A stretch of DNA of 33,189 nucleotides from Acidobacteriota bacterium (lineage in GTDB: Bacteria > Acidobacteriota > Vicinamibacteria > Vicinamibacterales > UBA2999): the NCBI GenBank assembly GCA_021730945.1, contig JAKFYH010000052.1, positions 1 to 33,189 on the forward strand, in the 5' to 3' direction. Below, piece by piece: positions 1 to 33,189 of this stretch (position 1 is its first letter; every line of letters starts with the position of its first letter). The translations under genes were made by a program, and so were the position numbers. The notes beneath the pieces were generated by a model, which saw only the letters and a program-made list of their open reading frames with translations, searched no databases and had not been told where the DNA came from.

Positions 1-96
1 ATCGAAGTGTTCTATAACCAGAAGCGTCGGCACTCCACACTCGGCCAGATCAGTCCGGCAGAGTTCGAGCGGCGGGCACTAGCTCAGGCAGCGTAG
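1..96 (+). mobile_element. IS3-family transposase (OrfB), C-terminal end only
   Basis: The first 31 codons of the window read as the last residues of an IS3-family DDE transposase: the motif FYNQKRRHSTLG followed by SPAEFE is the typical end of the OrfB integrase core, just after the catalytic glutamate helix. The reading frame is open from base 1 to a TAG at 94-96, so the rest of the gene lies to the left of the window. It supports the reading that the left part of the window is mobile or acquired DNA. Whether the whole element is intact cannot be seen. Confidence 0.88.
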
Positions 97-101
97 TTAA
101 A

Positions 102-127
102 CCGTCCACCAAATCGGATCAGGCTCA
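102..127. repeat. Probable right inverted repeat of the IS3-family element
   Basis: Six bases after the transposase stop codon there is a stretch containing GTCCACCAAATCGG and ending in ..GGCTCA. It resembles the right terminal repeat of IS3-family elements, which ends in CA and often contains TGTCCACCAAA. The matching left repeat lies outside the window, so the boundary is inferred from resemblance only. Confidence 0.5.
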
Positions 128-267
128 GACACAGGGTTCGCTAAGCTGGCAATGGTGGCTAGCTAGCGCCGCTGGGTTCTTCATTGCCCGTTGCTAGGCT
201 TGGCGCGGGCACAGTCACTTGCGCCGAATCGCTTGAACCCCAGTCTTAACCGCAGTAGCATCCGCCC

Positions 268-996
268 GTGGCTAACGGCGAGTGGGACTCCATTCTCGGA
301 ATCCGACGTGATCTAAACCTGACGGAGCGCTGGTGGCACCGCCTGTTCAAGGTCTTGTATTTGTCGCTACTCACTCTTGTCATTGCCTTCATGGGGTTCC
401 TGCTATGGGAAGGGCGAGACGACCTTCCAGCAAAGTCCAACCAGGTCGAAGTTGTCGCTAGCCTCGGTGATCTTCTCCGCGAAGCCGACGCGAGCGTCGA
501 GAATGTCGTGCCGCTCTTCATGGAGAAGGAAGGGGCTACTGGCTACTACGAGACCGACTCCCGGAAGATCGATAAGGTGTGGGACTACGATCTGAACGAT
601 TCATTCTGTTCACCTGACGCCGCCCGACACGTCTACGCCCTGTCTTCGTTTCTGAATCGTCGGCAGTATTCCACGGCCTACACGCCTGAGATCATGATGC
701 AGACCATCATGAAAGACAGGAAGCCTAGCGACTCGCTTCGTCTGTGTTGGTTGGACGATTCGCTTCAGGGCAAGAACCTAAACAACATCATCAAATATGA
801 GTTCACTACTCTTGGCTACTGGAGGGCAGTCCTCAGCTATCTGACTCCTTATGTGTTTTGGACGCTCGTCGTCCACACCATAGTTCTGAATTTCTACTAT
901 CGCGGGATGGTCTACGTCATCGTCGGCAAGAGGAAGAAGTCGAAGCGTCTCGCCGAAGAAGCTGATGACGACGATTTGCCTCTCACCCCCTCCTGA
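268..996 (+). CDS. Membrane protein of unknown function (island cargo, first gene of a pair)
   Basis: A 242-residue protein that I do not recognise. A GTG start is chosen because an in-frame stop lies at 256-258 and the next ATG would cut off the first membrane segment. Hydrophobic segments are seen at about residues 28-46 and 188-215, leaving about 140 polar residues between them, probably outside the cytoplasm. The C-terminus is basic (GKRKKSKR) and then acidic (EEADDDD). No enzyme motif is visible. The next gene starts 11 bases after the stop on the same strand, so the two are probably co-transcribed. Base composition is clearly less GC-rich than the genes to the right, in keeping with acquired DNA next to an IS element. 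Confidence 0.72.
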   Translation: MANGEWDSILGIRRDLNLTERWWHRLFKVLYLSLLTLVIAFMGFLLWEGRDDLPAKSNQVEVVASLGDLLREADASVENVVPLFMEKEGATGYYETDSRKIDKVWDYDLNDSFCSPDAARHVYALSSFLNRRQYSTAYTPEIMMQTIMKDRKPSDSLRLCWLDDSLQGKNLNNIIKYEFTTLGYWRAVLSYLTPYVFWTLVVHTIVLNFYYRGMVYVIVGKRKKSKRLAEEADDDDLPLTPS

Positions 997-1007
997 GCGC
1001 CTAAGTC

Positions 1008-1670
1008 ATGTGGCACTCGGTGATGAACTGGCTACCGGACGTGACAGTGATTGATGTCGCATGGAATGTCCTAATGGGGCTCCTGCCGGATGGCCGAATT
1101 GGTGAGTTCGAAATTCGCGACTGGCTAAACGTCGCCCTGGGTGTCTTGGGGGTGTATCTCGCATTCTTCGCGAACAAGATTGCAAAGAAGCAGGACCAGA
1201 TTCTGGACGAACAGAGAGCAAAGAAACCCGAGTTCGTCGTGACTGCATTGGGGCCGACCTTCAACGAACAGTTTGACGACGACTTCAACATGCACCTGTT
1301 CTGCAAGAACGTTGGGCCAAAGGCTGCTGTTGACATGACTTGGATGGTCGCGTTGGGCGATGTGCCGCTCGCGCAGACCGTCGATATCTACACTGAGCAA
1401 GGGGGTTCCGCGACGCAGTTGATCGAGATGAACTCCGGGCGGTACCGTCGCTTCTCAGTCGACCAGCCGATCCGGTTGTTTCCTGGGCTCACTCACACCC
1501 TGGCTGTTGTTCGGGTCACGATGCAGAAGCAACCTGTCGCATTTCACATTCTCTGGAAGATTCACTGCGCTGACGGGTCATACCCGGACGGGACGGCTGG
1601 ACGTATTGATATAACGCGTGATGCAGAGGGTCGCGTAACCTGCTCAGCTCCTCATCAGAGGCTGTCTTAG
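1008..1670 (+). CDS. Membrane-anchored protein of unknown function (island cargo, second gene of a pair)
   Basis: A 220-residue protein of no family I recognise. Near the N-terminus there is one hydrophobic segment (about residues 41-55, VALGVLGVYLAFFAN), followed by a charged stretch (KIAKKQDQILDEQRAKK) that may form a short coiled coil. The remaining 150 residues look like a soluble domain rich in beta strands. A single membrane anchor followed by a cytoplasmic domain is the simplest topology. It follows the preceding membrane-protein gene by 11 bases, suggesting an operon of two proteins that act together at the membrane. No ribosome-binding site stands out. Function cannot be assigned from sequence alone. 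Confidence 0.7.
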   Translation: MWHSVMNWLPDVTVIDVAWNVLMGLLPDGRIGEFEIRDWLNVALGVLGVYLAFFANKIAKKQDQILDEQRAKKPEFVVTALGPTFNEQFDDDFNMHLFCKNVGPKAAVDMTWMVALGDVPLAQTVDIYTEQGGSATQLIEMNSGRYRRFSVDQPIRLFPGLTHTLAVVRVTMQKQPVAFHILWKIHCADGSYPDGTAGRIDITRDAEGRVTCSAPHQRLS

Positions 1671-1954
1671 AGCGTCGGGGGCAATGGGCAATGGCTCTGG
1701 GATGCGGGCTCTCGGAGGAGGGCGGGCACAAATGAAGGATCAAGCTGGCCTTAGGATCGACCGGTATGCGGTAGTCATTTGTGCCGTCAGAATATCGCCG
1801 ACCTTCTTCTGTAGCCCCGGCCACTGGACCCTCAGACGAAGGGCTAATTTGTGCTCCAACGAACCTCAGATTCCGCAACTCACCCGCATCAAGCCCTCAA
1901 GACTAGAGCCCCAAACCGGCCCTTGACGAGCATGAGAAACTGAGCGAGTATCGA

Positions 1955-2016
1955 GTCTGCGTTTGGCCTCGAAGTTCCGTTCGACGAACGGTCCGCTCTG
2001 GGGGCAGACGTTAGGT
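1955..2016 (+). other. Extended hairpin with a GTTAGGT core
   Basis: The outer arms GTCTGC (1955-1960) and GCAGAC (2004-2009) pair, and the inner perfect palindrome CCGTTCGACGAACGG (1977-1991) pairs within them. The structure is followed directly by GTTAGGT (2010-2016), which fits the GTTRRRY core of an integron attC site. No partner RYYYAAC core is found on the left side, so a true attC site is not established; it may simply be a transcriptional hairpin. Confidence 0.3.
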
Positions 2017-2130
2017 GCTACGACAGTCGGGGTCGGTAGCTGAGCGTAATGAAGTCGTAGTAATAGACTAGTACCACTCACTACACTGCTACTAACAACC
2101 ACGCTGTCGCGAACCCGTTCACTGAAGCCC

Positions 2131-2160
2131 AGTACAAGTACATAGCTAGTACAAGTACAT
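2131..2160. repeat. 13-bp direct repeat AGTACAAGTACAT, two copies
   Basis: Identical copies lie at 2131-2143 and 2148-2160, separated by four bases. Each copy contains the near-dyad GTACAAGTAC. They sit within a wider block in which GTAC starts at 2071, 2132, 2138, 2149, 2155, 2177, 2206, 2216, 2237 and 2241. Such clustered short repeats can be protein-binding iterons, but no bound protein is known here. Confidence 0.7.
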
Positions 2161-2326
2161 ATTGGCGAAGCCAGTAGTACATGTAAATGAAGAAGGAACC
2201 TCTATGTACCTTTCTGTACTAGGTGGGTATGTGCGTGTACGTACTGTCACGTATACCTACCACTCAGCCAGCGCCGTCATGCACGTAAGCCTGTAAGCCG
2301 TCTTCATAACAACTTAGAAGTCTCCA

Positions 2327-2360
2327 AAAGCCCGAAGGGAACCTTCTTCCTTCGGGCTTT
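2327..2360 (+). terminator. Strong hairpin, probable Rho-independent terminator
   Basis: A perfect 12-bp stem AAAGCCCGAAGG / CCTTCGGGCTTT encloses a 10-base loop. The A-run before and T-run within the right arm give the usual bidirectional terminator shape. It lies 45 bases upstream of the small gene at 2406 and would isolate it from transcription of the non-coding block to the left. Confidence 0.75.
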
Positions 2361-2405
2361 CGCCATGTACACGGCAATTTCGCCGCTATGTGTGTGAGGG
2401 ACGTA

Positions 2406-2693
2406 ATGAACCTACGAGAACAGGAATACGAAGGCGTTCGCGAGTCTGTTGCTCTCTTCTGCCGAGTCCACAAGCTGTATGACGGACACATCGGGGACTG
2501 CAAGCACTGTGGGAAGAGGGTCTATTGGGGTAGGAACCGAAATGGACGTTGGGCACCACCGTTTGAGTCGATGGCGCTGGGGTTTGTGTGCCCCGGCCAG
2601 TGGGTCTTACATCAGAGCAGGTGTCCACACTACCGTGGCGCACTCGGGGAGCGTATTGACGCTACGCCGAGGCTGATCAAGAAACCGAAATGA
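2406..2693 (+). CDS. Small Cys/His-rich, probably zinc-binding protein of phage type
   Basis: A 95-residue protein. The ATG at 2406 is preferred over the in-frame ATG at 2388 because a GAGGGA element lies just before it, although the spacing is short. The central part has CKHCGKRVYWGRN, then a proline-phenylalanine-glutamate stretch, and later H-x3-CPHY, so C-x2-C and H/C ligands could bind one zinc ion. Small proteins with this pattern (a CxxC next to a tryptophan and a trailing HxxxCP) are common in phages and integrative elements, but none that I know has a clear function. Hairpins flank it on both sides (2327-2360 and 2711-2749), so it appears to be a self-contained transcription unit. 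Confidence 0.6.
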   Translation: MNLREQEYEGVRESVALFCRVHKLYDGHIGDCKHCGKRVYWGRNRNGRWAPPFESMALGFVCPGQWVLHQSRCPHYRGALGERIDATPRLIKKPK

Positions 2694-2710
2694 GGCCGCA
2701 GGAGCCAAAG

Positions 2711-2749
2711 TCCGATGAAGGGCCCCTTGGCCTATGTCCCTTCATCGGA
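2711..2749 (+). terminator. Hairpin downstream of the small zinc-binding gene
   Basis: A perfect 12-bp stem TCCGATGAAGGG / CCCTTCATCGGA with a 15-base loop begins 17 bases after the stop codon of the preceding gene. It lacks a clear T-run, so it could be a terminator or an RNA-stabilising hairpin. Confidence 0.6.
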
Positions 2750-3019
2750 TTCGCTCTGAGAGCCTCTTGATGGCTAGTTCGCGCACTCTACGACTGCTTG
2801 CCGTAACCGCGCTGTAGCCGTGTGGAGACTGGCGCCAAAATTTTCTCGGCCTTTTCGTGTAGCCCCCACACCCGGGGGGCCAGCAAGGGGTACCCCCAGG
2901 TGTTACGCGTTAGCTCAGCCTCTAGGGACACGAGTGCGTAAGATGAAGCATTAGACCCGCATTACACCCCAAAGGACTGTGCCCCCAACTGTGCCCCCTG
3001 GGCTCGGTTCGGGTTCTCT

Positions 3020-3060
3020 GTTTCGAGCGCCGAAGGCGCGAAACCCTAAGTCTTTTTCTT
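3020..3060 (+). terminator. Hairpin with T-tract, probable terminator at the island end
   Basis: The stem pairs GTTTC (3020-3024) and GCGCC (3027-3031) with GGCGC (3035-3039) and GAAAC (3040-3044) around a GAA loop, with a two-base bulge. A T-rich tract (TCTTTTTCTT) follows at 3051-3060. It lies directly before the truncated tRNA sequence and would stop rightward transcription out of the element. Nothing gene-like is seen between 2750 and 3019; a direct repeat ACTGTGCCCCC occurs near 2980. Confidence 0.6.
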
Positions 3061-3081
3061 GTTCTTCCGACGCAAAGCGTC

Positions 3082-3136
3082 GAGCATCCGGCTGTTAACC
3101 GGAGGGTTGCTGGTTCGAGTCCAGCCCGAGGAGCCA
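3082..3136 (+). tRNA. tRNA-Asn(GTT), 3' part only; probable attachment site (att) of the integrated element
   Basis: The sequence contains the right limb of the D-stem (GAGC), an anticodon stem TCCGG/CCGGA with loop CTGTTAA (anticodon GTT at 3094-3096), a five-base variable loop, a T-arm GCTGG-TTCGAGT-CCAGC, the acceptor strand CCGAGGA, discriminator G and encoded CCA. The expected 5' acceptor strand TCCTCGG and the normal D-arm are absent: the bases before it (GACGCAAAGCGTC at 3069-3081) form an unrelated small hairpin. A complete functional tRNA is therefore not encoded. Tyrosine-recombinase elements duplicate the 3' part of their target tRNA gene, so this is best read as the far attachment site, with the island to its left and native chromosome to its right. 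Confidence 0.75.
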
Positions 3137-3230
3137 GCCTCCGCTCACGCATTCCTTGGTGAGCTACGGCTAGGCCGGGCCCTTCGGGCCGGCCTCTCAG
3201 GATTCCACCAAGTAGCCGACGCGCGGAGGC
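3137..3230. repeat. REP-like dyad element, copy 1
   Basis: The element is bounded by the terminal inverted repeat GCCTCCGC (3137-3144) and GCGGAGGC (3223-3230). Inside are a GGCC-rich hairpin closed by a TTCG loop and a segment near the right end that repeats the left end in reverse orientation. It starts at the very next base after the tRNA CCA. Confidence 0.7.
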
Positions 3231-3315
3231 TGTCTCGCCGAAGCCCTCGCCGAAGCGGCAACGCCGCGAAGGCCTGGGGCGAAGGCGGACCCCCTCGGGC
3301 GGCCTTGCGCCTCGG

Positions 3316-3402
3316 GCCTCCGCTCACGCACTACTTGGTGAGCTTCGGCTGGGTCGGCCTTCGGCCGACCACTAAGACCGCGAACCAGTCTTTCGCGGAG
3401 GC
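3316..3402. repeat. REP-like dyad element, copy 2
   Basis: It has the same terminal repeats as copy 1, GCCTCCGC (3316-3323) and GCGGAGGC (3395-3402), and the same left arm with minor changes (CTCACGCA..CTTGGTGAGCT). Two hairpins are visible: GCTCAC/GTGAGC, and GGTCGGC/GCCGACC around a loop that includes TTCG. Between the two copies (3231-3315) there is further GC-rich dyad sequence, and no gene is visible from 3137 to 3519. Confidence 0.7.
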
Positions 3403-3519
3403 TGCATTTTCCGCGATCGCAATCCCTCTCTCACATCGCCCGAACTGCGTACGATGCCCAGGGCAGTTGAGAATTCTGGCCGAGATCCCGGCGGCTCGAT
3501 TTCTGCGTCCACCCTGCCC

Positions 3520-3780
3520 ATGGGAACAACAGAGAAGCTGTTCGTCTACATCTTGCGCAGTGACACGGACCCGCACCGCCACTACACCGGCATCACCAGC
3601 GACGTTGTTGCGCGGCTTGACTGGCACAACCACGGGCCGTGCGGTTGCACCGTCCACCACCGACCGTGGTCCCTGTTGGTGTCGCTAGAGTTTTCAACGG
3701 AGCCGGCCGCTCGTCGATTCGAGCGCTACCTGAAATCAGGGTCGGGCCGCGCGTTTGCCAAGCGGCATTTTGGCGCGTGA
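3520..3780 (+). CDS. GIY-YIG nuclease superfamily protein
   Basis: An 86-residue single-domain protein of the GIY-YIG superfamily (UPF0213/YhbQ-like). The two signature strands appear as VYILRS (GIY position) and HYTGIT (YIG position), followed by the helix with a conserved arginine in SDVVARLDWHN. The family's WSLLV strand and the C-terminal E-x-RFERYLKSG helix are also present. The ATG at 3520 is preferred to the in-frame ATG at 3454 because family members start only a few residues before the first strand. Bacterial proteins of this type are presumed structure-specific DNA endonucleases, though most are uncharacterised. It stands alone and converges on the VWA gene, with 35 bases between the stops. 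Confidence 0.85.
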   Translation: MGTTEKLFVYILRSDTDPHRHYTGITSDVVARLDWHNHGPCGCTVHHRPWSLLVSLEFSTEPAARRFERYLKSGSGRAFAKRHFGA

Positions 3781-3815
3781 GCCGGCACGGGCCGGCATAT
3801 CCCGCCGCCCTCGCC

Positions 3816-4745
3816 TTACTTCGGACTGGCGGTCAGATATCCGGCGCGCGTGCGCACGCGGTAGTCCGGATGCCTCGTCGTGACCCTCAGGCGGCGGAAC
3901 GTCTTGTCGCCGGCGTTCTGCGGATAGAACCCCAGGGTGTACTGCTGACGCAGTTCTTCGGCCACCCGCTGCGCCGCCCCTTCGACCTCACGCATGGTCG
4001 AGGCAATGATCACGGACCCGCCCGTGGGTTCGGCGAGCCGTTGCAGCGACGGCACGTGCACGGCGCCGGCTCGCCCCGCCACGTTGACGCCGAGCGCGTA
4101 GAGGAGCACTTCGCCTTCGCGCAGCGCCGCCTGTGCCCTGGCCGACATTTCGAGCGGACCGGGTGCTTCGAATGGATCGCGCCGGCCGTCGCGGCTGGCG
4201 GCAATGATCGAGTTGTCGACGCCGTCCGTCATGAGCAGCATCGCCCGCTTGCGATGCGGTGTTTCCTGCATGTACGGCACCATTCCCGTCACCGCCCTGA
4301 ACAGTTCCGTGCTGCCGGAGGTCGGCATGGCCCTGAGCGAGTTGACGATGCCCGCATTGTACGGGCGCCAGGTGATCATCGTGCGCCGGGTGCTGTCGAA
4401 GGTGGAGATGCTCCATTGGTCGCCGGGTCGCAGCGAACGCCCGAGCGCATCAGCGGCCCGAATCGCGGCGGCCATGCGCTCACCGGTCATGCTGCCGCTG
4501 GTGTCAATCAGCACGCCGACACTGATCGGCGCCGGCTCGGCCGAGAAGACGGCGGCCTCCTGAGCCACCTCTTCGTCGTAGATCACGAAGTCATCCTTCG
4601 TCAGGCCGCGAACGATCGAACCATCCGGCGCCTGGACGGTTACATCGAGGTAGACGACTTCCACGCCGGACTTGAACTGCGGCTGCCGGCCGGCGGCAAT
4701 GGTCACCGGCACCAGCAGGGCAGTGACGACGAGTGCGTATTTCAT
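3816..4745 (-). CDS. Exported VWFA-related protein of acidobacterial type
   Basis: A 309-residue protein with an N-terminal signal peptide (about residues 1-19, MKYALVVTALLVPVTIAAG) and a von Willebrand factor A domain from about residue 76 to 270. The metal-ion-dependent adhesion site is intact: DTSGS at 81-85, a threonine in GSTELF and the aspartate in LLMTDGVDNS. A short beta domain comes before the VWA domain (V-x-V-T-V-x-x-x-DG..GL-x-x-DDF), the usual layout of the VWFA-related proteins expanded in Acidobacteria. Such proteins are thought to mediate extracytoplasmic protein contacts; the partner is unknown. The open frame runs upstream to 5837, but that extension lies opposite the hydrolase gene and is spurious. 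The start is placed at the signal peptide methionine. Confidence 0.88.
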   Translation of the reverse strand: MKYALVVTALLVPVTIAAGRQPQFKSGVEVVYLDVTVQAPDGSIVRGLTKDDFVIYDEEVAQEAAVFSAEPAPISVGVLIDTSGSMTGERMAAAIRAADALGRSLRPGDQWSISTFDSTRRTMITWRPYNAGIVNSLRAMPTSGSTELFRAVTGMVPYMQETPHRKRAMLLMTDGVDNSIIAASRDGRRDPFEAPGPLEMSARAQAALREGEVLLYALGVNVAGRAGAVHVPSLQRLAEPTGGSVIIASTMREVEGAAQRVAEELRQQYTLGFYPQNAGDKTFRRLRVTTRHPDYRVRTRAGYLTASPK

Positions 4746-4874
4746 GGAAGGCCCAATGCTATCAGGCAAACAGGCCGTGACCCCGCGAGCGAAGACCGTG
4801 CACAGCCACGCCGTGTTCTGGTGTATGTACTGGCTCCTGTGACAACCGATCCATCTGGACCATGAGGAGCCGAC

Positions 4875-5732
4875 ATGTGCGATAAGGACCATTTTGCGGA
4901 AAGCGTGGCGGAGTACGAGGCCCGGGGGCTGGTCACAAGGCGGCAGTTCGGCGTAATCCTGGCGGCCGGCGCGGTAATGGCGTTGCCTCAGCTCGCCAAC
5001 GCGCAGACCACCAGCGAACGGGAAGTGGAGATCAAGACGCCCGACGGCACCTGCGACGCCTACTTCGTGCATCCCGCCTCCGGTGCGGCGGCCGCCGTGC
5101 TGATCTGGCCCGACATCTTCGGGCTCCGGCCGGCGATGCGGACCATGGGCAAGCGGCTGGCCGGATCCGGATATTCCGTGCTCGTCGTCAACCCGTTCTA
5201 CCGGGCCGGCAAACCCACCGCCACCGGCGCCACGCCGATCAAGGAGATGATGGCGTACCGCAAAGGCATGAGCGCCGAGACCGACATGACCGACGCGAAG
5301 ACGTTTGTCGCCTGGCTCGACGCACAGCCGCAGGTGAACAAGAACCGCAGGATCGGCGTGCAGGGCTACTGCATGGGCGGCCCCATGTCGTTCCACACGG
5401 CCTCGGCCATGCCCGGCAGAATCGGCGCCGTCGCCTCGTTCCACGGCGGCGGGCTCGTGAACGACACGGCAGGGCCCAACAGTCCCCATCTGCTTGCCGC
5501 GGCCACCAAGGCGTCGTTCCTGATTGCCATTGCCGAGAACGACGACAAGCAACGGCCAAACGACAAGACCGTGCTGAAAGAGACCTTCGAGAAAGCCAAG
5601 CTGGCCGCGGAGATCGAGGTCTATCAGGCCGCGCACGGCTGGTGCCCGCCCGACACGCAGGTCTACAACGAACCGGCGGCCGAGAAGGCGTGGAGCCGCC
5701 TGCTCGCGTTGTACGGGAAGGCGCTGGCCTAA
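4875..5732 (+). CDS. Dienelactone-hydrolase-family protein with Tat signal
   Basis: A 285-residue alpha/beta hydrolase. Residues 21-26 (TRRQFG) followed by a hydrophobic segment and ANAQ form a probable twin-arginine export signal, placing the enzyme in the periplasm. The catalytic triad of the dienelactone hydrolase family can be seen: Cys166 in GYCMGG (the cysteine nucleophile), Asp near 223-224 in ENDD, and His254 in AHGW. The start is supported by GAGGAG seven bases upstream of the ATG. Family members hydrolyse cyclic esters and related carboxyl esters, and the substrate here is unknown. The gene is divergent from the VWA gene, with 129 bases between the starts, and the next gene begins 20 bases after its stop. 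Confidence 0.9.
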   Translation: MCDKDHFAESVAEYEARGLVTRRQFGVILAAGAVMALPQLANAQTTSEREVEIKTPDGTCDAYFVHPASGAAAAVLIWPDIFGLRPAMRTMGKRLAGSGYSVLVVNPFYRAGKPTATGATPIKEMMAYRKGMSAETDMTDAKTFVAWLDAQPQVNKNRRIGVQGYCMGGPMSFHTASAMPGRIGAVASFHGGGLVNDTAGPNSPHLLAAATKASFLIAIAENDDKQRPNDKTVLKETFEKAKLAAEIEVYQAAHGWCPPDTQVYNEPAAEKAWSRLLALYGKALA

Positions 5733-5752
5733 AGCAGGGGTCGATCGCGGCC

Positions 5753-6265
5753 ATGCCGGGCTGGATCCCCGCCATCGTTGCGGCCGTGGTGTTGTCGGCC
5801 GTTCCGGTCTTCGCCCAGGATCGTCCCTCGCCCGCACTCGACCTGGCCGCCGGCTGGGTCGGGTTCGCGGACGATGGGGTGGTCAGTGAAGTGGCGGTGG
5901 GTGGGGGATTGCGGTGGTACCTGTCGCCGCGAATCAGCATGGGGCCCGAAGTCACCTTCATCAGCGGTGAGTCACACAGTCACCAGATCGTGACCGGCAA
6001 CCTCACCATCGATTTCCTGGCTCCCCGCAACGGCGCGCCCCGCACCACGCCGTTCATCGTCGCCGGCGGCGGCCTGTTCCGCACCAGCGAACGGTTCGCC
6101 GGCCGCCCGCCGTTTGCGTCGACCGAAGGCGCGTTCACGATCGGCGGGGGCATTCGCGCGCCGCTGGGCGGCCGCGTGGCGATTGGCGCGGATGCGCGCC
6201 TGGGGTGGGAACTCCACCTGCGAGTGACCGGTTTGGTCAGCGTGCGACTGGGCGGGACACGCTAG
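5753..6265 (+). CDS. Small outer-membrane beta-barrel protein
   Basis: A 170-residue protein. The ATG at 5753 gives a clear signal peptide (MPGWIPAIVAAVVLSAVPVF-AQ). An earlier in-frame start at 5642 would overlap the hydrolase and bury the signal, so it is not used. The mature part is made of alternating short strands rich in glycine, aromatic and polar residues (for example GGGLRWYLSPRISMGPEV and FIVAGGGLFRTSERF), typical of an eight-stranded barrel of the OmpA-like/outer-membrane-protein-beta-barrel type. No catalytic motif is seen. It follows the Tat hydrolase closely and may be co-transcribed with it. The exact function is unknown. Confidence 0.75.
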   Translation: MPGWIPAIVAAVVLSAVPVFAQDRPSPALDLAAGWVGFADDGVVSEVAVGGGLRWYLSPRISMGPEVTFISGESHSHQIVTGNLTIDFLAPRNGAPRTTPFIVAGGGLFRTSERFAGRPPFASTEGAFTIGGGIRAPLGGRVAIGADARLGWELHLRVTGLVSVRLGGTR

Positions 6266-6305
6266 CGGGCCGGCTCATGGCGCCGATCTAGACTATAGAC
6301 AATTT

Positions 6306-6317
6306 AGTATATATACT
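6306..6317. promoter_or_regulatory. Perfect 12-bp palindrome AGTATATATACT, candidate PadR operator
   Basis: The palindrome lies 9 bases before the ATG of the padR-type gene, in an AT-rich patch within very GC-rich DNA. PadR regulators commonly bind such AT-rich dyads and repress their own operons, so autoregulation of the PadR/ADOP pair is likely. No ribosome-binding site fits in the remaining space, so the mRNA may be leaderless. Confidence 0.6.
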
Positions 6318-6326
6318 GCGCCAAGC

Positions 6327-6692
6327 ATGGCGGACACACCCCGAAGCGTCGATCGGCTCCTGCCGCTCAAGCCGAAAGTGCTCCACATCCTGCTGGCTGT
6401 GGCCGACGGCCCCCGGCACGGCTACGGCATCATGCAGGAAGTGGCCGAGCGCACCGAAGGGCAGGTGCGGCTCTGGCCCGCAGCCCTCTACGCCTTGCTT
6501 CGCGATCTGGAGAAGACCGACCTGATCGCCGAATCCGACACCCGGCCGGCCGCCGGCGAAGACGATGAGCGGCGGCGATATTTCGCCCTGACCCCGCACG
6601 GCAAGCGGGTGCTGGACGGCGAAGTGCGGCGCCTTGAAGCGATCGTCACCCGCGCCCGGGCGAGCCGGGCGCTGCGAAAGGCGCGCGCATGA
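6327..6692 (+). CDS. PadR-family transcriptional regulator
   Basis: A 121-residue winged-helix protein of the PadR family. The typical features are present: the LPLKPKVLHILLAV start of the domain, the HGYGIMQEV helix, the WPAALYALLRDLEKTDLI recognition helix region, and the YFALTPHGKRVL wing. In Acidobacteria such short PadR proteins usually sit directly before an ADOP permease gene, as here: the stop codon overlaps the next start by four bases (ATGA), which points to translational coupling. It probably represses the operon through the palindrome just upstream. The inducing signal is unknown; PadR regulators often respond to phenolic compounds or cell-envelope-active drugs. Confidence 0.92.
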   Translation: MADTPRSVDRLLPLKPKVLHILLAVADGPRHGYGIMQEVAERTEGQVRLWPAALYALLRDLEKTDLIAESDTRPAAGEDDERRRYFALTPHGKRVLDGEVRRLEAIVTRARASRALRKARA

Positions 6693-9262
6693 CCCCCGAT
6701 CAACGCGAAATCCGCGACGCCGGTGAACAACTGCTGGTGGAGGCCCGCCGGCGCGGACGGCTTGCCCACGCGGCGACGTGGTTGGCACTGCGGTGGGATC
6801 GCGCCGTGGTCGGCGTCACCCACGACCTCACCCAGGCTATGCGGGCGCTGGTGCGCTCGCCGGGCGCGACCATCGGCATCTCGATCTTGCTCGCCCTCGG
6901 TGTCGCCGCCACTACCACGCTGTTTGCCTTTGTCGACGCGGCGTTGCTGCGGCCGCTGCCCTACGATCAGCCCGACCGCCTGGTGGTGATGTTCGAGTCG
7001 AACGCCAGCCTGAATCGGCTGCGCGAGGGCGGATCGCCGGGCAATGTGGTGGACTGGGCCGAGGGCAACGACGCCTTCGAGGCCATCACCGCCATGATGA
7101 CGGTGTCGGCCACCTTGCGCGGCAACGACGGCGGCGCCCCGATCGCCGGCGTGCACGTCACCCGCGGCTTCTTCGACGTGTTCCGGCGACAGGCGTTACT
7201 TGGCCGCACCTTCCAGGACAACGAGTACGATGGCGCGACGTCGATCACTTCTCGACAGCCGTCGAGTGCCGAACCGGTGATCGTGCTGAGCTATCGCCTG
7301 TGGCAGACCCTGGGCGCCGACCGGCAAATGGTCGGCCGCACCGTTTCGGTAGAAGGCCGCGAGTGGCGCGTGATTGGCGTCATGCCCGACGACTTCGCGG
7401 TCCCCGATACGACCGCGACCTTCTGGGCGCCGTGGGATATGCCGGTCTCGTACCGGCCACGCTTTCCCGATGGCCCCCCTCGCGACGCCCGCTTCCTGCG
7501 CGTCGTCGGACGAATGCAGCCGGGCATCTCGGTCGCCGGCGCCGAAGCACGGATGCAGGCGCTGGCCACCCGGTTGGCGGCCGAACATCCGGCCACCAAC
7601 GCCGGATGGACGGTGGAACTGACGCCACTGGCGGAGCTGATGGCGCGAACCAGCCGCACGGAGCTGCTGCTCGTGTTCGCGGCCATGGTGTGCCTGCTGC
7701 TGCTCGTCTGCGCCAACGTCGCCAGCCTCGCCATTGCCGCCGGCGTGGCCCGCGCGCGGGAGATGGCCGTTCGCCTGGCGCTTGGCGCCGGGGCCGGCCG
7801 AGTGACCCGCCAGTTGATCGCTGAAGGCGTCTTGAGCGCCGTCCTGACGATCGCCATCGCCATGGTGCTCACCGCCTGGTGGGTGGATGCGGCCCTGGCC
7901 ATCGCCCCGGCCAACATCCCGCGCCTGCACGAGGTGGCATTGACCGCGCGCGTGGCCACCTTCGCGGTCGTGCTGGCGCTGCTCGTGACCGCGATCGGCC
8001 ACGCAGTGCCGACCTTCCGCGCCAGCCGCACCCCGATCGCGGGAGCCCTGAAGGATGGCGGCGGCGTGTCGTTGGGCGCGGCCGGCCGGATGCGCGCCGG
8101 CCTGGTCGTGACCGAAATTGCCGCGGCGGTGATGCTGCTGGTTGGTGCCGGCCTGCTGGTGAGGACGTTCGCGGAACTGCGGCGCGTCGACCTGGGCTTC
8201 GACACCCACAACCTGCTGGTGATGCGCATCACTCCCGATGCGGCGCGGTATCGGACCGGCGCGCAGACCACCGACTATTACCGGCGCGTGCTGGCATCGC
8301 TCGCCGAGGTGCCCGCGATCGCGTCGGCGGCCGCGGTCACCAGCCTGCCGATGAGCACGATCGGCTCCGACTTCACGCGGCCATTCTGGAAAGAGCAGCC
8401 GGGTCCCGAGGGCCGCCGGGTGTTGGACGCCAGCATCCGGATGGCCACCTCCGGCTACTTCGCCACACTGGGGCTGCCGCTGGTCGCCGGCCGGGAGTTC
8501 ACCGATCGCGACGATGGGGAGGCGCCGCGGGTGGTGGTGATCAACCAGAAGCTCGCCCGCGACACCTGGGGCGAGGACGATCCGGTTGGCCGCACGCTCG
8601 TGCTCGATTACCAGCGCGGGCCGTATCCCTACCAGGTGGTGGGCGTGGTGCGCGACGCGCGCGACCAGGGGCCGCGCAGCCAGCCGGTGCCGGAGATCTT
8701 CATCCCGCACGCGCAGAACCCGTACCTGGTGCTGAACGTGGTCGCCCGCACGACCCTGGATCCCCTCAGCGTGGCGCAAACCGCGCGGGCCGCCGCTCTC
8801 GGCGTGGATCCCGACCAACCGGTGCACTCGGTGACGACGATGGAACAGCTGTTGGGGGAAGCGGTGCAGGTCGATCGCTTTGCGATGCTGCTCGTCACGC
8901 TCTTCGCCGTGGCCGGACTCATCACCGCGGCCGGCGGCGTCTATGCGCTGCTGGCTTACACCGTGGTGCAGCGCCGCCGGGAGATCGCCCTGCGGATGGC
9001 GCTTGGCGCCTCACCGCAGCGGGTGGCGCAGTCGATCGTGTTGGAGTCGCTGCTGCTGGCCGCGGCCGGCGGTGCGGTCGGCCTGGCCGGCGCTGTGGCC
9101 GGCAGCCGCTTTGCCCGCACGCTGCTGTACGGCGTGGCGCCGCAAGATCCGGTCACGCTGGTCACCTCGGTGTTGGTGCTGCTGGTCGTGGTGGTCGCGG
9201 CCAGTTGGTTGCCGGCGCGGCGGGCGTCGCTGATCGATCCAGGCCGGGCGATGCGAATCTGA
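6689..9262 (+). CDS. ADOP-type ABC transporter permease (MacB/FtsX-like)
   Basis: An 857-residue permease of the acidobacterial duplicated-orphan-permease type. A short cytoplasmic prefix (about residues 1-45, with QREIRDAGEQLL) is followed by a first membrane helix (about 60-85), a periplasmic MacB-type domain, an FtsX block of three helices (about 325-450), a linker helix near 470-490, a second periplasmic domain, and a final FtsX block (about 735-855). Both FtsX blocks show the R-x-x-E-(M/I)-A-(V/L)-R-(L/M)-A-LGA motif. No ATP-binding gene is nearby; it is not known from this sequence which ATPase serves it. The family is presumed to extrude lipoproteins, peptides or toxic compounds by a mechanotransmission mechanism like MacB. 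It is coupled to the PadR gene. Confidence 0.93.
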   Translation: MTPDQREIRDAGEQLLVEARRRGRLAHAATWLALRWDRAVVGVTHDLTQAMRALVRSPGATIGISILLALGVAATTTLFAFVDAALLRPLPYDQPDRLVVMFESNASLNRLREGGSPGNVVDWAEGNDAFEAITAMMTVSATLRGNDGGAPIAGVHVTRGFFDVFRRQALLGRTFQDNEYDGATSITSRQPSSAEPVIVLSYRLWQTLGADRQMVGRTVSVEGREWRVIGVMPDDFAVPDTTATFWAPWDMPVSYRPRFPDGPPRDARFLRVVGRMQPGISVAGAEARMQALATRLAAEHPATNAGWTVELTPLAELMARTSRTELLLVFAAMVCLLLLVCANVASLAIAAGVARAREMAVRLALGAGAGRVTRQLIAEGVLSAVLTIAIAMVLTAWWVDAALAIAPANIPRLHEVALTARVATFAVVLALLVTAIGHAVPTFRASRTPIAGALKDGGGVSLGAAGRMRAGLVVTEIAAAVMLLVGAGLLVRTFAELRRVDLGFDTHNLLVMRITPDAARYRTGAQTTDYYRRVLASLAEVPAIASAAAVTSLPMSTIGSDFTRPFWKEQPGPEGRRVLDASIRMATSGYFATLGLPLVAGREFTDRDDGEAPRVVVINQKLARDTWGEDDPVGRTLVLDYQRGPYPYQVVGVVRDARDQGPRSQPVPEIFIPHAQNPYLVLNVVARTTLDPLSVAQTARAAALGVDPDQPVHSVTTMEQLLGEAVQVDRFAMLLVTLFAVAGLITAAGGVYALLAYTVVQRRREIALRMALGASPQRVAQSIVLESLLLAAAGGAVGLAGAVAGSRFARTLLYGVAPQDPVTLVTSVLVLLVVVVAASWLPARRASLIDPGRAMRI

Positions 9263-9267
9263 GACGC

Positions 9268-9714
9268 CTAGCGCGCGCCGGCTTCGGGTCCACAGCAGCG
9301 GTCGATGATCGCGGCCAGCTCATCGAGCGAACCGTAGGCCAGCGTCGTGCACGACGGATCGGTGTTGCCCACGATCAGCCGCGACACCGCGTGGCGGCGT
9401 TGCTCGTTGTAGAGCAGCAGCACGCGTTGCCCGGTGGCGTGCGCCCGTCCGGTGATGTAGCCCACCTCGAACCCGACGCCGTAGCTTGAGCCCGAGGCCT
9501 CGGCTACCAGCATGTCGCAGTCGCTCAGCCACCGCAGGTCGCGCTCGAAGACATCGGCTTCGGTCACGGCCGACTCCGCCGACTCGACATCATCGGCCAG
9601 CAGGTGCGTGGTGAGCACCTTGTGGCCGTGGTGCTGGAGGCGATCGTTGATGAGGCGTCCGGCGGCGGTGCCGGCGCGGTCGCCACGGACGGTGCAAGCC
9701 AGATAGATGCGCAT
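9268..9714 (-). CDS. Nucleoside 2-deoxyribosyltransferase-like (DNPH1/RCL-type) protein
   Basis: A 148-residue protein of the nucleoside deoxyribosyltransferase superfamily. The N-terminal strand MRIYLACTVRGDR matches the substrate-binding loop of 2'-deoxynucleoside 5'-phosphate N-hydrolase (DNPH1). The segment DMLVAEASGSSYGVGFEVGY carries the family's active-site pattern, with Glu83 in GFE as the likely nucleophile. Enzymes of this group cleave the glycosidic bond of deoxynucleoside monophosphates and clean up abnormal nucleotides. The start at 9714 is chosen to fit the family; the frame stays open to 9780 without homology. It converges on the ADOP gene (5 bases between stops) and is divergent from the amidohydrolase gene. 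The exact substrate cannot be told from sequence. Confidence 0.8.
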   Translation of the reverse strand: MRIYLACTVRGDRAGTAAGRLINDRLQHHGHKVLTTHLLADDVESAESAVTEADVFERDLRWLSDCDMLVAEASGSSYGVGFEVGYITGRAHATGQRVLLLYNEQRRHAVSRLIVGNTDPSCTTLAYGSLDELAAIIDRCCGPEAGAR

Positions 9715-9765
9715 GGATTCACCAGCATATCGTCCATTAAGATGGGCCTCCAGCAGCGAGGACCC

Positions 9766-11508
9766 ATGCCAACCAACCACCCGAACCGCCGCCAGTTCAT
9801 TAACGCCAGCAGCGCCGCACTCGCGGCCATCGCGGGTGCGCCCGAACTGGCCCTGGCCGCATCGTCGTCACCCGCGATCCAGGGCGTCGGTGGCGGCCGA
9901 CCCGATCCGGATCTCATCGTCATCAACGCCACCGTCTACACCATGGATGCGCGGGCGCCGAGGGCCGAGGCATTTGCCGTGGCCGGCGGCAGGTTTGTCG
10001 CGGTGGGCTCGAGCGCCGACATCCGCGGCCTGGCCGGGAAGAACACGCAGACGTTCGACGCGAAGGGCCTGACCATCGTGCCCGGCTTCATCGACTGCCA
10101 CAACCACGCCGGCGGGGAAGTGCTGCTGAATGAAGTGCTGGTCGGCAATCCCTTCGAGGTGGAATTTGTCAGCATCCGCAGCATCATCGGCAAGCTGCGC
10201 GAGCGCGCCCAGGCGGTCCCGGCCGGCACCTGGGTCGAGGGCTTCTTTTTCGACGACACCAAGGTCAGCGACAAGCGGCAATTGACCATCAAGGATCTGG
10301 ACGAGGTGTCGTCCGAGCATCCGGTGATCGTCCGCCACCGCGGCGGCCACACCTATTTCTACAACAGCAAGGCGTTTGCCATGGCGGGCATCACCAGGGA
10401 CACGCCCAACCCGATGGGCGGCACCTACGACAAGGATGAGAACGGGCAACTGAACGGCCGGGTCACCGACCTGGCGTCGGCGCCGTTTGCCAAGGTGGGC
10501 ACGCGGCGCACCTACACGGCCGCCGAGGCGGAGCAGCGCGCGCGCGACGGCGTGGCGCACATCTCAAAGCAGTTTGCCCGCTACGGTCTGACCAGCGTGC
10601 ACCACCAGGGTGGCAATCTTCCGGCGATGCAGGACGTGCGGGCCCGGGGCGACCTGAAGCATCGCATCAGCTATGAGGCCAGCGGCCGCGTGCTCGAGTC
10701 GATGATCGCGGCCGGCATCCAGAGCGGTTTCGGCGACGAATGGATCAAGTTCGGCGCCACCTCCGAGCACACCATCGACGGTTCGTTCTCGGAGCGGACC
10801 ATGGCGCTCAGCACGCCGTATCCGGGCGTGACCCCGCCTTACCGGGGCAACGTCACCGAGACACAAGACACGCTGAACGAGTGGGTGGAGCGCGTGCATC
10901 GCGCCGGCATCCAGGTGAACTGTCACGCCAACGGCGATGTGGCCATTGCCATGTACCTCACCGCGATCGAGCGCGCGCAACAGCGGGCGCCGCGCCCCGA
11001 TGCGCGGCCGAAGATCACGCACTGCACCCAGGTCAATCCGTCGCTGGTCGCGCGAATCAAGGCCCAGGGCGCGGTGCCGGCCCTGTTCACCACCTACGCC
11101 TTCTACAACCCCGACAAGTTTGTCTACTACGGCGAAGAGTTGATGCAAAACTGCATGGCGTTCCGCTCGCTGGTGGATGCCGGCGTCTATGCCTGCGCCG
11201 GGTCCGACTTCAGCCCCGGGCCGTTTGCGCCGCTGATGGGCATCCAGGGCATGGTGACCAGGCGGGGCTGGGACGGCAAGGTGTGGGGCGCCGTCCAGCG
11301 CATCAGCGTGAGCGAGGCGATTGCCGTCAATACCTGCAACGGCGCGTGGGCGTCGGGCGAAGAGAAGATCAAGGGATCAATCACGGCCGGCAAGCTGGCC
11401 GACTACGTCGTTCTCGCCAGCGACCCGCACACGGTGGATCCGGAGACGATCAAGGACATCCAGATCGTCCGCACCGTGGTGGGCGGACAGATCTCGCACC
11501 AGGCGTGA
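9766..11508 (+). CDS. Tat-exported amidohydrolase (YtcJ-like, amidohydrolase family 3)
   Basis: A 580-residue metal-dependent hydrolase. The ATG at 9766 is preceded by GAGGA with three bases between and gives a twin-arginine signal (NRRQFINASSAALAAIAG), so it is preferred to the in-frame ATGs at 9742 and 9604. The N-terminal composite domain contains the L-x-VPGFIDCHNHAGG strand with metal ligands H112 and H114. Further metal-binding candidates are the histidine in NCHANGD, that in ITHCTQV and the aspartate in AGSDFSPGPFAP. The C-terminal A-x-GKLADYVVLASDP element is typical of the family. YtcJ-like enzymes act on amides or cyclic amide bonds, mostly with unknown substrates. It is probably periplasmic. 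Confidence 0.9.
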   Translation: MPTNHPNRRQFINASSAALAAIAGAPELALAASSSPAIQGVGGGRPDPDLIVINATVYTMDARAPRAEAFAVAGGRFVAVGSSADIRGLAGKNTQTFDAKGLTIVPGFIDCHNHAGGEVLLNEVLVGNPFEVEFVSIRSIIGKLRERAQAVPAGTWVEGFFFDDTKVSDKRQLTIKDLDEVSSEHPVIVRHRGGHTYFYNSKAFAMAGITRDTPNPMGGTYDKDENGQLNGRVTDLASAPFAKVGTRRTYTAAEAEQRARDGVAHISKQFARYGLTSVHHQGGNLPAMQDVRARGDLKHRISYEASGRVLESMIAAGIQSGFGDEWIKFGATSEHTIDGSFSERTMALSTPYPGVTPPYRGNVTETQDTLNEWVERVHRAGIQVNCHANGDVAIAMYLTAIERAQQRAPRPDARPKITHCTQVNPSLVARIKAQGAVPALFTTYAFYNPDKFVYYGEELMQNCMAFRSLVDAGVYACAGSDFSPGPFAPLMGIQGMVTRRGWDGKVWGAVQRISVSEAIAVNTCNGAWASGEEKIKGSITAGKLADYVVLASDPHTVDPETIKDIQIVRTVVGGQISHQA

Positions 11509-11525
11509 GCTGCGCCGACGCCGCG

Positions 11526-12269
11526 CTAGCCGAGGATGTTCTTGAGCGACGAGGCCAGCATGACCACGCCGGCCAGCACCAGCAGCCACAGCACGCCGTC
11601 ACGAAATGCCTTCGCGCTCATGCCGATGTAGATCTTCGAGCCGTAGAGCGCCGGCACGATCAGCGAGCCGGCCACGACCCCCATCTGCGGCAGCAGGCCG
11701 GCGTGCGCGCGGCCCGACACCACCAGTGACGCCAGCGTCGCCGACAGCACAATCAAGTTGAAGTTCTGCATTACCGCGCGATGCGCGTCCTTGGTGTAGC
11801 CGCGCAGCGTGCACCACAACGCCGGCGCCAGGCCGCTGAAGCCGCTGAGCGGCGCCATCACGCCGCCGAGCAGGCCGACCACGGCATCGGCAACCCGGCC
11901 GCCCCGGGTGATGTGCGGCAGCCGCGCGGTCGCCAGCATCGCCGAACAACACACGACCAGCAGCGAACCGAGCACCAGCTTGAAGCGGTTGGGATCGAGC
12001 AGTGGCAGCAGCCGCGTGCCGATTGGGATGCCGATGGCGCTGCCGGCCAGGAACGGCCATAACAGCGACAGATGCCAGCCGCGGCGCACCCTGAGTACCG
12101 AGATGACCTGTCCGGTCCAGCCGCCAAACACCGCCATCACCGCCGCCAGCGCGGGGTCGACGCCCCAGACCCAGATCGACATCGCCACCATGGCGAAGGC
12201 AAACCCGGAGATCCCCTGGACCAATCCGGCCACCGCCGCGCCGAACCCCAGCACCCACATTTCAGACAT
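11526..12269 (-). CDS. TauE/SafE-family (TSUP) membrane permease
   Basis: A 247-residue polytopic membrane protein with about seven or eight hydrophobic helices. The two repeated halves each contain the family's pattern: GISGFAFAMVAMSIWVWG near the N-terminus and LLGGVMAPLSGFSGLAPALW in the middle. The ATG at 12269 is used rather than the GTG one codon earlier because GGGGATG lies at good spacing before it. Members of the TSUP group export or import small sulfur-containing or carboxylate anions such as sulfite, sulfoacetate or taurine. The neighbours do not tell which. It converges on the amidohydrolase gene (17 bases) and lies 129 bases downstream of the VWA gene on the same strand. Confidence 0.88.
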   Translation of the reverse strand: MSEMWVLGFGAAVAGLVQGISGFAFAMVAMSIWVWGVDPALAAVMAVFGGWTGQVISVLRVRRGWHLSLLWPFLAGSAIGIPIGTRLLPLLDPNRFKLVLGSLLVVCCSAMLATARLPHITRGGRVADAVVGLLGGVMAPLSGFSGLAPALWCTLRGYTKDAHRAVMQNFNLIVLSATLASLVVSGRAHAGLLPQMGVVAGSLIVPALYGSKIYIGMSAKAFRDGVLWLLVLAGVVMLASSLKNILG

Positions 12270-12398
12270 CACGAGTCATCCCCAATTCGGAGCGCAACAA
12301 TCCGTATTGCTTATGAAAGGGATGCCACCACAGCCCCAGAGAGATGGACAGTTTATTCCGAAATTGCTGTGCTGGTGAAGGGGGTTTCGGTCACCGGC

Positions 12399-13280
12399 CT
12401 AAAACGGCCGGCGCGGCGACATTTCCAGTTCGACGCCGTCGCGCGCGACGGTGACGTTCACCGTCGGCCGCACCTGCCGGGCATCGCCGATGAACTCGAC
12501 CTCGAACGTGTTGACCATCTGCTGGTGATCGGCCACCACCCGCCTGGCGATGGCGGCGACCCGTTCGGGCAGCGTGGTGTCGGTGTTGATCGTGGCGTAC
12601 AGGCCGCCGGTGTTCCCGGTCAGGTTGAGGGTGACGTCAGTGACCGGGCCAATGGCCGCCCCGCGCACGATCACCGCATGAGCGGTGCCGCCACGGGCCA
12701 GCAGGTTGTTCATGAACGCGTTGTACTCGTCGAGGTTGAACTCCCGCCGGACTTCACCATTGTCGGTGGTCACGATCACGAACACCGGCCACTGACCGGG
12801 CGCGCTCTTGAGGAACCGGCGGTCGGCCTCGATCAGCGAATCGAGGAAGGCGTTGGCGCCGCCGCCGGATGCGAAGCGCGAAATTTCCGTCCGGAGCAAC
12901 TGGCGATCCCGGGTCGGCGGGGTGCGCGCCCGGAGCTGGCCGCCAGTGCTGATGAATGCCACTTCGTCCTCGGGCGGCATCAGGTCGATGAACCCATTGA
13001 GCGCCTCGCGAAAGCGCGCCATCATCGGTCCCATCGAGGTGCTCGAGTCCACCAGCAGGACGATCCGCAGGGGCGCGTTGCCGCGGCTGACCCGTGTCAC
13101 CTCGCGGGGGCTGCCGTTCTCGGTGACCTGCACGTCGGCGCGCGTCAGGTTCAGGACCGGCGCCCCGGCGGCGTCGGTGGCGCTAACGAACACCAGGCGG
13201 GTGGTGCGCTGGGCCAGCAGCGTCAGCGGCAGCAGCGCCAGTATCACCGCCGCGGCAACGAACACTCGCAGCCGGCTCAT
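12399..13280 (-). CDS. Exported VWFA-related protein, last gene of the TldD/TldE operon
   Basis: A 293-residue protein with a signal peptide (residues 1-23, ending LLAQ) and a VWA domain from about residue 71. The metal-binding motif is DSSTS at 78-82; the later aspartate is in VIVTTDNGE. A short N-terminal strand domain with LTRADVQVTENGSPRE is the same layout as in the VWA protein at 3816, but the two are only distantly similar. The start overlaps the stop of the TldE gene by four bases (ATGA), so the proteins are translationally coupled. Location outside the cytoplasm suggests it helps hold or present substrates or partners of the exported peptidases encoded upstream; this is inference. 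Confidence 0.85.
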   Translation of the reverse strand: MSRLRVFVAAAVILALLPLTLLAQRTTRLVFVSATDAAGAPVLNLTRADVQVTENGSPREVTRVSRGNAPLRIVLLVDSSTSMGPMMARFREALNGFIDLMPPEDEVAFISTGGQLRARTPPTRDRQLLRTEISRFASGGGANAFLDSLIEADRRFLKSAPGQWPVFVIVTTDNGEVRREFNLDEYNAFMNNLLARGGTAHAVIVRGAAIGPVTDVTLNLTGNTGGLYATINTDTTLPERVAAIARRVVADHQQMVNTFEVEFIGDARQVRPTVNVTVARDGVELEMSPRRPF

Positions 13281-14608
13281 ATCGCGTCCGAGGTCGACGT
13301 GAAGGCGAACCCCGACAACTTGAGCGCCGGCACCATCAACGGCGATCGCCGCTCGGGCGCGCCGATCGCATCCACATTCCACGGCGCCAGCATCGCCAGC
13401 ACGCTCTGGTTGAAGCGCAGGTTGCGCACCGGATATTGGATGCGGCCCTTCTCGACCCACCACAAGCCGTCGCGCGTGAGGCCGGTCAGCATGATGCTGC
13501 GGCCATCGATCTGCCGCACGTACCAGAACCGCGAGATCACCAGGCCGCGCGCCATGCCCTTGATCATGTCGTCCAACGCCGTTGGTGGTTGCGTGCTCTC
13601 GAGGATGTAGTTCACCGGTCCGGGCGTGGCCTCGCGCTGCTTCTCCTGCGCCCAGAACGGCGAGTAGACCAGGTTCTTGACGATGCCCGCCTCGATGAGC
13701 GGCAGCCGCGACGCCGGCGTGCCATCGGCGGTGCTCGGCGCCGCCGGCATGTCGGGGTGCATCGGGTCGCTATAGAGGTTCAGCCGTTCGCTGAACATGG
13801 CCTCGCCCAGGCGCGTCTTGCCGTCCTTGCCGGAAAAGGCGCTGCGGCCCTCGTCGGCCGTGCGCGCGTCGAAGGCGCCGGTCAGGAAGCCCAGCAGGTC
13901 GGCGACCGCCTGCGGTTCGAGAATCACCGGGTAGACCCCCGGTTCGATCAACTTCGGCTCGCGCGAGCGCACCGCCTTGCCCACAGCCTGTTCCGCAATC
14001 CGCGCGGCGTCGAGCTTCGACAGGTCGAAGTGGTCGCCGGCGAAGTAGCCGGAACCGGTGCCATCCGGTGTGCGGGCGGTGATGCTGAGGCCGCCCTCGC
14101 TGTTGCGGAAGTAGCGGCGGTTGCCGTGGGCGGTGGCCACCGCGGTGGCCGAGGCCCGGGCGGTGTGAAACCCGGCGCCGGTCACTTTTTCCGCGCGGCA
14201 CGTGGCCAGGACGCCTTCGAGCGCCTTGGCGCGCGCCGCCAGATCCGGATCGGCCGTGGCCGCGACAAAGGCGCGGCTCTCGGCGTACTCCAGGGCTCCG
14301 AGCGTCGGCACGTACTCGCGATGCACGGGCGAGACGCGGGCAATCTGCACCGCTTCGTCGGCCAGTTGCTTGAGGGCGCCGGCGCCGGCATCGTTGCCGG
14401 TCGCGGCGCCGCGCCGGCGGCCCACCCACACCGTGGCGGTGATCACGACGTCTTCCGAGCGCCCGCTCGTGGTGATGCGGTTGTCGGCGAATCGCGCGTG
14501 CGACTCCACCGCGCTCTGGGCCGAGACAATCGCGTCTTCGGCCCCTGCCGCCCTGGCGTGCGCCAGCACCGTGTCGCAAATCTTGAGCGCGTCGTCGCGG
14601 TTCAACAT
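13277..14608 (-). CDS. TldE/PmbA-type subunit of a TldD/TldE protease
   Basis: A 443-residue protein of the PmbA/TldE family, the partner of the metalloprotease TldD. Like other TldE subunits it lacks the HExxxH zinc site, and it has the conserved C-terminal core (for example GLVISRFWYVRQIDGRSIMLTGLTRDG, read here in two pieces, and the final VPALKLSGF). TldD/TldE dimers cut unfolded peptides inside a closed chamber, and in other bacteria they mature microcins and other modified peptides. The start codon overlaps the TldD stop by one base (TGATG), and the stop overlaps the VWA start by four. No signal peptide is seen, unlike its partner. It could be carried across the membrane with TldD, or have a different location. 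Confidence 0.9.
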   Translation of the reverse strand: MLNRDDALKICDTVLAHARAAGAEDAIVSAQSAVESHARFADNRITTSGRSEDVVITATVWVGRRRGAATGNDAGAGALKQLADEAVQIARVSPVHREYVPTLGALEYAESRAFVAATADPDLAARAKALEGVLATCRAEKVTGAGFHTARASATAVATAHGNRRYFRNSEGGLSITARTPDGTGSGYFAGDHFDLSKLDAARIAEQAVGKAVRSREPKLIEPGVYPVILEPQAVADLLGFLTGAFDARTADEGRSAFSGKDGKTRLGEAMFSERLNLYSDPMHPDMPAAPSTADGTPASRLPLIEAGIVKNLVYSPFWAQEKQREATPGPVNYILESTQPPTALDDMIKGMARGLVISRFWYVRQIDGRSIMLTGLTRDGLWWVEKGRIQYPVRNLRFNQSVLAMLAPWNVDAIGAPERRSPLMVPALKLSGFAFTSTSDAI

Positions 14609-16179
14609 CACGCCGCCCCCGTGTTGAGGACGGTGATGTTCCTGAAGCGCGCCGGCGGACAACCGTGACTGACCGCATTGGTCTGGCCCGGTTCGCCCTT
14701 GCCGTCGGCCGAGGTGCCCCACAGGCGGTAGGTCGCCGGCCCGCCCAGCCCGTCGCACGAAGCCCAGAAGTCCGGCGTCCGCGACTGGTAGGCGGCATCG
14801 CGCAGCATCGGCCCCAGCTTGCCGTTGATGATCTCGTGCACCACCGCGCCGCCGAACTGGAAGTTGTAGCGCTGCTGATCGATCGACGAGACGCCGCGGC
14901 CGACCACGTAGATGCCGCGCTTGATGTCGCTGAACAGGTCGTCGAGCGTGACCTCGGTGGCGGCGGGCTCGAGCGACACGTTCGGCATGCGCGGGAACGG
15001 CACGCTCGACCAGTCGTCCGCGTGCAGGCAGCCGTGCGACCGCGACTGGCCCACCAGCGGCGCCAGTTCACGGGTGGTCTGCCAGTCCACGAACAGGCCG
15101 TCGCGCACCAGGTGCCAGCGCTCGGCCTTCACGCCCTCATCGTCGAAGCCAGTGGTGGCCAGGCCGCCGGGCTCGGTCCGGTCGCCGATCAGGTTGACGA
15201 TCTTCGAACCGAAGCGCAGCTTGCCGGCGTCGCCCGGCTTCACGAAACTGGTGCCCGCCATGTTGGCTTCGTGGCCAAGCGAGCGATCGAGCTCGGTGGA
15301 GTGGCCCACCGATTCGTGAATGGCCAGGAACAACTGCGACGGATCGACGACCACATCGTAGCGGCCGGGCACGGCGGGCTTGGCCTTGAGTTTCTCGACC
15401 ACCTCGTGGCCGGCCTGCGTGGCGTCGCGCAGCCACGGGTAGTCCTCGACGTACTCGTAGCCCATCAACCTGGCGCGATCGACCACCGCCCGCGTCTGGA
15501 AGTCGCCGGCCGCGCGGTCGGCCGCGGTGGTGGTGAACTGCGGATAGGTGCGGACCAGGCGCTGGGTGATACGCGAGCCCTCGCTCGATGCGAAGTACTT
15601 CTGCTCGTCGACGAACTGCAACTGCGAGTTAACGAAACTGACGCCCGGCACGGCCAGCGCTGCCTCGTTGAGCGCCATCAGAAACGCGGTCTTGGTTTCA
15701 AGCGGCACCTCGAACGGATCGCGTTTGATGGGATTGGCCCAGGTGGCTACGGCCTTGTCGGCGCCGGCGAGGACCACTTTGCGCGTCGTGAGCACGGCAT
15801 TGGCTCGGGCGATGGCGACGGCTTGCTCGGCCGCGGCCCGTGCCGACGCGGGGTCCACCAGGTTGCTGGCGGCAAAGCCCCACGTGCCGTTCACCAGCAC
15901 CCGCAGCCCGAGCCCGTAACTGGTCGAGCGCGACACGTTCTGTACCTGGCGTTCACGCGTCGCGATCGACTCGCGGCGATAGCGGTTGATGCGGATGTCG
16001 GCGTATGACGCGCCCAGCGCGGCGGCGCGGGCCAGGGCGGCTTCGGCGGCCTCGGCGCGGCGGCCATCGTCGGTGGCGCCCGGCTGAAATGCGTCGGCCC
16101 AGTCGGGCACCCAGGTCGCAGCGACCAGCGCGCTGCCGGTCGCCAGGAATCGGCGGCGAGAGACGGGAGGGAGGGCCAT
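14608..16179 (-). CDS. TldD-type metalloprotease subunit with Tat signal
   Basis: A 523-residue TldD-family protease. The zinc motif HExxxH is at residues 288-293 (HESVGH). The N-terminus carries a twin-arginine signal (SRRRFLATGSALVAATW, cleavage probably after about residue 30), so the protein is predicted to fold in the cytoplasm and be exported. Escherichia coli TldD is cytosolic, so this is a distinct version, though exported forms are not rare in Acidobacteria. The C-terminal part has the family's SRSHGCLHADDW and VVGRGVSSID stretches. The gene starts 32 bases after the M1 aminopeptidase stop and overlaps the TldE start, making a peptide-breakdown operon likely. Confidence 0.92.
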   Translation of the reverse strand: MALPPVSRRRFLATGSALVAATWVPDWADAFQPGATDDGRRAEAAEAALARAAALGASYADIRINRYRRESIATRERQVQNVSRSTSYGLGLRVLVNGTWGFAASNLVDPASARAAAEQAVAIARANAVLTTRKVVLAGADKAVATWANPIKRDPFEVPLETKTAFLMALNEAALAVPGVSFVNSQLQFVDEQKYFASSEGSRITQRLVRTYPQFTTTAADRAAGDFQTRAVVDRARLMGYEYVEDYPWLRDATQAGHEVVEKLKAKPAVPGRYDVVVDPSQLFLAIHESVGHSTELDRSLGHEANMAGTSFVKPGDAGKLRFGSKIVNLIGDRTEPGGLATTGFDDEGVKAERWHLVRDGLFVDWQTTRELAPLVGQSRSHGCLHADDWSSVPFPRMPNVSLEPAATEVTLDDLFSDIKRGIYVVGRGVSSIDQQRYNFQFGGAVVHEIINGKLGPMLRDAAYQSRTPDFWASCDGLGGPATYRLWGTSADGKGEPGQTNAVSHGCPPARFRNITVLNTGAA

Positions 16180-16211
16180 GGGCCGGAATTATATCCGCGC
16201 CGCTCAGCCCA

Positions 16212-18794
16212 CTACCGCGCCGACAACCATTTGGCAAACGCGGGCGCCTGGCGCGTCTTGACCGCCGTGCAGTTGGCGATCCGTTCGAGCGCCTGCTGCA
16301 GCACGCGGGCTGCTTCCGGCACCGGGTGCGCGTCGAAGAACGCGGTGATGTCGCTCGCGCGCTCGGGCGAACAAAAGGCGCTCAGCGAATTGACGATGTT
16401 GGGAATGCCCTGGAAGGTGCCGAGCTTGGCGACCAGCGCGGGCCACTCGGACTTGACGAGCGACCACGTGCCGTCCTGCGTGACGGGCGAGCCCAGCAAC
16501 TGCCCGAACAGCAGCGGCGCGTCCTGCGACCGCACTTGATCCGACAGCGCGAAGCGCTGGGTGCGCGCCACCAGCGCCGGATCGCGGAAGGCGGCCAGCG
16601 TATTGAAGTAGCGATAGAACTCTTCCGGGGTGGACGCGGCGGCCTTCATGCGGGCCAGGAACTGATCGTAGAGCACCGCATCACCACCGGCCGCCGCCAC
16701 CTGCAGCACCGGCGACACCAGCGTCGGGGAGAGTGACGAGGGCCGGGCCATGTAGCTCTCGGCCAGTTCGCGCGCGCGCTTCTGCACATCGGGATCGCTG
16801 CTGAGCAGTTGCATCAGCATGCCGCGCCGGCTGTTGATCTCGTCGCGGTCGCCCAGGCCGTCGGTCAGCCCAATCGCGTCGAGGGCGGGACGGAACCTGG
16901 CCCGCACCCAGGCCTGGAAGGCCGGGCGCTCGGCGGTGCCGGCGAAGTCGGACATGACGACGCCAATCCGTCCGACCATGTCGCCGACCACGGCAGCGGT
17001 CTCATCGCTGGCGAAGGCGGCCGCCAGGTCCAGGTAGGTGCCGACGTCGTGGCGGCCGGCGCGGACCATGCGCCATTCATCACCAAGCAGGCTGATGCGC
17101 TCGGCGGCGGTGAGCGGCGGCGTGCGCGTGGCCAGGGCCGCGACCGCGGCGGGTTCATACTCGGTGAAGTAGTAGCCGCGCGCGTCGGCGTTGACCATGG
17201 CCGGTCCGCACCCGGTGGCGCGGATGGTCTGCTCGGCTTCGGTCACGATGGTGCAGGAGGCCGGCTCAGTGCCGGTCTTGACGCACACCGGCAGCGTCCA
17301 GGTCTGTGACGCCGCGGCCGCGGTGGCGCCGGGCGAGCCGACAAAGCGCTGTTGCTTCAGCGACACCTCGGTGTTGCCGGCCACGCAGCGCGTGCGCACC
17401 GACAGCATGGGCGCACCGGGTTGCTCGACGAAACTCTTCATGATGCGGTTAACCGGTTTCTCGGTCACGCGCGTGACCTCGGTCCAGAAGTCCTCGCCAG
17501 CGGCGTTGCCCAGCGAGTACTTCGACAGATAGGACGCGACCCCCTTGCGGAACGGCTCGGGCCCGACATACGCCTCGATCATGCCGAGCACGCCGGCGGT
17601 CTTCTCGTAGGCGATCGGGTCGAACACTTCGTTGATCTGCGCCGGGGTTTCCACCTGGGTATGGATGGCGCGGGTCGAGCGCAGCGAGTCCAGTCCGAGC
17701 GCGAACTGGGTCTCGGTCGCGGCGTTCACGTCCATCCGCCACTCCGGTTTCCACGCGGCCAGCGGCTTGTTGGCCGCCCAGGTGGCGAAGCCCTCGTTCA
17801 GCCAGATGTCGTCCCACCACTTCATGGTCACCAGGTTGCCGAACCATTGATGCGCCAGTTCGTGCGCGATCACCGAGGCCACCGACCGGCGAATGCCGAC
17901 CGAGGCGGTGGCTTCGTCGGCCAGCAGCATCCGTTCGCGGAAGGTGATGGCGCCGGCGTTCTCCATGGCGCCGGCGGCGAAGTCGGGCACGCCAATGATG
18001 TCGAGCTTCTCGTAAGGGTAGGGAATGCCGAAGTAGCTGTTGAAGAATGCCACCTGCTGTTCGGCGGCGCTCAGGGCGAAGGCGGTGAGGCCCTGCTTGT
18101 CGGGCGTCGCACACACGCGGATTGGCGTCACGCCCGCGGAGCCGGACCGGCAGACAAAGTCGCCGACCAGTAACGCCACCAGGTAGGTGGACATCTTCGG
18201 CGTCGGCGCGAACACGACCGTATGCTTGCCCGGTTCAGGCCCCGGCGTGTCGGACACCTGCCGGCCGTTGGAGATGGCGTGGTCGGCGGCGTCGATCATC
18301 AGCGTGACGTCGAAGACGGCCTTGTAGGCAGGCTCGTCAAACGAGGGGAACGCCCGCCGCGCGTCGGTGGCTTCCATCTGGCTGACCGCGTACTTGCGGC
18401 CGTTGGCCTTGCTCAGATAGAACCCGCGCAGCTTGTCGTTGAGGATGCCGGTGTAACTGATACGGATGGTCGCCGCTCCCTTCGCGATCGCGCGCGGCAC
18501 GGTGAAGGTGGCAGTCTCGGCGTCGGCATCAAGGGAGACCTTGGCCGGCTGCGAACCGCTCGCGTCCTCGATCGTGACCTCGCTAAATGCGATCTCAGCC
18601 GAGTGCAGCGTGATCGCCGGCGACGGGGCGGCCAGCGTGACCGCGATCGATGCCCGGCCGCGGAATGACTCCTTGTCCAGATCCGGCGCGAACCACAGCG
18701 AATAGCGAGTGGGTGTGGCATTGGTGGGGAGGCGCTGGGCGGAGGCGGGCAGCGACGCGAGACACAGGATCAGGGCGATGAGCGGGGTGCGCAT
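16212..18794 (-). CDS. M1-family zinc aminopeptidase, exported
   Basis: An 860-residue aminopeptidase of family M1 (aminopeptidase N/ERAP type). A Sec signal peptide covers residues 1-19. The exopeptidase motif GAMEN is at 275-279, the zinc motif HELAH at 311-315, and the third ligand Glu334 in WLNEGFA completes HExxH-x18-E. The N-terminal beta-sheet domain and a long alpha-helical ERAP1-like C-terminal domain (about 520-850) are present, so the protein is full length. It removes N-terminal residues from peptides, probably in the periplasm. It is the first gene of the leftward run aminopeptidase, TldD, TldE, VWA, which together could break down peptides outside the cytoplasm. Confidence 0.95.
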   Translation of the reverse strand: MRTPLIALILCLASLPASAQRLPTNATPTRYSLWFAPDLDKESFRGRASIAVTLAAPSPAITLHSAEIAFSEVTIEDASGSQPAKVSLDADAETATFTVPRAIAKGAATIRISYTGILNDKLRGFYLSKANGRKYAVSQMEATDARRAFPSFDEPAYKAVFDVTLMIDAADHAISNGRQVSDTPGPEPGKHTVVFAPTPKMSTYLVALLVGDFVCRSGSAGVTPIRVCATPDKQGLTAFALSAAEQQVAFFNSYFGIPYPYEKLDIIGVPDFAAGAMENAGAITFRERMLLADEATASVGIRRSVASVIAHELAHQWFGNLVTMKWWDDIWLNEGFATWAANKPLAAWKPEWRMDVNAATETQFALGLDSLRSTRAIHTQVETPAQINEVFDPIAYEKTAGVLGMIEAYVGPEPFRKGVASYLSKYSLGNAAGEDFWTEVTRVTEKPVNRIMKSFVEQPGAPMLSVRTRCVAGNTEVSLKQQRFVGSPGATAAAASQTWTLPVCVKTGTEPASCTIVTEAEQTIRATGCGPAMVNADARGYYFTEYEPAAVAALATRTPPLTAAERISLLGDEWRMVRAGRHDVGTYLDLAAAFASDETAAVVGDMVGRIGVVMSDFAGTAERPAFQAWVRARFRPALDAIGLTDGLGDRDEINSRRGMLMQLLSSDPDVQKRARELAESYMARPSSLSPTLVSPVLQVAAAGGDAVLYDQFLARMKAAASTPEEFYRYFNTLAAFRDPALVARTQRFALSDQVRSQDAPLLFGQLLGSPVTQDGTWSLVKSEWPALVAKLGTFQGIPNIVNSLSAFCSPERASDITAFFDAHPVPEAARVLQQALERIANCTAVKTRQAPAFAKWLSAR

Positions 18795-18872
18795 CTGGCC
18801 ACATTAACACCGCGCTCACCCGCTGTCGCGAGTGGGACGATTGGCGGGACGAACGACGCCGGTGACCTGGCC

Positions 18873-19439
18873 TCAACGTTGCGAAGAACGCGCGCGCCAC
18901 TGCTCTCGGGTCTGGCCCCAGATCTCGATGGGGGACTCGTGATACGGCGCCGGCAAGTGCCCCGGACCACGATTGGTCGAACCGAGCTTGCGGGCCACCG
19001 CCTGCGAGGCGAGGTTGGCTGGGTGGATGCAGTGAATCACGTCGGTCCAACCCAGGTGCGTGAAGGCCCACTCGGCCGCCGCCGCCGCCCCCTCGGTAGC
19101 GTAGCCCTTGCCCCAGCAGTCGCGGGTCATGGCCCAGCCCACTTCGGTGCCGGGCCATCCGTCCGGCCGCCACGGACCAAGGCGGCCGATCCATCGTCCG
19201 GTCGACTTCTCGATGACCGAGAACATGCCGAACCCGTGGGCATGCCAGGTGCCGATCATGGTCATCAGCGCGCGCCAGGAGAGCGACCGCGCGGTGACGC
19301 CGCCGATGAAGCGCGCCGCCTCCTCGTCCACCATCATGGCGTCCCAGGCGTCGAGGTCCTCGGCCCGAGGCAGGCGCAGCAGGAGCCGCGGGGTGTCCAG
19401 TTGCAGGCTGTCGAGGCCGCCAGTTGGTCGCGAGGGCAT
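18873..19439 (-). CDS. GNAT-family N-acetyltransferase (RimJ/RimL-like)
   Basis: A 188-residue acetyltransferase of the Acetyltransf_3 type. It begins with the usual L-x-TPRLLLRLPRAEDLDAW strand and helix. The GTEVGWAMTRDCWGKGYATEG segment contains the acetyl-CoA pyrophosphate-binding loop (WGKGYA), and the family's later I-HPANLASQAVARKLG element is present. Such enzymes acetylate N-terminal amino groups of ribosomal proteins, or small molecules; the substrate is not predictable. Its ATG (bases 19437-19439 read on the minus strand) shares bases with the ATG of the divergent ABC gene, so the two start codons overlap in one CATG. Confidence 0.9.
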   Translation of the reverse strand: MPSRPTGGLDSLQLDTPRLLLRLPRAEDLDAWDAMMVDEEAARFIGGVTARSLSWRALMTMIGTWHAHGFGMFSVIEKSTGRWIGRLGPWRPDGWPGTEVGWAMTRDCWGKGYATEGAAAAAEWAFTHLGWTDVIHCIHPANLASQAVARKLGSTNRGPGHLPAPYHESPIEIWGQTREQWRARSSQR

Positions 19440-20280
19440 GGCACAGCATACTAAGGCGGTGTCGAGCTTCGATCCACCCGCCATCGAGTTCCGCCAGGTG
19501 TCGATCGCCTTTGACGAGCACGTCGTCTTGCGCGACCTGAGTTTCGCGATCCCGGCCGGGGAGATGCGCATCCTGCTGGGCGCCAGCGGTTCCGGGAAGT
19601 CGGTCCTGCTGAAGTTGATCCTGGGCCTGCTCAAGCCCGATGCCGGGGAGGTGACGGTCAACGGCCGGCGCGTTGATCGGATGCGCGAACACGACCTCCT
19701 GAAGCTGCGCACCGGCATCGGCATGGTGTTCCAGGAAAATGCGCTGTTTGATTCCCTGACCGTGGCCGAGAACGTGGGCTACGCGCTCAGCGAAGAGGGC
19801 CAGCCGGTCGAACAGGTGCACGCCCGCGTGGCCGAGGTCCTGGGGCTGATCGGCCTGGGCGAGTTTGCCGACCGCCTGCCGGCCGAGCTGTCGGGCGGCC
19901 AGCGCCGTCGCGTGGCGATTGGCCGGGCGCTGGCGCCGGCGCCCGGCATCCTGTTGTTCGACGACCCCATCACCGGCCTCGATCCGCTGATCGCGACCAC
20001 CATCGACAGCGAGATCATCAAGGTGCGCGACCTCACCCAGGTCACGTCGATCGTCGTGACCCACCAGATTCGCGACGCGTTCTACATTGCCACCCACGAG
20101 GCCGAGCAGCGCGGCCACGACGTTCGGATTGTCCAGGCCGACGATGAGACCGCGGCCCTGATCCAGTTCATGGTCCTGCACGAAGGGCGGATTCACTTCC
20201 AGGGGACCGCGGCCGAGCTGCTGGCCTCGTCCGATCCGTACCTGAAGGAATACCTGTTGCTGACGCTGCCGCCCTGGTAG
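19438..20280 (+). CDS. ABC transporter ATP-binding protein, MlaF-like, with Asp in place of the catalytic Glu
   Basis: A 280-residue ATPase. Walker A is GASGSGKS (48-55), the Q-loop glutamine is at 99, the signature LSGGQ is at 151-155 and the H-loop histidine is near 209. Walker B reads ILLFDDP (171-177), with Asp176 where the catalytic glutamate of DEP normally stands. The sequence resembles MlaF-type ATPases of lipid transport, which work with an MlaE permease and an MCE protein, but neither lies nearby. An insertion around residues 215-240 (THEAEQRGHDVRIVQADDE) follows the H-loop. The ATG at 19438 is used; a GTG at 19459 is an alternative. It is divergent from the GNAT gene and followed 66 bases later by an outer-membrane protein gene. 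Confidence 0.87.
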   Translation: MAQHTKAVSSFDPPAIEFRQVSIAFDEHVVLRDLSFAIPAGEMRILLGASGSGKSVLLKLILGLLKPDAGEVTVNGRRVDRMREHDLLKLRTGIGMVFQENALFDSLTVAENVGYALSEEGQPVEQVHARVAEVLGLIGLGEFADRLPAELSGGQRRRVAIGRALAPAPGILLFDDPITGLDPLIATTIDSEIIKVRDLTQVTSIVVTHQIRDAFYIATHEAEQRGHDVRIVQADDETAALIQFMVLHEGRIHFQGTAAELLASSDPYLKEYLLLTLPPW

Positions 20281-20346
20281 CCCCAGGGGTGCGCCGGGCG
20301 GCGTCAGGGCCACGGCGGGCCGGGGCGGTGATAATGGCGGGTGAGG

Positions 20347-21585
20347 ATGAGAACGGTCATCGCGATCGCCATGCTGCTGCTGGCCACCGAGGTGTTCGCA
20401 CAACCGCACGACCCGGGTGAATCGTCGGGCACGGCGTGGCAGCCTGCGGCGGCCCCGATGACGGGCCGCCACCTTCAGGCCGGCAGCTGGCTGTTGATGG
20501 GCGACGCCAGCGTGTTCGCGCAGTTTCTCTACGAGTCAGGCGAGGTGCATCGCACCAGTCACCAGGCCGGCAGCATCAACTGGTTCATGGGCATGGCCCG
20601 CCGCCCGGTGGGCCGCGGCCGCCTCGGCCTGCGCGCCATGCTCAGCGCCGAACCATGGACGATCGCCGGCTGCGGGTATCCCAACCTGCTGGCGACCGGC
20701 GAGACGTGCGACGGCGACACCATTCACGATCGCCAACATCCCCACGAAGCGTTCATGGAGCTGGCGGTCGATTACACCCGGCCGATCTCCGATCGGCTTC
20801 GGGTGCACGCCTACCTCGCGCTGGCGGGCGAGCCCGCACTGGGGCCGCCGGGTTTCTCGCATCGGGCGTCGGCCAGGCCCAATCCCATTGCCCCCATCGG
20901 CCACCATTGGCTCGACGCCACGCACGTCGCGTTTGGCGTCGTCACGGCGGGCGTCAGCGGGTCGCGCTGGCGGGCCGAGGGGTCATTGTTCAATGGCCGT
21001 GAGCCGGACGAGTCTCGCGCGGGCCTCGAGTTTGGTGCGTGGAATTCGGTGGCCGCGCGCGTATCGATGGCGCCGACCGATCGCTGGTCGCTGCAGGTGT
21101 CGGCCGGACATTTACTGGAGGCAGAGGCGGGCCTTGGCAGTCAGCCGCGCCAGGATGTCGAACGGGCAACGGCGTCGGTCTCGTACTACCGGCCGATGGC
21201 TGGTGGCGGCGTGGCCGCGCTGGTGGCGTACGGGGTCAATCACGAGATCAGCGCTGTTCCCGGCGGTTTGCTGGATCAGTCCACACACGCGGTCTTGGCG
21301 GAAGCGAGCTGGGCTTTGAGTGGCGGCCGGCACGAGGTGTTTGGGCGGTTCGAGATCGTCGGCAAGCCCGCGCACGACTTGCACGTGCACGAATACATCA
21401 CCAACATCTTCACGGTGGGGAAGGCGCAGGTGGGTTTCCTGCGGCAGTGGCCGGCGATCAAGGGCTGGACGCCTGGCTTCGGCGCGCACGTCAATCTGAG
21501 TTTCTTGCCACCCTTGCTCGCGCCTCGCTACAACGGCCGCATCGCCCCCGGCGTCGGCGTGTTCGCCAACCTCCGGGCAGGCTAA
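20347..21585 (+). CDS. Conserved outer-membrane protein with DRQHPH motif
   Basis: A 412-residue protein with a signal peptide (residues 1-18, ending VFAQ). The mature part consists of many amphipathic strands, as in a porin-like barrel. It has conserved stretches I recall from a family of uncharacterised bacterial envelope proteins: SWLLMGDASVFAQF, INWFMGMARR, HDRQHPHEAFMELAV and FNGREPDESR. Relatives often lie near metal (especially copper) resistance genes, but I state this from memory and see no metal genes adjoining it here. A histidine-rich motif (DRQHPH, later DLHVHEY) could bind metal. The ATG at 20347 is chosen over the GTG two codons earlier. Oligopurine repeats start directly after the stop codon. 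Confidence 0.78.
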   Translation: MRTVIAIAMLLLATEVFAQPHDPGESSGTAWQPAAAPMTGRHLQAGSWLLMGDASVFAQFLYESGEVHRTSHQAGSINWFMGMARRPVGRGRLGLRAMLSAEPWTIAGCGYPNLLATGETCDGDTIHDRQHPHEAFMELAVDYTRPISDRLRVHAYLALAGEPALGPPGFSHRASARPNPIAPIGHHWLDATHVAFGVVTAGVSGSRWRAEGSLFNGREPDESRAGLEFGAWNSVAARVSMAPTDRWSLQVSAGHLLEAEAGLGSQPRQDVERATASVSYYRPMAGGGVAALVAYGVNHEISAVPGGLLDQSTHAVLAEASWALSGGRHEVFGRFEIVGKPAHDLHVHEYITNIFTVGKAQVGFLRQWPAIKGWTPGFGAHVNLSFLPPLLAPRYNGRIAPGVGVFANLRAG

Positions 21586-21617
21586 CAGGAGATCAGGAGA
21601 GCAGGAGGTCAAGAGGG
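21586..21617 (+). repeat. Imperfect oligopurine tandem repeat (CAGGAGA-type)
   Basis: The bases after the preceding stop codon repeat an AGGAGA/AGGAGG motif about three times (CAGGAGATCAGGAGAGCAGG, then AGGTCAAGAGGG). The complementary type of repeat, an oligopyrimidine, occurs at 22235-22270, so the decayed stretch between them is framed by inverted low-complexity repeats. Confidence 0.6.
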
Positions 21618-21748
21618 TTGAATATTCTTCGACGCTCATCAAAGGCCACCGCGTGCGTGGCGGGCTCAAGTTGGATCTCCTGGTCGAGGGATGCCTGGTG
21701 GTCGAGCTGAAGTCCGTGGAGGCGCTGCATCCCGTAATCTCCTCGTGT
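21617..21748 (+). pseudogene. Remnant of a GxxExxY-family gene
   Basis: The frame starting near 21617 reads a short piece with GLKLDLLVEGCLVVELKSVE followed by ALHPV. This is the recognisable core of GxxExxY proteins (R-x-DLLVE-x-x-VVELKAVE-x-x-x-PVH). The rest of the 120 to 130 residue protein, including the N-terminal GxxExxY motif, is missing, and the frame runs on into unrelated sequence. It is therefore a deletion remnant. GxxExxY proteins have a nuclease-like fold and no firmly known function; their genes are typically scattered as single units between short repeats, as seen here. Confidence 0.72.
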
Positions 21749-21770
21749 GGGACACAAATGTTAGTCGCCG

Positions 21771-22146
21771 CTACTGGCAGCGGAGCGCGACGACCGGGTC
21801 GACGCGGGCCGCTCTTGGCGCCGGCAAGGAACAAGCCAGCAGGGCTCTTGCGGCTAGCGTCGCAGTGATGACGGTAAACGTCATCGGATCCCTCGCTTCA
21901 ACCTCAACGCTCAGGCGTTGGGTAGGCAACGGGGCGGAGGATCACGGCATTGACCACGCTGAAGATGGCGGTGGTCAGGCTGATGCCCAGGGCGAGGGTC
22001 AAGACGACGCCGGCCGAGAGGCCCAGACTCCTGCGCAGTCCGCGAAGGGCGTAGCGGCCGTCCTGGATCATGGTATCGAGCCAGTGCGGCACCGAGAGTG
22101 CCAGGCCAGTGTCGCTCGTGTCCTCGCTCCTGTCCTGCAAAGTCAT
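21771..22146 (-). pseudogene. ADOP permease pseudogene with the centre deleted
   Basis: On the minus strand, 22146 down to about 21904 encodes 80 residues of a permease N-terminus: the segment IQDGRYALRGLRRSLGLSAG followed by a membrane helix and [16 protein letters not shown], ending PTPER and a stop. Just beyond, in another frame (about 21898 down to the stop at 21771-21773), about 40 residues match an ADOP C-terminus: [12 protein letters not shown], a hydrophobic helix, [13 protein letters not shown]. About 700 internal codons are therefore missing between the two ends, and the join shifts the frame. No functional product is expected. Confidence 0.8.
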
Positions 22147-22234
22147 AGTCGATCGATCCTCGCGCGATTGGCCAGATAGTCGTCGATTCAGCGCCCGGTG
22201 GCAAGTCGTCCATGTCGCCGCCGGCGATGGAATT

Positions 22235-22270
22235 TCTCCTTACCTCCTAACCTCCTGTAATCTTCCTCTT
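22235..22270 (+). repeat. Imperfect oligopyrimidine tandem repeat (ACCTCCT-type)
   Basis: Units of the type CTCCT are repeated four to five times (TCTCCTTACCTCCTAACCTC and on). It is the complement type of the repeat at 21586-21617 and directly precedes the GTG start of the next gene. A related motif (CCCGATCTCCTGTTAAT) occurs again at 23023-23039, before the SPFH gene. Confidence 0.6.
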
Positions 22271-22975
22271 GTGGACTGCCCACGTTGCGCGCTAAGCATG
22301 ACGTCACATACCGTTGCCGGCCAGTTGGGCCGGGCGGTGACGATCGATCTCTGCGAACCCTGCCAGGCGATCTGGTTCGATCCGCGCGAGAACCTGCAGT
22401 TGACGCCCGGCGCCACGCTCATGCTGTTTCGCATCATCGGCGAGCACGTCGCCAGGCCCCAGGCGATCGAGTCGGACACGGCCAAGTGCCCGCACTGCAA
22501 GGCACGCCTGCGACGCACGCAGGACATGCAGCGGGCGACCCGTTTCGAGTACTTCCGCTGCCCGCACGATCACGGCCGCCTGACGACCTTCTTCGACTTC
22601 CTGAAAGAGAAGGACTTTGTGCGGCCGCTCACGCCTGCGCAAGTTGCCGAGTTACGCCGCAACGTTCAGGTCGTCAACTGCTCGAACTGCGGCGGGTCGA
22701 TCGACCTGGCCCGGACGAGCGACTGCGAGCACTGCGGGTCGCCGCTGTCGATGCTCGACATGCAACAGGCCGAGACCCTGATTGCCCAGTTGCGGCAGGC
22801 GGACCGCACGGACAAGGTCGTTGATCCCACGCTGCCGCTGGCCCTGGCCCGCGCCCGCCGCGAAGCCGACGAGGCCTTCAAGGGCCTGCGACAGGACGTC
22901 GTGTGGCAGGACGGCCAGTCGTTCGGCCTGGTCGGCGCCGGCCTGAGCGCACTGGCCCGGTTCCTGAGAGAGTGA
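22271..22975 (+). CDS. Multi-zinc-ribbon protein (zf-TFIIB type), first gene of the SPFH cassette
   Basis: A 234-residue soluble protein. The GTG at 22271 is chosen because it keeps the first cysteine pair: MDCPRC gives C3 and C6, paired with C28 and C31 (CEPCQAIWFDP), the pattern of the zf-TFIIB zinc domain. A second set lies at C73/C76 (CPHCKA) with C97 and the histidines of CPHDH. A third is C137/C140 (CSNCGG) with C152/C155 (CEHCGS). The C-terminus is helical and ends with ALARFLRE. No membrane segment is seen. It is followed after 71 bases by the SPFH gene on the same strand, so it probably belongs to the same functional set. Its role, perhaps binding RNA, DNA or a partner protein, is unknown. 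Confidence 0.85.
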   Translation: MDCPRCALSMTSHTVAGQLGRAVTIDLCEPCQAIWFDPRENLQLTPGATLMLFRIIGEHVARPQAIESDTAKCPHCKARLRRTQDMQRATRFEYFRCPHDHGRLTTFFDFLKEKDFVRPLTPAQVAELRRNVQVVNCSNCGGSIDLARTSDCEHCGSPLSMLDMQQAETLIAQLRQADRTDKVVDPTLPLALARARREADEAFKGLRQDVVWQDGQSFGLVGAGLSALARFLRE

Positions 22976-23046
22976 ACCTGAGGGCTTGAAACTTGGGGCT
23001 TGAGGACCAGAAGTAGAGTCTCCCGATCTCCTGTTAATATCGCGGC

Positions 23047-24090
23047 ATGGGGATTACCGACTTCTTCAAGGGCGAATTCATTGACGTCATCGAGTGGACC
23101 GATGACTCCCGCGACACCCTCTCGTTCCGGTTTCCGGACGATGACAAGGCGATCAAGAACGGCGCGCAGTTAATCGTGCGCGAGTCGCAGGTGGCGCAGT
23201 TTGTCTACCTCGGCGAGTTCGGCGACACCTTCCTGCCAGGCAAGCACACGCTGACCACCGACAACATCCCGATTCTCACGCGGCTGGCGTCGTGGAAGTA
23301 CGGCTTCAACTCGCCCTTCAAGGCCGACGTCTACTACGTGATCACGCGGCTCTTCACCGGCAACAAATGGGGCACCTCCAACCCGGTGATGCTGCGCGAT
23401 GCCGACTTCGGCGTGGCCCGCGTGCGGGCGTTTGGCACCTACGACTTCAAGATCGTCGAGCCCAAGACTTTCCTGCGCGAAGTCGCCGGCTCCGACCACA
23501 ACTTCCGCCTCGACGAGTTCGCCGACACCATGCGATCGCGCATTGTCAGCCTGTTCACCGACGCAATCGCCTCAGCGAAGATTCCGGTGTTGGACGTGGC
23601 GTCGCGCTACACCGAACTGGGCGATGCGCTGCTGCCCATGATCAACCCGGCCGTCACCGCCAAGTACGGCCTCGCCATCACCAGCTTCATCGTCGAGAAC
23701 GTGTCGGTGCCGCCGGAAGTGGAGGCCGCGCTCGACAAGCGCGCCAGCATGACCGCGATCGGCAACCTCAACGACTACGTGAAATACCAGATGGGCCAGG
23801 GCATGGCGGCGGGCGGCGGCAGCGGCGGCGCCGCCGGTACCGCCGCGGAACTCGCCGTCGGCTTCGGCATCGCGCAGCAGATGATGCAACAGGGCTTCGC
23901 CGGTGGCGCCGCGGCGCCGACGGTGGCGGCGGTGCCGGACCTGCTCGGACCGGCCGATGCCGCCAAGGTGCTCGGCGTCAGCGAGGCCGACGTCATGGCC
24001 GTCCTTGAATCGGGCGAGCTCAAGGGCAAGAAGATCGGCGCGTCGTGGCGCATCACGCGCGCGGCCCTCAACAGCTACCTCGCGGAGTAG
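23047..24090 (+). CDS. SPFH-domain (YdjI/virion-core-like) protein with C-terminal excisionase-type HTH
   Basis: A 347-residue protein. Residues 1-245 match the SPFH family once annotated as virion core protein and represented by Bacillus subtilis YdjI: MGITDFFKGEFIDVIEW at the start, then QLIVRESQVAQFVYLGEF, and the FRLDEFADTMRSRIVSLF and Y-x-ELG regions. A glycine-alanine-rich linker (about 253-295) leads to a helix-turn-helix domain of the excisionase/MerR-like DNA-binding type (299-346: LLGPADAAKVLGVSEADV, later GKKIGASWRITRAALNSYL). YdjI homologues bind the membrane with partner proteins and recruit PspA during membrane stress. The HTH at this place may act in DNA binding or as a protein contact. 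The following gene starts 3 bases after the stop in the same frame. Confidence 0.92.
   Translation: MGITDFFKGEFIDVIEWTDDSRDTLSFRFPDDDKAIKNGAQLIVRESQVAQFVYLGEFGDTFLPGKHTLTTDNIPILTRLASWKYGFNSPFKADVYYVITRLFTGNKWGTSNPVMLRDADFGVARVRAFGTYDFKIVEPKTFLREVAGSDHNFRLDEFADTMRSRIVSLFTDAIASAKIPVLDVASRYTELGDALLPMINPAVTAKYGLAITSFIVENVSVPPEVEAALDKRASMTAIGNLNDYVKYQMGQGMAAGGGSGGAAGTAAELAVGFGIAQQMMQQGFAGGAAAPTVAAVPDLLGPADAAKVLGVSEADVMAVLESGELKGKKIGASWRITRAALNSYLAE
24084..24087 (+). promoter_or_regulatory. Ribosome-binding site GGAG that points to a CTG start
   Basis: GGAG lies inside the last codons of the SPFH gene with six bases to the CTG at 24094. No ATG, GTG or TTG occurs in frame between the SPFH stop and the first cysteine pair of the next protein, so this spacing is the main evidence for a CTG start. 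Confidence 0.55.
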
Positions 24091-24093
24091 CGG

Positions 24094-25191
24094 CTGGCTC
24101 CCGACGTCCCGGCGCTCGACAAGCATGCCTGCCCGGCGTGCGGCGCGCAGGCGGAGTGGAACCCGTCGACGCAGACGCTCGTGTGCCCGTTCTGCGGCAC
24201 TGAATCGCCATATGTGATCGATCGCGACTTGGGCCAGGTCGCCGAACGGGACCTGGCGGCCGCCCTGCGCGAGGCGCCGGCCGCCGAGGCCGAGTGGCAA
24301 GCAGCACGGCGCAGCGTGCAGTGCCAGAGCTGCCGCGCGGTCATGGTCTACGAAGCCGGGCGGATCGGGCAGAACTGCGAGTTCTGCGGCTCGCCGGCGC
24401 TCTTGGCCTACGACCAGGTCCAGTCGCCGATTCGCCCAGAGGGGGTGCTGCCGTTCCGGATCGATCGCAACCGCGTGCGCGACGACATCCGCCGCTGGTG
24501 GCGCAGCAAGTGGTTCGCGCCGGGCCGGCTGGCCCGGACCGCCCTGGTCGACACCGTGCGCAGCCTGTACATTCCGTACTGGACGTTCGACGCGCAGGCC
24601 CATTGCCCCTGGGAGGCCGAGGCCGGCCACTACTACTACGTCAACGTCGAGGGCCGCGACAGCAAGGGCCGGCGCGTGATGCGCCAGGAACGCCGGACCC
24701 GCTGGGAGCCGGCCTCGGGCGTCGTCGATCACGTCTTCGACGATGAGCCGGTGCCGGGAACGCAGGGTCTGCCGATCGCGCTGTTACGGCAGGTCGAGCC
24801 CTTCCCAACCTCCGAGCTGGTGCCGTACGACACCGCCTTTCTCTCCGGCCACATCGTCGAGCACTACCAGGTTGTGCTGACCGACGCCTCCGTCCAGTCA
24901 CAACAGCAGATGCACCAGGCGCTCGAGCAGTTATGTGCGGGCCAGGTGCCGGGGGACACGTACCGCAACCTGGTGATCCATCCCACCTGGTCGGGCCAGA
25001 CCTTCAAGCACATCCTGGTGCCGATCTGGCTGCTGACCTATGTGTTTCGCGCCAAGCCGTACCAAGTGCTGGTCAACGGATCCACCGGGCGCATGGCCGG
25101 CAAGTATCCACTGAGCGTGTGGAAGATCCTGTTTGCCCTCATGGCGATTGCCACGCTGGTGCTGTTGGGCCTGCTGGCCAGCCAGAGTTGA
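24094..25191 (+). CDS. Zinc-ribbon membrane protein (YdjG-like), apparent CTG start
   Basis: A 365-residue protein. With the CTG start, residues 13-34 hold a zinc ribbon (CPAC..CPFC), and a second follows near 75-105 (CQSC..CEFCGS). The middle part has the family's IRPEGVLPFRI, IRRWWRSKWFAPG and SLYIPYWTFDAQ stretches, and the C-terminus ends in one membrane helix (about 343-362). This is the layout of TFIIB-type zinc-ribbon proteins such as Bacillus YdjG, partner of the SPFH protein YdjI. A start at GTG 24181 would cut the first zinc ribbon in half, so it is rejected. The gene is in the same frame as the SPFH gene, separated by one TAG; readthrough giving a fused protein is possible but less likely. 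Confidence 0.86.
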   Translation: MAPDVPALDKHACPACGAQAEWNPSTQTLVCPFCGTESPYVIDRDLGQVAERDLAAALREAPAAEAEWQAARRSVQCQSCRAVMVYEAGRIGQNCEFCGSPALLAYDQVQSPIRPEGVLPFRIDRNRVRDDIRRWWRSKWFAPGRLARTALVDTVRSLYIPYWTFDAQAHCPWEAEAGHYYYVNVEGRDSKGRRVMRQERRTRWEPASGVVDHVFDDEPVPGTQGLPIALLRQVEPFPTSELVPYDTAFLSGHIVEHYQVVLTDASVQSQQQMHQALEQLCAGQVPGDTYRNLVIHPTWSGQTFKHILVPIWLLTYVFRAKPYQVLVNGSTGRMAGKYPLSVWKILFALMAIATLVLLGLLASQS

Positions 25192-25225
25192 GCCGCGGGT
25201 GCGATCCGTCCATAATGCCCAGGCC

Positions 25226-26419
25226 ATGACTCGCACCACTATCGCCGCGGCCGCCGTCATCACTGCCACGCTCGGGATTGGGCTCGCCGCCCAGCAAGGC
25301 CGCAAGCCGGTGAACTGGACGGAGTTGCCGCCGCCATTTGCCACTGAATCGGCCCGCAACAATCCGACGGTCGTGCCGAGGCCGGAGGGCGCGACGCTCA
25401 CGGTGCCCCCCGGCTTCGAGGTCAGCGAGTTCATGTCGTTCACCACCGAGCGGCCGCGCTTCATGCTGCTCGGGCCTGGCAACGAAATCCTGCTGTCGGA
25501 CACGTCGACGCAAGGCTCGGTGTTCGTGATCAAGGACGGCGTGCGGACGCCGATCATCCAGAAGCTGGATCGGCCCTACGGCATGGCGCTCAAGGGCGAT
25601 CAGCTCTATGTCGCCGAGCCGGCGTCGATCAAGGTCTACACCTACGACACCAAGTCGATGACGGTGACCGGTGCCGGCAGGGAAATCATCTCGCTCGCCG
25701 GCATGGGCACGGGGCACAACACACGGACGCTGGCGTTCAATCGCGACGGCTCAAAGCTGTACCTGTCGGTGGGTTCGCAGTCGAACATCGACCTGAACGA
25801 GCCACCCATGCGCGCGGCGGTGCATCGCTTCAATCCCGACGGCACCGGCCACGAGACCATTGCCACCGGTCTGCGCAACGCCGTCGGCATGCGCTTCTAT
25901 CCGGGCACCAACGATTTGTGGGTCTCGGTCCATGAACGCGATGCGCTCGGCGACGACCTGGCGCCGGACTACGTGACCAAGGTGGAACCGGGCGGGTTCT
26001 ACGGCTGGCCGATCGCCTACATCGGCCCCAACCCCGAGCCCCGCCACAAGGATGTGGACATGGCGAAGGTGAAGACCACGCTCTATCCCGACGTCCTTCT
26101 GGGCGGCCACGTCGGGCCGCTCGACATCCTCTTCTATACCGGCACGCAGTTCCCGGCGAAGTATCGCGGCGGCATGTTCGTGGCGCTGCATGGCTCGTGG
26201 AACCGCGCCGCCCGCCAGGGCTACAAGCTGGCCTACATCCCGTTCAAGAACGGCATGGCGACCGCCGGTCCCGAGGATTTTCTCGGCGGCTGGATGCTGG
26301 CCGCCGACAAGAAGGAAGTGTGGGGCCGACCGGTCGGCCTGCTGCAGATGCCCGACGGCTCACTGCTTGTGACCGACGATGGCGGCCGCAAGATTTGGCG
26401 TGTGTCGTACAAGGGCTAG
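25226..26419 (+). CDS. PQQ-dependent sugar dehydrogenase-like (sorbosone dehydrogenase-type) protein, exported
   Basis: A 397-residue protein with a signal peptide (residues 1-22, ending GLAAQ). The rest is a six-bladed beta-propeller of the soluble quinoprotein glucose dehydrogenase/L-sorbosone dehydrogenase group: NTRTLAFNRDGSKLYLSVGS, GLRNAVGMRFYPGTNDLWVS, then GGFYGWPIAYIG, MFVALHGSWNR and the last strand LLQMPDGSLLVTDDGG. These positions correspond to the usual PQQ- and calcium-binding loops, although the catalytic histidine cannot be assigned with certainty. The likely role is periplasmic oxidation of a sugar or alcohol. It starts 34 bases after the cassette, so it may be co-transcribed by chance. 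Confidence 0.87.
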   Translation: MTRTTIAAAAVITATLGIGLAAQQGRKPVNWTELPPPFATESARNNPTVVPRPEGATLTVPPGFEVSEFMSFTTERPRFMLLGPGNEILLSDTSTQGSVFVIKDGVRTPIIQKLDRPYGMALKGDQLYVAEPASIKVYTYDTKSMTVTGAGREIISLAGMGTGHNTRTLAFNRDGSKLYLSVGSQSNIDLNEPPMRAAVHRFNPDGTGHETIATGLRNAVGMRFYPGTNDLWVSVHERDALGDDLAPDYVTKVEPGGFYGWPIAYIGPNPEPRHKDVDMAKVKTTLYPDVLLGGHVGPLDILFYTGTQFPAKYRGGMFVALHGSWNRAARQGYKLAYIPFKNGMATAGPEDFLGGWMLAADKKEVWGRPVGLLQMPDGSLLVTDDGGRKIWRVSYKG

Positions 26420-26543
26420 CCGCGGATTTAATCAGCCGCAGATTTCAGCGAGATTCGGCCAGCCGCAGATTTCACCGAAGTGCGGCCAGCCGCAGATTTC
26501 ACCGAGGTGCGGCCAGCCGTAGATTTAGAGAGGTTGAGATTGG
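26418..26543. repeat. 27-bp tandem repeat, three full units plus degenerate ends
   Basis: Three units run back to back (26434-26460, 26461-26487, 26488-26514), sharing AGCCGCAGATTTCACCGA and ending in CGGCC, with a few substitutions. Partial, altered units flank them on the left (AGCCGCGGATTTAATC) and right (AGCCGTAGATTTAGAGAGG). The unit recalls the CCGCAGATTT-type intergenic repeats found around mobile or GxxExxY-type loci in several phyla. It fills the space between two genes and could extend the 5' leader of the next one. Confidence 0.85.
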
Positions 26544-26556
26544 CTGATTTCCAATT

Positions 26557-27102
26557 GTGAAGGCGATTCTGATTCATGGCAACGGCGGTTGCACTGCGGC
26601 TGACCACTGGCTGCCGTGGCTTGAACGGCAGTTGACCGCGCTTGGCGTGGATGTGATCAACCACACGTTTCCGGATAACGTGAAGGCGCGCGCCGAGGTG
26701 TGGCTGCCGTACCTGGAATCGCTTGATGCCGACGAGGAGACCATTCTCGTGGGTCATTCCTCTGGCGCGGTTGCCGCGATGCGCTTTGCGGAAACGCATC
26801 GGCTGCTGGGGTCGGTGCTGGTCAGCGTCTGCCACACCGACCTGGGCGACGCCTTCGAGGCCGCCAGCGGCTACTACCGCGAAGCGTGGCAGTGGGATCG
26901 CATCCGCGATAACCAACAGTGGATCGGCATCTTCCACTCGACCGACGACCCGTTGATCCCGATCGCTGAGGCTCGTTACGTGGCCAAGCAATTGAAAGGC
27001 AGCTATTTCGAGTTTCCGGATCGCGGCCATTTCAATAACTCGCGGGAGTTTCCGGAGGCGCGCGACTATCTGCGGCGTCAGCTCCGGCGCGTCGTTACTT
27101 GA
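26557..27102 (+). CDS. Small serine hydrolase (RBBP9/YdeN-like alpha/beta hydrolase)
   Basis: A 181-residue alpha/beta hydrolase of the RBBP9/YdeN group. The start is a GTG whose product begins with the first strand MKAILIHGNGG. The nucleophile elbow is GHSSGA (serine in LVGHSSGAVAAM), the acid is the aspartate in HSTDDPLIP and the base is the histidine in DRGHFN. The protein has full family length. Substrates of this group in bacteria are unknown. Its 3' end overlaps the convergent outer-membrane protein gene by eight bases. The tandem repeat directly before the start leaves little room for a normal leader. Confidence 0.88.
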   Translation: MKAILIHGNGGCTAADHWLPWLERQLTALGVDVINHTFPDNVKARAEVWLPYLESLDADEETILVGHSSGAVAAMRFAETHRLLGSVLVSVCHTDLGDAFEAASGYYREAWQWDRIRDNQQWIGIFHSTDDPLIPIAEARYVAKQLKGSYFEFPDRGHFNNSREFPEARDYLRRQLRRVVT

Positions 27103-28183
27103 TCTTCTTCGCGAACACGACCGAGGCAAGGACCTGGTCGTCCCAGAAGCCGACGACGTAACCCTTGCGGGTCATGTAACTCAGGCGCATCGTCAGTTCA
27201 GGGGTGGCGCGATAGCCTGCGGTGGTCTCGAGCCGTCGATAAAGTTCGTTCCGGCTCGCCAGGTCGGGCCGGCTCGTCCACTTGGTGCGCTGGTCGTCGT
27301 AGCGGCCGGCCGCGAACCATCGCGGGCCCAGGGTCTGGGTCGCCTCGATCCAGCCGCCATTGACGCGGGCGGCGCCGGTGGCCATCTCCCGTGACGTCCA
27401 CAGCCACTCGCCGGCGATCCGCGTGTAGCCGAAGGACCATTCGGCCTCGACCTGGCGCACCGAGGCCAGGCGATCTCCGCGCGACACATCGCGCACCTCG
27501 CGCGCCGCGGCGTACGGGCCGCGGGCCAGCGACGCCCCCAGCCGCAGGCCAATCCGCGGCGTGATGCCGCCGCCGAGCATGAGGTTGACCATGCGTGGCG
27601 GCTTGTTGTCGCCGAAGAACGGCCGGCCGCGCACGGCCGAACTGTCGGTGATCGCCGTCCGCAGGTCCCAGCGCTCGGTTGACGCGGTGATCTGGGCGCC
27701 GAGCGGATATGACGCCGCGAGGAGAAAGTTGGCCGGCGTGCCGGTTTCGAAGCGTGGGACCGGCAGGTACAGCGTTGAGTGTTGCGAGACGATCGGGTTG
27801 CGATTCGGCCGGTTCTCGAGGATGCTCAGCCCGACGGGCGAGATGATCTGCCCGGCGTCGAATCGCCAGCCAATGGATCCCGGCCGCTCGTAGCGCAGGG
27901 CGAGTTCGTAGACCTGTGTCTGCCATGTGCCATCGAACGACCGGCGGAACACCACCGGCCGCACCCGCAGGTTCAGGCCCTCGGCCAGGCGCACCGCGCC
28001 AAACACGTCGAACCACGCGGTCGGCTTGCGGGTCACCTGTGAGCCGGCATCGCCATCCACCGCCACCACCGCGTCGAGCGCGAACCGCGACGTCTGCGCC
28101 CAGGCCGGCGTGGCGACGGTGGCGCACGAGACCAGTAGCCCGGCCGCGAGTCCCGCTATGCGGTGCGTGTGCGAGGGGCCCAT
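27095..28183 (-). CDS. Outer-membrane beta-barrel (porin-like) protein, last gene of the cupredoxin/HD-GYP operon
   Basis: A 362-residue protein with a signal peptide (about residues 1-29, ending PAWAQ). The rest shows alternating hydrophobic and polar residues with many arginine-tyrosine-tryptophan strand ends (for example GWIEATQTLGPRWFAAGRYDD) and ends with a hydrophobic strand ending in VVFAKKIK. This fits a porin-type barrel of about 14 to 18 strands. I do not recognise a named family. Its start overlaps the HD-GYP stop by 28 bases, so both are on one mRNA. It may let a small molecule reach the periplasmic sensor and the cupredoxin encoded upstream; this is inference. Confidence 0.78.
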   Translation of the reverse strand: MGPSHTHRIAGLAAGLLVSCATVATPAWAQTSRFALDAVVAVDGDAGSQVTRKPTAWFDVFGAVRLAEGLNLRVRPVVFRRSFDGTWQTQVYELALRYERPGSIGWRFDAGQIISPVGLSILENRPNRNPIVSQHSTLYLPVPRFETGTPANFLLAASYPLGAQITASTERWDLRTAITDSSAVRGRPFFGDNKPPRMVNLMLGGGITPRIGLRLGASLARGPYAAAREVRDVSRGDRLASVRQVEAEWSFGYTRIAGEWLWTSREMATGAARVNGGWIEATQTLGPRWFAAGRYDDQRTKWTSRPDLASRNELYRRLETTAGYRATPELTMRLSYMTRKGYVVGFWDDQVLASVVFAKKIK

Positions 28184-29856
28184 TGGAATGCAGAAAGGTC
28201 AAGTGGCGCCAGCGCGCCAATCAGGCGGGGAACGGCCACCACCAGGGCCTCTACGGCCTGGCCGTCGAAGTCGCTCCCGGCGCAGCGCCGCAGTTCGGCG
28301 ATGGCTTCGACCGGGAGCCGAGCCGTGCGGTAGGCGCGGGCGCTGGTCATGGCATCGAAGGCGTCGGCAACGTGCACGATTCGGGCCGCCAGGGGAATGG
28401 CGTCGCCGGCCAGTCCGTAGGGATAGCCCTGGCCATCGGGCCGTTCATGGTGCAGTTCGACGATCGGGATATGGGGTGCCAGAAATGGAATGCTGCGCAG
28501 GATTCGTGCGCCCGCCGAGGGGTGCACCTTGATCGCCTCGAACTCGGCCGGCGTGAGTGCCCCTTGTTTTCGCAGCACCTCGTCGGGGACGCCAATCTTG
28601 CCGACGTCATGCAGCAGGGCGCCCAGCCGCAGCGTTTCTACGGCGTCACCATCGAGGCCGAGTTGCTCGCCGATGGCCACCGCGAACGTGCTGACGCGTT
28701 CAGAATGCCCGGCGGTGTAGGGGTCGCGGGCGTCGAGCGCGGCCGCCAGTGCGCGCACCGCGCCCAGGTAGGTGGCCTCGGCCTCGGCTTCGGCCGCGGT
28801 GACCGATGCCATCAACGAGTTGAACGTGTGTGTCAGTTGATCGATCTCGCGACTGCTGCCGCCCGGAACCAGTGGCGTTTTTGTGCGTTCGGCGACGGTC
28901 ATCGAGGTCAGCGATTGCGACAGCCGATCGATGGGTTCGGTCAGCGTGCGAGCCAGCCACATGCTCCCCACGATCGCCAGGCCCATGGCGCCAAGGGCGA
29001 TCCAGGCGAGGCTGGTGAGGGCGGTCACGGTCTGCCCGGCAGCGGCCGCATCCACCGACCCCAATGCCAGCAAGGTAACATCGTCGACCTGCGACAGCGG
29101 TTGCACCGCCCACGATTCGCCGGCCAGGTCCATGACTTGCTTTGCGACGGCGCCTGCCGCGCTGTGCGCGGCCAGGCCGGCGGCAATCGACGGGTCGAGG
29201 GTCGTGGCGAGCACCACGCTGCCGCGCACGATCGCCGCGTGCCCGCGCGAGAGCTGGGCCAACTCGCCGACGTACGACTCGTCGAGCGCCGTGCCGAGTT
29301 CCAGCGATCCGATGGTGGCATCGCCAAACTGCAAGGGCACCGACAGCAGGCGATAGACGATGCGGTAGGCGCCGGAGCCGGCCACGACCACCCGGTCCGC
29401 GGCGGCTGGCGCACCGGGCGTGCCGATTACCGATCCGCGCGGAAAGGATGCCGCCTGGCGCCCGCCGCTGGCTACCACCACGCCACGGCCGTCGGCCACG
29501 GCCAGCACGCCCGCCGAGACCCGGTCGGCAATCTTGTCCACTTCCCGCTGGATGGTGGTCAGTAGTTCAGCCGTGGTCGCGGCACTCGCCCCCGCTTGTT
29601 CGGCGAGCCAGGTGTCGAGCGCGGCTTTCAGCGTCGGGTTCTCCGCCAGCGTCGCCACCGTCGCCCGCAGGTCCTGCTGTCGGCGGGCTTCGACCCGCGT
29701 GAACACCTGTTGGGCGGTCGCCAGGTTGTCGGCGACCGATCGGCGAACCTGGTCGCGGACGCCCACGCTCAAAACGATGAACACGGCGCCCAACACCAGG
29801 GTCACCGTCAGGAACGACAACACCAGCGCGCGAGTCACCAGCCGTGGAGCGTTCAC
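28156..29856 (-). CDS. Membrane-bound HD-GYP cyclic-di-GMP phosphodiesterase with periplasmic sensor
   Basis: A 566-residue signalling enzyme. A first membrane helix (about 8-32) and a second (about 278-300) enclose a periplasmic sensing domain of double-CACHE type. A HAMP linker (about 300-352) follows, then an HD-GYP domain (about 370-540). The catalytic residues are intact: HD at 416-417 in LLHDVGKIG, HH at 469-470 and GYP at 477-479 in HHERPDGQGYP. HD-GYP enzymes hydrolyse cyclic-di-GMP to lower its level. The start overlaps the cupredoxin stop by four bases (ATGA) and its own stop overlaps the next gene. The operon suggests the sensor responds to a periplasmic condition tied to the cupredoxin, such as copper or redox state. 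Confidence 0.93.
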   Translation of the reverse strand: MNAPRLVTRALVLSFLTVTLVLGAVFIVLSVGVRDQVRRSVADNLATAQQVFTRVEARRQQDLRATVATLAENPTLKAALDTWLAEQAGASAATTAELLTTIQREVDKIADRVSAGVLAVADGRGVVVASGGRQAASFPRGSVIGTPGAPAAADRVVVAGSGAYRIVYRLLSVPLQFGDATIGSLELGTALDESYVGELAQLSRGHAAIVRGSVVLATTLDPSIAAGLAAHSAAGAVAKQVMDLAGESWAVQPLSQVDDVTLLALGSVDAAAAGQTVTALTSLAWIALGAMGLAIVGSMWLARTLTEPIDRLSQSLTSMTVAERTKTPLVPGGSSREIDQLTHTFNSLMASVTAAEAEAEATYLGAVRALAAALDARDPYTAGHSERVSTFAVAIGEQLGLDGDAVETLRLGALLHDVGKIGVPDEVLRKQGALTPAEFEAIKVHPSAGARILRSIPFLAPHIPIVELHHERPDGQGYPYGLAGDAIPLAARIVHVADAFDAMTSARAYRTARLPVEAIAELRRCAGSDFDGQAVEALVVAVPRLIGALAPLDLSAFQWAPRTRTA

Positions 29857-30560
29857 GGCGCCTTCTCCAGGACAGGCAGGGTAAATGTGATTGTCGTCGT
29901 CAGGTCGGGACGAATGGTCACCTGGTCTCGCCGCTCGCCGATGCGTTCATGCCACGCCACGACCGTATGCTCGCCCGCCGGCACGCCGTCGATGCTGAAG
30001 GTGCCGTCGGTGCCGGGAATCGTGAACCACGGATGATCAAACACGCGCGCGACCGCGCTCATGTGCGAATGAATCTGGCAGTACACCTTCACCAGCCCCG
30101 GCGTCCTGAAGGTGCGGGCGCGCGAGCTACCCGGCGGAAAGCGGCCCAGGTCGAAGGTGGCCGGTCGTGACAGTGAAAATACGTTGTGAAAGAACGGGTC
30201 CTGATTGGGAAACTCGACCACCGAACCGGCGGTGACCGCCACCACGTGCGGCACGAACTGCTCGTCTTTCTGGACGATTTTGGCTGGGGTGGCCGGCACG
30301 GGACCGGCCGGGCGAAGGCCCTCGAAGAATACGACCACGTTGCCGGCCTCGGCCTGGGCCATGGGACGCGGACCAACCGACCGGCGGTCGTAGGCTGAAG
30401 CCGGCGAAGGTGACTTGGCGGCGGTCAAGCGAACCACGCCCGCAAGCCTGCCGGTGGCGGGCCCCTGCGACGCGCGGGCGCCGTCGAGCGACAAGTCGTG
30501 GAGGGCCACCGTCAGGCCGGCTCCCAGGACGATGGCGCACGCGCGGGCGCTGAGGGTCAT
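29853..30560 (-). CDS. Periplasmic cupredoxin-like protein (MauL-like)
   Basis: A 235-residue protein with an N-terminal hydrophobic segment (about residues 5-20) that may be a signal sequence. A cupredoxin domain covers about 38-170. Type 1 copper ligands are visible: His125 in DPFFHNVF, Cys161, His164 (or His166) and Met167 in CQIHSHM. A carboxypeptidase-regulatory-like strand domain (GTFSIDGVPAGEHTVVAWHE) follows to the end. Proteins like this are often labelled methylamine utilisation protein, but no amine dehydrogenase genes are near. It is the first gene of an operon with the HD-GYP phosphodiesterase and an outer-membrane protein, so it may provide the periplasmic redox or copper signal read by the sensor. 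Confidence 0.88.
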   Translation of the reverse strand: MTLSARACAIVLGAGLTVALHDLSLDGARASQGPATGRLAGVVRLTAAKSPSPASAYDRRSVGPRPMAQAEAGNVVVFFEGLRPAGPVPATPAKIVQKDEQFVPHVVAVTAGSVVEFPNQDPFFHNVFSLSRPATFDLGRFPPGSSRARTFRTPGLVKVYCQIHSHMSAVARVFDHPWFTIPGTDGTFSIDGVPAGEHTVVAWHERIGERRDQVTIRPDLTTTITFTLPVLEKAP

Positions 30561-30679
30561 GGCCGGCCGACCGACCAGTTGAGGCGGGCTGCCGCAGTTA
30601 TCCGGTCTGGGTACACGCGAATAAAAAGCAGTATACGTCCGGCGTACATGGATTCGAGTAGTGGTTGAATAGGGAACTC

Positions 30680-33130
30680 ATGGGCTTTCTCATCGAACTC
30701 CGCCAGGCCTTGCGCGCGATGACGCGCGCCAGGGGACTGTTTCTCACCGTCGTGTTGACGCTGGCGCTGGGCATCGGCGCCAACGCCGCCATCTTCAGCG
30801 TCGTCCGCGGAGTGCTGCTGAAGCCGCTGGTCAATCGCGACGAGGCGCGGCTGATCTACCTTCGCCAGAGCGCCCCGGGGCGCAATGTCGATAACACCAC
30901 GTTCTCGGTTCCCGAAATTCTGGACCTGCGCGGCCGGGTGAAGAGCATCGCCGCCTTTGGCGAGTTCTCCACCATCGGGTTCCTGATGGTCGGCCTGGGC
31001 GAACCGCGCCAGGTGCGCGCCGGCGTCGTCGACGGGCACTTCTTCGAGGTCATGGGTCTGCGGCCGGTACTCGGCCGCGCGATCGCCACGACCGACGATG
31101 GTCCCGCCGCGGCCGGCGTGGCCATGCTGACGCATCGATTCTGGATGACCACCTACAAGGGTGATCCGGCGGTTGTCGGCAAGGAGGTCAGGCTGGGGAC
31201 GCGCACCGCCACCATCATCGGCGTGCTCGAGCCGTCGGTGCCGTACCCTGCGGACACCGAAGTGATCGCGAACATGGTCACCAGCCCGCATCACATGTCG
31301 GCCACCATGGTGACCGGCCGCGAGCATCGCATGACCGAGGTGTTCGGCCGGCTGGCGCCGGATGCCGACCTCGAGACCGCGCGCGCCGAACTGCGGGGCG
31401 TGCATGCCTCGATCGTGAGCGGATATCCCGAGGCCTATCCGGTGAAGGCCGACTTCCGCATCGACGCCCGGCTGCTGCGTGACCAGATCACCTCGCAGGC
31501 GCGCACGGTGCTGCTGGTCCTGCTGGCCGCGGCCGCGCTGATCTTCGTGATCGCGTGCTCGAACGTCGCCAACCTGATCCTGGCGCGTTCGGTGCGTCGC
31601 GAGTCGGAGCTCGCTGTCCGTGCCGCGCTCGGCGCGAGCACGGCGGCCCTCAGGAAGACCCTGCTGGCCGAGAGCCTGGTCGTCTGTGTCACCGGCGCGC
31701 TGGTGGGCGTCGCGCTCGCGCAACCCATGGTCTCGGTGCTCGGCCGCTACGCCGCCCGCTATTCGGTGCGGGCGCTCGACCTGAGCCTGGATCTGAGCCT
31801 GGTGTGGGCCGGTGCGCTATTGGCGATCATCGCCGCCGTGTTGTTGGCATTCGTGCCACGCCTGCCCGCGTCGGATGCCGCGCACGGCCTGGCGCAGGCC
31901 GGCAACAGCGCCCGCATGACCGGGTCCACCAGCCTGCGGCTGAAGGCCTTCGCGGTGACGCAGATTGCTGCATCGTTCTTGTTGCTGGCCGGCGCCGGCA
32001 TGCTGGTGCGGACGCTGGTCGCGCTGCAGGCGGCGCGCCCTGGGATCCAGACCACCGGCGTCCTGGCCGTGAACGTGCCGGTGACGTCGTTCGGGCGCAC
32101 TCGCGAGCAGGTGTTGAGCTTTTACCGCGACCTGCGCCGGCGGACGGAAGAGGTGCCTGGCGTGCGCAACGTCGCCTTGGGCACGGTCGTGCCCTGGCGG
32201 GACGTCAGCAACGTCGGCGGTGGCATGCAGTTCTCGGTCGAAGGCCGCGTCAAGGAAAACGGCGAGGAAGATCCGGTGGCGCGATCGCGGGCGGTGGGTC
32301 CCGGGTTCTTCGCCACGCTTGGCTTGCCGATTCTTGACGGCCGCGACTTCAACGACGCCGATCGGGCCGGCGCGGAGAAGGTGGTAATCGTCAGCCAGAC
32401 GCTGGCCCAGCGCATGTTTGCGACCGCCGATGTGGTGAACCGCAAACTGTTCTGGACCGACCCGATTGGCAAGTTCATCAACCTCAGCCCGGAGCCGCGC
32501 CGCATTGTCGGCGTGGTCCCCGATCTCGACGATGCCAGCCTGACGCCGCAACCGACGATGACGGTCTACCAACCGTTCGAGCAGGAGGGCGGCGGCGGAC
32601 GCCTGTTCGTGCACGCGGCCGGCGATCCTTACGCGCTGGTGCCGGCCATCACGCGGATTGTTCGCGAGATGGCACAGGACGTGCCGGTGGAGCGGCCATC
32701 GACACTGGGCGATGTGCGCGCCGAGGTGATGGCGCCGGATCGGCTGAATGCGCTGGTGTTCGGCGGATTTGCCGCCGTGGCTCTGGTGATTGCGGTGGTG
32801 GGGGTCGCCGGCGTGCTGGCGTTTTCGGTGAGCGGACGCACGCGCGAGTTCGGCATCCGCATGGCGGTCGGCTCGCAACCGCGCGAGATCCTGCGGCAGG
32901 TGCTTGGCGAGGGGATGTGGATGGGCGCGTTCGGCGTGGTCGCCGGCGTGCTGCTCGGCCTGGCGATCTGGCGCCTGGCCGGTGGCATCTTTCCCAACGT
33001 CCCGTTGCCGGGCATCGTCCCGGTGGTCGCCGCCGCCGCGCTGCTGATCGGATCCGCCGTCTGCGCCGCCCTGGTGCCCGCGTCCAGAGCCTCCCGCACC
33101 GACGTCATGCAAGCACTACGCACGGACTAG
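30680..33130 (+). CDS. ADOP-type ABC transporter permease (MacB/FtsX-like), second complete copy
   Basis: An 816-residue permease with the same duplicated layout as the one at 6689, but without the N-terminal prefix. It starts directly with FLIELRQALRAM, a membrane helix (about 18-42), and a periplasmic domain. FtsX helices follow near 275-400, a helix near 430-455, a second periplasmic domain, and FtsX helices near 690-810. The ATG is supported by AGGGAA four bases upstream. No PadR gene is adjacent; it is divergent from the cupredoxin operon, with 119 bases between the starts that must hold both promoters. The repeat just after the stop is described separately. Substrate and ATPase partner are unknown. 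Confidence 0.92.
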   Translation: MGFLIELRQALRAMTRARGLFLTVVLTLALGIGANAAIFSVVRGVLLKPLVNRDEARLIYLRQSAPGRNVDNTTFSVPEILDLRGRVKSIAAFGEFSTIGFLMVGLGEPRQVRAGVVDGHFFEVMGLRPVLGRAIATTDDGPAAAGVAMLTHRFWMTTYKGDPAVVGKEVRLGTRTATIIGVLEPSVPYPADTEVIANMVTSPHHMSATMVTGREHRMTEVFGRLAPDADLETARAELRGVHASIVSGYPEAYPVKADFRIDARLLRDQITSQARTVLLVLLAAAALIFVIACSNVANLILARSVRRESELAVRAALGASTAALRKTLLAESLVVCVTGALVGVALAQPMVSVLGRYAARYSVRALDLSLDLSLVWAGALLAIIAAVLLAFVPRLPASDAAHGLAQAGNSARMTGSTSLRLKAFAVTQIAASFLLLAGAGMLVRTLVALQAARPGIQTTGVLAVNVPVTSFGRTREQVLSFYRDLRRRTEEVPGVRNVALGTVVPWRDVSNVGGGMQFSVEGRVKENGEEDPVARSRAVGPGFFATLGLPILDGRDFNDADRAGAEKVVIVSQTLAQRMFATADVVNRKLFWTDPIGKFINLSPEPRRIVGVVPDLDDASLTPQPTMTVYQPFEQEGGGGRLFVHAAGDPYALVPAITRIVREMAQDVPVERPSTLGDVRAEVMAPDRLNALVFGGFAAVALVIAVVGVAGVLAFSVSGRTREFGIRMAVGSQPREILRQVLGEGMWMGAFGVVAGVLLGLAIWRLAGGIFPNVPLPGIVPVVAAAALLIGSAVCAALVPASRASRTDVMQALRTD

Positions 33131-33189
33131 CCCCCATCCCCCGAGCCCCCCCAGCTCCCCAGCCCCCCCAGCCCCCCAGCCCCCTAATG
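33131..33189 (+). repeat. C-rich tandem repeat (AGCCCCC-type)
   Basis: Directly after the ADOP stop codon the sequence repeats AGCCCCCC-like units of seven to nine bases several times, with few other bases. It runs to within a few bases of the window end, so its full length is unknown. Confidence 0.75.

Follow-up and report, generated by a model that had tools for sequence, protein, structure and literature searches.

In Bacillus subtilis, localization of PspA requires YdjI, YdjG, and YdjH, and two-hybrid assays found YdjI contacted by YdjH, not by YdjG, according to the available part of the source (PMC8581546). A second report, in its accessible portion (PMC11237479), gives the Bacillus SPFH protein a zinc ribbon. 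We analyzed a window of 33,189 nucleotides (the whole stretch of acidobacterial DNA under study) for which a membrane system of the ydjG-ydjI type, made of three neighboring genes, had been proposed. Open reading frames and profile matches confirmed the three same-strand genes (A, B, and C) at their positions. Like the B. subtilis pspA-ydjG-ydjH-ydjI system, as the latter is described, the window combines a PF13421 SPFH gene with a gene for a two-ribbon protein that has a membrane segment. Gene B is of the YdjI type, matching PF13421 (Band_7_1) with 274.5 bits, and gene C is probably of the YdjG type, as judged by its architecture and by a tblastn match (E = 8e-18) to the middle gene of an SPFH/zinc-ribbon/TPM cassette from Enterococcus. 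In contrast to the ydj system, the genome here lacks PspA, no TPM gene is adjacent, an extra zf-TFIIB protein is encoded, and B ends in an HTH_17 domain where the Bacillus SPFH protein, in the accessible description, ends in a ribbon. The proposal was partly supported: the SPFH type stood and the ribbon-membrane type is probable, but the missing PspA, the missing adjacent TPM gene, and the HTH tail in place of a ribbon set the locus apart.

Two plasmid-borne cassettes offer further comparison. On the Enterococcus gallinarum plasmid NZ_CP116511.1, an SPFH gene lies beside a homolog of C (the tblastn match above, covering 96% of C at 23.7% identity); unlike in the window, the SPFH match is weak (49.9 bits), the tail is a ribbon (DZR, 23.3 bits, under the cut-off), and a TPM gene comes next. 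On a plasmid of Comamonas odontotermitis, architecture and order are identical to those of B and C (WP_224153175.1 and WP_224153207.1), although gene A is not among the annotated neighbors. NCBI names these products "SPFH and helix-turn-helix domain-containing protein" and "TFIIB-type zinc ribbon-containing protein," so the SPFH-HTH architecture already has a name; our literature search on the SPFH-HTH/zinc-ribbon system found no paper.

The SPFH-HTH proteins are a separate class, well conserved and with members in Acidobacteriota, Verrucomicrobiota, and Betaproteobacteria. In 79 of 80 named loci, B matched through to the end of the HTH, and the remaining copy was cut by a contig; this presence of the HTH is partly a matter of selection, because these 80 were the best among 476 relatives. 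There were also B-like matches, at 24 to 33% identity, in four unannotated phage records. Among the closest relatives found, mean column identity was 71% for B (69 rows) and 63% for C (56 rows), which argues that the genes of the locus are not chance frames.

Of the 76 rows that could be evaluated, 62 had C near B, and the absences of C amounted to one change on the B tree. (L076 was scored C-positive by hand from tblastn, ORF clustering having picked an overlapping frame, and L070, whose B is cut, was not placed on the tree.) All 16 tested genomes in which C was not found beside B encode one full-length C, with E values of 2.1e-156 or lower; 14 of these had been scored as lacking an adjacent C and two had less than 2.5 kb of flank, and the set did not include L116 and L124, which have short flanks and no visible C. 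The two genes are adjacent on plasmids of Comamonas, Vibrio, Paracoccus, Tsukamurella, and Enterococcus. At the loci L019/L046, L158, and L161, no C was within reach of the SPFH-HTH gene. Together, B and C are the core pair. The expectation that all three genes would be conserved as neighbors held for this pair and failed for A, which was near in only 12 of the 80 named loci (best 80 of 476), so that the conserved unit is B-C rather than the trio. The set nonetheless looked self-contained, as had been suggested: besides C and A, no gene was regularly a close neighbor in the named loci.

Gene A (22271..22975, forward strand) has a GTG start and encodes a soluble protein of 234 amino acids, in which a hydropathy scan detected no hydrophobic segment. 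It matches Zn_ribbon_TFIIB in Pfam (25.5 bits against a cut-off of 22) and has three zinc ribbons, the first of the zf-TFIIB type (C3/C6/C28/C31), the second formed by C73/C76/C97/H101, and the third by C137/C140/C152/C155. Across 13 aligned rows, each of these cysteines and the histidine is kept in 12 or in all 13. Some other loci have a zf-TFIIB neighbor of their own, which we did not unite with A as one family because the common part is a single ribbon of 30 columns. Gene A is a lineage-limited accessory.

Gene B (23047..24090, forward strand) encodes a cytoplasmic protein of 347 amino acids, with the PF13421 match at 23125..23754. A structure model of modest confidence (pLDDT 67.3) gave Foldseek matches to stomatin, HflC, flotillin, and prohibitin. 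Flotillins and HflK/C carry an N-terminal membrane helix or hairpin. By hydropathy, in contrast, B contains no segment of transmembrane grade, N-terminal or otherwise; its best 19-residue value was 1.43, at residue 166, compared with 2.62 for the tail of C.

The C terminus of B holds a feature that the initial annotation overlooked, an HTH_17 domain on residues 299 to 347 (23941..24087, forward strand; 38.5 bits, cut-off 27). It was modeled as a full winged HTH on which BldC (6ama) superposes at 1.7 Å over 49 columns, and the predicted structure indicates that the tail keeps a BldC/MerR-like fold. A PDB sequence search with the HTH gave chance-level matches only. The recognition helix (residues 311 to 322) departs from that family in being acidic. 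In the 69-row alignment of SPFH-HTH proteins its net charge was −2 to −4 in every row, with E313 kept in 68, D315 in 69, and E or D at 321 in 62. Ordinary HTH_17 helices from the same and related genomes ranged from 0 to +3 (17 distinct helices, four visibly out of register, left from 34 domains anchored by regular expression after two without an anchor were dropped and duplicates removed). The charge gap is thus strong but not exact. BldC contacts DNA through Lys26, Thr27, Thr29, Arg30, and Lys33, according to the accessible part of PMC5859096; by that account, the corresponding residues of B are A314, D315, M317, A318, and E321, the invariant Asp sits at a phosphate-contact place, and B differs from BldC/MerR proteins in its acidic helix, its lost contact residues, and its fusion to SPFH. 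The wing stays basic, however (K/R328 and R335 in 69 of 69 rows; net +3.0 over residues 323 to 346), so that contact with DNA through the wing is possible.

Where B has its HTH, related SPFH proteins have a GYF_2, zinc-ribbon, or SHOCT-like module instead. An adjacent C partner accompanied the GYF_2 tail at three plasmid loci and the zinc-ribbon tail in Enterococcus and, judged by eye, at L163. Among non-HTH acidobacterial loci, 3 of 13 had an adjacent C, and SHOCT-like and most ribbon-tailed relatives that we looked at had none. From these sequence patterns, we infer that the HTH may serve as an exchangeable protein-docking tail and not as a gene regulator. A membrane-system HTH that binds a protein has a precedent in the cytoplasmic HTH of RodZ, which binds MreB (PMC3599482, in the part available) and is cited here purely as a precedent.

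Gene C (24094..25191, forward strand) encodes two zinc ribbons, a central beta-rich domain, and a single C-terminal membrane helix. Its open frame spans 24091 to 25191 and contains no ATG, GTG, or TTG upstream of the first ribbon. A likely start is the CTG at 24094, preceded by GGAG (24084..24087, overlapping the end of B), which reads as a probable ribosome-binding site. The CTG was kept in four of five readable own-genus loci, the window included, and the GGAG/CTG arrangement recurs in three own-genus relatives. In the window, B's TAG stop and C share a reading frame, and we also considered a read-through fusion. The CTG start was preferred because own-genus locus L040 closes B with a TAA codon, C occupies a different frame in L034, and long gaps occur in several further relatives. 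All 57 full-length relatives of C have four CxxC motifs and the tail helix. The model of C (pLDDT 80.2) places the helix at residues 343 to 365, numbered from 24091. C has two ribbons and a tail helix, as expected of a YdjG-type protein; as to the YpeB-related domain expected of that type, structure comparison showed the middle domain of C to be only weakly like YpmB (2gu3, Z 4.9). A profile of C gave weak matches to the ribbons of RNA polymerase subunit P (E = 0.006) and TFIIB (E = 0.06). Foldseek matches of C to pore-forming toxins (best E = 0.005, TM 0.11 to 0.15, rmsd near 20 Å) were put down to long hairpins and rejected.

On balance, we favor a PspA-independent membrane scaffold in which B and C act as a complex and the HTH as its protein-docking tail. 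The last 20 or so residues of C would anchor it in the inner membrane, leaving its two ribbons and beta-rich domain facing the cytoplasm. B, having no membrane segment of its own, would assemble as an SPFH oligomer and be brought to the membrane through physical contact with C; C as the sole anchor is an extrapolation, because YdjH rather than YdjG contacts YdjI in B. subtilis, at least in the available part of that study. At the end of a flexible Gly/Ala/Pro linker, the winged HTH would have lost BldC/MerR-type major-groove reading and may dock a protein partner, which could be C, A, or a client. In some lineages, A would be an accessory soluble zinc-ribbon adaptor. By analogy with YdjI, the job is probably membrane organization or envelope-stress handling, the stress role by inference.

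A classical Psp-type system, with the SPFH protein and C recruiting PspA from a gene at another locus, would fit the YdjI and YdjG types of B and C and the B. subtilis precedent, as far as the accessible source describes it. Other PF13421 proteins were also modestly enriched with PspA (42/111 versus 45/186, P = 0.017; Fisher's test, kinship ignored). However, SPFH-HTH proteins in the same phylum sample were not (4/21 versus 83/276, P = 0.33; same test, kinship ignored). The initial annotation had seen no pspA nearby, and a PF04012 search found no match anywhere in the genome, which is 100% complete, with 9 of 14 control genomes positive. PspA was likewise missing from all nine own-genus genomes, and of 35 other SPFH-HTH genomes reached through the named loci, 28 lacked it and seven had it. 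No YdjH-like TPM gene (PF04536) is adjacent to B-C, the genome's two matches lying on other contigs (C27 and C30). PspA recruitment, which the ydj comparison had implied, therefore cannot be the function here, and we regard the locus as related to the ydj cassette but outside it and independent of PspA. A Psp-type system is already contradicted for this genome, barring an ESCRT-III protein so divergent that PF04012 misses it, and is very improbable.

Rather unlikely, but less so, is a membrane-held transcription regulator, with B binding DNA through its HTH and C holding or releasing it on stress, so that the scaffold reports membrane state. The above-cut-off HTH_17 match, the full winged-HTH model with its BldC superposition, and the conserved basic wing are what such a regulator would have; the uniformly acidic helix, whose invariant Asp falls where BldC contacts phosphate (by the accessible source), the neutral to basic charge of ordinary HTH_17 helices, and the swap of the tail for GYF_2 or ribbons among relatives with an adjacent C still in place argue against it. 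Zinc ribbons often bind proteins. C and A could be substrate adaptors for a cage like that of HflKC, enclosing a protease or some other membrane enzyme, in keeping with HflC and prohibitin among the Foldseek matches of B. We consider this doubtful, more so than a regulator, as no protease or other enzyme is regularly a close neighbor and B has no N-terminal segment of transmembrane grade.

Returning to the PspA-independent scaffold, we see an even chance of a broader picture, in which an acidic helix turned a DNA-reading winged HTH into a protein-docking module. Joined to SPFH and a near-inseparable ribbon anchor, it would form a scaffold system present in at least three phyla, spread partly by gene transfer, whose tails (HTH, GYF_2, zinc ribbon, or SHOCT-like) are swapped to pick the client. 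Labeling SPFH-HTH proteins as DNA binding may mislead, and the acidic HTH offers point mutations for probing what the tail binds. The one studied YdjI case has been read as a PspA recruiter. The B-C pair persists without PspA, including where the two genes were not seen as neighbors, which points to an independent function for an SPFH protein with a ribbon anchor.

The three same-strand genes proposed in the initial annotation were present as claimed. Gene A (22271-22975, plus strand, GTG start) encodes a soluble protein of 234 residues with three zinc ribbons: one Pfam-grade zf-TFIIB ribbon and two further Cys/His ribbons whose residues are conserved in 12 or all 13 of the aligned rows. Gene B (23047-24090, plus strand) encodes a YdjI-like SPFH protein (PF13421, 274.5 bits) that ends in an HTH_17 domain (38.5 bits, Pfam), a tail missing from that annotation. 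Gene C (24094-25191, plus strand) encodes two zinc ribbons (C14/C17/C32/C35 and C78/C81/C96/C99 in the frame from 24091; invariant in 56 rows) and a hydrophobic C-terminal helix.

The start codon of C is likely the CTG at 24094. As read from the sequence, a GGAG before it overlaps the 3' end of B, and the C frame in the window holds no ATG, GTG, or TTG upstream of the first ribbon. CTG occupied this position in four of five readable loci of the same genus; the remaining one had GTG. A gene caller restricted to ATG, GTG, and TTG would place the start at 24181 and lose the first half of ribbon 1. Just upstream of A, an 80-residue open frame on the minus strand (21904-22146) resembled, by eye, the N terminus of an ADOP/MacB-type permease and is apparently a remnant of one. 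Through assembly error or decay, gene C carries a deletion or frameshift past its first ribbon in one related locus (L041, genome G001), and gene A was spread over two frames in another (L034, genome G008).

B is the only PF13421 protein in its genome (completeness 100). Matches above 260 bits occurred in 26 of 60 related genomes (own included), and all 24 complete B proteins among these near relatives, the window's included, carried the C-terminal HTH. From a scan of named-species genomes yielding 476 relatives, we retained the best 80, which therefore represent the closest relatives and no random draw. Their titles were mainly Acidobacteriota, Verrucomicrobiota, and Betaproteobacteria; titles of metagenome-assembled genomes are partly unreliable (a few read Bordetella, Bifidobacterium, Cyanobacteria, or Acidimicrobiia), and the Haloferula strains and a Comamonas plasmid come from isolates. 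The match reached the HTH end in 79 of these best 80, the other being truncated by its contig. Among 297 genomes sampled across the phylum, 132 had a match: 21 at 579 bits or more and aligned to the HTH end, and the other 111 at 366 bits or less, a gap that marks SPFH-HTH proteins as a discrete class. A quick tree of the 80 SPFH parts, with many forks open, intermixed phyla and placed Betaproteobacteria at two positions, a pattern suggestive of gene transfer across phylum borders. Annotation already recognises the architecture, since "SPFH and helix-turn-helix" is an NCBI product name (Comamonas plasmid record). A literature search for that name retrieved no papers, and one combining SPFH, helix-turn-helix, and TFIIB zinc ribbon, with subscription journals mostly outside its reach, listed nothing on this system.

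The initial annotation saw the trio as self-contained; the B-C pair is kept, and A proved only accessory. Within about 1.5 kb on each side of the SPFH match, C was found in 22 and A in 9 of the 25 other loci above 260 bits; two of the three loci lacking C end at a contig edge, and L019 does not. Four of the 80 loci had too little flank; in 62 of the 76 rows that could be evaluated, C lay close downstream of B and shared its strand, and the absences mapped to one change on the B tree, in a Prosthecobacter-like clade. All 16 tested genomes in which C was not found beside B (14 scored as C-less at the locus, 2 with less than 2.5 kb of flank) contained one full-length C (C profile, E of 2.1e-156 or lower), one of them with an additional C fragment, as did four genomes with an adjacent pair; B and C are thus co-retained even when apart. 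In seven further SPFH-HTH loci of other classes, C was present in four. One without C ends at a contig edge (L159), and the other two, L158 (none within 2.6 kb) and L161 (A but no C), count against constant pairing.

Open reading frame clustering of the 80 loci recovered B in 80, C in 60 by this method, and every other family in at most 12. An ABC-F-like ATPase reached 12 loci, where its position varied and its distance was as much as 6.7 kb. The A family also reached 12 but always adjoined B or C, 9 times upstream on the same strand and 3 times downstream on the opposite strand. In the phylum sample, A occurred in 14 of 297 genomes, and 11 of these belong to the SPFH-HTH class (Fisher 3.5e-12, without correction for kinship). 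By coordinates, A was close to B in 6 of these 11 and unlinked in 5. It precedes B on B's own strand in G000, G002, and G008, whereas the other three copies are convergent: G045 has it after C, G301 about 1.2 kb downstream of B, and G264 directly after B. A is a linked accessory and no core part. Three Acidobacteriota loci from a single tree clade, two of them titled gp6, and one locus from Verrucomicrobiota have a different zf-TFIIB protein divergent from B.

The model of C (pLDDT 80.2, pTM 0.72) runs from lower-confidence ribbons through long beta hairpins, a helix, and more strands to a membrane helix (343-365). VIA-align gave weak matches over about 60 residues to 4exr (Z 5.0) and B. subtilis YpmB (2gu3, Z 4.9), in agreement with the YpeB-related domain of Bacillus YdjG noted in PMC11237479. 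A same-strand frame past C in L038 (2276-3403 downstream of the B start), with matches in 21 other loci, is probably a second C-type protein. L136 carries a second C-like gene, seemingly without ribbons, and three betaproteobacterial loci (L121, L125, and L136) have a small protein between B and C with, by eye, a signal-peptide-like start.

Pairs also occur on plasmids, in part with other tails. SPFH and C are adjacent in Comamonas (HTH tail), in Vibrio, Paracoccus, and Tsukamurella (GYF_2 tails), and in Enterococcus (zinc-ribbon tail, followed by a TPM gene). Acidobacterial SPFH loci with GYF-like, ribbon, or SHOCT-like tails, assigned by eye, had an adjacent C in 3 of 13; L149 and L150, both SHOCT-like, had none. 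On a Vibrio coralliilyticus plasmid (L144, 4977-7130), the SPFH-GYF_2 and C-type pair lies opposite TIR-domain and TRAFs-binding-domain genes, which may connect it with signalling or defence.

AlphaFold2 modeled B at an overall pLDDT of 67.3, with a modest SPFH part and an HTH at 86 to 90 comprising two helices, a wing, and a third helix. Foldseek matched the SPFH part to stomatin, HflC, flotillin, and prohibitin and the tail to BldC (6ama; 1.7 Å over 49 columns, E 0.037). According to PMC5859096, BldC contacts bases through Lys26 and Arg30 and phosphates through Thr27, Thr29, and Lys33; with the register set by a conserved Gly, the B counterparts are A314 and A318, and D315, M317, and E321. 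Residues 311-322 had a net charge of -2 to -4 across 69 aligned rows, with D315 invariant and Glu/Asp at 313 in 69/69 and at 321 in 62/69. Ordinary HTH_17 helices from the same genome and 20 relatives (17 distinct, four visibly out of register) ranged from 0 to +3. We interpret the tail as a module for protein docking; the wing, with its basic K/R328 and R335 kept in 69/69, may contact DNA by itself.

The genome (completeness 100) contained no PspA match, near the genes or elsewhere, when 9 of 14 control genomes matched; its two TPM proteins lie on other contigs. PspA matched in 7 of 60 related genomes (6 over the cut-off), in 0 of 9 of the genus, and, as a single subthreshold hit, in the 37 of the family. 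In the phylum sample, it occurred in 4 of 21 SPFH-HTH genomes (two at about 34 bits), in 42 of the 111 genomes whose PF13421 proteins are of another kind, and in 41 of the 165 that have neither. The named loci (35 of the 80 submitted, at least one genome shared with the phylum sample) led to 35 SPFH-HTH genomes, 7 of them with PspA; individual absences weigh less there because completeness was not given. In Acidobacteriota, PMC9239133 places band-7 genes beside pspA, with band 7_Flot in 11 of 19 pspA neighbourhoods.

In Bacillus, according to PMC11237479, one operon joins pspA, a band-7 protein carrying a zinc ribbon, YdjG, and the TPM-type YdjH; in contrast, B carries HTH_17 and its genome lacks PspA. 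PMC8581546 describes YdjI as likely soluble, forming membrane foci that need YdjG and YdjH, and itself required for PspA localisation; the two-hybrid contacts given there are YdjI-PspA, YdjI-YdjH, YdjH-PspA, and YdjG-YdjH. PMC10936438 and PMC11153139 mention YdjI in passing. What survives of the proposed ydjG-ydjI-type system is the YdjI-type SPFH protein and its ribbon/membrane partner; with PspA absent, it is not a PspA-YdjGHI system. The gene set is real and conserved, and it constitutes a PspA-independent pair of an SPFH-HTH protein and a zinc-ribbon anchor, with an accessory.
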